Positions 1 to 64,000 of a stretch of 64,000 bases of DNA are shown piece after piece. Every line of letters starts with the position of its first letter. Positions within the stretch are counted from its first letter, which is position 1. Under the pieces are notes generated by a model. The model had not been told where the DNA came from, did not search any database, and saw nothing but the letters and a program-made list of their open reading frames with translations. The position numbers and the translations under genes are program-made. The DNA lies in NCBI GenBank assembly GCA_017547385.1, contig JAFYPU010000007.1:1-64000 (forward strand), given 5' to 3'. Source of the stretch: Bacteroidaceae bacterium. GTDB lineage: Bacteria > Bacteroidota > Bacteroidia > Bacteroidales > Bacteroidaceae.

Positions 1-707
1 AGAAATACAAAGAATTTGGAGTGTAAACTCAGATAGTATTATCTTTGCCAAGTGTCAACTGCTATAGGCATAAAAAAAAGAAGTGTAAACCGGTATAGTA
101 TTTAAAGTTTAAACTGTCAACTTTTTTCAGTACACCTCAAAGACCGGAAACGACGAAAAATAAGGCTTTCGGAGATACCCCACTTCGTTGACAGAGATAG
201 TGCTTATCTCCTGCCATGAAACCCCATATCTTCATCCATGAAATGGGGTATCTTCAAAATGGGCTTTTTTCATGCACTTTCAGGGAGCAGTGCCTCCGGC
301 CTGTTTACCGACAGTATGTTTCAGCAAAGGGGCGCAGCGTTCGGACCATCCGGATGGGGCTGCTCCCCTAAAGTTGGGGAGCTCCCGGAACGGGTGAGGG
401 GTATGAACAGACCTAAGCGAGCCTACGGCATGAAGCTTCCTCGTATGCTCATACCTCCTCCGCTACGCTCGTCCCCCTACCTTAGGAAGACAGCACCGTC
501 CGGCTGCCTATTACCATTCGGATAGTTTCCGCGTTTAGGGCAAGCCGGAGGGGAAGGATAAAAAACTAACGAGGGGGAAATGCTCGCAGGTCCGAGATTT
601 GTCGTAAGTTTGCAGAGAGTTGCGGCAAAGGAGCGCGAAAGATGCCGGCAACTCATCCTCTGACAAGCTATGTCACAAGCAGAAAGCCTCCTCCACACTG
701 ACACAAC
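1..707. other. Gene-free leader region with repeats
   Basis: I see no credible gene here. A Bacteroidota-type promoter sits at 15-47 on the plus strand (TTTG 15-18, 21-bp spacer, TATCTTTG 40-47), but no reading frame follows it. An imperfect 20-bp direct repeat beginning gtgtaaac occurs at 21-40 and again at 83-102. Bases 351-480 hold a two-part element (gctgctcccctaaag..., then a diverged inverted arm) related to the 191-bp repeats at 27334-27790. A -7-like TAAGTTTG at 605-612, without a matching -33 box, is the best candidate promoter for the helicase gene. The 95-codon frame over 238-525 runs through the repeat and is not believed. Confidence 0.5.
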
Positions 708-3185
708 ATGAAAGAACACTCCAATCCTGAACTCTCCCTGGCTCAGCAAATCATTGAGCAAACCGGCACACATCTTTTTCTCACAGGAAAAGCCGGCACC
801 GGAAAAACCACGTTTCTGAAAAATCTGAAAAAGCAAACCCCCAAACGCATGGTGGTGCTGGCCCCCACGGGCATTGCCGCCATCAATGCCGGAGGCGTTA
901 CGATTCACTCTTTCTTTCAGCTGCCCTTTGCGCCCTATGTTCCGGGAGCGAGCTTTTCGCGCGAAAGCTTCAAGATGAGCAAGCAGAAGCAGAAAATCAT
1001 TCGCAGCATCGACTTGCTGGTCATCGACGAGATAAGTATGGTGCGAGCCGACCTGCTGGATGCCGTGGATATGGTGATGCGCCGATACCGACAGCACAAC
1101 AAGCCTTTCGGCGGAGTGCAACTGCTGCTCATCGGCGACTTGCAACAGCTTTCGCCAGTGGTGAAAGAAGAGGAGTGGCGACTCCTGCAGCAGCACTATG
1201 CTTCGCCTTATTTCTTCTCGAGCAGGGCTTTGGAGCAAACACGTTATGCCACCATTGAGCTGCAAACCGTCTATCGTCAAAACGATGAGCAGTTCATCAC
1301 CTTGCTCAATGCCATTCGCGAGGGAAAAGCCGATGCCGGAACGCTCGCACAACTCAATGCGCGTTGTCTGCCCGACTTTGTGCCACCACGGGAGGAGGGA
1401 TACATCCGCCTTGTTACACACAACCGACAGGCAGAGCAAATCAACAATGCCGAGATAGATGGTTTGCCGGCCAGGCTGCACACCTACAAAGCCGCCATCA
1501 AGGGAAACTTTCCCGAATACTCCTACCCCACCCCCGAACTCCTGGAACTGAAAGAGGGAGCACAGGTGATGTTTGTGAAGAATGCGACGGACCACAGTTA
1601 CTACAACGGAATGATTGGTGAAGTGGCACGCCTCACATCCGAAACGGTGGAAGTGCGCACCCGGGAGGGTAACACCATTGAGGTGATGCCCGAAGAATGG
1701 AGCAACAGCCGATATGTGCTGGACGAAAAGAGCAAAGAGATACGCGAAGAGGTGGAAGGAACTTTTAAACAACTGCCGCTGAAATTGGCTTGGGCCATCA
1801 CCATTCACAAGAGCCAGGGCCTCACCTTCGACCATGCCATCATCGACACTTCGGCAGCCTTTGCGCATGGTCAGACCTACGTGGCACTGAGCCGCTGCCG
1901 CACATTGGAGGGGTTGGTTCTCTCTGCCCCCATCCCACAACACGCCATCATCAACGATGCCACCGTGCAGGATTTTCATCAACAGATGGGACATCGCACA
2001 CCGGGACACAGAGAGGTGGAAGAAATGCGCAGGCTCTATGCTAAAGAACTGTTGGACGAACTGTTCGACTTCGGCCACATTCATGAATGCCACACACGCC
2101 TGCTGCGCATCATGCACGAACACTTCTCACGCCTCTATCCCACCCTGCTGAGTGAATTCGAGACACTGCAACAGCCCATCGAGCAGGAGCTGCAAGCCGT
2201 TGCCCAACGTTTTCAGGCACAATACACACGCCTCGTCAACGAAGATAACGACACCGCTCGGCAGCAGGAACTGCAAGAACGCTTATGCAAAGGAGCAGCC
2301 TATTTTGCCGAGAAGCTGCAACCCTTGACCCTCTCGGCCAAAGACCTGCAACTGCCCACCGACAGCAAGGAAGTGGCACGCAAAACCGAAGTGGCACTCC
2401 GCGAATGGCGCGAAGACACAAGGCAAAGGCAACAACTGCTGGAGTATGTCAAGGAAGAGGGTTTTCGCGTGAAGGAATATCTTCTGCAAAAGGCCATGAT
2501 TGTGCTTGACGAAGACACGAAACGCAGCGGAAACAAAAAGACAAAAAAAGAGGCCGCCCCCAAAGGCAGCCAAAAAGTAATCGTTCCAACCGACATCCTG
2601 CAGCCGGAACTCTATCAACAAATCACCGAATGGCGCTTGCAGCAAGCACGCGAACAGGGGCTGCCGGCCTATGCCATCCTGCAACAACGGGCCTTGGTGG
2701 GCATCGTCAATCTGCTACCACAAACACCGGAAGCCCTTATGCTCATCCCCTACCTGGGCAAACGAGGCGTTGAAAAATACGGCAAAGAGATACTGGCCAT
2801 AGTCAATCGCTACGTCAACGAGAACCACGTGGAACGTCCGGAGATACAAACCGAATTTGTGCCCAAAGGAGCACGCGTCGACACCGTGGAAGAAAGCCTG
2901 AAACTGCTGCACGAAGGCATAAGCATCACCGACATTGCACAAGCACGCACTCTGACCACAGCGACTATCTACACCCACATGGCACGCGCCATCCGCGAAG
3001 GTAAAATCAACGTTGCAGAAGTGATGAACGAGGAAAAACAAACCCTCATCCGACAGGCACTATCAGAAGTGCGCCGCCAAGCCTCACCGGAAGATACACT
3101 GACCACCATCATCCAAAAAACTGCGGTACACCTCAAAGGACAAGCCACCCGGGAGGAGGTGAGGTTTGTAAGCAGTCTGACATAA
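708..3185 (+). CDS. PIF1-type superfamily 1 DNA helicase with C-terminal HTH
   Basis: ATP-dependent DNA helicase of the PIF1/RecD-like group, expected to unwind DNA in the cytoplasm during replication or recombination. Walker A (GKAGTGKT) is at residues 27-34 and Walker B (VIDEIS) at about 105-110. Late helicase motifs are at about 363-375 (IHKSQGLTFD) and 392-398 (ALSRCRT). After the motor there is a long coiled region, an HRDC-like segment near 669-702 and a C-terminal helix-turn-helix near 732-769. This fusion is typical of the roughly 700-850 aa Bacteroidota version. The ATG at 708 starts the conserved N-terminal ATPase. The gene stands alone and converges with the capsule locus at a shared hairpin. 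The exact cellular role cannot be read from the sequence. Confidence 0.93.
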   Translation: MKEHSNPELSLAQQIIEQTGTHLFLTGKAGTGKTTFLKNLKKQTPKRMVVLAPTGIAAINAGGVTIHSFFQLPFAPYVPGASFSRESFKMSKQKQKIIRSIDLLVIDEISMVRADLLDAVDMVMRRYRQHNKPFGGVQLLLIGDLQQLSPVVKEEEWRLLQQHYASPYFFSSRALEQTRYATIELQTVYRQNDEQFITLLNAIREGKADAGTLAQLNARCLPDFVPPREEGYIRLVTHNRQAEQINNAEIDGLPARLHTYKAAIKGNFPEYSYPTPELLELKEGAQVMFVKNATDHSYYNGMIGEVARLTSETVEVRTREGNTIEVMPEEWSNSRYVLDEKSKEIREEVEGTFKQLPLKLAWAITIHKSQGLTFDHAIIDTSAAFAHGQTYVALSRCRTLEGLVLSAPIPQHAIINDATVQDFHQQMGHRTPGHREVEEMRRLYAKELLDELFDFGHIHECHTRLLRIMHEHFSRLYPTLLSEFETLQQPIEQELQAVAQRFQAQYTRLVNEDNDTARQQELQERLCKGAAYFAEKLQPLTLSAKDLQLPTDSKEVARKTEVALREWREDTRQRQQLLEYVKEEGFRVKEYLLQKAMIVLDEDTKRSGNKKTKKEAAPKGSQKVIVPTDILQPELYQQITEWRLQQAREQGLPAYAILQQRALVGIVNLLPQTPEALMLIPYLGKRGVEKYGKEILAIVNRYVNENHVERPEIQTEFVPKGARVDTVEESLKLLHEGISITDIAQARTLTTATIYTHMARAIREGKINVAEVMNEEKQTLIRQALSEVRRQASPEDTLTTIIQKTAVHLKGQATREEVRFVSSLT

Positions 3186-3230
3186 AATACATACAGCCTG
3201 AAAAAGTGAAGTACGCCTCTTTCAAAAAAA

Positions 3231-3270
3231 CAGAGAAGCGCCTTCCGTAAAATCGAAAGGCGCTTCTCTG
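3231..3270. terminator. Bidirectional intrinsic terminator
   Basis: A perfect 14-bp stem (3231-3244 with 3257-3270, cagagaagcgcctt and its complement) encloses a 12-nt loop. On the minus strand the stem is followed by seven Ts, so it should end the capsule transcript. On the plus strand a weaker T-run follows and could end the helicase transcript. Confidence 0.9.
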
Positions 3271-3293
3271 TTTAATCTATTTATAGTAGAAAT

Positions 3294-3677
3294 TTAGCGT
3301 GGAACATACGCTCCATCCTTCGCTTCAAAGATAATGGAAGGTTCGTGCACTATCACCTTATGCCAAGCCCCCTGCGGCACTTGCAAGCCAAACAAGCCCT
3401 CGGCCGGACAAAGAAGATGACGTTCCACCTCACGAAATTCACCCTCCGCTTCTTCATAAATCACTTCCTCCAAGCGACCTTGCAGGCAAATCACCGTTTC
3501 TGCGGTATCCTCATGACGATGAATTGGCACTTCAGTTCCGGGCTGTAAAGCATTCATCATGCGTTGCGAAGTGTCGCTTGCCCCATTCCGCAAGTCAAAG
3601 TTTTGGCGCAAACGCGGAGAAACTGTAGCCTCAGCCAAAAGCTTCTCCAAAAACTTTTGATCAAATAATGTTGTCAT
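3294..3677 (-). CDS. wbuC: WbuC-family cupin protein
   Basis: Small single-domain cupin of the WbuC type, found in O-antigen and capsule clusters; its biochemical role is not established. The metal-binding cupin motif is present: H53 and H55 in PIHRH, E60, and a later H106 in GAWHKV. The 127-aa length fits a complete protein. It is the last gene of the capsule transcript, 4 nt after the aminotransferase stop and just before the terminator. A decayed second copy lies at 19710-20101 in the same locus, which shows that this gene type has been present there more than once. Confidence 0.85.
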   Translation of the reverse strand: MTTLFDQKFLEKLLAEATVSPRLRQNFDLRNGASDTSQRMMNALQPGTEVPIHRHEDTAETVICLQGRLEEVIYEEAEGEFREVERHLLCPAEGLFGLQVPQGAWHKVIVHEPSIIFEAKDGAYVPR

Positions 3678-3681
3678 TTCC

Positions 3682-4962
3682 TTACTTTACAATCGCCTCC
3701 TTGATACATTCCACTATGTAGTGCACATCTTCATCCGTAACATAAGGACCGGCAGGGAGGCAGAAACCCACCTTGAAGATTTCTTCCGACACACCATTCA
3801 CATACGCCACAGCATCGGCATACACCGGCTGTTTGTGCATAGGCTTCCATACAGGACGACATTCCACTTTCTTCGCCAACATAAACACACGGAGTGCCTC
3901 AACATTATCATTGGGTTGGCAGTCCGTTGTAGCACTTTCCACCGCCTTAATCACACCGGCAGCACCACCTACCGCACTCTTGATAACTTCTTTGTAAGCA
4001 TTTTCCTGTCCTACGATTTTCACATCCGCATCCAATGTGGCAGCACACAACCAGAAATTGCTATCATAACGAGGATCTGCAGGCTGTTCATGCAAACTTA
4101 CCCCCTGCACGTCCTTCAACAGCTGCTTATAAAGCCCCTGCACATGCTTATGGTGAGCAATATGTGCATCAAGCACCGTCATCTGTCCGCGACCGATACC
4201 TGCACACACATTGCTCATGCGGTAGTTGTAACCAATCGCCGTGTGCTCGTAATAAGGATAAGCATCGCGAGCCTGAGTGGCATACCACATCACGTTGTTC
4301 GCATCTTCTGCGTTCTGACAGATAAGCGCACCTCCCCCGGAAGTCGTAATCATTTTATTACCATTGAAGGAAAGCACACCGAAGCGGCCAAACGTACCAA
4401 GCACCTGACCATCGAAGCGAGAACCCATACCCTCCGCAGCATCTTCAATCACAGGGATACCATATTTATTGGCAACCGCCATAATCTTTTCGCAATCGTA
4501 AGGCATACCATAGAGTGCCACAGGAATAATCGCCTTCGGATACTTACCCGTAGCTTCCTTGCGCTCAACAATCGCCTTCTCCAACAACTCAGGATCCATA
4601 TTCCACGTATCACGCTCCGAGTCAATAAACACAGGCTTCGCCCCGAGATACGTAATGGGATGTGAAGAAGCACAGAACGTAAACGACTGCACACACACCT
4701 CATCGCCCGCTTGAACGCCACAGGCGAGCAAGGCCAAATGAACAGCAGCAGTACCCGCAGACAAGCACACCACCTTGCGATCCAACATCTCCCCATCGGT
4801 CTTCTTGTTGGAAAAGTCGGCTAAATCTTGTTCAAATCCATTCACATTGGGTCCCATAGGCACCACCCAATTCGTATCAAAAGCCTCCTTCACATATTTC
4901 TGTTCCGCTCCATCATCGCTCATGTGAGCCAGACAGAGATAAATCATTTTTCTTTCTTCCAT
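3682..4962 (-). CDS. pglE: DegT/DnrJ/EryC1/StrS-family sugar aminotransferase (PglE-like)
   Basis: PLP-dependent aminotransferase expected to convert a UDP-4-keto-6-deoxy sugar to the 4-amino sugar. The likely PLP-binding lysine is K203 in FNGNKMITTSGGG. The EDAAEG motif (about 173-178) and the sugar-binding tail are intact. The ATG at 4962 is used here; an ATG at 4947 (MIYLCL) is equally possible and matches where the family usually begins. Immediately upstream are PglD- and PglC-like genes, so the three look like a diacetylbacillosamine-type module. The substrate is inferred from context. A frameshifted remnant of a second member of this family lies at 6543-6644. Confidence 0.88.
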   Translation of the reverse strand: MEERKMIYLCLAHMSDDGAEQKYVKEAFDTNWVVPMGPNVNGFEQDLADFSNKKTDGEMLDRKVVCLSAGTAAVHLALLACGVQAGDEVCVQSFTFCASSHPITYLGAKPVFIDSERDTWNMDPELLEKAIVERKEATGKYPKAIIPVALYGMPYDCEKIMAVANKYGIPVIEDAAEGMGSRFDGQVLGTFGRFGVLSFNGNKMITTSGGGALICQNAEDANNVMWYATQARDAYPYYEHTAIGYNYRMSNVCAGIGRGQMTVLDAHIAHHKHVQGLYKQLLKDVQGVSLHEQPADPRYDSNFWLCAATLDADVKIVGQENAYKEVIKSAVGGAAGVIKAVESATTDCQPNDNVEALRVFMLAKKVECRPVWKPMHKQPVYADAVAYVNGVSEEIFKVGFCLPAGPYVTDEDVHYIVECIKEAIVK

Positions 4963-5031
4963 GGTTTATAAATTGCGATGTTTATTTTGTTATTTTATAT
5001 ATACCCTAAAATAAATCCCCCTAAATATACG

Positions 5032-5616
5032 TTAGCAAGAAATTTCCCGTGCAGGGACTCCAACTACAGTTGCACCATCAGGTACATCTTTTACTACAAC
5101 AGCGCCAGCGCCAATCATACAATTCTTGCCAATCTTGATATACTGCTTAATGACAGCTCCAGCACCAATCCAAGAGCATTCGCCAACTTCAACGCCACCA
5201 GCTACAGTTGCATGAGGAGCAACGTGTACAAAGTCACCAATCAAGCAATCGTGGTCAACAGAGGCACCCGTATTAATGATACAATGTTTACCAATCTTTG
5301 CACAAGTTTGTACGATTGCACCATGCATCACAACCGTCCCCTCATCAACAGACGCAGTTTTGGAAATAATGGCAGAGGGATGAACAGCTGTCATATAGTT
5401 ATCTACCGACAATTGCTCCACCACCTTCTTGCGTATTTGGCAATTCCCGATAGAAATGATGGCTTCAGGATATGTACCAGTATTTCTCTTTACTTCATAC
5501 CCCAAAAGTTCGGTCACATGCTGATTGTCGTCAACAATAAAATCAATTTTCTTGCCAATCGCCTCTAAAATATCAATGACGACCTTACCATGCCCACTTG
5601 CTCCGTACAATATCAT
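5032..5616 (-). CDS. pglD: PglD/NeuD-family sugar N-acetyltransferase
   Basis: Left-handed beta-helix acetyltransferase. The N-terminal nucleotide-sugar-binding domain starts with GASGHGK (residues 5-11). Hexapeptide repeats follow from about residue 85, with the conserved NTGASVDHD segment whose H122 matches the catalytic histidine of PglD. It should use acetyl-CoA to acetylate the 4-amino group made by the aminotransferase downstream. The 194-aa length is normal. It lies 12 nt after pglC and 69 nt before the aminotransferase. NeuD-type O-acetyltransferase activity is an alternative, but the gene context favours N-acetylation. Confidence 0.88.
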   Translation of the reverse strand: MILYGASGHGKVVIDILEAIGKKIDFIVDDNQHVTELLGYEVKRNTGTYPEAIISIGNCQIRKKVVEQLSVDNYMTAVHPSAIISKTASVDEGTVVMHGAIVQTCAKIGKHCIINTGASVDHDCLIGDFVHVAPHATVAGGVEVGECSWIGAGAVIKQYIKIGKNCMIGAGAVVVKDVPDGATVVGVPAREISC

Positions 5617-5628
5617 AACCGTGTTTTT

Positions 5629-6237
5629 TTAATTTGTACCATCAAAAAACTCCATTGTCGCCTGTCCCTCTTGCGAAATATCTTCACGGAAGAGCACCTT
5701 CTTTGCTGTTATAAATATCACCTTCAAGTCCGTTATCAACGATACATGGTCTACATACCACACGTCCAACTCAAACTTCTTCGTCCATGAGATAGCATTG
5801 CGTCCATGACACTGTGCCCAACCCGTAATACCAGGTCGCACTTCATGGCGACGTGTCTGTTCCTTTGAATAAAGGGGGAGGTATTGTACCAACAACGGAC
5901 GAGGTCCAATCAGCGCCATATCCCCTTTGAGTACATTAATCAACTGTGGCAATTCATCAATAGAAGTAGAACGAACAAATTTACCCACTTTCGTAAGACG
6001 GTCCGCATCAGGCAACAAATTCCCTTCTGCATCACGCTCATCCGTCATCGTCTTAAACTTAATCACCTTAAAAATCTTCCCATTCTTACCCGGTCGTTCC
6101 TGAAAGAAGAAAGCCCCCTCGCCCTTATTCGCAATGGTCAACCATATATAAATGATGAGCAGAAACGGCCAGATAATCAACAGCGCCGTCAGCACAATTA
6201 CAAAATCAATAACTCGTTTAAAACAATTCTTGTACAT
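5629..6237 (-). CDS. pglC: Initiating sugar-1-phosphate transferase (PglC-like monotopic PGT)
   Basis: Membrane phosphoglycosyl transferase that moves a sugar-1-phosphate from a UDP-sugar to undecaprenyl phosphate and so starts the capsule repeat unit. A hydrophobic segment (about 10-36) is followed by the catalytic core: the RPGK region near 48-51, the FKTMTDERD segment and the Asp-Glu dyad D94-E95 in SIDELPQL, then GPRPL. At 202 aa it is the minimal PglC size without the long N-terminal part of WbaP enzymes. The neighbours PglD and PglE suggest that its substrate is a UDP-diacetamido-trideoxyhexose. Confidence 0.92.
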   Translation of the reverse strand: MYKNCFKRVIDFVIVLTALLIIWPFLLIIYIWLTIANKGEGAFFFQERPGKNGKIFKVIKFKTMTDERDAEGNLLPDADRLTKVGKFVRSTSIDELPQLINVLKGDMALIGPRPLLVQYLPLYSKEQTRRHEVRPGITGWAQCHGRNAISWTKKFELDVWYVDHVSLITDLKVIFITAKKVLFREDISQEGQATMEFFDGTN

Positions 6238-6406
6238 AATTTAGTCGTTACATTATCTAATAATAAAAAATCATACAAACACTTCCTTACAAAACCTTGC
6301 TCAAATAGTTCAACTATCATATATCATTGTAAGCCACTCATTAAGAATAATTTGTCCCTAATTTAATCTATAGTAAAATCCTTGGTGACTTATATACGCA
6401 CGTCTG

Positions 6407-6542
6407 TTATACCTTAGACTTGATTCTAATATTTCTTTTCAAATAGGAACTGAATGCAAATGAATTCCAGAACATCATGAGCACACTTTCAATAGCAAGT
6501 TCTCTAAAGCGCCACATCCATTTAGACGAGCCGTAATTCTTT
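6407..6542 (-). pseudogene. C-terminal gene remnant, identity uncertain
   Basis: Read on the minus strand, these bases give about 44 codons with protein-like composition (aromatic-rich, containing KWMWRFRELAIES and ending IRIKSKV) before a TAA at 6409-6407. No start exists, and the remnant abuts the aminotransferase remnant. It resembles the tail of a capsule-locus glycosyltransferase or nucleotidyltransferase, but I cannot assign it. The rest of the 6238-6717 gap shows nothing recognisable. Confidence 0.4.
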
Positions 6543-6644
6543 TTGTTTTGTGTCCCAATTGACACAACCAACTGGTATCAAATGCTTCACATATTTTTGA
6601 TCCAATCCGTTCACGCTCATATGCTCTAAAAAGAAATAGACCAT
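6543..6644 (-). pseudogene. Frameshifted 5' remnant of a DegT-type aminotransferase
   Basis: From an ATG at 6644 the minus strand reads M-V-Y-F-F-L-E-H-M-S, then QKYVK, which closely parallels the start of the intact aminotransferase at 4947 (MIYLCLAHMS...QKYVK). After VKE/VKH a frame change restores an AFDTSW-like segment matching AFDTNW of the intact gene. Only about 34 codons survive. It is a relic of an earlier amino-sugar module in this locus. Confidence 0.7.
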
Positions 6645-6717
6645 ATTTCAATCTGATGTGATAAAAGTTCTAATAACTATTAAACGAAGACTTTTTTCAA
6701 TAGTTAAACACAAATTA

Positions 6718-7830
6718 TTATCTTTTGTTTTTAATAATGTCACCAAAGCTATATGGTGTTCTTATCCGATTCCAAGCAAACCTCAGTAGAATACTCCAAA
6801 AACTTTCTTTGTAAGTTATCCCATACTTCCATTTGTTTGCAAATTGACGTTTGGTTTTTACATAGCAATACTTCACAAAATTGCTTCTCATAGATGGAGC
6901 AATTTCTTTAAATTCGGGATAAAGGATATCTAAAAAAATTCTTTTCTGTAACAAAGGGTATCTCCTATGAATTGGGAAACATGAACTATCAAACCCTAAA
7001 ACATCAACACATATCGCGTTCAAACAATCAAGGAATATATGCATATTTTTATCTAACGCGTGAACATAGAGCTTTTCCCAATCAATATCAGTATGATATT
7101 TGTTAACAAAAAAAGCCCAATCAAGTAAATGCCTTAATGTGATATTTTCTGTTGCGAAATGTGCTGAAGAATGACGTAACAAAAAGAAAGCATTAAGATT
7201 AGCAGATGGCAATAGGATAGTATTACCCTTCTCTCCCCCAACCTCTATAGCAGGTTCTCTTGCATAGTCTAACAAGATTTCTTCGCTTCCATCTGCCTTA
7301 TGACAATCTGTCTCAATAAATGTAATATGGTTCTCTACCTCCACACCTTTGTATTGGAATATAGTATGGTGCGAACTTTTAATTGGTCTAATATCCATTT
7401 CAACTGACAAAATCTTATCAGCAAATTTTTGCTTCCCATATAACCAAATATCAATATCTCCAGATGGACGATGATTTGGTTGTGGGTAATTCAACGATAA
7501 CCCCCAACCTTTAAGAAGCATCATTTTTATTCCATTTTTTTCATAGAATAACGACAAATCTGATATAGCATCTGCATGTTTTTTGTGATATTTTTCTATT
7601 GCAATCACGTAACCTATCCAATTTCTAATAAGTGATTCCCTGTCTGGTCTAAGTTCAGGAGGCAATTTAGAAACTACATCAAATATTATCGCATGTACAC
7701 CTTGCCTTAATGCTAGATTTTTAACATCATCCCAATTAGCATTTTTAAGTAAATCTTCCTCCGTCATTATAGTTGGATTAATTACCTTCCTTAAAAGATG
7801 ACAGAGCACATTAGCTGCATTTGTTAGCAT
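6718..7830 (-). CDS. Nucleotidyltransferase-fold protein (NTP_transf_5 type)
   Basis: Protein of the uncharacterised nucleotidyltransferase family often found in Bacteroidota capsule and exopolysaccharide loci. The polymerase-beta-like signature is visible: LLKGWGLSLNYP followed by SGDIDIWLYG (about 123-132), which supplies the two metal-binding aspartates. The remaining 200 residues are helical and lack a recognised motif. Length (370 aa) is normal. It sits 11 nt downstream of the glycosyltransferase at 7842-8978. The substrate is unknown; a role in modifying a polymer or carrier is only inferred from context. Confidence 0.8.
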   Translation of the reverse strand: MLTNAANVLCHLLRKVINPTIMTEEDLLKNANWDDVKNLALRQGVHAIIFDVVSKLPPELRPDRESLIRNWIGYVIAIEKYHKKHADAISDLSLFYEKNGIKMMLLKGWGLSLNYPQPNHRPSGDIDIWLYGKQKFADKILSVEMDIRPIKSSHHTIFQYKGVEVENHITFIETDCHKADGSEEILLDYAREPAIEVGGEKGNTILLPSANLNAFFLLRHSSAHFATENITLRHLLDWAFFVNKYHTDIDWEKLYVHALDKNMHIFLDCLNAICVDVLGFDSSCFPIHRRYPLLQKRIFLDILYPEFKEIAPSMRSNFVKYCYVKTKRQFANKWKYGITYKESFWSILLRFAWNRIRTPYSFGDIIKNKR

Positions 7831-7841
7831 TTAACTTCTTA

Positions 7842-8978
7842 TCAAATAAAATTTTTATCAAACTGTTCTTTAATCAACCTATAAAAATCATATACATCCT
7901 TTGACGTTTTTTTTGAATTTAGAAGGTTACGTAAAAATGTTTGCCCATACATAGCCATCTCTTTTGCCTTTGTTGGATTAGCAATAACCTGTTCTATGGC
8001 ATTAGCAATAGATGTAGGGTTGTGTGGTTCAGAAAGATAACCAGTTTTGCCAGGAATAACTATATCAGGGAAACCTCCAACATTAGAAGCAATAGTCGGA
8101 ACTGCCAACATGAGTGATTCTGCAGCACCACCAAGGTTTTCCGAGTGAGAAGGATGTACAACCATATTGAAATCTTGATATAAATCAGGAACATTATTTC
8201 TTGTTCCTAAGAAATGTATATTATTCACCTTTGTTTTTCCATAGGCTATGACTTTTTGCTCATATTTTTCTGCTCCAACCCATGGACCACCGATAATTAC
8301 GAGATGCATATTGGGATATTTTTCTTGTATCATTGATACTGCATCTATTAAATCTTCATGTCCTTTCAACCCCCTTTTTTCACCAAGGTACTTCTTTGGA
8401 GCATACATGTATGCAACCATTCCCACGACAATATCATTATTGGATAGTCCGAGCTCTTTTCGTAGAATCCCTTTTTGGTATTTCCTATTTAAGAGATCAC
8501 CACCATAATAAGTAAGGAATAGACGATTTGAGTCAATTCCACATTCTTGGTATTTCTCTAACGACCATTTACAAGTAGGAATCCAAAAGTCTTTTTTTCT
8601 TTGAGCTGTCCATAAATCAGCGTTCCTATATATCGCATGCTCCAGATGAAGCGGTCCAGGAACTTCAAAAACTCTTGCGACTCTATCCTTTCTAAGTGCA
8701 AGGCGCATTAACAAAGTCGTAATTACAAAATGACTGTGTACGATATCTGGATTAATATCATTGACTATCATACGAATTTGATTAATCGTATAAAAAGCAT
8801 GTTTTATAGAATAATTTAATTCATGAATTATAATTCCCGCATCAATGTATTGTTGTACCAATATCCCATCTACAGGCATAGCGACGTGCACTTCTTCCCC
8901 CATCTGCACCAAATCACGCATCACACGAAAAGCCCATGTTGCACCCGTTGATGTTTTTACTAAATGTAATGACTTCAT
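7842..8978 (-). CDS. Glycosyltransferase, GT4-type (GT-B fold)
   Basis: Retaining glycosyltransferase of the GT4 group, acting at the cytoplasmic membrane on the undecaprenyl-linked repeat unit. The N-terminal half starts with the usual KTSTGATWAF glycine-poor loop. The C-terminal half carries the GT4 donor-binding stretch around residues 275-300 (HSENLGGAAES, then PTIASNVGG), including the EX7E-like pair. Length (378 aa) is typical and the ATG at 8978 fits the first beta-strand. Donor and acceptor sugars cannot be deduced. Confidence 0.88.
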   Translation of the reverse strand: MKSLHLVKTSTGATWAFRVMRDLVQMGEEVHVAMPVDGILVQQYIDAGIIIHELNYSIKHAFYTINQIRMIVNDINPDIVHSHFVITTLLMRLALRKDRVARVFEVPGPLHLEHAIYRNADLWTAQRKKDFWIPTCKWSLEKYQECGIDSNRLFLTYYGGDLLNRKYQKGILRKELGLSNNDIVVGMVAYMYAPKKYLGEKRGLKGHEDLIDAVSMIQEKYPNMHLVIIGGPWVGAEKYEQKVIAYGKTKVNNIHFLGTRNNVPDLYQDFNMVVHPSHSENLGGAAESLMLAVPTIASNVGGFPDIVIPGKTGYLSEPHNPTSIANAIEQVIANPTKAKEMAMYGQTFLRNLLNSKKTSKDVYDFYRLIKEQFDKNFI

Positions 8979-9060
8979 AGTACTCTTCTGATTATTTTTT
9001 CTCTACCACACACTATAGAGGGTTGTTGTAATTATTTATAGTTCAGCAATATATCTTATA

Positions 9061-10335
9061 CTAAGTATATATTATCTGTTTTAGTTTTTTATTCACAATT
9101 TGTGGATTATGATTCTTATTACCACATTTATATGCTTTTTCTGCATATTCATTAAGGATTGTAGGTGTTTCTGCTATTTGTAATAAACTTGTATAAACAT
9201 CCTCTGCCTTTGTACACACGAATGCCGCATCTTCCCTCGCAAAATAATCTATTGATGAATTGTCTGCGGGCCCTATCGCTAATATACAACGAAAACTGCT
9301 TAAATAGTCTGTTATTTTTGTTGAGAAAGACAAACGAGCAATATTGTTCCCCTTATCTAAACTCTCGCCAAAAATTAAAACATCTGCATTTTCTTGCTCT
9401 ACAAACACTTGATTTTGAGGGATTGCCCCATGCAATTCACACCCTTTATAATTGTTGATTTCCTGCTTATAATTATTATTTATTGCTGTATTGGTATAAA
9501 TGTCTAATTTCATACGTATACTTTCAACATTTATTTTGTCAACAGCTTGAGCGACCAATTTTAACACCTTGTCTCGTCCAATCACCAAAGAACCTGTATA
9601 CAACAATCGTATTACTCCCCCTTTATATCGATATGGAGATACAATATTGTCCCGTAGAGGTTTGGTTAATAAAATCGAGTTTATACCAAATTCTTTGTCA
9701 CATTCTTCCTTCATTTTGGGACTAATAGATAATATATGAGTACAAGTATTTACAATACGCTTAACCTGCTTTCTTAAAAAATATCGTTCTATTATGTTAA
9801 AAATATTTCCAGGACGTTGCTTATATGTGAAATTATCATCCCAAAGATATCCTATCACTTTCTTAGGCTTACATTTTTTGATAATATATTCATTCACTCG
9901 ATTGAAGTAGGGATATGATTCTATAGAAAAAAACAATACTTCTGGATTGAAATCAATAAGAAACGAATCCAACTCTTTACTTTTCCATTTTCCTAATTTC
10001 CAAGCCAACTCACGCATCCAAAGATAAATACGTTTCCTGTTCTTTGAGTAGTGGGTAGTTTTTTGTTGCTCTTTTTCTAGTTCTATAGTTATGTTATTCT
10101 CTTTTTTTTGTACTACAAATCCCGTAATTTCATCTCTTTTTAATATGCTTTTTACAACTAACCACTCTCTGATATTAAAATAACGAGAGCAGACAGTAGA
10201 ATCTGGAATCTCAGGCCTTATATAAATATTGGCCAAATCATTACTATCAAATCGTTCAAACAAAGTCGCCCAAGTATTAGCTCCTGACTTCTGATTCCAT
10301 GAGGGAATCGAGGTTATTAAGATATGTTTTCCCAT
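9061..10335 (-). CDS. Putative glycosyltransferase, GT-B like
   Basis: 424-aa soluble protein whose N-terminus (HILITSIPSWNQKSGANTWATLF) resembles the opening strand of GT-B enzymes. The C-terminal half contains a strand-rich segment with YTGSLVIGRDKV and a later FSTKITDYLSSFRCILAIGP stretch that looks like the nucleotide-sugar-binding domain. No family-specific catalytic motif is certain. Its ATG overlaps the polymerase stop codon by one base (TAATG), so translation is probably coupled. Assignment as a glycosyltransferase rests on this layout and on the locus. Confidence 0.65.
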   Translation of the reverse strand: MGKHILITSIPSWNQKSGANTWATLFERFDSNDLANIYIRPEIPDSTVCSRYFNIREWLVVKSILKRDEITGFVVQKKENNITIELEKEQQKTTHYSKNRKRIYLWMRELAWKLGKWKSKELDSFLIDFNPEVLFFSIESYPYFNRVNEYIIKKCKPKKVIGYLWDDNFTYKQRPGNIFNIIERYFLRKQVKRIVNTCTHILSISPKMKEECDKEFGINSILLTKPLRDNIVSPYRYKGGVIRLLYTGSLVIGRDKVLKLVAQAVDKINVESIRMKLDIYTNTAINNNYKQEINNYKGCELHGAIPQNQVFVEQENADVLIFGESLDKGNNIARLSFSTKITDYLSSFRCILAIGPADNSSIDYFAREDAAFVCTKAEDVYTSLLQIAETPTILNEYAEKAYKCGNKNHNPQIVNKKLKQIIYT

Positions 10336-11561
10336 TATTTTTTCTTGTTTAATGAATTAATTGATATTAGTATTGAAGGAACAATAACTAGCATAAATAG
10401 ATATCCTGGATTACCAAATATTCCTTTAGTATACAAATAGACACATGCCAAAAGAAATGAAAAATAAAGATAAGGCTTCAACTCTACATCTTTCTTCAAA
10501 CGAAAAGCATATCTCTTCAAACTTGAATACAATATCATAAAATAGGGAATAAAAGACAATAGTCCCATTGAGCCTAGTATATCCAATATTTTTGAGTGTC
10601 CACCGACCCTATCAGAACCTATAATCGGATTTTCCCAAAACGCATCTTTCGAAATCTCGTGATAGTCCATCCGACCAGTCAATGTTTCTCCTGTTATTTG
10701 ACCACGAGTCATACTTGTATGCAAGTCTTGTAACTTAAAGGAAACAGCAGTATCCTCGAAATAAGGCATCAATCCATCGGCAAACATCAAGAAAAAGCCA
10801 TATTTATACAAAACATATCCAAAAAGCAACACTATTCCCAATCTAAGTAATGTACGTCGCTGTCTATTCACATCAAACAAGAAAACAAACAAGACCGCCA
10901 CCGACATCACCACAAGACTAGTAGTAACCGCAGTTCGAGTAACCATATATGCAAATAAAAGCAACAAAGCCAAATACCAATATCTGTTTCTACCAGTACG
11001 ATGTTTTACTAACAAACATAAAGGCAATATCATCAACGTATATGCATGCATCAAATCATATCCTGGTAGCCCTACAGGTCTAATTACATCAATATCTCCT
11101 AGGTCATCTCTCAGATAATTAGCACTCTCCATTACCTTAGGTAGTATATAGAGAAACGAAGCCACCAATAGGCCAATGCTACCATAACCTATTACCCTAA
11201 AAAGACGCACATCATTCTTATACAACAATACATTCATTATCGTTATATTAGGTAAAATCCATGCAGCCTCAATTATAATACGATATAGGGGAGGCAACGA
11301 TTGATTCAGACCATTAATAAATATAGGTTTCCCCAATATGATATATAGAATTAAAACTCCTATATATGCAATAAACCACTTTGTTGAGATTCCCATAAAG
11401 GCTTTAGGGAACAACAATAATAAAGTCCCAACCACAACTAGGGCTGGAATAAAGACTGGTATACCCGTCACATTTGCAAACAACGGGAATATAGAATAAA
11501 TAATAAAAAAGAATGATATAGCAACAAATGCCTTATCCTTCCCTGACAAACGACTACTCAT
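10335..11561 (-). CDS. wzy: Capsule repeat-unit polymerase (Wzy-like)
   Basis: Integral membrane protein with about ten hydrophobic segments over 408 aa and a large polar loop in the second half (around residues 265-320, with TGRMDYHEISKDAFWENP). This is the O-antigen ligase/polymerase pattern, including the WxxNPIxGxxxxGGHS-like stretch. It should join lipid-linked repeat units at the outer face of the inner membrane. Sequence conservation in this family is poor, so the call rests on topology, the loop motif and the presence of one flippase and one initiating transferase in the same transcript. Confidence 0.82.
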   Translation of the reverse strand: MSSRLSGKDKAFVAISFFFIIYSIFPLFANVTGIPVFIPALVVVGTLLLLFPKAFMGISTKWFIAYIGVLILYIILGKPIFINGLNQSLPPLYRIIIEAAWILPNITIMNVLLYKNDVRLFRVIGYGSIGLLVASFLYILPKVMESANYLRDDLGDIDVIRPVGLPGYDLMHAYTLMILPLCLLVKHRTGRNRYWYLALLLLFAYMVTRTAVTTSLVVMSVAVLFVFLFDVNRQRRTLLRLGIVLLFGYVLYKYGFFLMFADGLMPYFEDTAVSFKLQDLHTSMTRGQITGETLTGRMDYHEISKDAFWENPIIGSDRVGGHSKILDILGSMGLLSFIPYFMILYSSLKRYAFRLKKDVELKPYLYFSFLLACVYLYTKGIFGNPGYLFMLVIVPSILISINSLNKKK

Positions 11562-12762
11562 TTTCTATTTGCTTATATAAAGATATGTACTTACCATAAT
11601 TGGTATCTTTCTCAAAATTCTTAGAGACAAATTCCCTACACAACTGACCAAAATGTCCCCTACCTAATGAACGAACGGTCATTACAGAATCAAACAACTT
11701 TTCATGGTTTCCCACCTCTACTGCAAAGCCACACACACCGTCTACCGTCTCATTACTTCCCGTAGCATCATACGTCACTACCGGAGTTCCACAAGCCTGT
11801 GATTCAAGATTCAGACTACTTAGCGTATCTTCACGAGAACAGTTAACCATAACATCTGCCATTGAATATAACGCTGCTAATTCTTCACGATTACGAGTAT
11901 AACCATACAACCTGATATTAGAGGGCAGGCCATCTAACCGCACAGTACTTCCAAAAAGCAGCAACACGCAATCATCAGGTAAATGTTCTGTAAAGTATTC
12001 TAGAGTAATAGCATTGATTGGATCTAACCATTTACTTGCTGGTCCTAATATAATAAAGCTTGAATCTAAACCTAACTGTCGTCTCAAATTATTGTTTCGA
12101 GGCTGAAATGTTGCTAAATCAAAACCATTATGGATATACGTTATATTACAGCAATTACCCAACCTTGATTTTGATAATTCTTCTGCAATCCATTCTGATG
12201 CGCCCACAAATGTTAACTTGGGTATAGCAGATAAAAACTTTATTCTGTCGCTTTGTATTTTAGCAGAAGCATCGTATAAATAAGCTGGTGTATCCAGTCT
12301 CTGCTTTACACAATGGCTACAATGATTTTGCCATTTCATACACCTAACTGAGGTGTAGTGAAAACATCCACCAGTAAAATACCAACAATCATGCATCGTT
12401 ATTATCGTACGTATATCCTTCTTCGCCAAATACTGAAGCAACATATTAAGATGAACATAGTTGCTATGCAAGTTATGCAAGTGCACGATATCTGGCTTTA
12501 TCCTATCCATATAGGACAACAAACGCCTTGTAGCCCATCGGCTAAAGTAAGCCTGCTTACCAGCGATACGGCACAGCAAGGCATGGAACTTATGGTCTAA
12601 AGTATTCCCAATCCGGTAGCCATGCTTTGCTTTATTTACTTTAGGGTCTGGGCTTGCCACATGACACTCTATGCCAACTTGTTCGCACATTTGTTCAATG
12701 TCACGAACTATGACTCCCGTACTTCCCTGGCCATAAACTGCATTTATCTGAAGAACTCTCAT
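11554..12762 (-). CDS. Glycosyltransferase, GT4-type
   Basis: GT4-like enzyme of 402 aa. The N-terminus reads RVLQINAVYGQGSTGVIV, a typical opening glycine loop. The acceptor domain contains the THLHNLH-type stretch (DIVHLHNLHSNYV) and a cysteine-rich patch (CMKWQNHCSHCVKQ) seen in a subgroup of capsule GT4 enzymes. The donor domain has NCSREDTLSSLNLESQACGTPVV with the paired glutamates. It overlaps wzy by 8 bp. The linkage it makes is unknown. Confidence 0.9.
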   Translation of the reverse strand: MRVLQINAVYGQGSTGVIVRDIEQMCEQVGIECHVASPDPKVNKAKHGYRIGNTLDHKFHALLCRIAGKQAYFSRWATRRLLSYMDRIKPDIVHLHNLHSNYVHLNMLLQYLAKKDIRTIITMHDCWYFTGGCFHYTSVRCMKWQNHCSHCVKQRLDTPAYLYDASAKIQSDRIKFLSAIPKLTFVGASEWIAEELSKSRLGNCCNITYIHNGFDLATFQPRNNNLRRQLGLDSSFIILGPASKWLDPINAITLEYFTEHLPDDCVLLLFGSTVRLDGLPSNIRLYGYTRNREELAALYSMADVMVNCSREDTLSSLNLESQACGTPVVTYDATGSNETVDGVCGFAVEVGNHEKLFDSVMTVRSLGRGHFGQLCREFVSKNFEKDTNYGKYISLYKQIENE

Positions 12763-12768
12763 ATCTCT

Positions 12769-13515
12769 TTATACTGCATCTATCTTCCAAGTTGGAATGT
12801 ATTCCTGATCTCTATTTTTACAAACAACATGACTTGCTCCAAGCTTTTTATTATACCATGTTACCTTTGCGCTCTTGTAGAACAAGATTCCTGCTCCCAT
12901 CTTTGGGTATTTAAGTGCAGACTCTTTGTCCACTTCTGCCAATATATGCCAACAAAGAGGGCGATGGTCTTTTTGTACAAGAAAATAATGAGAGCCCCTT
13001 TTTACAAACTTTAGTTTTTTTCCAACAAACCACCAATTCACATAATCCTTATCAGCAATCATAGAATGTTCCTGGTGATAGGCCTTGTATGATATATAGA
13101 GTCTTGCTCGATAATCACACACCAAATTCCAGCCCATCTTCATATAACCTGGGAAACTATTATAATTGGGAAAATTGTATATAATAGCCGGAGAAGGCAG
13201 CTTTGAAATAGCTTGCATGGTCATCTCCTTAAATATCCCCTTTCCACGACATATAGGGAGTACGCATGTGCTTCCCGGCTGATAAGCCTCTTTACCATCA
13301 ATATCATTACGCCATAGGGCACGTGCAGCCACCGGTTCACCATCAAGATACACAACAACCACTACAGACCGTCCATATATATTCTCTTCGAACTGACACT
13401 TAAATTCCTTACGTGACCCACAATGGAATACTTCATTTTGCACAAACAAAAAATCGGAAATGAACTTCTCATCTAACTCATCTGTCCATCTTATGTCATA
13501 TAAAATATCACTCAT
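12769..13515 (-). CDS. GNAT-like acyltransferase
   Basis: Predicted acetyltransferase of the GNAT fold, probably decorating a capsule sugar. The core is VVVVVYLDGEPVAARALWRND followed by a CRGKGIFKEMTMQA segment that matches the acetyl-CoA pyrophosphate loop (RxxGxG/A type). The C-terminal third is basic and aromatic. A TTG at 13539 would add eight codons; the ATG at 13515 was chosen because it follows the deacetylase stop by 2 nt. The substrate is unknown. Confidence 0.72.
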   Translation of the reverse strand: MSDILYDIRWTDELDEKFISDFLFVQNEVFHCGSRKEFKCQFEENIYGRSVVVVVYLDGEPVAARALWRNDIDGKEAYQPGSTCVLPICRGKGIFKEMTMQAISKLPSPAIIYNFPNYNSFPGYMKMGWNLVCDYRARLYISYKAYHQEHSMIADKDYVNWWFVGKKLKFVKRGSHYFLVQKDHRPLCWHILAEVDKESALKYPKMGAGILFYKSAKVTWYNKKLGASHVVCKNRDQEYIPTWKIDAV

Positions 13516-13517
13516 GC

Positions 13518-14279
13518 CTAACCTATAATTGTTCTCCAAACATTAAAATATCCTTTTAACTTTGCTTTGAACACTCCAAAACTCTCATCGTTGCAGATTC
13601 CATTACGACCAAAAATGAGTTTCCCATTCTGACGATACGAATACATCATTCGTGAGGTGTAAATGCGCTTATACTCCAAACACGAAGATATATATTCGTT
13701 TGATTCCTCAGAATATGCACCAAAAGGATAACAAAAATCCAGGGGCTTGTACCCTAATTGCTTCTCAAATACGGCATCTGCTTTCGCAAACTCCAATTCA
13801 GTATCAATCTTGCTTATATCAGACATATCGGGATGGGTATAAGTATGAGCACCGAATCCTACCCAGCCTTCATCGTGCATCTTACACACTTCATCCCATG
13901 TCAGGTAGTCGGGATTTGCACCAATCTCCTTTACCGCAAGATAGATATTATACTTCAATCCCAGGCACTTCATCAAGTCATATATCTTAGTGTAATTGGA
14001 CTTCCACCCATCATCGAAAGCGATGATGATTCTCTTGGCATCATACTCCTCATCTGCTGGCGTACGGAGGTCATCAAAGCGAACTGTAGTATACCCATTT
14101 TGAGCAATGTACTCCATCTGCCTTTTGAAAACCTCAAAATTAGTACGCATAAAGGAATATCCCTCGCCATCCACAATGTCGTGATAGTATATTACATTGA
14201 TATATTTGTTCTTTTTATGGAAAAGCCTTCCTATTAAAGGTATTCCATAATTGTAGATTACTTTCTTTATTGGATTCAT
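13518..14279 (-). CDS. Polysaccharide deacetylase (NodB-type, CE4)
   Basis: Metal-dependent deacetylase of carbohydrate esterase family 4. The catalytic Asp-Asp pair lies in IIIAFDDGW (about 85-93) and the zinc-binding histidines in HTYTHPDMS (about 143-151). A FCYPFGAYS stretch follows. At 253 aa it is a single domain with no signal peptide, so it probably works in the cytoplasm or at the inner face of the membrane. In this locus it may remove an N-acetyl group from the repeat unit; that is inference. Confidence 0.88.
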   Translation of the reverse strand: MNPIKKVIYNYGIPLIGRLFHKKNKYINVIYYHDIVDGEGYSFMRTNFEVFKRQMEYIAQNGYTTVRFDDLRTPADEEYDAKRIIIAFDDGWKSNYTKIYDLMKCLGLKYNIYLAVKEIGANPDYLTWDEVCKMHDEGWVGFGAHTYTHPDMSDISKIDTELEFAKADAVFEKQLGYKPLDFCYPFGAYSEESNEYISSCLEYKRIYTSRMMYSYRQNGKLIFGRNGICNDESFGVFKAKLKGYFNVWRTIIG

Positions 14280-14285
14280 AACATT

Positions 14286-15275
14286 TTATCTATCCCAACG
14301 AAGGGGTTTAATATATTTAGAATAGAATGTTCCGAAGTGTTCAAGTAAAAAAGATTTCAGCCAAACCATATACCACTTTCTGTTATAAAGAGCACGCTTA
14401 CGATAGAACATCTTTTCAAATGAGTCATCGATAAAAACAGACTGCGTATACTTTATCTCTTTAAACTCATCAATAGCCCTATTTGCATATTCTTTATAGA
14501 AAGAACTATTAGGATTAACAGCATTATTAGCACCACCATCTAATCCTATATTAGAAACTAAATTCACATTGGGATATATTGAATACATATCATAGACATA
14601 TGAAAGATAGGTCATTTGCACATCATAAGTATTCTGCCGTCTTGAAGACAACACACTATTTCTATAACGTTTAAAAAGTTGTTGCTTCACTATATATTCA
14701 GACCTTGTTCTAAAACGAGAGCGGAATTCCTTTGTGCGCGAAGTATCTTCATATGTATCTAAATCATAATCATATAAATCATTAACCCTTCGCCAAGTTC
14801 CCATAAAATATGTCGCTGCTGGTTCACGAGAAAAGAAATAACTTTTATCACCATATTTAGGACCATAGTTAACAGCGCCAACATAAGCTATACGTTCATC
14901 ATCCTTGTATCTCTCTAACATGTCTTGGATAAAATAAAACGCATCAGAAGAGCCCAACCCATCATCTTCTACGAAAATCATACGGTCCTCTGTCTCAAAA
15001 ATCCAGTTCCATGCCGTTACACCCGACTTGGAACAACCCAAGTTCTTTTCTTGAAAGAGATAATGCGTTTCACACTCCCAATCTACATTGGAAACAATTT
15101 CTTTAACCTTATTATTATTTTCGACATCATCAGCACGTCCTTCACGTGGAGCATCCACTGCGATATACAATTTTTGAGGTTTTACTTTCCTGATAGAATC
15201 AAACACTCGTTGAGTACAATCCGGTCTATTAAAACATAAAAACAAAACGGGAGTATGTAAAATTGGCGCGCTCAT
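14286..15275 (-). CDS. Glycosyltransferase, GT-A type (GT2/GNT-I-like)
   Basis: Starts TPVLFLCFNRPDCTQRVFDSI, the form shared by bacterial GT-A enzymes that look like N-acetylglucosaminyltransferase I. A donor/metal-binding acidic motif, VEDDGLGSSDAF, follows at about residue 100. The C-terminal 150 residues are long and basic, which suggests membrane association. A TTG at 15284 would add three codons; the ATG at 15275 is preferred. It follows the oxidoreductase stop by 5 nt. Donor and acceptor are unknown. Confidence 0.82.
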   Translation of the reverse strand: MSAPILHTPVLFLCFNRPDCTQRVFDSIRKVKPQKLYIAVDAPREGRADDVENNNKVKEIVSNVDWECETHYLFQEKNLGCSKSGVTAWNWIFETEDRMIFVEDDGLGSSDAFYFIQDMLERYKDDERIAYVGAVNYGPKYGDKSYFFSREPAATYFMGTWRRVNDLYDYDLDTYEDTSRTKEFRSRFRTRSEYIVKQQLFKRYRNSVLSSRRQNTYDVQMTYLSYVYDMYSIYPNVNLVSNIGLDGGANNAVNPNSSFYKEYANRAIDEFKEIKYTQSVFIDDSFEKMFYRKRALYNRKWYMVWLKSFLLEHFGTFYSKYIKPLRWDR

Positions 15276-15280
15276 AAATA

Positions 15281-16504
15281 TCAATTTATAATATTATTTT
15301 TTACTATTTTCTTTATAACAAACTTAATGCGATTGGGAAGGATAAATTCCATAAAGTTCCTTAAAATCACACTAATATTTCTATTCTCATTTCTTGCTTT
15401 CAAGGACAATGAATAAAATATTTTTCGTGCACAAATACCATAATCACCTATCATAGAAAACTCCTTCTTGAACAAATCCACTTCAGGTTTCTTTTGATAA
15501 GGTTGATTAAAGACCCTTTCAATACGAAGAGGTTCTTCTATAGGTCTCTCATATTTTATTAGATTGTTCAAGGCCTTTAGAAAAGTTTCTCCCATTTCAG
15601 TATTTACTAAAATACATGAAACATATTTTCTATTTCCCGTATATAATGTCAATGTTCCGAGGCCATGATAGTCACTGATTGTCAAATCACTACATCTTTC
15701 TCTCTTCGCATATCTACATTCATAGCAACACTCACGATAAATCAATGCCTTATGATATCCAAAACAGTATAAATCTTCATTTACTCTTCTCTTATAGATT
15801 AAGTTATCTCCATCATATAGAGTAAAAAAGTATTTATCTGTCCCAAATTTAGGATCACGAAAGAAACATCCTGTAACATTCCTTTCTAATTGTTTCTTAA
15901 CGCTATCAATATGCTGTTTGAAGTATTTCGCAGGAGGTGTTCCATGACAAGCCAAGTCAACTAATAAAATCTTATCTCTAAATTTAAATCTTGTCGCATA
16001 AGATGACATTGCAGCAACATGACATGGCAAACCTATAAATAGAACACTTTTTCCTTCTTTTACGATGTCACGAACTTTTAAATAGATATCAGAAGGATTG
16101 CTATATACATACTTAGAACTCTGAAAAGCTGCAATATCCTCAATATCTGAAGTTATTTTATATACAGCTTCAAAATCCTCGTTCCATTCACAACCTACGA
16201 TATACCATCCTTTTTCGAGAGTTTCTTTATACATCTGTGCTGCAATACCACCAGACGCAGAGACTTTGTGTATCTCAGAATCACTAGTCCATGCAGCATA
16301 AACCTTTTTAGGATAATTGCAATCGACAACATTCAAGGATGGACAAACCTTCTCGCACAAACCACACTCAATACAAATGTCATCATCCTTACAGGCAACT
16401 GTATCTCCATCTGGTCTTTCATCCAATCGAATACATTGTTTAGGGCACACATTGATGCACAACTTACATAATGTACATCTTCCACTTTCGCAAATTTCAC
16501 TCAT
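15281..16504 (-). CDS. Iron-sulfur F420 hydrogenase/dehydrogenase beta-subunit family protein
   Basis: Two bacterial ferredoxin 4Fe-4S motifs open the protein: C10-C13-C16-C20 and C44-C47-C50-C54, each followed by P. The body is the FrhB/FdhB-like domain found in many Bacteroidota exopolysaccharide clusters, with KVSASGGIA and SSKYVYSNP as its typical core and a further cysteine group (RECCYECRYAKRERC, then DLTISDYHG) near residue 245-265. It probably binds FAD and moves electrons to or from a sugar or lipid intermediate, but the reaction is unknown. Its ATG overlaps the pyruvyl transferase stop (ATGA), so the two are translationally coupled. Confidence 0.85.
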   Translation of the reverse strand: MSEICESGRCTLCKLCINVCPKQCIRLDERPDGDTVACKDDDICIECGLCEKVCPSLNVVDCNYPKKVYAAWTSDSEIHKVSASGGIAAQMYKETLEKGWYIVGCEWNEDFEAVYKITSDIEDIAAFQSSKYVYSNPSDIYLKVRDIVKEGKSVLFIGLPCHVAAMSSYATRFKFRDKILLVDLACHGTPPAKYFKQHIDSVKKQLERNVTGCFFRDPKFGTDKYFFTLYDGDNLIYKRRVNEDLYCFGYHKALIYRECCYECRYAKRERCSDLTISDYHGLGTLTLYTGNRKYVSCILVNTEMGETFLKALNNLIKYERPIEEPLRIERVFNQPYQKKPEVDLFKKEFSMIGDYGICARKIFYSLSLKARNENRNISVILRNFMEFILPNRIKFVIKKIVKNNIIN

Positions 16505-17694
16505 AATTCACGCACATTCTTTATCATTTCACCCATATTGTATTCAAATTTCCCAATATTCTTTTCACGGAACCTGCGTATCAATTCTAAATCAACACTT
16601 TCAATTAAGTTGATTATCCAACGAGGAGAAACCATAAAAATAAATGTTCCATTAATACGACAGCGTTCAAGTCCACTACCATCTATAAGATTCCTAATCT
16701 TACTACTTTTATTTATATCATGATCATTCTTGTGAAATCCCAAGTAAGAAAATATTTTATCTTTTTTTGAGTCTACTTTACCATAGGTGTCCAGGCTTAA
16801 GAATGGTGTACCTGCAGATAAACTTGAGACGATGGCATGAAAACGAATCCCGATATAGCCTTTTGCATTCTTTATCCAAAGATACCACTGCAGTGGATCG
16901 ATTGGATATGGCAGAATGTAATCTGATTTAATACCTGAAGTGCCATCTGGTGTCGGTATCTCTACTAACTGATACCCCCTACGATGCAAGAGACTGGTTA
17001 ATCTTTTTACCCAAAATCGTTTGAGGAAGCCCAAGGACTTTGTATAATTTCTAGGCAAAGATATCAAGTAGTATTTTTTTGATAAAACTGAATCTGGGTG
17101 TTCCCATTCGACGTTTACAAATTTATCAAGCAAAAAGACTGGGTCTGGATTAACATTTTTAATCAGTTCGTAACCTGCTATTTCCTGATTAACCACATGA
17201 ACAGTCCATTGGTCGCGTGCATCAAGATAAACGAACTGTTCAAGAGCTGATTTAAAATCTTTCTTGACATCCAAAGGCAAGTCCGAATAAGTCTGTCCCA
17301 TAAATGCAGGAGACAAAGCAAAAACCTTCACTTTATTTTTCAAATCCGACTTAAACAGCCAATCACAAAAGAACACACGCAAGTCATCAACTACCCGTTT
17401 GTTCCAAACAGCATCGGCTCCAACACCTATAGCATCGAAGTTCATCTCTCTCACTAAATCAAGAAGTGAGTCATTATTAACTACCCTCGTAACACGGAGA
17501 GTAGATTGCGAGAAATTCCAATGCGCTTCTTTTTGCGACTCTACCGCAGTTTCATAAGACTTATCTGATAGTAACGAATAATTGATTATCCAAGTATCAA
17601 TACCGAGAGATGTAAAATACTTATAGGATGCATAAGCCTGAAGATTCGCTCCAAAATTACAAGGCGTGTGATAAGTCAATATTCCTATTCTCAT
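16501..17694 (-). CDS. Polysaccharide pyruvyl transferase family protein
   Basis: Belongs to the family that adds pyruvate ketals from phosphoenolpyruvate to capsule or wall sugars. The N-terminus has GILTYHTPCNFGANLQAYA, and the middle has GVGADAVWNKR, the family's conserved core. Near the C-terminus is GIRFHAIVSSLSAGTPFLSL with the catalytic-region histidine. Length (397 aa) is normal. Tight overlaps with the flippase and the F420-type protein place it in one translational unit. A negatively charged pyruvylated capsule is therefore likely. Confidence 0.88.
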   Translation of the reverse strand: MRIGILTYHTPCNFGANLQAYASYKYFTSLGIDTWIINYSLLSDKSYETAVESQKEAHWNFSQSTLRVTRVVNNDSLLDLVREMNFDAIGVGADAVWNKRVVDDLRVFFCDWLFKSDLKNKVKVFALSPAFMGQTYSDLPLDVKKDFKSALEQFVYLDARDQWTVHVVNQEIAGYELIKNVNPDPVFLLDKFVNVEWEHPDSVLSKKYYLISLPRNYTKSLGFLKRFWVKRLTSLLHRRGYQLVEIPTPDGTSGIKSDYILPYPIDPLQWYLWIKNAKGYIGIRFHAIVSSLSAGTPFLSLDTYGKVDSKKDKIFSYLGFHKNDHDINKSSKIRNLIDGSGLERCRINGTFIFMVSPRWIINLIESVDLELIRRFREKNIGKFEYNMGEMIKNVREL

Positions 17695-18965
17695 AATTTT
17701 CTTTTTTTATCAATTTGTAGTGAAATAAACAATAACACAAGTGCTATAATAGAGAAATAAACATATGATAAAGCATAGCCAGCGGCAGCACCAGCAATAT
17801 CAAATTTTTCTATCAGCATATTATAAGAACATATACAAAGTATACTCCCAAATACTTTCGTAGATAATACTATCTTTGTCTTTTTGAATGATTGTACCAC
17901 ATTACTCACAATACAATATATACAAGAGGTTAAAGCTCCAAAGGAGGCGATTTGGGCATATAAAGTAGACGCCGTATATCTATTAGCCGTAAGAATCATT
18001 ACTACATATTTCGCAAAAAGTACAAATATCAAAACAACACATAACATAACCCCTATTTGCAAAAATGCATATTTCAACATCCTTCGATATTCTTTCTTGG
18101 CCAATGCATCATAAATATCTGGACTAAAAGTATCAGCAATTGCCCCCGAAAATATCCCGAGATAACTGCCAATGGAAATTCCCACGGAATAGTATCCTAG
18201 GCTCTCAATAGACACCATTTTTTCCAAAACAACTTTATCATAACCCGATGCAAAAAAATCAAACATTCCAGCTAACACCAATGGCCAACAAAACGTAATC
18301 GCTTTTTTAAATTCAGAATACTCATAAGCAATGCTAAATAATTCTTTCTTTTTTCTTAAAGCATATAAATAAAAGAATAATGGTCCCGACATAGCGCCCA
18401 AGAATTGTCCTGATGCCCCCCATTCTGCCAAAACGACAAAACTTATAGACGATATTGCTATAATTACAGCATTTAACAATGCAAGTTGAAAGTACCTCTT
18501 TCCATTCTTTTTGACTTTTAAATCTATTAATTCTAATCTATACATACCCACCATAACCGATGGCAATAATGCAAGAATAGCATAAGGAGAGAAAGGAATC
18601 TCTGATTCTGAAACAAAACAATTCTTATATAGAAAAATTCCTAGGAGAGAGAACGCACCTAATATGAATGGCAAAAAGAGAAACGTTTTGAAGACTAATG
18701 CACGAAGTTTGAGTCGCCCAACTTCATCGCGATAAAAATACTCCCTTATATAATATTGATTAAAATAGAATAATATAAGGGGAGAGAAAAGAGTATTAAA
18801 AGAATTGTAGTATCCTATAATTGCATAATCACTTGGCGACAAGAATGTTGTATAAAGAGGATTCAATGCTAACGTTATCAGCATCGGTATAAAAGATGCT
18901 GAAAAATAATAACCTATATTCTTTATAGACAAGGAATATTTTGTAATCTTCTGCAAAACATTCAT
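17691..18965 (-). CDS. wzx: Oligosaccharide flippase (Wzx-like, MOP superfamily)
   Basis: About twelve hydrophobic helices over 424 aa, with the MATE/Wzx-type N-terminus (YYFSASFIPMLITLALNPLYTTFLSPSDYAIIGYY) and a basic loop between helices. It should flip the lipid-linked repeat unit across the inner membrane. Only one intact flippase is present in the locus, and it pairs with the single Wzy. A short relic of a different flippase N-terminus lies 600 bp upstream at 19582-19645, so the present gene may have replaced an older one. Confidence 0.9.
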   Translation of the reverse strand: MNVLQKITKYSLSIKNIGYYFSASFIPMLITLALNPLYTTFLSPSDYAIIGYYNSFNTLFSPLILFYFNQYYIREYFYRDEVGRLKLRALVFKTFLFLPFILGAFSLLGIFLYKNCFVSESEIPFSPYAILALLPSVMVGMYRLELIDLKVKKNGKRYFQLALLNAVIIAISSISFVVLAEWGASGQFLGAMSGPLFFYLYALRKKKELFSIAYEYSEFKKAITFCWPLVLAGMFDFFASGYDKVVLEKMVSIESLGYYSVGISIGSYLGIFSGAIADTFSPDIYDALAKKEYRRMLKYAFLQIGVMLCVVLIFVLFAKYVVMILTANRYTASTLYAQIASFGALTSCIYCIVSNVVQSFKKTKIVLSTKVFGSILCICSYNMLIEKFDIAGAAAGYALSYVYFSIIALVLLFISLQIDKKRKL

Positions 18966-19074
18966 TTTTATAACATTTTATCTAAAATACGAGATTGTTG
19001 TTTCTATAATATGATAAAGATAGTTTTTGATTTCAGAAACGAATACTGATTTTATAGAAATGAAGCGAAGTACT

Positions 19075-19565
19075 AATTTAACATAGTACGCATACCGTAT
19101 TCCACAAGTAGCCGCAAAGATAACAACGTGTTGTTGACATTATTCATGGAATTAAATTCACGTCTGCATGATTCACACCCATTCGTCTCAATCCAAACAT
19201 TCTTTATCTCATTCTTGCTAGTTCTGCCTTTCTGAGTAAACGAAGTCTCAATTGGGTTTTCATAGCAGAACATTCCATTATCGTTACGAGAGTAACTTTA
19301 TAGTCGGTTATCTTCTTTACTACGATAAATAATACGCAATGCTTGAGTCTTACACCTTCCTTTAAGGCGTTGAACTAAAACTTTTCAAAGATGAGATACC
19401 GTCAACCAATATGTTGTTACACTTCTTCCAAACTCTACTGTCTTTGTTTTCTTACCTCTGACTATCGGTCTGATATAAGGTTTGCTAATGCTTACAATTC
19501 TATTCGGGAGGTTCTAACAAGAGTCGCCACTACTGAAGTTGTTCTTCTGCGGTAGATATATTCGC
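19075..19565 (-). pseudogene. Decayed IS transposase (DDE type)
   Basis: The minus strand reads fragments of a DDE transposase in shifting frames: NRIVSISKPYIRPIVRGKKTK with TVEFG near 19440-19515, then NGMFCYENPIETSF with QKGRTSKNE near 19200-19280. These match the central catalytic region of the IS5/IS1182-like transposases common in Bacteroidales. Several stops and frame breaks interrupt it, no terminal repeats are evident, and both ends are missing. The 66-codon frame at 19073-19273 is part of this relic and not a separate gene. Confidence 0.65.
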
Positions 19566-19581
19566 GAGATAATCTCATATC

Positions 19582-19645
19582 TAACTAACATATTAAGAAT
19601 GATGACTACGTAATTTAATACTGCACCTATTTGGAGTTGATTCAT
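19582..19645 (-). pseudogene. 5' remnant of a second Wzx flippase
   Basis: An ATG at 19645 opens MNQLQIGAVLNYVVIILNMLV, a signature-like start of Bacteroidota Wzx flippases (first membrane helix). After about 21 codons the match stops and the transposase relic begins, so the flippase was probably cut by the IS and then lost. It differs from the N-terminus of the intact flippase at 17691-18965. Confidence 0.6.
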
Positions 19646-19709
19646 ATATTTTATTGAATTACAACTCTATAACATTTGTGGGTATAAAATATTTTTACAA
19701 ATGTTTGAA

Positions 19710-20101
19710 CTATATTCCAAGCATATCCTCAGGTCGAATAGGTGCGTAACCTCCATCCTTGGCTTCAAAGATTATTGTTCCCTCTTCTAAGTACTCCAAT
19801 TTATGAAATTACCCCGCAGGTATTTTGATAAGGCAATCCTCACCAGCTTTGAGGAAGAAAGACTCCATAAGGTTACCTTCAGCATCATAGAAATGTTCAC
19901 ACACTACCTTGCACCACCATCATTACCTCGGTCGTATCGGGATGACGATGGATTGGAACAATTGTTCCTGAACATAAAGCATTGAGCATACATTGTGAAG
20001 TATCTGATGCACTATTACGAAAATCATAATTGACACGTAAACGAAATTTTTCTCTTGCTTGTTCGCAGAGGGTTTGAGGAATTCTTGATTGAAAAGCGTA
20101 A
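19710..20101 (-). pseudogene. Degenerate WbuC-family cupin gene
   Basis: Reads as a WbuC cupin with a frameshift and a stop. The N-terminal half gives NYDFRNSASDTSQ, VPIHRHPDTTEVMMVVQG; after a one-base frame change the reading continues CEHFYDAEGNLMESFFLKAG, then PAG-stop-FHKLEYLEEG, IIFEAKDGGYAP. The in-frame TAA stands where glutamine is expected, and no start codon is evident. It ends with TAG at 19712-19710. It is a paralogue of the intact cupin at 3294-3677, not a recent copy. Confidence 0.85.
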
Positions 20102-20218
20102 AATTCTTTGATTTACATTGTAAACTATAGACTGTTCGCTTTTAGTTATTGGCAATGAGTTGTTAGCTTTTTAGCCTTAAATTCATTGACTGCTAACAGT
20201 CAAGAGTCAACGTGATTT

Positions 20219-21406
20219 CTACTCTTTCCTCCAAACCATCTTGTTCACCACGCCCGTATAACTTTGAATAAGTTTCACAATCTTGGTTGATACGTTCTCA
20301 TCTACATAATTAGGGACAGGGATTCCATTGTCGCCATTCTTGCACATTTCTACCGCTACATCCACAGCTTGCAACAAGTCGTGTTCGTTGATACCAGCCA
20401 AAACGAAACACCCCTTGTCAAGAGCTTCAGGACGCTCTGTTGAAGTACGAATACATACTGCAGGGAAAGGATGTCCAACAGAGGTAAAGAAGGAGCTCTC
20501 TTCCGGAAGTGTACCTGAGTCTGACACCACAGCGAAAGCATTCATCTGGAGGCAATTATAATCGTGAAAACCAAGGGGCTCCTGGCGAATTACTCGTGGA
20601 TCCAATTGGAAACCAGATGCTTCCAGACGATTTCTACTTCTTGGATGGCAACTGTAGAGAATAGGCATGTCATACTTTTCTGCCATCTTATTGATCGCGG
20701 TAAAGAGCGATACGAAGTTCTTTTCAGTATCTATGTTTTCTTCACGGTGAGCACTCAAGAGTATGTATTTACCTGGTTCTAATTTTAGCTGTTTGCCATT
20801 GGCTGTTAACTGTTGGTTGAGTTTCTCGAAGACATTGCTGTTCTTGATTTCTTCCAAATTCTCGTGCAACACTTCTGCCATAGGTGAACCGCTCACGTAG
20901 GTGCGTTGAGGTGCTACACTGCTAGCGTTGAGATAACGACGTGCGTGTTCAGAATAGCAGATGTTTACATCTGAAATAATATCTACGATACGGCGGTTGG
21001 TTTCTTCAGGAAGACATTCGTCAAAGCAACGGTTACCTGCTTCCATGTGGAAAATCGGAATATGCAAGCGCTTGGCACCAATCACACTGAGGCATGAATT
21101 AGTGTCACCCAACACCAAAACGGCATCGGGCTTAATCTGTACCATTAACTTGTAGCTCTTGTCAATGATATTACCCATAGTAGCACCAAGGTCGTCACCC
21201 ACAGCATCCAAATACACTTCGGGATCTGCCAACTTAAGATCCTTGAAGAAGACACCATTCAAGTTGTAGTCGTAATTCTGACCTGTGTGTGCCAAAACTG
21301 TGTCGAAATACTTACGACATTTATTGATTACTGCTGCTAAGCGGATGATTTCTGGGCGTGTTCCGACGATAATGAGCAGTTTGAGTTTACCATTATTTTT
21401 GAACAT
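20219..21406 (-). CDS. capG: UDP-N-acetyl sugar 2-epimerase (CapG/FnlC type)
   Basis: Non-hydrolysing nucleotide-sugar 2-epimerase of the WecB/CapG family. It begins with VGTRPEIIRLAAVI (about 14-27). HTGQNYD, GDTNSCLS, HMEAGNR and SAHREEN follow in the family order, with SDSGTLPEESSFF near the C-terminus. In company with capE and capF it should perform the last step to UDP-N-acetyl-L-fucosamine (epimerising UDP-N-acetyl-L-pneumosamine at C2). Length (395 aa) matches CapG. A plain WecB role (UDP-ManNAc) is the alternative, but the three-gene context argues for CapG. Confidence 0.92.
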   Translation of the reverse strand: MFKNNGKLKLLIIVGTRPEIIRLAAVINKCRKYFDTVLAHTGQNYDYNLNGVFFKDLKLADPEVYLDAVGDDLGATMGNIIDKSYKLMVQIKPDAVLVLGDTNSCLSVIGAKRLHIPIFHMEAGNRCFDECLPEETNRRIVDIISDVNICYSEHARRYLNASSVAPQRTYVSGSPMAEVLHENLEEIKNSNVFEKLNQQLTANGKQLKLEPGKYILLSAHREENIDTEKNFVSLFTAINKMAEKYDMPILYSCHPRSRNRLEASGFQLDPRVIRQEPLGFHDYNCLQMNAFAVVSDSGTLPEESSFFTSVGHPFPAVCIRTSTERPEALDKGCFVLAGINEHDLLQAVDVAVEMCKNGDNGIPVPNYVDENVSTKIVKLIQSYTGVVNKMVWRKE

Positions 21407-21454
21407 AGTTTACTCCTTTTTTTCCACGTATCTCTCATATTGACACGTATATTT

Positions 21455-21823
21455 TTATTTAATCACTTTATAACCTTGTTTAAAATCGCTTACATTAAAA
21501 TTTATCAAGACCCCTGCAGGAACGTCAAATAACTTCATGTAGGTGCGTATCTGCTTAAAGTGTACTGGCATAAGCGTTTCAACAGATTTTAACTCTATAA
21601 TAACTTTGTCCTCCACTAAAATATCTAAACGTAAGTCAGAACCAAGTGTAATATTCTTATACTTTATCTCTACTGGCATCTGTGAAGTAACTCTTAAACC
21701 TCTTGATTGAAGTTCGTACATCATTGCTTTCTCATAGACGCTTTCAAGCAATCCTGGGCCTAGGTGGTTGTACACCTCCATTGCTGCACCAACAGATTGG
21801 TATATAAGATTGTCGATGTTCAT
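21455..21823 (-). CDS. GxxExxY-family protein
   Basis: Small protein with the family hallmark LGPGLLESVYEKAM (about 21-34) and a later LRLDILVEDKVIIELKSVE segment, which resembles the core of a PD-(D/E)XK nuclease fold (D, then ELK). The function is unknown. The 122-aa length is normal. It sits between capF and capG, 39 nt after capF, although it has no known sugar role. A second, more distant copy is at 30108-30494. Such genes are often scattered in Bacteroidota capsule loci. Confidence 0.85.
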   Translation of the reverse strand: MNIDNLIYQSVGAAMEVYNHLGPGLLESVYEKAMMYELQSRGLRVTSQMPVEIKYKNITLGSDLRLDILVEDKVIIELKSVETLMPVHFKQIRTYMKLFDVPAGVLINFNVSDFKQGYKVIK

Positions 21824-21861
21824 CTATTATCCGTGACTATACGTGAGATACGTGGAGAAAG

Positions 21862-23061
21862 TTATACAGGATCAAAGAATGTATCCGGGCGTTCAGGATT
21901 AAAAATCTCGTTGCAATACATCACCGTTACTAGATCTTCAGTGTCTGACAAGTTGATAATGTTGTGCGTATACCCGGGAAGCATGATGACAGACTGAATG
22001 TTTTCACCACTCACTTCGTATTCACGAATTTCGTCTGCTCCCTCCTTACGCATTTGAATCAATCCATGTCCACTCACCACAATGAACTGTTCCCACTTGG
22101 TGTTGTGCCAATGTTGACCTTTGGTAACACCGGGTTTGGAGATATTGATGCTTACTTGACCACATTTCAAAGTGTGCACCAACTCCGTGAACGAACCACG
22201 ATCATCTTTATTCATCTTTAAGTCGAACACGGCCTTTTCTTGTGGTAGATAACTGAGGTATGTGCTATATAATCGTTTGGCAAAGCTATCCGCAGGGATT
22301 TCAGGAATCATCAACGTACGAGGCATTTCTTCAAACTGATGAAGCAAATCCACAATCTGTCCTAAAGTTGCTTTGTGCGTCACGGGACAATAGCAATAGC
22401 AGCCATCTGCTTGTGGAATCACGTCCAGTCCTTCAAATTCGCAGTGATGCTCCTTACCTTGTAGGCCGGCTATCATTTCCTCGACCAAGTCATCGATATA
22501 GAGCAGTTCCAACTCCACACTTGGATCGTTCACCTGTATTGGTAGATTATTGGCTATGTTATTACAAAAAGTAGCTACCGCCGAGTTATAATTGGGGCGA
22601 CACCATTTGCCATACAAATTGGGGAAACGGTATATCAAGACTTTAGCTCCGGCATCTTTTCCATAGTCAAGAAAGAGATCTTCACCGGCTTTCTTGCTGC
22701 GGCCATACTCACTGTTACCGAAACGACCAGTCAGCGATGCCTGTGCCGAACTTGAAAGCATCACAGGGCAATTATTGCCATGCTTCTTTAAGGTTTCAAG
22801 CAACTGTGAAGCAAACCCAAAGTTGCCCAGCATGAACTCCTCCGGATTTTGAGGACGATTAACTCCTGCCAGATTGAATACAAAGTTACAATCACGGCAA
22901 TAGTTTTCCAAATCCTCAACGGTGGAGTCTATATCATATTCATAGACCTCACTCACAGTAAGATTGCCATAGCAACGCGCCTTGCCGTCCTTTACATTTC
23001 TCAATTGTGCGCAAAGATTCTTCCCCACGAAGCCCTTGGCACCTGTGACTAGTATTTTCAT
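21862..23061 (-). CDS. capF: UDP-sugar reductase with C-terminal cupin (CapF/FnlB)
   Basis: Bifunctional-looking enzyme of the L-FucNAc pathway. The N-terminal short-chain dehydrogenase domain begins VTGAKGFVGKNLC (about 4-16), with the catalytic-type YGRSK motif near 120. From about residue 280 a cupin domain follows (RGSFTELVHT, QVSINISKPGVTKGQHWHNTKWEQF), with the histidines that bind zinc in CapF. It acts on the CapE product. Length (399 aa) is slightly above the usual 370. It lies between capE and a GxxExxY gene. Confidence 0.94.
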   Translation of the reverse strand: MKILVTGAKGFVGKNLCAQLRNVKDGKARCYGNLTVSEVYEYDIDSTVEDLENYCRDCNFVFNLAGVNRPQNPEEFMLGNFGFASQLLETLKKHGNNCPVMLSSSAQASLTGRFGNSEYGRSKKAGEDLFLDYGKDAGAKVLIYRFPNLYGKWCRPNYNSAVATFCNNIANNLPIQVNDPSVELELLYIDDLVEEMIAGLQGKEHHCEFEGLDVIPQADGCYCYCPVTHKATLGQIVDLLHQFEEMPRTLMIPEIPADSFAKRLYSTYLSYLPQEKAVFDLKMNKDDRGSFTELVHTLKCGQVSINISKPGVTKGQHWHNTKWEQFIVVSGHGLIQMRKEGADEIREYEVSGENIQSVIMLPGYTHNIINLSDTEDLVTVMYCNEIFNPERPDTFFDPV

Positions 23062-23138
23062 TGCTTATTTTTTTGTTTCCACGAATCTCACGGATTAACA
23101 AGTAAAATATACATGCGATACGCGTGATACGTGGAGCA

Positions 23139-24230
23139 TTACTCAGAGCGAATCTCCTTACCCTTACTGCGAGGTATCAGGCCCAAGTCCTCACGAATAA
23201 AGCGAAGTTTCAGGAGCAACTCTTTCATTCCTTCCACATCTAGACGACCGGTATTATGACTATGGTAGTCTTCAATCTTCGACACCTCTTCGCTACCATC
23301 CGTAAAGAACTTGTCGTAATTCAAATCTCGGTTATCACAGGGGATACGGTAGTAGTCACCCATGTCGATAGCCTTAGCCATTTCTTCACGGGTTACGAGT
23401 GTCTCATAGAGTTTTTCTCCGTGACGAGTACCAATCACACGCACTTCCGTTTCGCCATACTTGGGATTAATTTGAGCGTAAGTTTGCTTCAATGCCTCAG
23501 CAAGGACATCCAAAGTTGCAGCGGGTGCTTTCTGTACGAAGAGGTCGCCATTTTCACCATGTGTAAAGGCATAGATAACGAGGTCCACCGCATCGTCCAG
23601 GGTCATCATGAAGCGCGTCATGTTGGGGTCAGTAATAGTGATGGGTTTACCTTGCTCAATCTGTTCCACCCAAAGAGGTATTACAGAACCACGGCTTGCC
23701 ATAACGTTGCCATAACGTGTACAACAGATAGTAGTCTTTGCACCTTGTCCTAATTCACGACCCTTTGCAATAGCTACCTTTTCCATCAATGCCTTTGAAA
23801 TTCCCATTGCATTGATAGGATAAGCAGCCTTATCTGTTGAAAGTACCACCACATTCTTTACTTCATGGTCAATAGCTGAAAGAAGTACATTATGTGTACC
23901 AATTACATTGGTCATTGTCGCTTCCATGGGGAAAAATTCGCAACTGGGAACCTGCTTCAAGGCTGCAGCAGCAAATACATAGTCCACACCACGCATGGCT
24001 ACATCTACGGACTCACGATTTCGCACATTACCAATATAGAATTTTACTTTGCTTGCAACCTCAGGATATTGTGCTTGCAGGTGGTGGCGCATGTCATCCT
24101 GCTTCTTCTCGTCACGAGATAGAATACGAATTTCACGAATGTCACTCGTCAAAAAGCGACGAAGCACAGCGTTACCAAACGAACCTGTACCACCTGTAAT
24201 CAACAGGACTCTGTCTTTAAATACTGACAT
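23139..24230 (-). CDS. capE: UDP-GlcNAc 4,6-dehydratase/5-epimerase (CapE/FnlA)
   Basis: Short-chain dehydrogenase that opens the UDP-L-FucNAc pathway from UDP-GlcNAc. The NAD-binding loop is LLITGGTGSFGNAVLRRF at about 9-26, followed by AAALKQVPSCE and the STDKAAYPINAMGISKALMEK active-site stretch. An upstream in-frame extension is possible, but the ATG at 24230 (MSVFKDRVLLITGG) starts exactly at the first strand and gives 363 aa, close to CapE; the extra 32 codons lack conservation features and overlap the AT-rich spacer. It is followed by capF after 77 nt. Confidence 0.94.
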   Translation of the reverse strand: MSVFKDRVLLITGGTGSFGNAVLRRFLTSDIREIRILSRDEKKQDDMRHHLQAQYPEVASKVKFYIGNVRNRESVDVAMRGVDYVFAAAALKQVPSCEFFPMEATMTNVIGTHNVLLSAIDHEVKNVVVLSTDKAAYPINAMGISKALMEKVAIAKGRELGQGAKTTICCTRYGNVMASRGSVIPLWVEQIEQGKPITITDPNMTRFMMTLDDAVDLVIYAFTHGENGDLFVQKAPAATLDVLAEALKQTYAQINPKYGETEVRVIGTRHGEKLYETLVTREEMAKAIDMGDYYRIPCDNRDLNYDKFFTDGSEEVSKIEDYHSHNTGRLDVEGMKELLLKLRFIREDLGLIPRSKGKEIRSE

Positions 24231-24304
24231 ATATTTTAAATTTTTATTTACAATAGTTATATAGCTTTGTTTATTACCTTTTACTTTGACAATAAATCTT
24301 GATA

Positions 24305-25492
24305 TTACTCTGTTTCCACCACACAATCTTCAACACTCTCCGTTCCTGCTAAAGCGTCGTTTTCTCTTGTATCGTACTCGTATTCCGGATTTACACGAAC
24401 AACAATATCTCCTTTCTGGGAATAGTGTCTTGAACTCAACTTCCAATGCAACATGAAAGTATCTATATCGTGGGGAGCATGGACATATACTGTATCAAAG
24501 GTGATACGATCTTGGGGGTTGAGTGTTTGTTTGCTTTCAAAAATCTGCTTATCGTCAATGGAAGTGTCGTATATACTGCGAACCGGCAGAAGCGAGTGGG
24601 TTTTCTTCTCATTGGTGTCGGCAAAACACACCCTATCATCGTCGGCCTTTACCCATATTTTAATGTTATCAAGTGCCTCTGTTCCTTGATTGATAAAAAC
24701 TATCTGCAGCGGAACATAACTATGATTGATGATTTTTTGAACGATTCTCGCAGTTGCAATTGGGAGTATGGAAACTCTTAGGCTTTCGGCCAGTGCCTGC
24801 TGCTGTCTCAAAACACTATTTATGCCATCGAACCAACTCACCGGTGCTACAATATCTGTATGCTGGTCACATTGGTTACAATTGCTTGATGTATAATAAA
24901 TCCGCTTGTAACGTGGACTGATTGTGATTTCGTTCACGAGGTCAGCACCGGACAGAAGCAGCAAGGAGCAGGCATGTTGCGGCACATAAGCTGCTCGCTC
25001 TTTATCCACGTCCTCTATGATTTTCTTTATCCATCCGCTGAGTCCGCTCAAGCTACTTTCATCCGTAAAAAGCGTAATGGTGTCGTGATTGATGTCAAAC
25101 GGCATATACTCGATATGCTCATCTGCCTCCTTGTCAATGGAGGCCAAGGCTATCATTCGATTCTCGCCTTTAGCTCGCAAAGCATAACCATATTCATACA
25201 TTACGTTGCTATTGGGCATGTGCTTCGGCAACCTATGGGTCTCTTTCGGTGGATAATAGGTGGTAACCGGTGTGAGATCCGCCACAAAGATGTCGCAGTG
25301 ATTAATCTTCTCCAACACTTCTGTGGCAATGTTTCGCTTGCCTACTCGTTCGCGCGTATCTTGATCGATGAAGAGTTCTATTCCCTCCGTTGCCAATTGC
25401 TTCGCGGCTTTCCTCAATGCAGAGAACACAATACTCTTGGTGTCCTTACGATCATTTTGCCAGGAGAAGAACAATCTGTACCTATTCATCAT
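24305..25492 (-). CDS. TIR-like domain protein with C-terminal Ig-like region
   Basis: The N-terminal 140 residues match the TIR-like nucleotide-binding fold found in bacterial defence proteins. The first strand is RLFFSWQND, then IELFIDQDTRERVGKRNIATEVLEKI, DIFVADLTPV, and PNSNVMYEYGYALRAKG, whose NVxxExGxA motif contains the conserved glutamate. The remaining 250 residues look beta-rich (QIVFINQGTEALDNIKIWV resembles an Ig-like strand pair) and hold a CNQCDQH patch; I do not recognise them. A TTG at 25507 was rejected in favour of the ATG pair at 25492/25489. It stands alone between an AbiEii pair and capE. A role as an NAD-consuming or nucleotide-sensing defence effector is inferred. Confidence 0.65.
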   Translation of the reverse strand: MMNRYRLFFSWQNDRKDTKSIVFSALRKAAKQLATEGIELFIDQDTRERVGKRNIATEVLEKINHCDIFVADLTPVTTYYPPKETHRLPKHMPNSNVMYEYGYALRAKGENRMIALASIDKEADEHIEYMPFDINHDTITLFTDESSLSGLSGWIKKIIEDVDKERAAYVPQHACSLLLLSGADLVNEITISPRYKRIYYTSSNCNQCDQHTDIVAPVSWFDGINSVLRQQQALAESLRVSILPIATARIVQKIINHSYVPLQIVFINQGTEALDNIKIWVKADDDRVCFADTNEKKTHSLLPVRSIYDTSIDDKQIFESKQTLNPQDRITFDTVYVHAPHDIDTFMLHWKLSSRHYSQKGDIVVRVNPEYEYDTRENDALAGTESVEDCVVETE

Positions 25493-25604
25493 GGTTTGTT
25501 TCTTCAACTCTTTATGTGCTTCCCGTCTGTTATTTGCTCAAGAGAGCTTTGTGGTTTCTTGAGTTATACTATCTTAGTAATACACCTCGTTGGCAATTCA
25601 AAAT

Positions 25605-25690
25605 CAACAGATTGAACAAGATTACACGGTAGTCATTGGGAATAACAACTTAATAGTTTAATCTGTAAAATCTTGTTGAGAAACAAACTA
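25605..25690. repeat. Single hairpin repeat unit (TCAACA/TGTTGA family)
   Basis: One diverged unit of the family arrayed at 29764-30093. It opens with tcaacagattgaacaagatt and closes with aatctgtaaaatcttgttga, which pair imperfectly. It fills much of the 255-bp gap between the TIR-like and AbiEii genes. Confidence 0.6.
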
Positions 25691-25747
25691 CTGGTTGAAC
25701 AAATGAGATAATTGACTCAGCCGTAGTTATCTTTCAGAGTTGGCCTA

Positions 25748-26416
25748 TCAGCCTTGCTTGAAAGATATATCCCGATTTGTTGCTAACAAATCCTTTATAT
25801 AACTTTCAATTTCTTGTGCACTGATTTGATACTTTGGTTGAAGATGGTGTATCCGAGAGTCCCGTTCGAAGCGCTGCCCATTGGTAAGTATAGCCAAAAG
25901 ATTCTTTGTTCTCAATCTATGACCAGAATACTCTAACGCCAAGGCTATTATTTCATGAATTGCCACCCCTGTTTTGAGAATTGAGTATATGTCATAATAG
26001 TCACGAAAATTGGTACGGCGGAGCATCACTTCCATCTTCATTGCTCCAATGGAGATAATATCTGCCAAATAGATGTTGTTTAGCAAATGAAGACTCGACT
26101 TAACCGGTGAACATTTAGGAGAAGAGTAAAAAGAAAGTTTCACCCCTTCAAATAAAAATTCAACATGGTCTATATCTAAAATATCTCGGTGTTGTATCTC
26201 CCCAATTGTATTCAATTCTTTTTCAATACTACTCCAATCCACCTCCGGACGTTCTTCACGTGAGGTACGCCACTTCATGAAATCCAAATCCTCACTTTGT
26301 CTGGTGTTGATTTGAAGCGAAAGAGCTGTCCCCCCCACAAGCAAATATGGTTTAATACAGTCTAACGTTGAGACGGCTTCGAATATCTGTTGAGTGCGAG
26401 GAGCTAATCCTTTCAT
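25748..26416 (-). CDS. AbiEii/AbiGii-type nucleotidyltransferase toxin
   Basis: Nucleotidyltransferase of the AbiEii family, toxins of type IV-like abortive-infection modules. The core motif is LLVGGTALSLQI (about 26-37) followed by RQSEDLDFMKW, with the metal-binding acidic pair. The central TNFRDYYDIYSILK stretch is also typical. Length (222 aa) is at the short end of the family. It follows the small partner gene by 5 nt, so both are expressed from one promoter at 26797-26828. Members modify tRNA or other targets when unbalanced; its own target is unknown. Confidence 0.85.
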   Translation of the reverse strand: MKGLAPRTQQIFEAVSTLDCIKPYLLVGGTALSLQINTRQSEDLDFMKWRTSREERPEVDWSSIEKELNTIGEIQHRDILDIDHVEFLFEGVKLSFYSSPKCSPVKSSLHLLNNIYLADIISIGAMKMEVMLRRTNFRDYYDIYSILKTGVAIHEIIALALEYSGHRLRTKNLLAILTNGQRFERDSRIHHLQPKYQISAQEIESYIKDLLATNRDISFKQG

Positions 26417-26421
26417 GCTGA

Positions 26422-26757
26422 TTACATTGGTAAGCGATTATAATAGCGAGTGGTCATTGACTTCAAATAAATATCCGGTTTTTTTACTTTAAAGTAATAC
26501 CAAGCCAGGAACCGATTGAGAGCATATAGATATTCAGCTTGAGGTATGAGTTGCTCTTTCCACACTTTCTTGACTTTCGCAAAGGAGTATATTTGAAATA
26601 ATTGGTTGATTTCAGCTAAATCAAGATGTACCAATGCCTTTTCAATCAGCATATCGTCGGAGATGTCCTTAACATCAAATTCCCCATAAGACCAAAAGCA
26701 ATGCTCTTGCTTAAGTTTCTCAATGAGTTCGGACTTTATGGATGATGATTGCTGCAT
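26422..26757 (-). CDS. Small partner of AbiEii-type toxin (probable antitoxin)
   Basis: 111-aa protein encoded immediately upstream of the AbiEii-type gene. It resembles the short partner proteins found in the same position in other Bacteroidota (pattern FWSYGEFDVKDISDDMLIEKAL, then INQLFQIYSFAKVKKVWKEQL), not the classical AbiEi winged-helix antitoxin. It has no recognised catalytic motif. The gene order (partner first, toxin second) and the shared strong promoter support an antitoxin role, which remains inference. Confidence 0.65.
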   Translation of the reverse strand: MQQSSSIKSELIEKLKQEHCFWSYGEFDVKDISDDMLIEKALVHLDLAEINQLFQIYSFAKVKKVWKEQLIPQAEYLYALNRFLAWYYFKVKKPDIYLKSMTTRYYNRLPM

Positions 26758-26796
26758 AGGGCAAATAGGTTAAATCTTTGATTCATTATATGTTCA

Positions 26797-26828
26797 CAAA
26801 GATATTAACTAAATTACTTTTGCGCAAA
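26797..26828 (-). promoter_or_regulatory. Promoter of the AbiEii pair
   Basis: On the minus strand TTTG (26828-26825) is followed after 20 bp by TATCTTTG (26804-26797), an excellent match to the Bacteroidota sigma-ABfr consensus. It lies 40 bp upstream of the ATG at 26757. The module therefore has its own promoter inside the capsule transcript. Confidence 0.8.
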
Positions 26829-26879
26829 CGTTTTAGTTTTTTTAAGGTACAAATGCCATTGTAATTTCAAAATGAGTCA

Positions 26880-26912
26880 ACGCTTTAATCTGTAAAATCT
26901 TGTTGATGAATA
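26880..26912. repeat. Half-unit of the TCAACA/TGTTGA hairpin family
   Basis: The closing half only: aatctgtaaaatcttgttga as in the unit at 25605-25690. It shows that the family surrounds the AbiEii pair on both sides. Confidence 0.5.
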
Positions 26913-27066
26913 ATCAACTGATGATACAGCAAAGAGCCGGCCATCGCCTCATAATGAAAGTCCCATCTTCGTTTTTCTACAAGCACTGCAGATTTTTCTA
27001 CAAGGCCTGTAGGATCTAAGGCCTGCTTGGACTATCGCTTTCTATTGTTATTTAATGCCGTTTTTT

Positions 27067-27241
27067 TCTGTCACTCTGTCACTTTTAGCAGATACCTATC
27101 TATCATACAGATACTTACCAAGTGACAGATGTTATGACAGATACCACTTCATCTGTCACATCTATCACCATATCTATCACTCCACAACCACATAAAAATC
27201 AGTTGATTGTATATACCAAGTGACAGAGTGACAGATAATTT
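27067..27241. repeat. Nested inverted repeats of an 8-mer (TCTGTCAC)
   Basis: Two tandem TCTGTCAC copies (27067-27082) face two tandem GTGACAGA copies (27220-27235); the outer arms form a 17-bp perfect inverted repeat (27068-27084 with 27218-27234). Inside lies a second inverted pair, 27122-27131 with 27150-27159 (10 bp), plus an ATGACAGA variant. It is located downstream of the VirE-like gene. Iteron-like binding sites for a replication or regulatory protein are possible. The rest of 26829-27333 is A/T-rich with no gene. Confidence 0.75.
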
Positions 27242-27333
27242 GACATAAAAATCACGTGTGCGAATGTTTAAGCAAACCGTTACTTGCTTTTGGCAATCTA
27301 CAGAACAATGACTGATTTATACTTCTCTGCTAT

Positions 27334-27790
27334 CTACCCCTCTGTCTTTCAGACATCTCCCCTATTCTAGGGGCGAAGTTGCCATGCGGAGTGAATACGT
27401 AATGAAGACAGTTCGCGGGCAGACCGAATGGCTGCTGCTCACCTAAAATAGGGGAGCTCCGCAAAGCGGTGAGGGGTATAAAATTTAATAATCGAGAGCT
27501 TCAGAAACCAGGCGGATGCTCTTTCTACCCCTCTGTCTTTCAGACATCTCCCCTACTCTAGGGGCGAAGTTTCCATGCGGAGTGAATACGCAATGAAGAC
27601 AGTTCGCGGGCAGACCGAATGGCTGCTGCTCACCTAAAATAGGGGAGCTCCGCAAAGCGGTGAGGGGTATAAAATTTAATAATCGAGAGTTTCAGGAATC
27701 AGGCGAATGCTCTTTCTACCCCTCTGCTCAGAGGGCATCTCCCCTACTCTAGGGGCGAAGTTGCCATGCGGAGTGTGTATCTACGGTTTT
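27334..27790. repeat. Tandem 191-bp MITE/REP-like repeats
   Basis: Two full units (27334-27524 and 27525-27715) and a partial third (from 27716), each 191 bp apart. Every unit opens with ctacccctctg...tctcccctattctagggg and carries an oppositely oriented ctaaaataggggagctcc...ggtgaggggtat, so the ends are imperfect inverted repeats. A related element is at 351-480. There is no coding frame. It looks like a small non-autonomous element that has been tandemly amplified. Confidence 0.8.
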
Positions 27791-27813
27791 GAGGCAGAAA
27801 TTCTTTGTTTGGA

Positions 27814-29649
27814 TTAAATATCTACTCGCGACAATAAATATAATGTGCCATGGTTGCGATGAACACGCCGCATATTGGGTAAATGAGACAAATAGCGACC
27901 CAAATTGATAAGACTGCCCAAACGGAGTTGCGAACCGGCTTTGAGACGGATAATATCGAATATCTCCGTCGTGGTGTAGTATTGGGCCTGATTGTCGTCA
28001 TTGTCGGCTATCCGGAAAGTATTGTGGAAATACTGTTCCAAGGGTGTCCGTACTTCGAACTGACGATTGTGCTGCATCACTCGCTCTGTTTCGGCTTCAT
28101 CAAACCAACTTCGTTCACCGGCCGAGAGAGCTGCCATCACCTGTGCATAAAGTTGAAAATGGTCGATGGAATGGTTGATTTTAATGGGAGCTGTAAGTTC
28201 CACTCCGATGAAGCGACGGCAGCCGGAAGGGTCCGTCAGAATATCGCTCATATTGGTGGTAGCTATGAAAGAGGCACGCCGCGGCAGGTCTTCCATTGTG
28301 CTTGCATAAGGTCGCTTGGTCTTGACTTGCGACAATTGTATCACGTTTTTGAGAAAGCCTTGCTGTATGCCCGGGGAAATCTTGTTGAACTCATCCAGGT
28401 TGATGAGCAGCAGGGAGCTCATGGCATAATAGACTTCTTTCTTGTTTTCCAACAAAAGACAGTCCGTGTAGCCCCAACGAAGTTCCGGCGGCAAGAGGTT
28501 TTTGCAGAACGTGGACTTGCGATAGCCTTGGGGAGAAATAAGCAAAGGAGCAATGCTGTTGCCATATCTCCGGTTACCTCCCAACCACTGCGTCACGGTG
28601 GCTAACAACCAAGTGCGAAACCATTGAGGCCATTCAGAGGTTGTCGTTGGGACAGTAGCAGCCAAATCACCGATATGGTCATGCCCATCCCAATGCCCAA
28701 CGGTGTCTTGCAAATAGTTGAAAACGGGATCATAGCGACGCACTTTGTTGGAATACAAATATCGCTTCAAATCGGCATCCCAGACTTCAATACCGGCTTT
28801 GTGCAGGTCGATGATGAATCCGCGCTGCACACTTTCATTCACCATCTGCCAACCGTAAGCCCATTTATCATACTCGCGATATTCGGTAACACCGCGAACC
28901 TCATCATAACGAAAGGCATAACGATGTTCCAAATTGCGTATCATCTGTTCTGTGAGAGAATGCGCTTTTTCTTCGATTTCATCGAGTGTTTCCACCATCG
29001 GACAAATGGTTTCAAGTCTCGATTTATCGCCTATTTTCAACGGACTGGCTTCCGGATGATAATAGGGACTTTCATCGAATGAAAGCGAAAAGTGGCAGCG
29101 CAACTGGTTTTCTGTGTCCGGAGAAGTTACCGGGCGCAAGGTGTGACCTAAAGCTACTGTATATATAGCCTGCGCAAGAGGGTAGGCTTCTTCACAAAAA
29201 CGACCGGCAGCAGCTTCATCTGTCGGCAAACTGCCATCCGGACGACTCACCCTCACCAACACAATAACATTATTGCCCTGTGCACCTACAAAAGAGGCTA
29301 CTGTAAAAGGCAGAAGTGATGTGGAGTACTTGGCAGCCGACAATGCTTCATCGTGGCTTTGTCCGGACAACTCCAAAGCTATCACTCCATTAAATTGTGT
29401 CATCTGCATCTTTCCATCGACTGTTTTCCGGAACTCTGCCGAAGGGAATATGCGCGGAAGTGATTGTATTTGCCGAGTGATGTCTCCTCCGGCGCGATGC
29501 AAATCACGCAAACGCTGAGTCGCCTTTTTTGCTTTTGCCGAGCGAAGAAGCTCAAGAAAATCTTCGCAGCTTAGCCATGAGCACTTGACAGCTTGATGCT
29601 TGTCCATGGTTTGGCGCGTGAAGCGCCATGTCGTCTGTTCTGTTTTCAT
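27814..29649 (-). CDS. VirE/VapE-type primase-helicase protein with BT4734-like N-terminus
   Basis: The N-terminal 170 residues carry a BT4734-like primase-associated region (FNGVIALELSG, VRVSRPDG). The C-terminal half is a VapE/VirE-type P-loop domain: Walker A-like LLISPQGYRKSTFCKNLLP near 372-390, Walker B-like LLLINLDEFNKI, sensor-like FIATTN and GCRRFIGVEL. In the P-loop the expected GxGKS is GYRKS, a form I recall from other Bacteroides homologues. Such proteins occur in phages, plasmids and capsule loci; the function in capsule loci is unknown. It is flanked by the 191-bp repeats and by the hairpin array. Confidence 0.85.
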   Translation of the reverse strand: MKTEQTTWRFTRQTMDKHQAVKCSWLSCEDFLELLRSAKAKKATQRLRDLHRAGGDITRQIQSLPRIFPSAEFRKTVDGKMQMTQFNGVIALELSGQSHDEALSAAKYSTSLLPFTVASFVGAQGNNVIVLVRVSRPDGSLPTDEAAAGRFCEEAYPLAQAIYTVALGHTLRPVTSPDTENQLRCHFSLSFDESPYYHPEASPLKIGDKSRLETICPMVETLDEIEEKAHSLTEQMIRNLEHRYAFRYDEVRGVTEYREYDKWAYGWQMVNESVQRGFIIDLHKAGIEVWDADLKRYLYSNKVRRYDPVFNYLQDTVGHWDGHDHIGDLAATVPTTTSEWPQWFRTWLLATVTQWLGGNRRYGNSIAPLLISPQGYRKSTFCKNLLPPELRWGYTDCLLLENKKEVYYAMSSLLLINLDEFNKISPGIQQGFLKNVIQLSQVKTKRPYASTMEDLPRRASFIATTNMSDILTDPSGCRRFIGVELTAPIKINHSIDHFQLYAQVMAALSAGERSWFDEAETERVMQHNRQFEVRTPLEQYFHNTFRIADNDDNQAQYYTTTEIFDIIRLKAGSQLRLGSLINLGRYLSHLPNMRRVHRNHGTLYLLSRVDI

Positions 29650-29763
29650 CTCTATTATAATTTAATGTTCTGTTTTTCATACCTGTTTATTCTTGCCAGT
29701 GCATAAGAACAACATGTTTTGATTTCTCTCCCGTTTCACCAGCTAATCTAATGACATTTATTT

Positions 29764-30093
29764 ATCAACAAGATTGAACAGATTAAACAGTTTGGCTACC
29801 ACATTGAATAGAAACAGTAAAATCTGTGCAATCTGTTGATTACTTCGCATCAACACAATTAAACCGATTAAACAGTTTGGCTACCGCATTGAATAGGAAC
29901 TGTAAAATCTGTGTTATCTGTTGATTTCTTCGCATCAACACAATTGAACCGATTAAACAGTTTGGCTATCGCATTAAATGAAAACTGTAAATCTGTGTAT
30001 TCTGTTGATTTCTTCGCATCAACACAATTGAACCGATTAAACAGTTTGGCTACCGCATTGAATAGGAACTGTAAAATCTGTTGATTTCTCTAA
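29764..30093. repeat. Array of four 84-85-bp hairpin repeats
   Basis: Four units with spacing 85, 85 and 84 bp (anchor aaacagtttggct at 29785, 29870, 29955 and 30039). Each starts with a TCAACA...GATT...CAGATT or similar segment and ends AATCTGT...AATCTGTTGA, so single units can fold into long imperfect hairpins. The array fills the gap between the VirE-like gene and the GxxExxY gene. Confidence 0.85.
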
Positions 30094-30107
30094 TTAGCTA
30101 CAGATAT

Positions 30108-30494
30108 TTAGTAGATATTTGCAGCTAATCTTTTTATTTGCAAACTAGTTTGTCCAAAATTTATAAGAAGGCCAACTTGCAATCCTGTAACCTTTAAATA
30201 GTTGATTAGCTGAGCTTCATATACTGAATCAAGTTTCGTAACAGCTTTTAATTCTACTATCACTTTCCCTTCTACAACAAAGTCTGCGATGTAATCACAT
30301 CTTAGAGTTTTTCCATGATATGATATAGGTAGGTGCTTCTCTCGTTCATATGGTATCTGCTGTTCGCCCAAGACAATGGCTAAGGCCTCTTGATATACTC
30401 TTTCAAGAAATCCACACCCCAACTCATTATGAATGGTGTAACATGCTTTAATTATTTCACTTGTCAGATTTTCATACAAATATATTTCACTCAT
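30108..30494 (-). CDS. GxxExxY-family protein (second copy)
   Basis: 128-aa relative of the protein at 21455-21823. It has LGCGFLERVYQEALA (hallmark G..E..Y) and LRCDYIADFVVEGKVIVELKAVT, the PD-(D/E)XK-like core. Start: the ATG at 30494 is preferred over a TTG at 30497. It is enclosed by hairpin-repeat arrays on both sides, which could have allowed its capture or movement. The molecular function is unknown. Confidence 0.85.
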   Translation of the reverse strand: MSEIYLYENLTSEIIKACYTIHNELGCGFLERVYQEALAIVLGEQQIPYEREKHLPISYHGKTLRCDYIADFVVEGKVIVELKAVTKLDSVYEAQLINYLKVTGLQVGLLINFGQTSLQIKRLAANIY

Positions 30495-30516
30495 CAACGT
30501 TATTGTTTATTGCATC

Positions 30517-30771
30517 AGTAGATTATCTGAGATAAATCATTCGGCTACCGCATTGAATAAAAACCGTGAAATCTGTGTAATCTGTTGACCTTCGTTTCAA
30601 CAAGACTGAACCGACTGAACTATTTGACTACCACATTAAATAAGAACAGTAAAATCTGTGTAATCTGTTGACCTTCGTTTCAACAAGACTGAACCGACTG
30701 AACTATTTGACTACCACATTAAATAAGAACAGTAAAATCTGTGTAATCTGTTGACCTTGTCGTCTCAACAG
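30517..30771. repeat. Array of three 83-bp hairpin repeats
   Basis: Three copies spaced exactly 83 bp (tctgttgacc at 30581, 30664 and 30747). The second and third units are nearly identical to each other, the first is more diverged and lacks its opening. The units differ in detail from the 84-85-bp array on the other side of the GxxExxY gene, so the two arrays expanded separately. Confidence 0.85.
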
Positions 30772-30818
30772 AGTCCCCCATAGACAATATCGCAGTCTAT
30801 TTTCAAAAAGCCTCGCTT

Positions 30819-32744
30819 CTATTCTTTTACGTCGTACTGCTCGTACACAGAATTCTTGGAGATAAACTCAGGTACGGTACGTTTCATGAGGCGCACCATA
30901 TCCGGAATTTCCACCTCACGGCTCAAACGTCCAAGTTCATCTGCTATCACAAGCACATCCTCATACGCATATTCTCGCACTTTGGCCACATGAATGCGCT
31001 TGTGAGATGTGGGAAGCGTGTTTTCGGCATTCGAAAGCACCTCTTCATAAAGCTTTTCACCGGGACGCAGACCGGTACATTCAATCTTAATATCTTTATC
31101 GGGCACAAAACCGGCCAATTCAATCATGCGTTGAGCCAAATGGCGTATCTTAACGCTTTCGCCCATATCAAATACAAAAATGCGATTGTTGTCGCCCATG
31201 GTGGCTGCCTCCATCACCAAGCGACAAGCCTCGGGAATGGTCATAAAGAAACGGGTGATTTCGGGATGAGTTACCGTAACCGGACCACCCTTGGCAATCT
31301 GTGCCGAAAAACGAGGAATAACAGAACCATTACTGCCCAACACATTTCCGAAACGGGTTGTCACATAGCGGGTTCTTCCTTGCTTCTCTCCTTTTTCGAT
31401 GGCCAAACCGAGACTTTGCACATAGATTTCTGCCAAACGCTTGGTGCATCCCATGATGTTGGTGGGATTGACAGCCTTGTCTGTGCTGACCATTACCATC
31501 TTTTCCACATCGTATTCAAGACACTTGTCTGCCACATTACGACTACCCACCACATTCACCAAAACGGCTTCGCAAGGATTTTCTTCCATCAAAGGCACAT
31601 GCTTATAGGCTGCAGCATGAAACACCACCTGAGGACGATACTTGCGGAACACAAAATCCAAACGGGGCAATTGACGCACATCGCCAATCACGGGAACGAA
31701 CTTCAGGTCCGGGTAGCGTTCTTCAAATTCCAAGCGCAAATTATGCAACGGGGTTTCTGCATTGTCAAACAGTATCAACTCTTTCACTCCAAAACCGGCC
31801 AACTGACGACAAAGTTCAGAACCTATGCTGCCGGCTGCACCTGTTACCAAAACTTCCTTGCCACGGAAAGTCTCAACAATCTCTTGCATCGAGATTTGAA
31901 TTTCCGGGCGTCCCAACAAATCTTCAATTTTCACCTCACGAACGGCCTGCTTCATGATAACACCCTCTTTCACCTCATCCAACGGAGGAGCAATCAAAGC
32001 CTTAATCTTGGTTTTCGAGAGATGACTCATCAGACGGTTTTTCTCTTCTTTCACCGCCTCCTGCGTGGCAAACAACACCGCTCCGATGTCATACTTTTCG
32101 CACAAGTATTGCACATCTTCTGCTGTATCAAAATAGTAAACATGAAAACCGGACAGCGAACTGTTTTTTATTCGATGACCGGGTGAGAGAAATCCCTGAA
32201 GAACATAACGAGTGGAATCCTTGAAGCGCATGGCAAGAGCTACACTCTTACTATCCACGCCATACACCAACACACGCTTCTTGTAATGCGCTTTGCGTAC
32301 ACTTCTTTTGGCCATATCATACACCAGCACCATGACCACACGCAGCAAAATAAGAAAACTGATGGTCAAAAGGAAATCCAGCAGCACCAATGCTAAGATC
32401 TGACGCAATGATAGGGTAAAGAGCGGCAACGCAAACAGACTCACAGACAGCAGCACATCTTTGCCTATCACAGCCATAACGATGCGGCCCAAATCACGCA
32501 ACGAGGAGTGACGGATAATGATGCGATAGGTACGGAAGAAATAAAAAAAGACGCCGGCATACAACAACGAGAGACTCACCCACCATTCATGTTGTGGCGC
32601 AAAAAGGCTCTTGCCCCCGATAAATGCCCATAACAAAAACATGGACAAAAACGAAGACAAGGCTGATACCACCAAATCTGACACCAAAATCACCCATGCG
32701 CTCAAATAACGCTCAGAACGCAATTTTGCAAAAAAATTCAACAT
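30819..32744 (-). CDS. Membrane nucleotide-sugar 4,6-dehydratase (PglF/WbpM/CapD type)
   Basis: Long-form dehydratase. About four membrane helices occupy residues 15-140, then a Rossmann-like domain near 155-280, and the catalytic short-chain dehydrogenase domain from about 291 (LVTGAAGSIGSELCRQ). The active-site region is STDKAVNPTNIMGCTKRLAEIY. It should make UDP-4-keto-6-deoxy-GlcNAc, the substrate for the PglE-like aminotransferase at the other end of the locus. It is the second gene after upxY. Length (641 aa) matches the WbpM/PglF class. Confidence 0.92.
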   Translation of the reverse strand: MLNFFAKLRSERYLSAWVILVSDLVVSALSSFLSMFLLWAFIGGKSLFAPQHEWWVSLSLLYAGVFFYFFRTYRIIIRHSSLRDLGRIVMAVIGKDVLLSVSLFALPLFTLSLRQILALVLLDFLLTISFLILLRVVMVLVYDMAKRSVRKAHYKKRVLVYGVDSKSVALAMRFKDSTRYVLQGFLSPGHRIKNSSLSGFHVYYFDTAEDVQYLCEKYDIGAVLFATQEAVKEEKNRLMSHLSKTKIKALIAPPLDEVKEGVIMKQAVREVKIEDLLGRPEIQISMQEIVETFRGKEVLVTGAAGSIGSELCRQLAGFGVKELILFDNAETPLHNLRLEFEERYPDLKFVPVIGDVRQLPRLDFVFRKYRPQVVFHAAAYKHVPLMEENPCEAVLVNVVGSRNVADKCLEYDVEKMVMVSTDKAVNPTNIMGCTKRLAEIYVQSLGLAIEKGEKQGRTRYVTTRFGNVLGSNGSVIPRFSAQIAKGGPVTVTHPEITRFFMTIPEACRLVMEAATMGDNNRIFVFDMGESVKIRHLAQRMIELAGFVPDKDIKIECTGLRPGEKLYEEVLSNAENTLPTSHKRIHVAKVREYAYEDVLVIADELGRLSREVEIPDMVRLMKRTVPEFISKNSVYEQYDVKE

Positions 32745-32944
32745 ATCCTAAGTTTTTTATTATACACGCTCAAACGACCATCCCCAAACGGAGGTCGAAA
32801 TCTCACTCACCTAAACCAAAGGTTAGACTAATGAGACCAAAAGCCGCTTCTTTGGCCTAACAAAGAAAAGGTTATATGCAAAAGGCATGCTCCGACAGGA
32901 AACCGCCCTACGCAAATCAAAAAAGACAAGAAATGTTATGCCTA

Positions 32945-33478
32945 TCAGCTTTCTACCTTCTCCAGAAAGCACGAGGGCACATAAGTAGTGGCAACCGCTA
33001 TCACACCGGGAATTACCACCAATACGCGACGATCGCGACGAATACGTTTCACAAAACCTTCTGTACCCGCAAAAGGTCCTTCCACCACACGCACACGTTC
33101 TCCCTTGTTGTAATTCACCATGGCTTCATCACTGAAATACTCCAATCCATGCGCCATAGCCGAAGTAACCACACGAAAAACATTGAACTCGTGATTCGGA
33201 ATGATGGCAGGTGCTGTTTTATCCGCATTCAGATAGAAACAAAATTCGTGAAAATAACGACGCTGCAAATCTTTCAGCACCTTCAATGATGCCCGCACGA
33301 ACATTAACGAATTCACCACCGGCCGACAAACTTTTTTCTGCTTATCACCACGCTGCACCACCACTTCCTCCATCGGGATGTAACTCTCAAGAGAATACTG
33401 ATTCAACAAATCTTCCACAACCAAAACTTTGTTATAGAAGACTTTCAAAGCAAACCAGTGTAATGTTTCCTCTTTCAT
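32945..33478 (-). CDS. upxY: UpxY-type transcription antiterminator (NusG-like)
   Basis: NusG-paralogue that lets RNA polymerase read through its own capsule operon. The N-terminal NGN domain starts LHWFALKVFYNKVLVVEDLLNQ and includes RPVVNSLMFVRA. The C-terminal KOW-like domain reads GERVRVVEGPFAGTEGFVKRIRRDRRVLVVIPG. Length (177 aa) and position as the first gene of the capsule operon fit the Bacteroides UpxY family. No UpxZ partner gene is visible. The 200-bp spacer to the dehydratase contains no gene. Confidence 0.93.
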   Translation of the reverse strand: MKEETLHWFALKVFYNKVLVVEDLLNQYSLESYIPMEEVVVQRGDKQKKVCRPVVNSLMFVRASLKVLKDLQRRYFHEFCFYLNADKTAPAIIPNHEFNVFRVVTSAMAHGLEYFSDEAMVNYNKGERVRVVEGPFAGTEGFVKRIRRDRRVLVVIPGVIAVATTYVPSCFLEKVES

Positions 33479-34134
33479 TGCAGTGCCAAAGCATAGTTAT
33501 AACTCCTTCGAAACTTTCGCATCGAAGCACTTTAAGATTTAGTCGTTTTCCGCAAACATTGCAGATTTACAACAGACGACGCTCACCTATCCAGGAATTT
33601 TGCCATCGAAATCTTAGTCGCACAAAAGCAATACTTCACATAAAGATACGCGCGCGACATCGCAAAGATAAACAACTTTCATCACATAAAAGAATTTTCC
33701 CATAAAAAAATCCGCTTTGAATTACCCCCCCCAATAATATAATACGCTTATTTACTGACACTTACAATATACTACAAGAACATCCAACTTGTTGATAAAT
33801 TTTCTAAAAAGAATTCGCGACAATCAATATACACACTCCACACAGCAATTCTTTCATTGCAAGCCTTCTTTCGCCACAATCGCCTCCACACCAATAGGAG
33901 CAGATTTTCTTCTCATGGATTTGTGAATAAAAAAGTATCTTTGCAAGAAAAGACAACTAGCTTAGAATAAATAATTGGTCGGATTGCTTAAAAATTTGGG
34001 TATCAAGATAACAACCATTCATATTTGTAAGTTCTTCATTGCTTTGCCTCAATATGAAAACTCATAACGAAACAATGGTACAAAAAGAAATGCAGTCAAA
34101 AAGAAAATGATGATATTTTTTGTCTGCATCTCTA
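33479..34134. other. Capsule operon leader and promoter region
   Basis: On the minus strand TATCTTTG at 33670-33663 is a good -7 element for upxY, giving a leader of roughly 180 nt where UpxY would be recruited; I find no clear TTTG 20 bp upstream. I looked for a pair of inverted repeats bracketing the promoter, as at invertible Bacteroides capsule promoters, and saw none. On the plus strand TATCTTTG at 33936-33943 precedes an 18-codon frame from 34054 (MKTHNETMVQ...), which is too short to call a gene. Confidence 0.5.
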
Positions 34135-35268
34135 TTATAGCAGTTTCTTTAATTCTTCAATATCGGGCAATGCTTGTTTTAATCTTTCTGGCATTTCATC
34201 CGAAGTTTTATATGTCGCAACGCCCAATGGTTTGTCGTAGTCTTGGATTACATACTCCACGTACTTTTTGTCTGCACTCTTACATAATACAATGCCGATT
34301 GATGGATTTTCGTGTGGCTTACGCATTTGGTCATCTACCAAACGAAGATAGGTGCATAATTGCCCCAAGTAAGAAGGCTTGAATGCACCTTTCTTTAATT
34401 CGATTACTACAAGAGCATTCAATTCCCGGTTAAAGAATATTAAGTCAGGAAAATGCTCCACTCCGTACACCTCCAATTTGTACTGATTGCCTACAAACGC
34501 AAAGTCTCGACCAAAGGCAAGAATGAATTTCTTAATATTGTGTATAATTCCCTGCTCTATAACCCGTTCATCAATATCTTCTTTGTCACGCTCTCCAAGT
34601 TCCTCTACATTGATAAAATCCAACAGATATTCATCTTTGAACATTCCTATTGCTTTCAATGATTGACGGGCATCAGGTATTTTCTGAATAAAGTTGTTAG
34701 CAATCTCGCCTTGATGATTATATAAGTCATCCTCTATTCTTGCAGTCAACACCTCCTTGCTCCATCTGTTTGCAAGTGCTTGACGAATGTAGAATAGACG
34801 CTCAGCAAGAGAATTAGTTTTACGGACAATAATCATATGATGTGTAAAGCCTAATTCCAAGAATGAGGCAATATCAAAGTCCTCTTTTTGAGTATTTTCG
34901 TAAGGTATTAACAACCGGGTATCTATTCCGCTAACCGCAGTTAGCGATTTTTCATCACCAATTCCGCTAACCGCAGTTAGCGATTTCAAATCCTCGCACC
35001 ACGTCTCATAGAATTGACGCATAAATTTGATATTGGCAGCTGAGAACCCACGAAGTCCGGGCAACTCCTTTTGTAGTTGCCGGCTGATTGTTTCTATGGC
35101 ACCTTTACCCCAAAATCCCCCACGTGAGTTCTTAGACACATAGCATCCTATGCCATAATATAGTGACAGCTGCTCTTTGTTAGCTGACAAAGCTGCACGA
35201 TACTGACTATGCAATATCGCTTCCTTTATAGCCCTTACCGCCTTTGCGTATGTCTGTAAATCGTTCAT
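34135..35268 (-). CDS. DUF1016/YhcG-type PDDEXK nuclease-domain protein
   Basis: Member of the YhcG/DUF1016 family. The N-terminal helical domain (residues 1-90, with YYGIGCYVSKNS) precedes a C-terminal PD-(D/E)XK domain (FPDLIFFNRELNALVVIELKKGAFKPSYLGQL), with the catalytic D and ExK visible. Its role is unknown; relatives appear in defence regions. Between the domains the segment KSLTAVSGI is present twice, encoded by an in-frame palindrome repeated at 36-bp spacing (34925-34950 and 34961-34986). A TACCTTTG -7 element lies at 35293-35286. It separates the capsule locus from tRNA-Ser. Confidence 0.85.
   Translation of the reverse strand: MNDLQTYAKAVRAIKEAILHSQYRAALSANKEQLSLYYGIGCYVSKNSRGGFWGKGAIETISRQLQKELPGLRGFSAANIKFMRQFYETWCEDLKSLTAVSGIGDEKSLTAVSGIDTRLLIPYENTQKEDFDIASFLELGFTHHMIIVRKTNSLAERLFYIRQALANRWSKEVLTARIEDDLYNHQGEIANNFIQKIPDARQSLKAIGMFKDEYLLDFINVEELGERDKEDIDERVIEQGIIHNIKKFILAFGRDFAFVGNQYKLEVYGVEHFPDLIFFNRELNALVVIELKKGAFKPSYLGQLCTYLRLVDDQMRKPHENPSIGIVLCKSADKKYVEYVIQDYDKPLGVATYKTSDEMPERLKQALPDIEELKKLL
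34925..34986. repeat. In-frame palindromic repeat inside a CDS
   Basis: Two copies of cgctaaccgcagttagcg, a 7-bp-stem palindrome, at 36-bp spacing (12 codons), inside the DUF1016 gene. The period keeps the frame open and encodes two copies of KSLTAVSGI. Confidence 0.85.
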
Positions 35269-35408
35269 ATGCTTTTATTTGCAAACAAAGGTACAAATAA
35301 TAATGAATATGCACCATTAAAATATACTCATTCTTGCGTTATCAATAATTTATCGTATATTTGCACCCGAAATTTAAGCAAAATCCACTTTGCAGCTTAA
35401 AAAAATAA

Positions 35409-35496
35409 GGAGAGGTGCTCGAGTGGTTGAAGAGGCACGCCTGGAAAGCGTGTAAACCCCTAAAGGGTTTCGCAGGTTCGAATCCTGTTCTCTCCG
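35409..35496 (+). tRNA. tRNA-Ser (anticodon GGA)
   Basis: 88-nt class II tRNA with the acceptor stem ggagagg, D-arm gctcgagtgg, anticodon GGA in cctggaaag, a long variable arm (accccтaaagggt type, 35456-35470) and T-arm ggttcgaatcc. The discriminator is G; CCA is not encoded. TATATTTG at 35356-35363 is a likely -7 promoter element. Confidence 0.95.
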
Positions 35497-35503
35497 CAAC
35501 AAA

Positions 35504-35541
35504 TAAAATCCCGCAAATCAGTTTGATTTTGCGGGATTTTA
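35504..35541. terminator. Bidirectional terminator between tRNA-Ser and folA
   Basis: A 14-bp stem (35504-35517 with 35528-35541, taaaatcccgcaaa and its complement) with a 10-nt loop. A/T-rich flanks make it usable by both the tRNA (plus) and the folA transcript (minus). Confidence 0.85.
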
Positions 35542-35582
35542 TTGTCTTAATCTTCCAATTCATTCGGATTGAAAACTCAAAA

Positions 35583-36080
35583 CTATTTGATGCGTTCGTA
35601 ATCCACAAATGTGTATGGTACTGCATTACGTTCATCGGCTTCGTGTGCCTCTTCAAACACCTTGCACCATTCCTCCGCTTCATATTCCGGAAAATAAGCA
35701 TCTGCCTCATCAGGGATAGCTTGTATGTGCGTCAGACACAGCCTATCTGCCAAAGGCAACGCTTCTGCATAAACACTTTCACCACCAATCACAAACACCT
35801 GTTCGTCAGCCAAGCAAGTCTTCAAAGCCTCTTGCAAAGACGCATAAGCTTCTGCACCGGGAAAAGCCTCAGCTCCCGAATGGCGGGAAAGCACAATGTT
35901 ACGACGATTGGGCAATGCCCCTTTCGGCAACGACTCAAAAGTTTTTCGCCCCATTACGACCGTATGTCCTGTGGTCAATGCCTTAAAACGGCGAAGATCG
36001 GCAGAAAGGTGGTAAAGCAACTGCCCACGCCATCCGATGGCATGATTGGGCGTTATCGCTGAGATAATGGTCAACATCAT
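35583..36080 (-). CDS. folA: Dihydrofolate reductase
   Basis: Reduces dihydrofolate to tetrahydrofolate with NADPH. The protein has ISAITPNHAIGWRGQLLYHLSADLRRF (substrate and NADPH loop), VVMGRKTFESLP and VFVIGGESVYAEALP, all in the DHFR order. Length (165 aa) is standard. It is last in an operon behind thyA, which produces the dihydrofolate it recycles. Two adjacent ATGs (36080, 36077) are possible starts. Confidence 0.96.
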   Translation of the reverse strand: MMLTIISAITPNHAIGWRGQLLYHLSADLRRFKALTTGHTVVMGRKTFESLPKGALPNRRNIVLSRHSGAEAFPGAEAYASLQEALKTCLADEQVFVIGGESVYAEALPLADRLCLTHIQAIPDEADAYFPEYEAEEWCKVFEEAHEADERNAVPYTFVDYERIK

Positions 36081-36204
36081 TCTATCATATTTTTAATTAC
36101 AATCAAACGGAGTTCTCTCGTTTTCATCGAGAAGAGAAAACTTCCCTGTTACAACATTTACGTCCCCAGACGAATTCATCCTTCAGGAAACACAAAATTC
36201 CCCA

Positions 36205-36999
36205 TTACACCGACACTTTTCCAGGGATATGGGGCCACGGATCATAGTCTAAAAGTTGAAAATCCTCATAACGAAAATCAAAGATACTCTTCACGTCCGG
36301 ATTCAACTGCATACGCGGTAATGCACGGGGCGTGCGCGTCAATTGAAGTTGTACCTGTTCCAAATGATTAAGATAAAGATGTGTATCACCGGTGGTATGC
36401 ACAAAATCTCCCACTTCGAGATTGCACACCTGTGCCATCATCTGAAGTAACAGCGCATAACTAGCAATATTGAAAGGAACACCCAAAAACGTATCCGCCG
36501 AACGCTGATAGAGTTGCAAAGAGAGTTTGCCCTCAGCCACATAAAATTGGAACAACAAATGACAAGGCGGCAAATGCATATCGCTCAGGGCAGCCACGTT
36601 CCAAGCTGAGACCACGATGCGTCGAGAATCCGGTGTTTCGCGTATCTGGCGCACCACTTCTGAAATCTGATCGATGTGTCCACCATGATAATCGGGCCAT
36701 GAACGCCACTGATAGCCGTATATTGGTCCCAAATCGCCGGTTTCATCGGCCCATTCGTTCCATATACGCACTCCATTATCCTGCAGATATTTCACATTCG
36801 TATCACCCTGAAGAAACCACAGCAATTCATGGATAATACTTTTGAGATGGAGTTTTTTGGTTGTCAAAAGCGGAAAGCCATCCGCCAAATTGAAACGCAT
36901 CTGATGCCCAAACACACTCTTGGTGCCTGTTCCCGTCCGGTCTGTTTTCACCACACCTTCATCCACTATGCGTTGCAACAAATCTAAATACTGTTTCAT
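36205..36999 (-). CDS. thyA: Thymidylate synthase
   Basis: Converts dUMP to dTMP using methylene-tetrahydrofolate. [17 protein letters not shown] is near the N-terminus, and the catalytic cysteine is in [14 protein letters not shown] (about 145-158). [20 protein letters not shown] and HIYLNH-type [10 protein letters not shown] follow. 264 aa is the standard length. It is 124 nt upstream of folA and 61 nt downstream of a small membrane-protein gene, probably on one transcript. Confidence 0.97.
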
Positions 37000-37060
37000 A
37001 TTTATCTTATCATTTTATTCTTTCAACAGAAGGCAACAAAGGACCCTCGGCATATTTTTC

Positions 37061-37672
37061 TTATTCTTTCTTTCCCAGGCATTTCAATTGCCACAAAACA
37101 CGCAGCAATATCAAAAAACCGCCCACGCCCATCCCCCATACTGAGAAATAAAGGCCGGCTGTCATCAACATAACACCCACTGCCACAGATGTATGCAAAG
37201 AGGCAACATTCGAATAGGCTGCCACTTCACACCTCTTTTTCATTTGCTTGATACGTTTTCCGACTTTTATCCCCACCAGTAGCAGCACTCCCAATGCCAA
37301 CAAGCGCAGCAAGCCCGGGAATTGCAAGAAATCCGTCCAATCCGGTACTTCCAAACTCAGCAAGCCACCCATGGGACCCAACAGAGATAACAACCAACCG
37401 AAAAAGAGAACAAACCATTGTGGACAATCCGGCAGTCCCAACCAATCGTTCAAATCCTCCCATGTAAAATCATAGGTCCACTCATGGCTTATGGGGGCAG
37501 CTAAGGGCAACACTGACAAAGGCTCGGTTGTTCCAACCGTATCACTCATCATTGTTTGCGCCTCTGCCGTATCGGTTATCTCCGGCAATTGAGCCATCAC
37601 CGACATTCCGACACTTCCCCAAAGAAGCATCAACATCAGAAAACACAACTTCTGCATCACAACTCGTTGCAT
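37061..37672 (-). CDS. Putative membrane protein of unknown function
   Basis: 203 aa. A signal-like hydrophobic start (CFLMLMLLWGSVGMSVMAQ) ends in an AQ cleavage-like site. An acidic and tryptophan-rich stretch follows, then about four more hydrophobic segments and basic KVGKRIKQMKKR between two of them. I do not recognise the family. It is the first gene of the thyA-folA transcript and lies behind the 37750-37781 promoter and its expanded repeat. Confidence 0.6.
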   Translation of the reverse strand: MQRVVMQKLCFLMLMLLWGSVGMSVMAQLPEITDTAEAQTMMSDTVGTTEPLSVLPLAAPISHEWTYDFTWEDLNDWLGLPDCPQWFVLFFGWLLSLLGPMGGLLSLEVPDWTDFLQFPGLLRLLALGVLLLVGIKVGKRIKQMKKRCEVAAYSNVASLHTSVAVGVMLMTAGLYFSVWGMGVGGFLILLRVLWQLKCLGKKE

Positions 37673-37749
37673 ACGTTTTTTTGAAAAAGAGTGTATCTAT
37701 GAGGATCTATTTTGCCGAAAGCATTTGGGCATCACCTATCCCAACTGCG

Positions 37750-37781
37750 CAAAGTTAGTGCAAGGCGAGCGAAAAGCCAAA
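37750..37781 (-). promoter_or_regulatory. Promoter of the thyA-folA transcript
   Basis: Minus-strand TTTG (37781-37778), 20-bp spacer, TAACTTTG (37757-37750). It is the gene-proximal copy of a repeated sequence; the more distant copies keep TTTG but have ACACTTTG in place of TAACTTTG, so only this one looks active. Confidence 0.75.
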
Positions 37782-38127
37782 CTTGTTTGAGCTTTTCCGA
37801 GCCGAAGCCTAACTTGGGCGAAGACAAAGTGTGCAAGGCGAGCGAAAAGCCAAACTTGTTTGAGCTTTTCCGAGCCGAAGCCTAACTTGGGCGAAGACAA
37901 AGTGTGCAAGGTGAGCGAAAAGCCAAACTTGTTTGAACTTTTCCGAGCCGAAGCCTAACTTGGGCGAAGACAAAGTGTGCAAGGTGAGCGAAAAGCCAAA
38001 CTTGTTTGAACTTTTCCGAACCGAAGCCTAACTTGGGCGAAGACAAAGTGTGCAAGGTGAGCGAAAAGCCAAACTTGTTTGAACTTTTCCGAACCGAAGC
38101 CTAACTTGGGCGAAGACAAAGTGCAAG
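37759..38127. repeat. Five-fold 73-bp tandem repeat
   Basis: Units at exact 73-bp spacing (gaaaagcc at 37771, 37844, 37917, 37990 and 38063), differing at few positions. Each contains gcaaggcgagcgaaaagcc followed by acttgtttgagcttttccg. A single inverted copy of the same core carries the alaS promoter at 48779-48830. The remaining bases 38128-38339 include the plus-strand TACCTTTG (38273-38280), a likely -7 for the methyltransferase gene. Confidence 0.9.
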
Positions 38128-38339
38128 CGACAAACAAAAAGTACAAAAACAAAACCACGATTTTTCGAAAAAGCAGTTCGAATAGCATTTTGACAGCACC
38201 AAAGCACAATCCGTTCTAAAGAAAGACACATAATAATAAATGCAGGTGCACGACAACTTTCGGGAAAAACACTACCTTTGCGCGGAACTAAATGTGTTCA
38301 CAAAGCATTTTCAACAAAACAACCACTTCACCCGAAAGC

Positions 38340-39776
38340 ATGAACGAGGACACACATACAGATATTCCCTTGCCCGATGCATTTGTGGCGCAAATGACTT
38401 CTCTGTTAGGGGCTGAAGCAGCCAACCACTTGCTGCAAGCCCTCAATGAGACATCTCCCACAAGCCTCCGTCTTAACTCCGCACATCCGCAATGCGAAGC
38501 CATCAGTGCACATCCCGTGCCTTGGTGCCGGCAAGGTCGCTATCTGCCCTCACGCCCTGCATTCACTTTTGACCCCTTGCTGCATGCCGGTGTTTATTAT
38601 GTTCAAGAGGCCGCTTCAATGTTTGTGGAACAAGCCTACCTTGCTTGCCAAAATTCGGCACCACAAAGGGTCCTTGATTTGTGTGCTGCACCCGGCGGAA
38701 AAAGCACATTGTGGCGCAGTTTATTACCCCAAGGCACACTTCTCGTTGCCAATGAACCGTTAACACAGAGAGCACACATCTTGTCCGAGAATATGCAAAA
38801 ATGGGGGCATCCCGATGTTGTTGTTACCAATGCCTATCCTAATGAATTTGCTTCTTTAAGAGGCTTCTTCGATATCATCGCTGCCGATGTGCCTTGCTCG
38901 GGCGAAGGCATGTTTCGCAAAGATCCGAACGCTCGCACGGAATGGAGTCTTTCAGCCGTCGATACGTGTGCCACCCGGCAACGTCAAATCATTACGGATG
39001 TTTGGCCGGCACTGCGCGAAGGCGGTTTCCTGGTTTACAGCACCTGCACTTTCAACACGCAGGAGGACGAAGAAAACGTCAACTACATCTGCAGCGAATT
39101 AGGCGCAAAACTCATCTCTATCCCCCACCTTGACACATGGGGTATTTCCGGTAGTTCAGATGGCAGCGATGCGCCCGTCTATCACTTCTACCCCCACTTG
39201 TGTCAAGGGGAAGGTTTTTTCCTGGCACTGATGCAAAAAACAGCTGCCACACCCACCGGAAAAGACAAGCGAAAACGCAACACAAAAAAATCCACCACCA
39301 TAGGAGGTATCGGAAAAACTGCAGCTTGGTTGCGCCACAGTGCTGATTTCAAGATAAGTTTGGTCAACAAAGAAGAGATTCACGCTTATCGCCACAGTTT
39401 GGCCGATGACATCGAGCGAATAACCGACACTGTTCGTGTGCTTTCGGCAGGTATCCCTTTGGCCACGGTAAAAGGGAACAAACTTGTGCCGCAGCACGGT
39501 CTGGCCTTATCGAACGAACTTGCAAAAGACGCTTTCCCGAAAGCCGAACTAAGTTATGAGGAAGCCATCGCCTACCTCCGGCGAGACGCTTTGCACCTTG
39601 ACATATCCGTACCAAGAGGATATGTTTTGGCTTGTTATGATGGTTTTCCCTTGGGCTTTCTCAACAATTTAGGCAACCGAGCCAACAACATGTATCCGGC
39701 AGAATGGCGCATCCGCACCACCCACACACCGGAACGCCCTCAAGTGATAAAAATCACCGATTTCATCGAAGAATAA
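38340..39776 (+). CDS. 16S rRNA m5C methyltransferase (RsmF/RsmB-NOL1 family)
   Basis: SAM-dependent RNA (cytosine-5) methyltransferase. VLDLCAAPGGKSTLW is the SAM site; the two catalytic cysteines lie in ADVPCSGEGMF and VYSTCTFNTQEDEENV. A C-terminal extension of about 180 residues (NKLVPQHGLALS, VPRGYVLACYDGFPLGFLNNLGNRANNMYP) resembles the PUA-like tail of RsmF. The ATG at 38340 is chosen because it starts a typical N-terminus; an in-frame ATG at 38292 would be almost leaderless from TACCTTTG at 38273-38280. RsmF is favoured over RsmB, which lacks this tail. Confidence 0.88.
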   Translation: MNEDTHTDIPLPDAFVAQMTSLLGAEAANHLLQALNETSPTSLRLNSAHPQCEAISAHPVPWCRQGRYLPSRPAFTFDPLLHAGVYYVQEAASMFVEQAYLACQNSAPQRVLDLCAAPGGKSTLWRSLLPQGTLLVANEPLTQRAHILSENMQKWGHPDVVVTNAYPNEFASLRGFFDIIAADVPCSGEGMFRKDPNARTEWSLSAVDTCATRQRQIITDVWPALREGGFLVYSTCTFNTQEDEENVNYICSELGAKLISIPHLDTWGISGSSDGSDAPVYHFYPHLCQGEGFFLALMQKTAATPTGKDKRKRNTKKSTTIGGIGKTAAWLRHSADFKISLVNKEEIHAYRHSLADDIERITDTVRVLSAGIPLATVKGNKLVPQHGLALSNELAKDAFPKAELSYEEAIAYLRRDALHLDISVPRGYVLACYDGFPLGFLNNLGNRANNMYPAEWRIRTTHTPERPQVIKITDFIEE

Positions 39777-39818
39777 TCACAACCCATCACTGAAAGAAAA
39801 CAAATAAACACAACCCTC

Positions 39819-40673
39819 ATGAAATACATTGAATATACTTTTACCACCCTGCCTTCAAACAGCATTGTGCACGATGTGCTTTCCGGCATTTTGGCTGAGA
39901 TCGGTTTCGATAGTTTTGTGCAATCAGACAACGGAGAAGAGCCATTGAAAGCCTATATCAAGAAAGAAGCCGACAACGCCGAGCTTGTCAGAGAAGCCAT
40001 TGCCGAATTTCCGCTTCCCGAAACCAATATTTCTTTCACGAAGGAAGAGGCTGAGGACAAAGACTGGAATGAGGTGTGGGAGCAGAACTATTTCCAACCA
40101 TTGGTGATTGACAACCGTTGTGTCATTGCCAGCACGTTCCACAAGGATGTGCCCAAAGCCGAATACCGCATCACCATCGACCCACGCATGGCATTCGGCA
40201 CCGGGCATCATGCCACAACATCGCAAATGATAGGTCAAATCCTCGACAACAACATGAAAGGCTTGGAAGTGCTCGACATGGGATGTGGAACAGGCATCTT
40301 AGCCATTCTGGCCCGTATGCGAGGGGCTGCCCATTGCGTAGCCATCGACAACGACGAATGGTGCGTCAGCAACACTTTGGAAAATATTTCTCTGAACGGT
40401 GTCGACAGTATAGAAGTGGTGGAAGGCGATGCAGCAGCTCTGCAGAAATACAACAAGTTTCATGTGGTGATTGCCAATATCAACCGCAACATTCTTTTGG
40501 CAGACATGCACCACTATGTTGACCACATGCTTTCCGGAAGTTTGCTGTTTATGAGCGGTTTTTACACAGAGGACGTAGCAGTCATTCGCCAAGAGGCCGA
40601 ACGTTTGGGATTGACCTTCGTGGAATGCCGCAGCCAAGACAATTGGGCCTGCGTCAAATTTGAAAAACCCTGA
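39819..40673 (+). CDS. prmA: Ribosomal protein L11 methyltransferase
   Basis: Trimethylates ribosomal protein L11 using SAM. The N-terminal recognition domain (residues 1-85) is followed by DPRMAFGTGHHATTSQM, VLDMGCGTGILAILA, and NINRNILL where the family has NI(L/N)xxxL. Length (284 aa) is normal. It starts 42 nt after the rRNA methyltransferase and is probably cotranscribed. Confidence 0.93.
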   Translation: MKYIEYTFTTLPSNSIVHDVLSGILAEIGFDSFVQSDNGEEPLKAYIKKEADNAELVREAIAEFPLPETNISFTKEEAEDKDWNEVWEQNYFQPLVIDNRCVIASTFHKDVPKAEYRITIDPRMAFGTGHHATTSQMIGQILDNNMKGLEVLDMGCGTGILAILARMRGAAHCVAIDNDEWCVSNTLENISLNGVDSIEVVEGDAAALQKYNKFHVVIANINRNILLADMHHYVDHMLSGSLLFMSGFYTEDVAVIRQEAERLGLTFVECRSQDNWACVKFEKP

Positions 40674-40739
40674 AAACTTTTCACGCACACTGCGTTTTCA
40701 AAGGAAAAGAATTAACTTTGCCACGTGAAACCCACGGAC

Positions 40740-41939
40740 ATGAAGAATTACTTATTAAAATCCCTCCTTGTTTTTCTGACAGCACTGCTTTGTGTGGATA
40801 CCTCGGCTGCCGACGAACGCCGTTTCAAGTTGGTAATCGATGCAGGACATGGCGGCAAAGATGCCGGAGCCGTGGGTGCTTTTTCAAAGGAAAAGGACAT
40901 CAACCTGAAAGTTGCCTTGGCTTTGGGCCGTTTGGTGGAGACACGCTGTCCCGATGTCAAAGTGATTTACACCCGAAAGACGGACGTTTTCATCCCTTTG
41001 CAGCAGCGTGCGGCCATCGCCAACAAGAACAAGGCCAATCTTTTCATTTCCATACACACCAATGCCGTACCCAAGGGCCGCTTGGCTTATGGCACAGAGA
41101 CCTACACACTGGGTATGGCTCGCGCAGCCGCCAATCTGGAAGTGGCAAAGCGCGAAAATGCCGTGATCACGTATGAAGACAACTACAAACTGACGTACGA
41201 GGGATTTGACCCGAACAAAGCGGAAAGCTATATCATTTTTGAATTCATGCAAGATCGATACATGAAACAGAGTGTGGACCTTGCCCGTTACATTCAAAAA
41301 CAATACAAACAGCAGGGCAGGCGCGACAAAGGCGTTCATCAGGCCGGCTTCCTTGTGCTGCGACAAACAACCATGCCTGCAGTGCTGACCGAACTCGGTT
41401 TCATCTCAACACCGGAGGAGGAGCAATATCTCAACACCGACAAAGGTATCAGCGAATTGGCATTAAGTTTGTTCAATGGCTTCGTAACTTACAGACAGAA
41501 GCACGACACACCGGCGGCGCTGCTATCACCCCCAACCACACCTCCGGCCGAAGTCAAACCGGTAACACCCGCTCCGCAGGCCACTCCGGCCCCAACATCC
41601 TCTTCACAAACCGCGTCTGCTCCTCCGACCAACCTTCGACCTTCCTCCGAGGTAGCTTCGACTCCGCAACCGGACCCCAAGAAACCTATTTTCAAGGTAC
41701 AGCTCTTTGTCTGCAACAGCGAATTGAAAGCCGGGGACTCCCGTTTCAAAGGACTCAAAAACGTGGACTGCTACAAGGAAGACAACATCATCAAATACAC
41801 TTACGGAGCCTCCAACAACTACCAAGAAATACGCGAGTTGCAACGGAGCATCGCCGACAAGTTTCCACAGACATTCATCGTGGCATTTATTGATGGGCGA
41901 CGCACCGACCTGAACAAAGCCCGTCAATTAGCCAAATAA
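40740..41939 (+). CDS. N-acetylmuramoyl-L-alanine amidase with SPOR-like C-terminus
   Basis: Periplasmic peptidoglycan amidase (Amidase_3). The signal peptide is about residues 1-23. The zinc-binding region starts VIDAGHGGKDAG (H37); SIHTNAV supplies the second histidine and VLTELGFIS the glutamate. A proline-rich linker (PPTTPPAEVKPVTPAPQATP) leads to a SPOR-like domain (FKVQLFVCNSELKAG). A GTG at 40725 was rejected because TAACTTTG at 40713-40720 would start transcription at about 40727; the ATG at 40740 begins the signal peptide. Confidence 0.92.
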   Translation: MKNYLLKSLLVFLTALLCVDTSAADERRFKLVIDAGHGGKDAGAVGAFSKEKDINLKVALALGRLVETRCPDVKVIYTRKTDVFIPLQQRAAIANKNKANLFISIHTNAVPKGRLAYGTETYTLGMARAAANLEVAKRENAVITYEDNYKLTYEGFDPNKAESYIIFEFMQDRYMKQSVDLARYIQKQYKQQGRRDKGVHQAGFLVLRQTTMPAVLTELGFISTPEEEQYLNTDKGISELALSLFNGFVTYRQKHDTPAALLSPPTTPPAEVKPVTPAPQATPAPTSSSQTASAPPTNLRPSSEVASTPQPDPKKPIFKVQLFVCNSELKAGDSRFKGLKNVDCYKEDNIIKYTYGASNNYQEIRELQRSIADKFPQTFIVAFIDGRRTDLNKARQLAK

Positions 41940-41954
41940 AGAAACACCAACACA

Positions 41955-42884
41955 ATGAACAAGTACTTTACTAAAGAAGTTAAAATCGCACTCATGGCCA
42001 TCGTGGCTGTGGTGCTGCTTTTCGTGGGTATCAATTTCCTGAAAGGCATCAATGTCTTCAAATCCGGGAACACCTATCTCGTAAAATTCGACAACATCAG
42101 CGGATTGGCCGTTTCGAATGCCGTCTTTGCCAATGGTTACCCCATCGGTATTGTGCGCAACATCGAATACGATTACCACAAATCCGAAAACGTTGTAGTG
42201 GAAGTGGAACTCGATGAAGCCATGCGCGTACCCTCCGGCACAACCGCCGAACTCGAACCCGAGTTGATGGGTGGTGTAAAGATGAACTTGATACTCGGGC
42301 CCAACCCGGCCGACATCATCCAACCCGGCGACACCATCACGGGAGGAATGTATTACGGTGCCATGGCGCAACTGAGCGAAATGATTCCCACGGTAACGAA
42401 GATGCTCCCCAAACTCGACTCCATTCTTCACAACCTGAACCAAATCACAGGCGATCCGGCATTGGCACAAACCGTTCAGAATGCTGCGGTCATCACCAGT
42501 AATCTGAAGAACACCACTTCAAACCTCGACCACCTCATGGCCAATGACATTCCGCAGCTCACGGCACGCCTCAACCGCATCGGTGCCAACATGGAAAAGG
42601 TTTCGGGAGAACTGGCTGCGATAGATGTGGAAGCCACTATGCGCGACATAAACACCACACTGGCCAATGCAAAAACATTCAGTGCTCAGTTGGGTAACAT
42701 CGCCACACAGCTCAACACCAAGATGAGCAGCCGAGACAACACACTCGGCCTGATGCTCAACGATCGCTCGCTCTACGACAACCTCAATCACACCGTCATG
42801 AGTGCGGATTCATTGATGATCGACTTGAAAGCTCATCCCAAACGCTACGTTCACTTCTCGGTGTTTGGGAAAAAGGACAAGTAA
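41955..42884 (+). CDS. MCE/MlaD-family lipid transport protein
   Basis: Inner-membrane-anchored substrate-binding protein of the Mla-type lipid transport system. One N-terminal membrane helix (about residues 9-27, ALMAIVAVVLLFVGINFLKG) is followed by the MCE domain (about 37-115: VKFDNISGLAVSNAVFANGYPIGIV). A long helical tail (150-309) is typical of periplasmic MCE proteins. The gene starts 15 nt after the amidase stop. The usual ATPase and permease genes are not adjacent. Confidence 0.9.
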   Translation: MNKYFTKEVKIALMAIVAVVLLFVGINFLKGINVFKSGNTYLVKFDNISGLAVSNAVFANGYPIGIVRNIEYDYHKSENVVVEVELDEAMRVPSGTTAELEPELMGGVKMNLILGPNPADIIQPGDTITGGMYYGAMAQLSEMIPTVTKMLPKLDSILHNLNQITGDPALAQTVQNAAVITSNLKNTTSNLDHLMANDIPQLTARLNRIGANMEKVSGELAAIDVEATMRDINTTLANAKTFSAQLGNIATQLNTKMSSRDNTLGLMLNDRSLYDNLNHTVMSADSLMIDLKAHPKRYVHFSVFGKKDK

Positions 42885-42955
42885 AAATCAGCGACAAAGC
42901 GACAAACGTCTGACACATTGTCGGGAAAGCAGCCGTCCGACAAGCAAAAATTTAC

Positions 42956-43004
42956 ACGCCTTGCAGAATTTTCCGGAAGCACTGCCGAAAATTCTGCAAG
43001 GCGT
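42956..43004. repeat. 18-bp inverted repeat (CGCCTTGC hairpin family)
   Basis: Arms acgccttgcagaattttc (42956-42973) and the exact complement (42987-43004). A short T-run follows, so it may terminate the amidase-MCE transcript. The rest of 42885-43189 has a TAACTTTA-like box at 43147-43154 but no further gene. Confidence 0.75.
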
Positions 43005-43189
43005 TTTCGTTTACCCCACTGCGGCAATCATTTTTTCAACTCCCCTGCCATAGCATATAGATGGCTCAAAAGATGTTCTCATGCCACAAACTAAAGGCTT
43101 GCACCAACTTTTGAAAGCCGCACAGCAGGCTTAAAGAAAAAAAGTGTAACTTTACGCCCATTATTACACCTTTATAGATTATTTGATAC

Positions 43190-44689
43190 ATGAAGAAAGC
43201 CCTACTGCTCCTGACATGGCTCTGTGCCCTTTCGTCTTTCGCACAAGAACTGCCACAACCCAAACGCGAATTTCGTGGTGCGTGGATACAATGCATCAAC
43301 GGCCAATTCCAAGGCATGAGTCGCGATGCAATGCAAGCCAACCTCACACGGCAACTCAACGAGATGAAAGCCTGTGGAGTGAATGCTGTGATGTTTCAAG
43401 TGCGTGGCGAAGCCGATGCCCTTTACGCCAGCCCCTATGAACCCTGGAGCCGTTTTCTCACAGGCAAACAAGGCACTCCCCCCTCCCCATATTGGGATCC
43501 TTTGGCATGGATGGTAAACGAATGCCACAAGCGAGGCATGGAGCTGCACGCATGGATCAACCCGTTCCGTGCCAAGACAAAGGGGACCACCCAACTCTCA
43601 ACAGCGCATCCCTATGTGAAAAATCCGCAAAACTTTTTCGAATACGACGGCCTCTACATCTTCGACCCCGGACTGCACGAAAATCGTCGCTACATCTGCT
43701 CCGTGGCTGCCGACATCGTGCGCCGATACGATGTGGACGGTCTGCACATAGATGATTACTTCTATCCCTATCCGGCAAAAGGTCTTCCCATCCCTGACGA
43801 TGCAACTTTCTCGGCTCACCGCAATGGGTTCAACGACCGAGGCGATTGGCGAAGATACAATGTGAACATGTTCATCGAAATGCTACATGACACCATAAGA
43901 GCCGTGAAGCCTTGGGTGAAATTCGGAGTCTCGCCCTTCGGTATCTATCACAACAACAAAGCCGGAAGCAATCTGCCCGGAAGCGACACCAACGGTCTGC
44001 AAAACTATGATGACTTGTATGCCGATGTGCTCTATTGGATTCACAAAGGATGGGTGGACTACACCATTCCCCAAGTCTATTGGGAAATCGGACACAAAGC
44101 TGCCGATTACGATCGCTTGGTGCGTTGGTGGGCTCGTTATGCCAGCAAGCGTCCTCTGTTCATCGGTCAAGATGTGGAACGCACAGTGCGTGCCACTTCA
44201 CCCACCCAAGCCGGAACAGACCAGATGCATGCCAAGTTTCACCTGCAGCGCACCCTGAACGGCATTGACGGCAGTTGTCTTTGGTACAGTGCCGCCGTGG
44301 TACGCGACGAGGGAGGCTACGCTTCCCGGCTCAAGCAACAATATCATCGTCTGCCGGCTCTGCAACCCCTCATGCCTTTCATCGACGACAAAGCACCGGG
44401 CAAGGTGAAAAAGGTCAAAGACCTCTGGATGCCCGACGGCTACTATCTATTCTGGACAGCACCGAAAGCCAAAACAGAAATGGATCGTGCCATATCATAC
44501 GTGGTTTACAGATTCGGACACAAGGAGAAAATCAACCTTGAAGATCCCACACGCATTGTGGCTATTACTCCCAACACCATGATGAAATTGCCATACGAAA
44601 ACGGCACAACAAAGTATGTTTACGTCATCACCGCACTCGACCGTCTGCATAACGAATCAAAACCGGTCAAGAAGAAAGTGAAACTCTGA
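43190..44689 (+). CDS. GH10-like glycosyl hydrolase (DUF187/PF02638 type)
   Basis: Secreted protein with a signal peptide (residues 1-18) and a TIM-barrel domain of the DUF187 family (EFRGAWIQCINGQF, FQVRGEADALYAS, MELHAWINPFR, DVDGLHIDDYFYP, WVDYTIPQVYWEIGH). An Ig-like C-terminal domain starts near residue 400. Members are predicted hydrolases of peptidoglycan or glycans; no substrate is proven. The second such protein in this window is at 56413-58143, and the two are clearly paralogous. Confidence 0.88.
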   Translation: MKKALLLLTWLCALSSFAQELPQPKREFRGAWIQCINGQFQGMSRDAMQANLTRQLNEMKACGVNAVMFQVRGEADALYASPYEPWSRFLTGKQGTPPSPYWDPLAWMVNECHKRGMELHAWINPFRAKTKGTTQLSTAHPYVKNPQNFFEYDGLYIFDPGLHENRRYICSVAADIVRRYDVDGLHIDDYFYPYPAKGLPIPDDATFSAHRNGFNDRGDWRRYNVNMFIEMLHDTIRAVKPWVKFGVSPFGIYHNNKAGSNLPGSDTNGLQNYDDLYADVLYWIHKGWVDYTIPQVYWEIGHKAADYDRLVRWWARYASKRPLFIGQDVERTVRATSPTQAGTDQMHAKFHLQRTLNGIDGSCLWYSAAVVRDEGGYASRLKQQYHRLPALQPLMPFIDDKAPGKVKKVKDLWMPDGYYLFWTAPKAKTEMDRAISYVVYRFGHKEKINLEDPTRIVAITPNTMMKLPYENGTTKYVYVITALDRLHNESKPVKKKVKL

Positions 44690-44796
44690 CAAGCACAAGC
44701 CGCATTTCGTATCCGTGGCACAAAAAAACATTGATTTCATCGAAGAAAACAGGAAAACATTCAATAAATTTCCACCCAGCTTTTACCATTTAACAC

Positions 44797-47223
44797 ATGA
44801 AGGTTCTGAAATTCGGTGGTTCCTCTGTGGGAACCGCACAAAGCATAGCCAACGTCAAACAAATCGTTGAAGCCACCCCCCACCCTGCCGTCATCGTTGT
44901 GTCCGCACTCGGAGGTGTTACCGACCAACTGCTGACACTCTCGCAGAAAGCGGCAGCCGGTGATGAAACATACCGAGAAATCACTGAAGCCCTGGCCGAA
45001 CGTCATCACAACATGGTGGCAGATGCCATTGTCCCTTCCCGACAAGCACAAGCCCATGCGCAAATCGAAGCCCTCATGAACGAATTGCGCAGCATTTTGC
45101 ACGGTGTTTTTCTCATACAAGACTTAACCGTCAAGACGGCAGACGCCATTGTTTCTTATGGTGAAAGACTGTCTTCCGTCATCCTTGCCGCACTTCTTGA
45201 AAAGGCTCAACACGTTGATGCAAGGCAATTCATAAAAACCACACGCTCTGCCGACAAGCACGTGGTGGACTTTGAAACTACTAACCATTTGGTGCAAAAA
45301 TCATTGCGCCACATCGATGGCATCACTGTGCTGGGCGGATTTATTGCATCAGATGCTCAAACCGGCGTAACCACCCATTTGGGTCGCGGTGGCTCCGACT
45401 ATACGGCAGCCATCATTGCTGCAGCCCTTGAAGCCGAAGCGCTCGAAATATGGACAGATGTTGATGGATTCATGACGGCTGACCCACGTATTATTCCTAC
45501 GGCATACACCATCGACGAACTGAGCTACGATGAAGCCATGGAACTTTGCAACTTCGGAGCAAAGGTGGTCTATCCTCCGACCATCTATCCCGTCTGCGTA
45601 AAGAACATTCCCATTTTTATTAAAAATACATTCAACCCCTCCGGTAGCGGTAGCGTTATTCGCAAAGACATTGCTCCCACAACACGTCCCATCCGAGGCA
45701 TTTCATCGGTCAATTGCATGAGTCTGGTAACCGTCAGCGGACTTTCAATGGTGGGAGTCATCGGCGTGAACCGACGCATCTTCACCACATTGGCCGGCGG
45801 CGGCATCAGTGTTTTCATGGTAGCGCAAACTTCTTCAGAGACGAGCACCAGCATGTGCGTAACACCCGAAGATGGTGCCCGTGCTTGTCAATTGCTCGAT
45901 GCCGAGTTTGCCAAAGAGATTGAAGACGGAGCCATGTTTCCGGCCCAATTACAGGAAGGCCTGGCCAGTGTGGGAGTGGTGGGCGAACGCATGAAGCACA
46001 TCCCGGGGATTGCCGGCAAACTTTTCAGTGTGCTGGGACGTAACGGTATCAGCGTTTGCGCTGTGGCACTCGGTGCGCTGGAAATGAACATAAGCCTTGT
46101 CATCGAGCAATCACAGCTGCGCAAGGCATTGAATGTGCTTCACGACAGTTTCTTCCTCAGTGAATACCAAGAGCTCAACCTGTTTGTTTGTGGAACAGGC
46201 ACTGTGGGCAACAAACTGATTGAACAGATAGCAGCACAACGCGAACTGCTGATGCGCGAACGTGGGCTGAAGATAAATCTGCTGGGCGTTTCAGGACGCA
46301 CCAAAGCCGTTTACAATCGCACTGGCATCGATCCGAAAAATTATCGCGAGGCCATGAAAATCGGGGTAGACGGAGGCATCGACCGCATGGTGCAGGAGAT
46401 TATCGACATGAACCCGTTCAACAGCGTATTCGTGGATTGCACGGCCTCTCCCGAGGTAGCCGAGAAATACGAAACACTTCTCCGCCACAACGTTTCGGTG
46501 GTAGCAGCCAACAAGATTGCTGCCTCGGGGTCATTCGAATCCTATCAACAACTCAAACAGACGGCACGCGAACGTGGCGTGAAGTATCTTTTCGAAACCA
46601 ACGTGGGAGCCGGACTCCCCGTTATCAACACCATCAACGACCTCACCGGCTCGGGCGACCGCATCCTGCGCATCCAAGCCGTTTTGAGCGGCACGCTCAA
46701 TTATGTATTCAACACTTTATCAGCCGACATCTCCCTGAGCCAAGCCGTACGCATGGCACAGGAAAACGGATACAGCGAACCCGACCCACGCATAGACCTC
46801 TCAGGAAAAGACGTGATACGCAAACTCACCATCTTGGCACGCGAAAGCGGATACCAGGTTGAGACCGACGAAGTGGAAGCTCGCTTGTTTATTCCTGAAG
46901 AACTCTTTGCCGGAACGTTAGATGAATTCTGGGAAAAACTTCCGGCACTGGACGATTTTTTCGAGAAAGAACGCCGTCGGTTGGTGAGCGAAGACAAATG
47001 CTGGCGATTTGTGGCCGAATGGAACAACGGCAAAGGAAGCGTCGGATTGTGCGAAATAGAACGTGGGCATCCCTTCTACGCACTTGAAGGTAGCAACAAC
47101 ATAGTTTGCCTTACCACCGAACGATACAAAGAATACCCTATGCTCATTCAGGGATATGGCGCAGGAGCTGATGTTACTGCTGCCGGAGTTTTTGCGGACA
47201 TTATGCGAGTTGCAAACATTTAG
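44797..47223 (+). CDS. thrA: Bifunctional aspartate kinase/homoserine dehydrogenase
   Basis: Carries out two steps of the threonine/methionine branch. Aspartate kinase domain: VLKFGGSSVGTAQSI at the start, residues 1 to about 290. Two ACT-like regulatory segments lie near 315-460 (GLSMVGVIGVNRRIF, VGVVGERMKHIPG), where threonine feedback would act. The homoserine dehydrogenase domain starts about 465 (LFVCGTGTVGNKLI) and has VVAANKIAASG and FETNVGAGLPVINT. Length (808 aa) is standard for the fused form. No thrB or thrC is adjacent in the window. Confidence 0.95.
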   Translation: MKVLKFGGSSVGTAQSIANVKQIVEATPHPAVIVVSALGGVTDQLLTLSQKAAAGDETYREITEALAERHHNMVADAIVPSRQAQAHAQIEALMNELRSILHGVFLIQDLTVKTADAIVSYGERLSSVILAALLEKAQHVDARQFIKTTRSADKHVVDFETTNHLVQKSLRHIDGITVLGGFIASDAQTGVTTHLGRGGSDYTAAIIAAALEAEALEIWTDVDGFMTADPRIIPTAYTIDELSYDEAMELCNFGAKVVYPPTIYPVCVKNIPIFIKNTFNPSGSGSVIRKDIAPTTRPIRGISSVNCMSLVTVSGLSMVGVIGVNRRIFTTLAGGGISVFMVAQTSSETSTSMCVTPEDGARACQLLDAEFAKEIEDGAMFPAQLQEGLASVGVVGERMKHIPGIAGKLFSVLGRNGISVCAVALGALEMNISLVIEQSQLRKALNVLHDSFFLSEYQELNLFVCGTGTVGNKLIEQIAAQRELLMRERGLKINLLGVSGRTKAVYNRTGIDPKNYREAMKIGVDGGIDRMVQEIIDMNPFNSVFVDCTASPEVAEKYETLLRHNVSVVAANKIAASGSFESYQQLKQTARERGVKYLFETNVGAGLPVINTINDLTGSGDRILRIQAVLSGTLNYVFNTLSADISLSQAVRMAQENGYSEPDPRIDLSGKDVIRKLTILARESGYQVETDEVEARLFIPEELFAGTLDEFWEKLPALDDFFEKERRRLVSEDKCWRFVAEWNNGKGSVGLCEIERGHPFYALEGSNNIVCLTTERYKEYPMLIQGYGAGADVTAAGVFADIMRVANI

Positions 47224-47394
47224 CAACATTTTTTTACTAAAACAATACGTGGCTTCCACCTTTTTTCGTAAGTTTGCTACGTCTTCAGACTTTTACGAGA
47301 AAAGCCTATGAAAGTCTGCAGTCCCTCACCGCAAAGTTCCAAGAGCGAGCGGTAATTATGAAAAGCAATTCTAACCATTTTAAAACCTGATAAA

Positions 47395-48306
47395 ATGAAA
47401 CCTACACTTTTTCTCCTCGCAGCAGGAATGGGTAGCCGCTATGGCGGTCTGAAGCAGCTGGACGGCGTAGGCCCTCACGGCGAAACCATCATGGACTATT
47501 CAATTTACGATGCCATCAATGCCGGTTTTGGAAAGCTCGTTTTCGTTATCCGCAAGGATTTTGAAGAAGACTTCCGTCGCATCGTTCTTTCCAAGTATGA
47601 AGGACACATTCCTTGCGAACTCGTGTTCCAAGCCCTTGATGCGCTTCCCGAAGGATTCACCTGCCCGGCTGATCGCACAAAACCCTGGGGAACCAACCAC
47701 GCTGTCATGATGGGCAAGAGCGTCATCAATGAACCGTTTGCCGTTATCAACTGCGACGATTTCTATGATCGCGATGCATTCAAGGTGATGGGTAAGTTCC
47801 TTTCCGAACTTCCCGAAGGAAGCACCGGCAAATACGCCATGGTGGGCTTCCGTGTGGACAACACACTTTCTGAAAGCGGAACCGTGAGCCGCGGTGTGTG
47901 CGAAAACGACGAAAACCACCACTTAAAGAGTGTGGTAGAGCGCACAAAAATCCAGCGCATGGACGGACAGGTGAAATACCTCGATGAAAACGAAGAATGG
48001 GTGGCTATCCCCGACACAACTCCCGTATCCATGAACTTCTGGGGCTTTACCCCCGACTACTTCGCCCACAGCGATGAATTCTTCAAGAACTTCCTGAGCG
48101 ACCCGAAGAACATGGAAAACCTTAAGAGCGAGTTCTTCATTCCTCTCATGGTGGACAAACTCATCAACGACGGCACTGCCACCTGCGAAGTACTTGACAC
48201 AACCTCCAAGTGGTTCGGCGTAACTTATCCCGAAGACCGTCCGGATGTTGTTGCCAAGTTGCAAAAACTCGCCGATGATGGTATCTATCCCGAAAAGATG
48301 TTCTAA
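47395..48306 (+). CDS. Sugar-phosphate nucleotidyltransferase
   Basis: GT-A-fold nucleotidyltransferase: LLAAGMGSRYGGLKQLDGVGPHGE is the NTP-binding signature, and NCDDFYDRDAF is the metal-binding stretch. It is related to glucose-1-phosphate uridylyl-/thymidylyltransferases; the exact sugar is uncertain. 303 aa. It is monocistronic, with a TAAGTTTG -7-like box at 47269-47276, a leader of about 110 nt and its own terminator at 48353-48395. Confidence 0.85.
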   Translation: MKPTLFLLAAGMGSRYGGLKQLDGVGPHGETIMDYSIYDAINAGFGKLVFVIRKDFEEDFRRIVLSKYEGHIPCELVFQALDALPEGFTCPADRTKPWGTNHAVMMGKSVINEPFAVINCDDFYDRDAFKVMGKFLSELPEGSTGKYAMVGFRVDNTLSESGTVSRGVCENDENHHLKSVVERTKIQRMDGQVKYLDENEEWVAIPDTTPVSMNFWGFTPDYFAHSDEFFKNFLSDPKNMENLKSEFFIPLMVDKLINDGTATCEVLDTTSKWFGVTYPEDRPDVVAKLQKLADDGIYPEKMF

Positions 48307-48352
48307 AAATCTTGAGCAAATCGTTCAAAACTTTTCATAGAACACACAAATA

Positions 48353-48395
48353 AAGCACCGCCCTGCTCACATTTCCATGTTGCAGGGCGGTGCTT
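48353..48395 (+). terminator. Intrinsic terminator of the nucleotidyltransferase gene
   Basis: 14-bp perfect stem (aagcaccgccctgc, 48353-48366, with 48382-48395) and a 15-nt loop, followed by a T-rich tail. Confidence 0.85.
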
Positions 48396-48410
48396 GTTTA
48401 TACAAAGAAA

Positions 48411-48440
48411 AAAGATGAACTCCGCATGAAGTTCATCTTT
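48411..48440 (-). terminator. Terminator of tRNA-Lys
   Basis: On the minus strand aaagatgaac pairs with gttcatcttt across tccgcatgaa and is followed by a run of Ts, immediately after the tRNA 3' end. Confidence 0.75.
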
Positions 48441-48443
48441 CCG

Positions 48444-48516
48444 TGATTCGCTTGGGGTTCGAACCCAAGACCCCAACATTAAAAGTGTTGTGCTCTACCA
48501 GCTGAGCTAGCGAATC
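48444..48516 (-). tRNA. tRNA-Lys (anticodon TTT)
   Basis: 73-nt cloverleaf on the minus strand: acceptor gattcgc/gcgaatc, D-arm agctcagctggtagagc, anticodon loop cttttaa with TTT, T-arm ttgggttcgaacccaa. The discriminator is A; CCA is not encoded. Confidence 0.96.
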
Positions 48517-48793
48517 AAACCTTTATTGCTGTTAAGCGAGTGCAAAGGTAGGCATATTCACTGTTACAACCAAACTTTTTCTACACTTTTTTGCTATCCC
48601 ACCGTTTTCACACCCCATTTGGAGGATTCTTCCTGCGTCATTCTTTTCTCTGCCGGTGATGTTCGTTTCGGCTTCAGGGCGGCAGAAACAGCAAAAACCT
48701 TATGATTTGCTTGCGCTTGCGCTCTGCTTGCAGCTACAGTTGACAACTTTGTTCGCAGAAGTGAGGTCTGGGTTCGGAAAATGCTTAAACAAG

Positions 48794-48825
48794 TTTGGCT
48801 TTTCACTCGCCTTGCACTAACTTTG
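48794..48825 (+). promoter_or_regulatory. alaS promoter within a dispersed repeat
   Basis: TTTG (48794-48797), 20-bp spacer, TAACTTTG (48818-48825). The whole segment 48779-48830 is the inverted equivalent of the 73-bp repeat core upstream of the thyA transcript at 37747-37800. The preceding bases 48517-48780 contain no believable gene. Confidence 0.85.
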
Positions 48826-48851
48826 CCGACAAAAATTTAATAATATAATAT

Positions 48852-51482
48852 ATGATGACAGCTAACGAAATACGCGAGTCGTATAAGAAATTCTTCGAAT
48901 CGCAAGGACACTTGGTGGTTCCCTCAGCCCCGATGGTAATAAAGGACGACCCCACCTTGATGTTCACAAACGCCGGTATGAATCAATTCAAGGACATTAT
49001 CCTTGGCAACCGCGAGCCAAAGAGTCGCCGCCAAGCGGATTCACAAAAGTGTCTTCGCGTCAGCGGAAAACACAACGACTTGGAGGAAGTGGGCCACGAC
49101 ACTTACCATCACACTATGTTCGAGATGTTGGGCAACTGGAGCTTTGGCGATTATTTCAAGAAAGAAGCTATTAAATGGGCATACCAATACTTGGTTGAGG
49201 TATTGGGCATCAATCCCAAGGATCTCTATGTAACTGTTTTTGAAGGCTCTCCCGAAGAGGGCATCGGCCGCGACGACGAAGCCGCAAGCTATTGGGCAGA
49301 ATACTTCCCTGCCGACCACATCATCAACGGCAACAAGCACGATAATTTCTGGGAGATGGGCGACACCGGTCCCTGCGGTCCGTGTTCGGAAATCCACATC
49401 GACAGTCGCACTGACGAGGAAAAAGCTGCCGTGCCCGGTGCTTCACTTGTCAACAAGGACAATCCGCAAGTCATCGAGATTTGGAACCTTGTGTTCATGC
49501 AATACAACCGCAAGGCCGACGGCTCACTCGAACCGCTCCCCGCGAAGGTCATTGACACAGGCATGGGCTTCGAACGCTTGGTGCGCGTGATGCAAGGCAA
49601 GAACTCCAACTACGACACCGATGTGTTCCAACCCATCATTCGTAAAATAGGAGAACTCTCAGGCTACACCTATGGCAAGGACGAAAAGGTGGACATCGCC
49701 ATGCGTGTCATCGCCGACCACCTGCGTGCCATCGCTTTCAGCATTGCCGATGGTCAACTTCCCGGAAATGCCAAAGCCGGTTACGTCATCCGCCGCATTT
49801 TGCGCCGTGCCGTGCGCTACGCTTACACTTTCCTGGGTCGCCGCGAAGCCTTCATGTATCTGCTCATCCCCACCCTCGTCAGCGAGATGGGCGAAGCCTA
49901 TCCCGAACTCCCGGCACAACAGAAACTCATTTCTCGCGTGATGCAGGAGGAGGAAGAATCGTTCCTCCGCACCTTGGCCACCGGCATTTCGTTGCTCGAA
50001 AGCGTGATTGCCGAGACCAAAGCAGCCGGAAGCACCGTGGTAAATGGCCAGAAAGCCTTCACATTGTTCGACACCTATGGCTTCCCCCTCGACCTCACGC
50101 AGCTCATTTGCAGCGAGCAGGGTCTCACAGTTGACGAAGAAGGTTTCAACACCGAGATGCAGAAGCAGAAAGAACGTGCCCGCAATGCAGCGTCTGTGGA
50201 AACGGGCGACTGGGTGGTACTGGCCGAAGGCGAAACACAGTTCAAGGGTTGGGACTTCACCGAATACACTTGCCGCATTTTGCGCTACCGCAAGATGCAA
50301 CAGAAGAAGCAGACTTACTATGAATTGGTGCTCGACACTACGCCTTTCTACGGCGAAATGGGTGGCCAGGTAGGCGACAAGGGTGTTTTGGTGAACGAAC
50401 AGGAAACTGTGGAAATCTTTGACACAAAACACGAAAACAATCTGCCCATTCACCTGACCAAGCAACTGCCGGCCAATCCCGCAGCCGAATTTATGGCTTG
50501 TGTGGACGTGGAAGCTCGCCGTGCTTGTGAAGCCAACCACACCGCGACCCACTTGCTCGACCAAGCCTTGCGCGAAGTGCTCGGCACGCATGTCGAACAG
50601 AAAGGCTCGCTCGTAACGCCCGAATATCTGCGCTTCGACTTTTCCCACTTCCAGAAGGTAACTCCCGAAGAACTGCGCGAAGTGGCACGCATCGTGAACG
50701 GCCGCATCCGCGAGGACATCGCCCTTCAGGACCATCGCGACATCCCCATCGAGGAAGCCAAGGAATTGGGTGCCATTGCCCTTTTCGGTGAGAAATACGG
50801 CGACCGCGTTCGCGTGGTGCAATTCGGCGAAAGCGTAGAGTTCTGCGGCGGTTGCCATGCTGCCAGCACCGGCCGCATCGGCTTCATCCGCATTCTTTCC
50901 GAAAGCAGTGTAGCCGCCGGCGTACGCCGCATCGAAGCCATCACAGGCCATGCTGCAGAAGAGAGCCTCTATGCACAAGAAGACATGATGCAGATGGTGA
51001 AAGAATTCTTCAACAATTCGAAAGACCTCACCGCAGCCATACGTCGCTTCGTCGAGGAGAACGAAAACCTCAAGAAGCAGGTGGACGGCTTCGTCAAGGA
51101 GCGTGTTCGCAGTCTGCGCGACCGCCTCATCCAGTCGGCCCTCACCGTAGGCGAAGTGAAACTCGTGAAAGGCATCATTCCCGTAGACATTGCTCCCGAA
51201 GCCGTGAAAGATCTCGCTTTCCAAATTGGCAATACGCTCCCCGAAAAGATGGTGTGCGTGCTCGGCAGCCACAATGACGACAAGCCCCTGCTCACCGTCA
51301 TGCTCAGCAAGGACATGGTGGAGACCGGCGGTCTGCATGCCGGCAACATGGTGCGCGAAGCCGCCAAGCTCATCAAGGGCGGCGGCGGTGGTGCTCCCCA
51401 CTTTGCCACAGCCGGTGGTAAGGACTGCAACGGCCTGGACGAAGCTGTCAACAAGGTAGTGGAACTCGCCGGATTGGCATAA
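48852..51482 (+). CDS. alaS: Alanyl-tRNA synthetase
   Basis: Charges tRNA-Ala. The class II catalytic core opens [27 protein letters not shown] with [12 protein letters not shown]. The editing domain has the zinc-type [11 protein letters not shown] and [13 protein letters not shown] motifs, and the C-terminal oligomerisation domain ends in the glycine-rich [15 protein letters not shown]. Length (876 aa) is full. Two adjacent ATGs (48852, 48855) are possible starts. The antisense frame of 716 codons over this gene is a shadow. Confidence 0.97.
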
Positions 51483-51520
51483 CAATTCTGTAAACACACT
51501 TCCAACTGTCTGAAATAGGA

Positions 51521-51551
51521 AAGGCGACCCCCCTCGTAGGTCGCCTTTTTT
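51521..51551 (+). terminator. alaS terminator
   Basis: Stem aaggcgacc/ggtcgcctt (51521-51529 with 51539-51547) followed by six Ts, 39 bp after the stop. Confidence 0.9.
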
Positions 51552-51575
51552 ATGTATTCGGCATATACAAAAATT

Positions 51576-51630
51576 CGCAAGGCGTTCAGAAAATTCTGCA
51601 GTGCTTGTAGAAAATTCTGAACGCCTTGCG
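51576..51630. repeat. 16-bp inverted repeat (CGCCTTGC hairpin family)
   Basis: Arms cgcaaggcgttcagaa (51576-51591) and its complement (51615-51630). The inner bases repeat agaaaattctg, the same module as at 42956-43004. Confidence 0.75.
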
Positions 51631-51667
51631 GATTTTTGCACAGAGCATGCACAAAACAAAAGATAGT

Positions 51668-51700
51668 TTTGTTTAATTTTCAGATAAAAGACTAAATTTG
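51668..51700 (+). promoter_or_regulatory. Promoter of the BACON lipoprotein gene
   Basis: TTTG (51668-51671), 21-bp spacer, TAAATTTG (51693-51700), a strong Bacteroidota match. It gives a leader of about 305 nt before the ATG at 52012. Confidence 0.8.
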
Positions 51701-52011
51701 CGGCAAACCAAGAAAACAAATGCCTATGGTATAAACAAATCGACCCAACAAGACATACAAACTGAGCGTTAGCTTTTGTTTCTGTTACCCGAAATCTGGA
51801 AAATTTCATAGCCTAATAGGAAACTTAAGTCATAACGCCCGCGCTCTATAGGCGTGGGCTTGACTGTATTCCATTAGGCAGGTATTCCAGAACCTCGGGT
51901 AAGGAATGTGAAAGTCGGCTTCGCGCCCTTTTTGTATCCCTCTTCCGCGTTTCATCTACCATTACCCAAGCCTATGAAGCCGAGGCAAAATTTTCTAAAA
52001 CTTTTCATCTT
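51701..52011 (+). ncRNA. Long 5' leader with probable RNA structure
   Basis: No gene; the transcript leader is unusually long. A first hairpin pairs agtca (51828-51832) with tgact (51861-51865) around an 8-bp gcccgcgc/gcgtgggc stem. A second pairs attcc (51868-51872) with ggaat (51903-51907) around ggt/acc. A cis-regulatory element is possible; I do not recognise a named riboswitch. Confidence 0.45.
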
Positions 52012-53811
52012 ATGAGAAACTCATTCCTTAGAAAATGGCTACCCACATTGTTTATGTTTGCCATCCTCGGCATTTTTGCCGCCTGCTCCGAAGACATTTC
52101 AGATGAAATCGCCATAGACCCGAATAAGGAAGTACCCGATCCTGCCGGCACTGTACAACTTTCGATGCGTAATTCCGATAATGGACAAACTGAATTAGAC
52201 CAAATATACATCGAGAATGAGAACTTCCGTGGTCATGAAGGAGCTCACTATTTCACTTCTCTTGGACCGGTAAACGGATTAGGAAATGTGGCTCACATCC
52301 CTACGAGTGGATGGGCTTCGAGTGTTGCCGTCGTCCCCGGACATGGATATGTTGCTTATTCCGCCGGCGATTCTTATTGGGGTATACCCCAAAGATGGTA
52401 TCGCATATATGTAACCGACTATATCGTTAGTACATCCGGCGGCATCATCGGCGCAAAAGTGAAATACCAAGCCCCATTTAAAGGAAGCGACGAAGTCATC
52501 GACCTCGGCATGAAGGAAATAACCTTGAATACGAAGGGCGACACTATCGCCCTGCCTTTCAAAAACAGCGGAGTCATCTTGTTTCATGCCTCCACAGACT
52601 GTCCACAACTCAGCGTAGCGAAGATGTCTACCTACGATCATTCTTTCCTTACCAACGGCATAGTCATCACTTCCGAAGCCAACAACTCAGATACTCCCGT
52701 AGAGGGCACTGTTACACTGACCACACTGCACGGAAAGAAAACTACGCTTAAAGTTATCATTGCCGGCGCGAAGCCTTTTATTGAGTTAGAGCAAGAGAAA
52801 GCGAAAGTTTCTGCAGCACAACAAACCAGCGATATAGCATTTACCACCAACATCTCGGCCGACGAACTCACCATCAGCGGTGCTCCGACTTGGTGTAAAG
52901 CTGAATTAATCAGCAATGAGAAGAATAATGCAGCCCAAAAGAATGCTGTAAAATTCATCGGAAGCCGTGCAATCAACCAAGAAGAAGCCACATTAGCGGC
53001 CTCCGGAGTTTCAAACATAAAGCTCAGATTGACATTCAGCGAGAACGAAAGTCAGAAGGACCGTTCGGCCAATATCACCATCAAGAGCAAGGATGGCAAG
53101 ACATCTGTTCAACTTCCCATCGTGCAAGAAGGTGTTGTCCTCGAAGTCAAGAGAAATAAAATAGGATTTGAAAGATTTCCAGCATATACGATTATCACTC
53201 TCAACACCACGGTCAAGAATTGGGAAGCAGAGAGTTCTGAGGATTGGTGCAGCTTATCCAAATCTGGGAATCAACTCTTTATCGACGTAGAAGCCACTAC
53301 CATCGACCGAACGGCCATCATTAGTTTCAAAGGCTTTGACACCAAAATCACCGTACGCCAAAGCAAATATGCCGTAGGCGATGAATTCAGTGAAGATGGA
53401 GTAGAAGGAATCGTAGGATATATTGGTGACAGTGTGCGTTATGTTTGCAAGAAATTGCCTGAATGTGTTTGGAGTTACAAAAATGAGGGAGTCGGTGCAA
53501 CAAGTACTACAGACGGAGAATATAATATGGCACAAATTAAAAAAATTCCATATTGGGAAGAGGACTATATTGCATTTTTAGCTTGTGATAGACTTAACAA
53601 CAACAAAGTTTCTGGTTGGTATCTACCCGCAGTTGAAGAATTAAGATTGATACGCACATCTCACAGCTATTTTCAAGAAGACTTGTGGTCTTCCACCGAA
53701 TTAGAGGAAAGTGTAAATAGCGCTTACTGTGTTGACCTGCGACGTGGTGGTGCTGTATCCTGGAGATTCAAGAATGAAATGCGTACTATAATAGCCATAC
53801 ACAAATTTTAA
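52012..53811 (+). CDS. Surface lipoprotein with BACON-like domain
   Basis: Signal peptide with a lipobox (GIFAAC, cysteine about residue 25), so it is lipid-anchored, probably on the outer membrane. Ig-like/BACON-type segments follow; the clearest is about 380-455 (LEVKRNKIGFERFPAYTI, WEAESSEDWCSLSKSGNQL). The last 130 residues (YAVGDEF, SGWYLPAVEELRLIR, WSSTELEES) match the DUF1566-type domain of many Bacteroidota surface proteins. The ligand is unknown. The gene stands alone between strong promoter and terminator. Confidence 0.85.
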   Translation: MRNSFLRKWLPTLFMFAILGIFAACSEDISDEIAIDPNKEVPDPAGTVQLSMRNSDNGQTELDQIYIENENFRGHEGAHYFTSLGPVNGLGNVAHIPTSGWASSVAVVPGHGYVAYSAGDSYWGIPQRWYRIYVTDYIVSTSGGIIGAKVKYQAPFKGSDEVIDLGMKEITLNTKGDTIALPFKNSGVILFHASTDCPQLSVAKMSTYDHSFLTNGIVITSEANNSDTPVEGTVTLTTLHGKKTTLKVIIAGAKPFIELEQEKAKVSAAQQTSDIAFTTNISADELTISGAPTWCKAELISNEKNNAAQKNAVKFIGSRAINQEEATLAASGVSNIKLRLTFSENESQKDRSANITIKSKDGKTSVQLPIVQEGVVLEVKRNKIGFERFPAYTIITLNTTVKNWEAESSEDWCSLSKSGNQLFIDVEATTIDRTAIISFKGFDTKITVRQSKYAVGDEFSEDGVEGIVGYIGDSVRYVCKKLPECVWSYKNEGVGATSTTDGEYNMAQIKKIPYWEEDYIAFLACDRLNNNKVSGWYLPAVEELRLIRTSHSYFQEDLWSSTELEESVNSAYCVDLRRGGAVSWRFKNEMRTIIAIHKF

Positions 53812-53871
53812 ATTCCTCAAGAGAATTGTGAGAAGTTGAAAAATACAGTCCCCAACCATCATCATCCATTC

Positions 53872-53901
53872 AGGCGACCCTCGCGAGGGTCGCCTTTTTA
53901 T
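53872..53901 (+). terminator. Terminator of the BACON lipoprotein gene
   Basis: Perfect palindrome aggcgaccctcgcgagggtc plus gcct (53872-53895) followed by five Ts. Confidence 0.9.
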
Positions 53902-53950
53902 GTTCTCAAAGCATTTTCATTCTTCGCAAGGCACTTCACAAACAATCACA

Positions 53951-54046
53951 AGGCTTTCAACCAAATTCTGAAAGCCTCGCAGCTAAACTGGCAAGGCCTG
54001 CCAGAAAATTGGCAAGCCGTGCCAAAAAAGTGGCAGGCCTTGCCAG
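53951..54046. repeat. Cluster of hairpin repeats
   Basis: First aggctttca/tgaaagcct (53951-53959 with 53969-53977), then 16-bp arms ctggcaaggcctgcca (53988-54003) with 54031-54046, with a third tggca/tgcca hairpin between them. It belongs to the same A/T-flanked GC-hairpin style as 42956-43004 and 51576-51630. No gene is visible in 53896-54341. Confidence 0.65.
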
Positions 54047-54117
54047 TTTTGCTGAAATGGGAGTAAAAAGTTAACGTCGGGCTACGAAATCTTTCGTTAT
54101 TGAGCTAATGAATTTCT

Positions 54118-54161
54118 CCGGCTTACCGCTTGCGAAAAACTGCGATGCGATGACTCACGCC
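54118..54161. repeat. Left 44-bp direct repeat flanking the R-M genes
   Basis: 43 of 44 bases match 56408-56451. The sequence equals the last codons and stop of the GH10-like gene, whose intact end is the right copy. One difference (a for g at 54139) would change Ala to Val in that reading. Offset between copies is 2290 bp. Confidence 0.93.
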
Positions 54162-54341
54162 TCGCAGCAAAAGTAATTTCCCCATAATCGGTAGTATTAA
54201 TGTAAACCTGCCGGTCATAATAACCAGCGATGGCATTTTGTCGCAAAAAGGTGCAACGAAGCCGCTACAAAACGAACGCGACGCAAATTGTACCCTGCAA
54301 ATGCCAAAAGTCCTGTTATTTTCACTAATTTTACAGGCGCG

Positions 54342-55556
54342 ATGAATGCCAAGACATTAAAAATAGTTCCGAAGATAAAATATGGCGACGAGCGACTTGC
54401 TTTGCTCTCCCACTATATGCACACTCGCGACATGGTCGCAGGAGATTGCTACCGAAACGAAGCGGAAGCGTTATTGTGCAAGGGGCAACCCATGACGGAC
54501 GCGGAAGTATCTATTGCCTGCGAACCCGTGGTGCAGTATAACCTTTTTCCCGAATTTTACTCCGTGCCGTTTCCGCCGTCGCTGGAACAGTCTGTACCAT
54601 TCATTGACCTTTTTGCCGGTATTGGCGGCATACGCCTACCGTTTGACGAATTAGGCTACAACTGCGTATTCACTTCCGAATGGGACGCGAAAGCCTGCCA
54701 AACATACTTCGCCAACTTTGGTATATATCCCTTTGGCGACATCACAAAGATACCCGCCGAGCGTATCCCTGCTCACAAACTGCTGCTAGCAGGCTTCCCG
54801 TGTCAGGCGTTCTCAATTATGGGCAAGATGAAAGGATTTGAAGACACGCGTGGCACAATGTTTTTTGAGATCGAGCGCATATTGAAGCACCACTGCCCGC
54901 CCTACATACTGCTTGAAAACGTAAAGCAACTCGTAGGACACGACGGCGGACGTACTTTCAAAGTCATCCTTGAGCACTTGGATGCTCTGGGTTATTTCGT
55001 GAAGTGGAAAGTGCTCAACGCGCTTGATTTCGGACTGCCGCAGAAGCGTGAGCGTGTCATCATCGTGGGCTTTACCGACAAGGCCGACTACGAGCGGTTC
55101 AACTTTGATTTCACGCCACAAAAGCACGACCTTGCCGCTATCCTTGAAGACGAAGCAAACATTGACAAGACGCTTTACGCTTCCGACCACATCATTGCGC
55201 GGCGCAGAGAGCAGACATTAGGCAAGAAAGTGTTTTACCCCTCCATTTGGCATGAGAATAAGGCTGGCAATGTGTCCGTACTTGACTATTCTTGTGCATT
55301 GCGAACGGGGGCTTCATATAACTACCTGCTTGTGAACGGCGTGCGCCGACCCACATCCCGTGAACTCCTGCGCCTGCAAGGTTTCCCCGAAGAGTTCAGA
55401 ATTACAGTTACCCACCAAGACATACGCCGACAAACGGGAAACTCCGTGGCTGTTCCGATGATACGAATGGTGGCACGCAAGATAGACAACATCATAAAAA
55501 GCAAAGAAAATGAAGCATCCACGTTTACGCGACTCAAAACGGCTCCTTACGCTTGA
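54342..55556 (+). CDS. DNA (cytosine-5) methyltransferase, type II
   Basis: Modification enzyme of a restriction-modification system. Motifs in order: I PFIDLFAGIGGIR, IV GFPCQAFS with the catalytic cysteine, VI LLENV, VIII LPQKRERV, X RRQTGNSVAVP. About 90 residues precede motif I. A TTG at 54288 would add 18 codons; the ATG at 54342 is preferred. Length 404 aa. It overlaps the endonuclease gene by 47 bp. The target site cannot be read from the sequence. Confidence 0.92.
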   Translation: MNAKTLKIVPKIKYGDERLALLSHYMHTRDMVAGDCYRNEAEALLCKGQPMTDAEVSIACEPVVQYNLFPEFYSVPFPPSLEQSVPFIDLFAGIGGIRLPFDELGYNCVFTSEWDAKACQTYFANFGIYPFGDITKIPAERIPAHKLLLAGFPCQAFSIMGKMKGFEDTRGTMFFEIERILKHHCPPYILLENVKQLVGHDGGRTFKVILEHLDALGYFVKWKVLNALDFGLPQKRERVIIVGFTDKADYERFNFDFTPQKHDLAAILEDEANIDKTLYASDHIIARRREQTLGKKVFYPSIWHENKAGNVSVLDYSCALRTGASYNYLLVNGVRRPTSRELLRLQGFPEEFRITVTHQDIRRQTGNSVAVPMIRMVARKIDNIIKSKENEASTFTRLKTAPYA

Positions 55557-56244
55557 ACCATACGCATTGAACGAAATACCCGAAAGCATCATCCGCAAAG
55601 TAGGACGCAGACTTGTCTATATGCTCTGTATCGGTCGCACCGACCTAACGGGCGACGATTGGGGTAACGTCTTTGCTGATGCCGTTGGCGGCAAACACTT
55701 GCAGTCGCCTGTAGGTATTGCCGATGTTACTTTTGAGAAAATGGCTTGGTCAATGAAGACCGTCAAGAAGACCAACCCTCACCAAGACGGCACAGCACTA
55801 CGACTCATCAGCGGACGTTGCTCGCCCGACTATTCCTATGGCATCACCGACCCGCACGAGGACATACAGAAAACGGGGCGTGCCGTGCTGAATATCTGGA
55901 ATGAGCGCGTAAACATCGCCTACGACCACTTCAACCCCGTGCGCACCTCTGTGCTTGTGCGCTCTAATGACCTCTTGACCTACACGCTCTTCGAAGAAGA
56001 GAACCACCGATACACCACCAATGCTTATCATTGGGAAGAGAACCGCAATGGCAACCTAATTGGTGTAGACATTGAGACGGGCGAAACGCGTTTCACTTGG
56101 CAACCCCATGGCTCACAATTCACCATCCATACGCGCACACCGAAAAACGCCGTCAAGTTCCGCATACGCCGGCCGCCCGTACTGAGTATGGAAGCCACGC
56201 TGAAACAGATAAACTTCAGCGAGGATTGGATAGAGATTCTCTAA
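55510..56244 (+). CDS. Probable type II restriction endonuclease
   Basis: 244-aa protein translated from a start inside the methyltransferase gene, which couples both. A PD-(D/E)XK-like core is visible: GIADVTFEKMAWSMKTVKK (about 73-91), in which D76 and a SMK triad could bind metal. The C-terminal half has beta-type segments (HGSQFTIHTRTPKNAVKFRI). I do not recognise the specificity family. The partner methyltransferase and the terminator right after it support the role. Confidence 0.75.
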   Translation: MKHPRLRDSKRLLTLEPYALNEIPESIIRKVGRRLVYMLCIGRTDLTGDDWGNVFADAVGGKHLQSPVGIADVTFEKMAWSMKTVKKTNPHQDGTALRLISGRCSPDYSYGITDPHEDIQKTGRAVLNIWNERVNIAYDHFNPVRTSVLVRSNDLLTYTLFEEENHRYTTNAYHWEENRNGNLIGVDIETGETRFTWQPHGSQFTIHTRTPKNAVKFRIRRPPVLSMEATLKQINFSEDWIEIL

Positions 56245-56270
56245 TAGCAACGCACATATATTATATATAA

Positions 56271-56301
56271 AGGCAGCACTTGCGGAAGTGCTGCCTTTTT
56301 C
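56271..56301 (+). terminator. Terminator of the R-M genes
   Basis: Stem ggcagcact/agtgctgcc (56272-56280 with 56287-56295) followed by five Ts. Confidence 0.85.
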
Positions 56302-56407
56302 GTCTGCAACAAAAGATAAAGGACGATAAAGCAAGGTAAGAGTAAACAGGAATTAAAAAGCTGCACATGGCCGCTAATTCTTTCACTATCGAATTTCACA
56401 TTGTTTA

Positions 56408-56451
56408 CCGGCTTACCGCTTGCGAAAAGCTGCGATGCGATGACTCACGCC
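56408..56451. repeat. Right 44-bp direct repeat flanking the R-M genes
   Basis: Forms the 3' end of the GH10-like gene (its stop is at 56415-56413). See the left copy at 54118-54161. The cassette between the copies has no integrase or transposase. Confidence 0.93.
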
Positions 56452-58143
56452 ACGACGCCCGAGGGTGCGCACCACATAGAAACCGGGAGCCAAATGCCAC
56501 ACTGAAAGCGCAGTCTGCATGGGGCAGGTCATCACATGGCGTTCCTGCACATCGGTGATGAGCAGATAATCGGCATCGGCCGCTGTCTCGGGCAGCCGGA
56601 AGGTGTCTGCCACTTCGGGATATTGCTCCGCAAGCAATGTAGCCGCTATGGTGGTCCATTGCGGAGCGCTTTCGTTGCCATAAGCATCGACAGCCGTAAC
56701 GGCATAAGGTGCATGAAGCAATGCGGGAAGTGCCGGTGCATAGCGGTATTCGGTGGATGTAACGCGCTCTGCCACTGCAGTCATGCCGGAAGTGCTGTCA
56801 GCAATATGTTCGCTGCGACGATAAATGTTGTAATACACCGGCGTATCTTCATTGTCGCGAGCCGCTGTCCAGCGCAAGGTCAAAGAACGTTCTTCCAAGC
56901 ACAACGATAGTTGGGGAGCCGTGGGAGCAATGCTGTCTCTCCACGTCATGGGCGGCACACGCGAGGGGAGCGCATAGAAATCTTCAGCCACAAAATCGTA
57001 AAGTCCTTTCACATTGTCCGTGAGGAAGCGGCTGCGGAAGAAAGCTTGGCCGCCGATGCCCGTGGCACGGACAAAGTTGAGCTGACGTTGCACCACAGAG
57101 AGCGGCCAGTTCTTTTCGTTCTTGTGCAAGAAGTAGATGCCCAGCCCCGGCACCACGGGCTTTCCTGCAGAACGCTCCTGCCAATCGAGCACAAAGGGAT
57201 AGAAATGCTTGCCATCGAAATACATCATCGGGAAGAGCATGTCCATCAGCCCGCTCTGCAACCAGCCGGCGGCATCCTGGTGCACGGCATCACGGGCGTT
57301 CCATCCATAACTGCTCTGACGCGGTGTGTCGGCATATTTTCCCACAGGCGAACAGCTCAACTTCACCCAGGGACGCACGGCACGCACAGCCTCGCCAATG
57401 GCACGTACGCAGCGAGTAACATTGTCGCGTCGCCATTCGGCCTTGTTGCGACCGGCACCATATTTGCGGTATGTCTTAGTGTCGTTAAAGGGGATTCCGC
57501 TTTCGGGATAGCGGATGTAATCCAGATGAATGCCGTCCACATCATATCGCTCCACAATTTCACGACAGATGGAGGCAATGTAGGCAGCTGTGCCCGGCAC
57601 ACCGGGATCCATCATCCATTGGTCGCCGCAGCGCTGACAGAGTTCGGGATGCTGACGCGGCAGCGAGCGATTGCCCAAACGCTTCTCCACGTTCACTTTG
57701 CAAATAGGGAAAGCCACCACCCAGGCATGCAGTTCCATGCCGCGTTTGTGGCATTCCTCCACAGCGAAGGCCAACGGGTCGTAGGCCGGTGCCACGCCTG
57801 GTGTTCCTGTGAAAGCACCGTCCCAAGGCTCGATGGCAGACGGATAAGCCGTAGTGGAACGGATGCGAGCCTGGAAGAGCACGGTGTTGACCCCAGCGCG
57901 TTGCAAATCATCGAGGATGGAACACAGCTCAGCTTTCTGCCGTTGTGCCCCCTCCGCTCCCGTTTGCGGCTTTGTAGGCCAATCCAATCCACTGAGTGTG
58001 GTGAGCCAGACGGCACGCACTTCATAACGTGGAGCTTCGGAAAGGAAAATCGGGGTAGCACAGAAAGAAGTTTGTGCTCGCACCACGAAACAACCGAGAG
58101 ACAACAAGAGAACGAAAAAAAGTCGATGGAAAAGATATTTCAT
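56413..58143 (-). CDS. GH10-like glycosyl hydrolase (DUF187/PF02638 type), second copy
   Basis: Paralogue of the protein at 43190-44689. It has an N-terminal signal (FHRLFFVLLLSLGCFVVRAQ), then EVRAVWLTTLSGLDWP, LFQARIRSTTAYPS, MELHAWVVAFP, DVDGIHLDYIRYP and LPSRVPPMTW. Ig-like and C-terminal sorting-like segments (FYVVRTLGRRGVSH) extend it to 576 aa. The ATG at 58143 was chosen over a TTG at 58164. It is the last gene of a symporter-TPR-hydrolase operon, and its 3' end was duplicated by the R-M insertion. Confidence 0.88.
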   Translation of the reverse strand: MKYLFHRLFFVLLLSLGCFVVRAQTSFCATPIFLSEAPRYEVRAVWLTTLSGLDWPTKPQTGAEGAQRQKAELCSILDDLQRAGVNTVLFQARIRSTTAYPSAIEPWDGAFTGTPGVAPAYDPLAFAVEECHKRGMELHAWVVAFPICKVNVEKRLGNRSLPRQHPELCQRCGDQWMMDPGVPGTAAYIASICREIVERYDVDGIHLDYIRYPESGIPFNDTKTYRKYGAGRNKAEWRRDNVTRCVRAIGEAVRAVRPWVKLSCSPVGKYADTPRQSSYGWNARDAVHQDAAGWLQSGLMDMLFPMMYFDGKHFYPFVLDWQERSAGKPVVPGLGIYFLHKNEKNWPLSVVQRQLNFVRATGIGGQAFFRSRFLTDNVKGLYDFVAEDFYALPSRVPPMTWRDSIAPTAPQLSLCLEERSLTLRWTAARDNEDTPVYYNIYRRSEHIADSTSGMTAVAERVTSTEYRYAPALPALLHAPYAVTAVDAYGNESAPQWTTIAATLLAEQYPEVADTFRLPETAADADYLLITDVQERHVMTCPMQTALSVWHLAPGFYVVRTLGRRGVSHRIAAFRKR

Positions 58144-58169
58144 AAGACACTGAGTGATGTACAATGATT

Positions 58170-59111
58170 TTACAATTCTTCATAGAGTGAGAGCAAAGCC
58201 GAACGCGGAATGCCGCGACGCACAGCCTCGTCCAAATCTTTTCGGGCAGCCCCTTTCGCGCCACAACGTAGCAACACCGAGGCGCGGCGCACATAGAGGT
58301 CGGCCTGTTCGGGCGCAAGGAGAATAGCGGTGTCGTAGTCCACACGTGCAACCTCGAAGCGACCAAACCCGGCTTCAAGGTCGGCTCGCAACACCAGCGC
58401 CTGCACTTCTTCAGGATGCGCCTGCAACAACACGTTCAACCTGTCGAGTGCTTCCTGCGGTCGGCCATCCTTCTCGTCTGCGATGGAGAGCAACAAGGAA
58501 GCACTTACATTTTCCGGTGAAAGCCGCAGCACTTCTTCCAAGTCCGCTTTCGCAGCCCGATAGAGTCTTTCTTTCATACTGATGGCCGCTCGCAAAAACA
58601 GCAGTTCCTTGCGGTCGAGGCTCGTCGGCGAGGCTGTCATCAGCACATCCATGTCGGCACGGGCCAATCGTGCATTGCCTTGTTCAAGATAGCAAGTGGC
58701 GCGATCAAAACGCACTTCATGACGCTCCGGGTGGACTTTCAAAATCTCCGTAAACACTTTCACAGCCTCCGCATAGTCAGCCCGAGCCATGGATATGCGT
58801 CCTAGATTGTGGCGCACCACTACAGCAGAAGCGGCATCGGGAAAAAGTGTCAGCGCACGCTGAAAAAGTTTCTCAGCCTCAACTAGGGAATCACGGCTCA
58901 GGGCATTGAAACCACGCACCATGCAATCGCGCCATTCGGCAGAGTCGGCCGAAGTGCGCCAGGCAGAGACCGGAATATCTTGCTCGTTGGCTCCCCTGGC
59001 TCTCACGCTTCCGCCGGCACCCAAATCAATGATGGTTTGTGCCGAGAGTGCGTACGATGTCAAGAAAGCGCACAGCAGAAACACATATTTCAACAAACAA
59101 TTCTTACACAT
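58170..59111 (-). CDS. Tetratricopeptide-repeat protein, exported
   Basis: Signal peptide (LLKYVFLLCAFLTSYALSAQ) followed by about seven TPR-like helix pairs (for example AEKLFQRALTLFPDAASA, AVKVFTEILKVHPERHEV). Likely a periplasmic protein-interaction partner. The start at 59111 gives a clean signal peptide; longer frames begin in the spacer. It lies 11 nt after the symporter stop and is followed closely by the hydrolase gene. The partner is unknown. Confidence 0.82.
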   Translation of the reverse strand: MCKNCLLKYVFLLCAFLTSYALSAQTIIDLGAGGSVRARGANEQDIPVSAWRTSADSAEWRDCMVRGFNALSRDSLVEAEKLFQRALTLFPDAASAVVVRHNLGRISMARADYAEAVKVFTEILKVHPERHEVRFDRATCYLEQGNARLARADMDVLMTASPTSLDRKELLFLRAAISMKERLYRAAKADLEEVLRLSPENVSASLLLSIADEKDGRPQEALDRLNVLLQAHPEEVQALVLRADLEAGFGRFEVARVDYDTAILLAPEQADLYVRRASVLLRCGAKGAARKDLDEAVRRGIPRSALLSLYEEL

Positions 59112-59122
59112 ACATTTTATAT

Positions 59123-60598
59123 TTATAAGGAAGGGCTTACCGCTTTCATACGCCCTTTTCCCAACGACAAGCACCAAAGCCCCAACATCGTGAGAGCCCC
59201 GTTGAGCAACAGCAACTCATAGCCGAAAGTGTAGCCCCAAAGGCGTGGACTTGCATAGTCCAACAAAGCACACACCAACGGAGCGGCCAAAGCCACAAAC
59301 GGCACATAGACATCGCGAACGGCACGTCGCGAAAACAGACCATAAGCATAGAGTCCCAGCAACGGCCCATAGGTGTAGGAAACCATGACATAAATGGTGT
59401 CGATAAGGCTTCCGCCGGCAGCGGCATGGAACACCAACATGCACACATAAAACACAGCCAGCACGGCCAGGTGAACCCAACATCGCAAACGCTCTGCCTG
59501 AACCGGCGGATAGCGGCGTTCCACATCAAGCATGTCGATGCAAGCGGTGGTTGTGAGACTTGTGATGGCCGAATCGGCACTCGAAAAAGCCGCAGCCACT
59601 ACTCCGATGGTGAACGGCACCACCACAATTGTTCCCAAAGCACCTGAAGCCACCAACATGGGCATCAGTTCGTCGCCCGAAGCCGGTAGCGTTATGCCGC
59701 GGGCGGCACAAAAGCTATAAAGCAAAACGCCCAAAGCCAACAACAAAAGGTTGAGCGGCAGAAAGCAGGCTCCGTATGCGCACATTTCTTTCTGAGCATC
59801 GCGCAGGCTTCGGCAAGTTAAATTCTTCTGCATCATGTCCTGGTCCAAGCCGGTCATGACAATCACCACGAAGATGCCGCTCACGAACTGTCGCCAGAAG
59901 TTTTGCGGTGAAGCCATGTCCCACTCGAACACGCGACTCATTTCACTCTGCCGAACGATTTGAAACAAGCCGACAGCATCAGTCTGCAAAGAATCTGCCA
60001 CAGCCCAAAACATGAATACCGGCGACAATAACAGACAAAGCGTTTGCAGCACATCGGTACGCACCAGCACATGCATCCCTCCTTTGTGCGTATATCCCCA
60101 TATCAGCAGCAACACAGCGGCTGCCATCCACGGAAACGGTATTCCCAACGCTGTTCCCACAAAGTGATGCAATACTGCACAAACAAGGGAGAGGCGTGCC
60201 GTTGCACCCAACATTTTTCCTACCATAAAGCATGCAGCACCGGTGCGACGGCTTTTCGAACCATAGCGCAGGCCTAAGTAAGAATAGATACTGGTCAGCC
60301 GCAACTTGTAATACAATGGCAGCAAAACAAAAGCCACTACCAAATATCCTACAAAGAAGCCGGCACACATCTGCAAGTAGGTCATGTGTGTGGAAGTCGC
60401 CCAACCGGGCACCGAAACGAAGGATACACCCGACAGACTTGCCCCCACCATTCCGACGGCCACCATCGGCCAGGGCGAAGACCGCTCGGCACGAAAAAAA
60501 GCATCGTTGCCCGAACGCCCGCTCCAACGATGGGAAAACGCAAGCAGCAGCAAAAAATAGGCAGCCAGCGTAACAAGCATCAGTGTGGCTGTAGACAT
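59123..60598 (-). CDS. Sodium:solute symporter (SSS family)
   Basis: Inner-membrane transporter with about 13 helices over 491 aa. SSS-type features are GMVGASLSGVSFVSVPGWA near the N-terminus, LGLRYGSKSRRTGA, GGMHVLVRTDVLQ and AAFSSADSAITSLTTT, the conserved sodium-site helix region. It imports an unidentified solute. A minus-strand TATCTTTG lies at 60651-60644, 46 bp from the ATG, as a likely -7 box. It leads an operon with the TPR and GH10-like genes. Confidence 0.92.
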   Translation of the reverse strand: MSTATLMLVTLAAYFLLLLAFSHRWSGRSGNDAFFRAERSSPWPMVAVGMVGASLSGVSFVSVPGWATSTHMTYLQMCAGFFVGYLVVAFVLLPLYYKLRLTSIYSYLGLRYGSKSRRTGAACFMVGKMLGATARLSLVCAVLHHFVGTALGIPFPWMAAAVLLLIWGYTHKGGMHVLVRTDVLQTLCLLLSPVFMFWAVADSLQTDAVGLFQIVRQSEMSRVFEWDMASPQNFWRQFVSGIFVVIVMTGLDQDMMQKNLTCRSLRDAQKEMCAYGACFLPLNLLLLALGVLLYSFCAARGITLPASGDELMPMLVASGALGTIVVVPFTIGVVAAAFSSADSAITSLTTTACIDMLDVERRYPPVQAERLRCWVHLAVLAVFYVCMLVFHAAAGGSLIDTIYVMVSYTYGPLLGLYAYGLFSRRAVRDVYVPFVALAAPLVCALLDYASPRLWGYTFGYELLLLNGALTMLGLWCLSLGKGRMKAVSPSL

Positions 60599-60715
60599 TT
60601 TTCTAAATCAAACAGGCAGAATGGCATCTGCCTTTTATGGTTGCAAAGATAGCACTTTCAGGATGCTTCGGGCACTCTCCAATGGTGTTTAACCTTTGTT
60701 TGAAAGCACAAGCCG

Positions 60716-61894
60716 CTATCGTTTTCCTGCCAACAGCTTGTGTAAAGAGGGACAAAGCCTGTGCAAAATTTCATTGAGCAACACACAGAATATCACCGCC
60801 ATCACGACAACTGCCAAATAACGAAACGTGAGTCCACCCGGAGTATCAATGAGCAGGAACTGCTTTGTCCAACGATCGCAAGCTGAAAGGATTTCCACGG
60901 TATGGGCTGCATATATCACAAAAACACTGCCCGACAACACGGCAGGGAAACGCCACCGCCGACGCGCCGAGAGCGAAGTTGCCACATTGATGGCCAAAAC
61001 CATCTCTGCCAAGATGAACAACAACTGCCAAGTGGCGGAAAAGAAAGCCGGCATCTGCACAAACTGATTGACCACCAACATGAGGGCCACCATGAAGGCT
61101 GAAATCCGATAATACGGTCGGCATATTTCCACAAGGTTGCGACCGATCAACGAGCCCCATGCGCCCAAGCTGAAAAACAGAGCAGCACTGACCGAAAGGC
61201 CGTGCACAGGCATCCACACCGACAGCACATAACACAGTGTCAGCAACAACAAGAAGCGCCAACGCAAACGACGTAACAGCCACCCAATGAGGGGAGACAG
61301 CAATGCCAGCACCATCAGTTCGCGCACAAACCACAACGGCACATCCACGGGGGCCGTCAGCCCTTCCATCGGAAAGCCAAACCAATTGTGCGTGTCGCGA
61401 CCGATGGAATGACTGTCCCAAAACACGCTCCAACCGCCCTTCTGCCGAACATAGAAACTAAATTTCTCAAAAGCATTCTCCAACGTCAGAACCTCCCAGC
61501 GCGTTCGCAAGAACTGCACCACAAGGGTAATGATGTTCCACAAAAAATATGGGAGTGCCAAGGAGAACAATCTTCGGTGCAACTTCGAGAAATAAACTTC
61601 GCGCGAAAAACGAGCAACGCCCTTGAAAAACAATCGGCCGGAAATGAGGAAAAATGCAGGCACGGCCACAGCCGGCAACCATTGCGACAGCAACGAGCGC
61701 AACAGCCGGCAGCACTCCACCCACAGAGGATGAACTCCCTCGATGGCAGAGGGCGTAAGTGCTCCCACTCCGTAAGCATGGATGAACACCACCCCGACGG
61801 CCATCGGAAAGCGCAACCAATCGATGGCCTGCGATTCCACTTTGTCCAAACGCTTGCCATTTTTCCCGAAAGGCTTTTCTGCTTTTTTGCTCAT
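60716..61894 (-). CDS. Membrane acyltransferase (Acyl_transf_3 type)
   Basis: About ten membrane helices over 392 aa. It begins IDWLRFPMAVGVVFIHAYG, with the conserved histidine of the family, and has VPAFFLISGRLFF, HRRLFSLALPYFLWN and AHTVEILSACDR. It would transfer an acyl or acetyl group to a sugar or lipid across the inner membrane. The ATG at 61894 (MSKKAEKPF) was chosen over a start 32 codons upstream that crosses the terminator region. The substrate is unknown. Confidence 0.88.
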   Translation of the reverse strand: MSKKAEKPFGKNGKRLDKVESQAIDWLRFPMAVGVVFIHAYGVGALTPSAIEGVHPLWVECCRLLRSLLSQWLPAVAVPAFFLISGRLFFKGVARFSREVYFSKLHRRLFSLALPYFLWNIITLVVQFLRTRWEVLTLENAFEKFSFYVRQKGGWSVFWDSHSIGRDTHNWFGFPMEGLTAPVDVPLWFVRELMVLALLSPLIGWLLRRLRWRFLLLLTLCYVLSVWMPVHGLSVSAALFFSLGAWGSLIGRNLVEICRPYYRISAFMVALMLVVNQFVQMPAFFSATWQLLFILAEMVLAINVATSLSARRRWRFPAVLSGSVFVIYAAHTVEILSACDRWTKQFLLIDTPGGLTFRYLAVVVMAVIFCVLLNEILHRLCPSLHKLLAGKR

Positions 61895-61943
61895 CTTTAT
61901 CGTTTTTTCTGCAAACTTCTTTCCTTTTTTATCTCTCAAAAAA

Positions 61944-61974
61944 GGGAAGTTCGTGCCGAAGCTCCGAACCTCCC
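61944..61974 (-). terminator. Terminator of the biotin-carrier operon
   Basis: Stem gggaagttcg (61944-61953) pairs with cgaacctccc (61965-61974), nine of ten; on the minus strand six Ts follow. Confidence 0.75.
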
Positions 61975-62014
61975 AGATATGTTTATGCACGCATCAAAGC
62001 GTCATGCATCTCGC

Positions 62015-62470
62015 TTAACCGATGGTAAGCAAAACAGTGCCCTCCATCACGCTGTCGCCGGGGGCTACACAAATGCCGGTAACGCTTCCGTCGCTTTCTG
62101 CCGTGATGTTGTTCTCCATCTTCATGGCTTCAAGAACAAGCACCGTGTCGCCTTTCTTCACTGCCTGGCCGGCTGCCACAAGCACCTTGGTAACCACACC
62201 GGGCAGGGGTGCTTTGACAGGATTGCCGGCACCGGGACCGGCTGCGGGAGCCGCAGGTGCAGCGGCAGGAACAGGAGTTGCAGGAGCCGCTGCGGGAGTT
62301 GCTCCCTCGATGGGTGCTTGCGTGGGAAGATCTGCCTCAACCAGTGAACTGCCCTGCATTTCCACTTCAAAGGGAATGCCGTTCACCTCCACTTTGGCCT
62401 TATTGCCAACGATGCTGTCTATGGTTACGTCATACTGCGCACCGTTCACTTTATACTTGTATTGTTTCAT
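62015..62470 (-). CDS. Biotin carboxyl carrier protein
   Basis: Carries CO2 on biotin between the half-reactions of a carboxylase or decarboxylase. The C-terminal biotinyl domain has VLEAMKMENNI with the biotin-accepting lysine (about K117). Before it lie an alanine/proline linker and an N-terminal domain (YKYKVNGAQYDVTI). Length 151 aa. It is last in an operon with the 87-aa protein and the carboxyltransferase. Both a methylmalonyl-CoA decarboxylase and a propionyl-CoA carboxylase are possible. Confidence 0.92.
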   Translation of the reverse strand: MKQYKYKVNGAQYDVTIDSIVGNKAKVEVNGIPFEVEMQGSSLVEADLPTQAPIEGATPAAAPATPVPAAAPAAPAAGPGAGNPVKAPLPGVVTKVLVAAGQAVKKGDTVLVLEAMKMENNITAESDGSVTGICVAPGDSVMEGTVLLTIG

Positions 62471-62519
62471 AATTTCTTGGATTTGTTTCAGATAAATTCA
62501 AACCGCTTCGCGAATTACC

Positions 62520-62783
62520 TTAGAGGCGGTTCATGAGGTCGGCCGGGGTTGCCCAAGCGTTGGACTGCGACGTCAAAGTGATAACACCGGGTTCGTCGTC
62601 GTGCACAACCTCCACTTCGTTTTCGATAAGTGCCAAAGCAATGACTGCTGCATAGGCCGGCATTTCCGCCTCCGTTACCAGAGGAGATGTGCCGTCGATA
62701 GTGATACCGGCAATGGTGCCGAGTTTCTCGTCAAGGCGGATGCTCAGTTCCTTACCGTCGATGGTATATTTGAATGTCTTCAT
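62520..62783 (-). CDS. Small protein of the biotin-carboxylase operon
   Basis: 87 aa, beginning MKTFKYTIDGKELSIRLDEKLG, which resembles the first strands of the carrier protein next door (KYKVNGAQYDVTI). It lacks a biotinylation site. It lies 12 nt after the carboxyltransferase stop and 49 nt before the carrier gene. The function is unknown; an accessory or degenerate carrier role is possible. Confidence 0.6.
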   Translation of the reverse strand: MKTFKYTIDGKELSIRLDEKLGTIAGITIDGTSPLVTEAEMPAYAAVIALALIENEVEVVHDDEPGVITLTSQSNAWATPADLMNRL

Positions 62784-62795
62784 AGGATTTTCGAC

Positions 62796-64000
62796 TTAGA
62801 GAGGCACATTGCCATGTTTCTTTGCGGGGCGCACTTCGCGCTTGTTCTCAAGTTGAGCAAGGGCACGGCAAATGCGGAAACGCGTGTTGCGCGGCTCGAT
62901 CACGTCGTCGATATAACCATACTCGGCAGCCTTGTAGGGATTCGTGAAGAGGTCGTTGTACTCCTTCTCTTTCTGAGCGAGGAATGCCTTGGAGTCGGCT
63001 TGCTCTTTCGCTTCCTTGGCACTGAGGATGGCCACTGCGCCACTGGCACCCATCACGGCGATTTCGGCTGAGGGCCATGCGTAATTGAGGTCGGCTTTGA
63101 GCTGCTTGCAACCCATCACGATGTGGCTTCCGCCATAACTCTTGCGAAGCGTAACCGTAACTTTGGGCACTGTAGCTTCGCCGTAGGCATAAAGGAGCTT
63201 GGCACCGTGGCTGATCACCGCATTGTATTCCTGTCCGGTGCCCGGCAAGAAGCCCGGCACATCCACGAGGCTCACGATGGGAATGTTGAAAGCATCGCAG
63301 AAACGCACGAAGCGAGCGGCTTTGCGACTGGCATTACAATCGAGCACGCCGGCGTAAACACTGGGTTGGTTGGCCACAATACCCACACTCTGTCCGTTGA
63401 AACGGGCGAAGCCGATGATGATGTTACGAGCAAAGTTGCGCTGCACTTCCAAGAATTCTCCATTGTCGACAACAGCACCAATGACTTTATACATGTCATA
63501 GGCCATATTGGGATTGTCGGGAATAATTTCGTTCAAGCTGTCCTCCTTGCGATCGATGGGGTCGTTGCAAACGAGACGGGGAGCCTGTTCACGGTTGTTC
63601 TGAGGCATGAAGCCGAGGAGTTTACGGATAAGGCCGGCAAACTCTTCTTCGGTTTTGGCAGTGAAATGACAAACACCACTCTTCGAACTATGAACACCGG
63701 CACCGCCGAGTTCTTCCTGACTCACGTCTTCACCGGTTACGGTCTTCACCACCTTCGGACCTGTGAGGAACATATAGCTGATTCCCTCCAGCATCACCAC
63801 AAAGTCGGTAAGGGCGGGCGAATAGACCGCTCCACCGGCACAAGGTCCGCAGATACCGCTGATTTGCGGCACCACACCGGAAGCCTCGATGTTGCGCTGG
63901 AAGATATTTCCGAATCCTGCCAGGGAGTTGATACCCTCCTGGATGCGTGCTCCACCCGAGTCGTTCAGACCGATGCAAGGCGCACCCATCTTCATGCTTT
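62796..64000 (-). CDS. Acyl-CoA carboxyltransferase subunit (partial)
   Basis: Biotin-dependent carboxyltransferase beta-subunit family. The visible 400 residues include PCIGLNDSGGARIQEG, FGNIFQRN, GICGPCAGGAVYSPAL, GIVANQPSVYAG and VDVPGFLPGTGQEYN, which form the CoA-binding and biotin-binding crotonase-like domains. The N-terminal part is cut off by the window edge at 64000; an internal ATG at 63995 is not the start. Substrate: propionyl-CoA or methylmalonyl-CoA are the likely options in this order. Confidence 0.92.
   Translation of the reverse strand, partial: SMKMGAPCIGLNDSGGARIQEGINSLAGFGNIFQRNIEASGVVPQISGICGPCAGGAVYSPALTDFVVMLEGISYMFLTGPKVVKTVTGEDVSQEELGGAGVHSSKSGVCHFTAKTEEEFAGLIRKLLGFMPQNNREQAPRLVCNDPIDRKEDSLNEIIPDNPNMAYDMYKVIGAVVDNGEFLEVQRNFARNIIIGFARFNGQSVGIVANQPSVYAGVLDCNASRKAARFVRFCDAFNIPIVSLVDVPGFLPGTGQEYNAVISHGAKLLYAYGEATVPKVTVTLRKSYGGSHIVMGCKQLKADLNYAWPSAEIAVMGASGAVAILSAKEAKEQADSKAFLAQKEKEYNDLFTNPYKAAEYGYIDDVIEPRNTRFRICRALAQLENKREVRPAKKHGNVPL

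Follow-up and report, generated by a model that had tools for sequence, protein, structure and literature searches.

We conclude that a putative Type II restriction–modification (R-M) cassette was probably acquired by insertion with long target duplication at the 3′ end of a glycosyl hydrolase-like 10 (GHL10) gene, after the lineage studied here had split from that of a related genome, G008. The window, by which we mean the whole 64-kb stretch of DNA analyzed, is part of a draft genome of 34 contigs that is 86.5% complete. A previous reading of the sequence alone had proposed this mode of R-M gene insertion, and the proposal is now supported by a cassette-free site with a single copy of the repeat in G008 and by an independent case in a pair of sister species, G748 and G839.

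Structure of the repeat and the insert

Two stretches of the window, 54118-54161 and 56408-56451, form a direct repeat with a start-to-start distance of 2290 bp. Recomputation gave 43 identical positions out of 44, as the sequence-only reading had stated, and the likeness of the two copies extends beyond the 44 bp (45/47). When the 64 kb were scanned for direct repeats of at least 40 bp with copies at least 88% alike and 700-9000 bp apart, this pair was the only one found, and therefore we do not regard it as a product of chance. The other repeats longer than 30 bp all lie at 27-38 kb, with starts within 300 bp of one another.

The right copy (56408-56451) consists of the last 12 codons and the stop codon of a gene on the minus strand (56413-58164) together with 5 nt beyond the stop. 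That this copy is the coding end of the neighboring gene, and that the gene was left whole by the duplication, had been noted before and holds true; its assignment as GH10-like has to be corrected to GHL10 (Pfam PF02638, E 4.7e-52). The left copy (54118-54161) is an orphan gene end and carries the only private change, an A for a G at position 22. It is preceded by an intergenic flank (53815-54117) in which the alignment with the corresponding spacer of G008 reaches to about 54066. Just left of the orphan copy lies a GC-rich palindrome of the TGGCAAGGCCTGCCA type (53980-54054); similar stretches occur at no fewer than about 29 other places in the same genome, and at the same spot G008 has a palindrome of a different family which is 93% alike to window positions 51567-51638.

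The insert between the copies (54162-56407, 2246 bp) holds one C5-cytosine DNA methyltransferase gene (M, 54342-55556, plus strand), one endonuclease candidate gene (R, 55510-56244, plus strand), which overlaps M by 47 bp, and 3′ of R a terminator-like hairpin with a T run, read from the sequence on the plus strand (56269-56300, self-complementary match 56269-56298). Six further open reading frames of at least 60 aa all overlap the two genes, either out of frame with them or on the opposite strand, so that the cassette content described earlier is confirmed. Inspection of the open reading frames between 54162 and 56407 showed no recombinase gene, neither an integrase nor a transposase, again in line with the previous description, and none of the 15 listed inverted-repeat pairs of at least 16 nt joins both ends of the insert.

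The methyltransferase and the endonuclease candidate

M encodes 404 aa when read from the ATG at 54342 (its frame is open from the TTG at 54288 on) and is recognized by PF00145 (E 1e-86) and TIGR00675. Its N terminus is extended by about 84 aa (window 54342-54600): alignments to methyltransferases adjoining related R genes start at residues 51-89, and distant plasmid methyltransferases align over the extension.

The product of R (244 aa) on its own has no sequence match in Pfam, NCBIfam, PADLOC or the PDB; used together with its relatives as a family it has none in Pfam, PADLOC or the PDB sequences, and no solved restriction enzyme matches it by sequence. Across 12 aligned members of the family the residues D72, W80 and K83 are invariant and would suit a variant of a PD-(D/E)XK-like site. 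A C5 methyltransferase gene adjoins R in all 25 loci examined, i.e., in the window and in 24 others. Taken together with the DNA methyltransferase signature of M, the constant neighborhood is compatible with a Type II R-M cassette in which R would cut what M protects. As for the target, a GCGC-type site is no more than a guess.

Within the 58 genomes of the genus (19 of which are at least 90% complete) R was found in its own genome alone. Counted with this genome it occurs in 4 of 393 genomes of the order, 7 of 395 of the phylum and 7 of 395 of the class, and its distribution is therefore sporadic. Six relatives other than the window come from the phylum set, one being a broken fragment, and six from the class set, one of which also belongs to the phylum set; in a Phocaeicola MAG the R gene is split over two frames. 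Ten further loci come from IMG/VR, and a phage record (MT836739.1, L112) has R and M adjacent to each other. Searches of plasmids gave no match to R, nor did a search of IMG/VR with R as a single-sequence query.

Flanking direct repeats of at least 40 bp were found in 3 of 25 R-family loci, the window (44 bp), L086 (180 bp) and L066 (76 bp), a lower bound since in several loci the flank to one side is shorter than 1.3 kb. This tally omits the broken fragment (L079) and the phage record, includes several IMG/VR loci that are nearly alike and does not count a 20-nt palindrome pair in L106. Thus a long flanking repeat appears to be a minority outcome for cassettes of this family.

Comparison with a cassette-free relative

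A first search covered 61 genomes, the window's own included; judged by the GHL10 protein, G008 is the closest (83% amino acid identity for the gene at the same place). The G008 locus (L040) retains alaS, a BACON-domain gene and the GHL10 gene as neighbors, has no cassette and possesses a single copy of the repeat, which is identical to the right copy of the window at 40 of 44 positions. An empty site with one copy, named by the sequence-only reading as an observation that would support insertion, is therefore present in a relative, although in one relative only and one of a different species. A 38-nt version of the repeat, searched with up to three mismatches, occurs twice in the window's genome (both times at this locus) and once in G008, and it is missing from the remaining 56 genomes of the genus. 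The two findings that had been named as contrary to an insertion, R-M genes at the same place in all relatives and both repeat copies without R-M genes, were not seen among the 58 genus genomes. In the window the 3′ half of the BACON-domain gene (52012-53811) is more diverged from G008 (about 70% identity in 53215-53643) than the stretch 48774-52784 (90%).

Five sites of the 44 bp are variable between the window and G008. Four of them separate G008 from the two window copies, which share one base; at the fifth only the orphan copy stands apart, the right copy having the base of G008. The sequence therefore suggests, most simply, that the repeat was duplicated from the gene end of its own lineage and was not imported from a distant donor; a donor of the same lineage is possible.

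The spacers give a less clear picture. The score of the whole left flank (53815-54117) against the G008 spacer was reached by 2 of 500 shuffled sequences, that of the last 63 nt of this flank by 260 of 500 and that of the stretch 56245-56407 inside the cassette by 354 of 500; the aligned part of the left flank and the G008 spacer hold different palindromic repeats. At the non-coding edge of the repeat the G008 spacer is too diverged for an exact placement. With the best of three offsets, 17 of the 29 nt that adjoin the right copy on its inner side are identical to the G008 spacer, versus 10 for the left flank, and when extension was anchored at the repeat the score inside the right copy was equalled by 8 of 300 shuffles versus 87 of 300 for the left flank. 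A clean duplication predicts the reverse, and we therefore count this observation against it.

Further cassettes between long direct repeats

G748 belongs to another family of the same phylum and carries a cassette of the R family (L086) between 180-bp copies (6501-6680 and 8506-8685) which are identical at 175 of 180 positions and enclose an insert of 1825 bp. Of the 180 bp, 65 nt are the start of a vsr gene (PF03852) and 115 bp the sequence upstream of it, and the full vsr copy follows the right repeat. In the sister species G839 (L096) we found the exact empty site: the 180 bp are present once, L086 2029-6680 and 8506-9277 align to L096 2-4645 and 4466-5235, and the flanks are continuous at 93-95% identity, with exact edges at the target. 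Of the 100 nt adjoining the repeat on each side 89 (left) and 98 (right) are identical between the two species, and no relative of R lies in the 14 kb examined of the G839 locus. Sixteen sites are variable here, and at 11 of them the two G748 copies share a base that G839 does not have. In a comparison of G748 with G840 there is a hint like that in the window, namely a weak likeness between the stretch on the inner side of the right copy and the spacer of the relative.

A genome of the window's own genus, G067, has an EcoRII-type endonuclease gene and a C5 methyltransferase gene (L119, 4738-7595) between 80-bp copies, identical at 76 of 80 positions, of the end of a radical-SAM gene. Both cassette genes are absent from G035 and G012 within the 4.2 kb examined. 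The radical-SAM gene ends of these two genomes differ from either G067 copy at 23-25 of 80 positions and their spacers cannot be aligned with G067, so this case comes without an exact empty site. The non-coding edge of the repeat lies 6 nt past the stop codon in G067 and 5 nt past it in the window.

On a phage contig (L066, 3334-6534) the R-M pair is found along with other small phage genes between copies identical at 76 of 76 positions, which span the apparent start of a neighboring gene; R is shortened there. Neither an empty site nor another contig carrying this repeat was found. L066 and three phage contigs have in common a stretch of about 1.55 kb, 75-77% alike, which hardly extends past the two genes.

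Long repeats in themselves are not rarer elsewhere. In 261.6 kb from 16 GHL10 loci of relatives there are six repeat pairs of at least 40 bp spaced 1.5-6 kb apart, and in 800 kb (a contiguous 400 kb from each of two genus genomes) there are 11, none of which pairs the 3′ end of a gene with an orphan copy. We also scanned 40 methyltransferase stretches of the genus (482 kb), which hold 48 of 56 methyltransferase places, those left out being the window's own and seven that are weaker or at contig ends. Five stretches have long bracketing repeats, and of these only L119 was kept. The evidence for insertion rests on the empty sites and on exact bracketing.

Among the four stretches set aside, L121 (4678-7611, in G080) has 85-bp repeats and adjoins a DDE transposase gene; it contains a C5 methyltransferase gene, an open reading frame without Pfam match and a gene for an HTH regulator. 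In L129, L143 and L152 the repeats look dispersed or AT-rich by eye, although the locus itself holds just two to three copies. One of the six pairs from the GHL10 loci encloses a Fic-domain gene between 354-bp copies of a neighboring gene end (L051, 1588-3722, in G032). We do not count it as a further case, because G062 has two tandem copies of that gene and the orphan may thus be the remnant of a paralogue. Unless this is so, R-M genes may not be the only ones to show the duplication pattern.

Origin of the duplication

A repeat on either side of the insert (43/44), an insert-free relative with a single copy (G008, and exactly so in G839), sequence of the host lineage in both copies (4 of 5 and 11 of 16 sites) and a length and target that vary (44, 180 and 80 bp, each at a different and unrelated gene) are what insertion with long target duplication should leave behind, and all of these were found. 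The 3′ end of the GHL10 gene would have been the point of entry, the cassette being joined to two points of the target 44 bp apart, presumably without a recombinase of its own, and 44 bp of host sequence would thereby have come to lie on either side of the insert and the gene would have stayed whole. The repeat may in addition permit loss or regain of the cassette by recombination, by analogy with HpyAII.

The resemblance of the right-copy interior (20-30 nt) to the spacers of relatives, which exceeds that of the left flank, and the position of the repeat edges so close behind the stop codon in both the window and G067 would both be accounted for if donor DNA of the same lineage, with the cassette beside the same gene end, had paired there by homologous recombination on one side. 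The non-coding edge would then be the place where coding homology stops, and the other end of the cassette would have been joined illegitimately, or a circle would have integrated by a single crossover. Such an event requires a donor with the cassette at the same gene, however, and R did not turn up in any of the 57 other genus genomes; moreover, the coincidence with the stop codon rests on two cases, and a clean duplication fits the empty site and the two flanks of the G748 case. We therefore consider one-sided recombination unlikely. It is also doubtful, and slightly more so, that in this phylum, presumably Bacteroidota, compact cassettes as unlike as those of the R family and the EcoRII-type insert with no recombinase of their own along a route that is steered to gene ends: recombination would start just past the stop codon, where coding homology runs out, restoring the gene and leaving its end behind as an orphan.

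Gene 3′ ends are common integration targets. The sequence-only reading had accordingly offered site-specific integration as the alternative, in which a recombinase would act in trans and the 44 bp would represent attL and attR, and the restored gene is indeed what such elements leave. We rate this explanation as very unlikely, since the insert lacks an integrase, the 44-, 180- and 80-bp repeats at unrelated genes are dissimilar by eye, IMG/VR contains no exact match to a 20-nt core and both copies hold the alleles of their own lineage; the 180-bp duplication of G748 with its exact empty site in G839 likewise favors a long duplication of variable length. Least probable of all is an ancestral cassette lost in G008. 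The 44-bp repeat could permit such a deletion, and deletion and restoration through 80-bp repeats is described for HpyAII of H. pylori (PMC7494987), but a search of the other 57 genus genomes, many of them incomplete, did not reveal R.

Relation to known systems

By sequence, the closest solved structure to M is M.HhaI (E 2.9e-61). M is also 52.5% identical to a methyltransferase of an Acinetobacter plasmid whose neighbor is annotated as HaeII family, whereas R together with three relatives gives no match to the Pfam HaeII family at E values up to 1.

Insertion with long target duplication of R-M genes was reportedly described for H. pylori by Nobusato et al. in 2000. According to four papers (PMC1643837, PMC3874152, PMC3031569, PMC4978471), R-M genes of this species lie between direct repeats of the order of 100 bp copied from the target, as judged by comparison of related genomes, and from these papers the question of R-M mobility without a transposase appears to have been raised mainly by H. 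pylori genome comparisons. Among openly licensed PMC papers on long target duplication and R-M genes none deals with Bacteroidota judging by the titles, the only match for target duplication of R-M genes in this group being a paper on HpyAV of H. pylori, and no report of repeats flanking R-M genes in Bacteroides was found among such papers.

The HpyAII system and the cassette of the window are alike in that R-M genes lie between direct repeats; deletion and restoration through the repeats are reported there, whereas the window cassette is known from its sequence. The junctions defined here allow tests both of the joining mechanism and of repeat-mediated loss. With the H. pylori duplications, as depicted in the papers mentioned, the window has in common R-M genes flanked by direct repeats derived from the target and recognized by genome comparison; it differs from them in the bacterial group, in that species and not strains were compared, in repeat lengths of 44, 80 and 180 bp and in an endonuclease family that the libraries do not recognize. 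The mode itself is thus already described for R-M genes, and what is added here are cases in a different bacterial group, the second of them exact, with an empty site at 93-95% identity (G748/G839), and the endonuclease family missed by the libraries.
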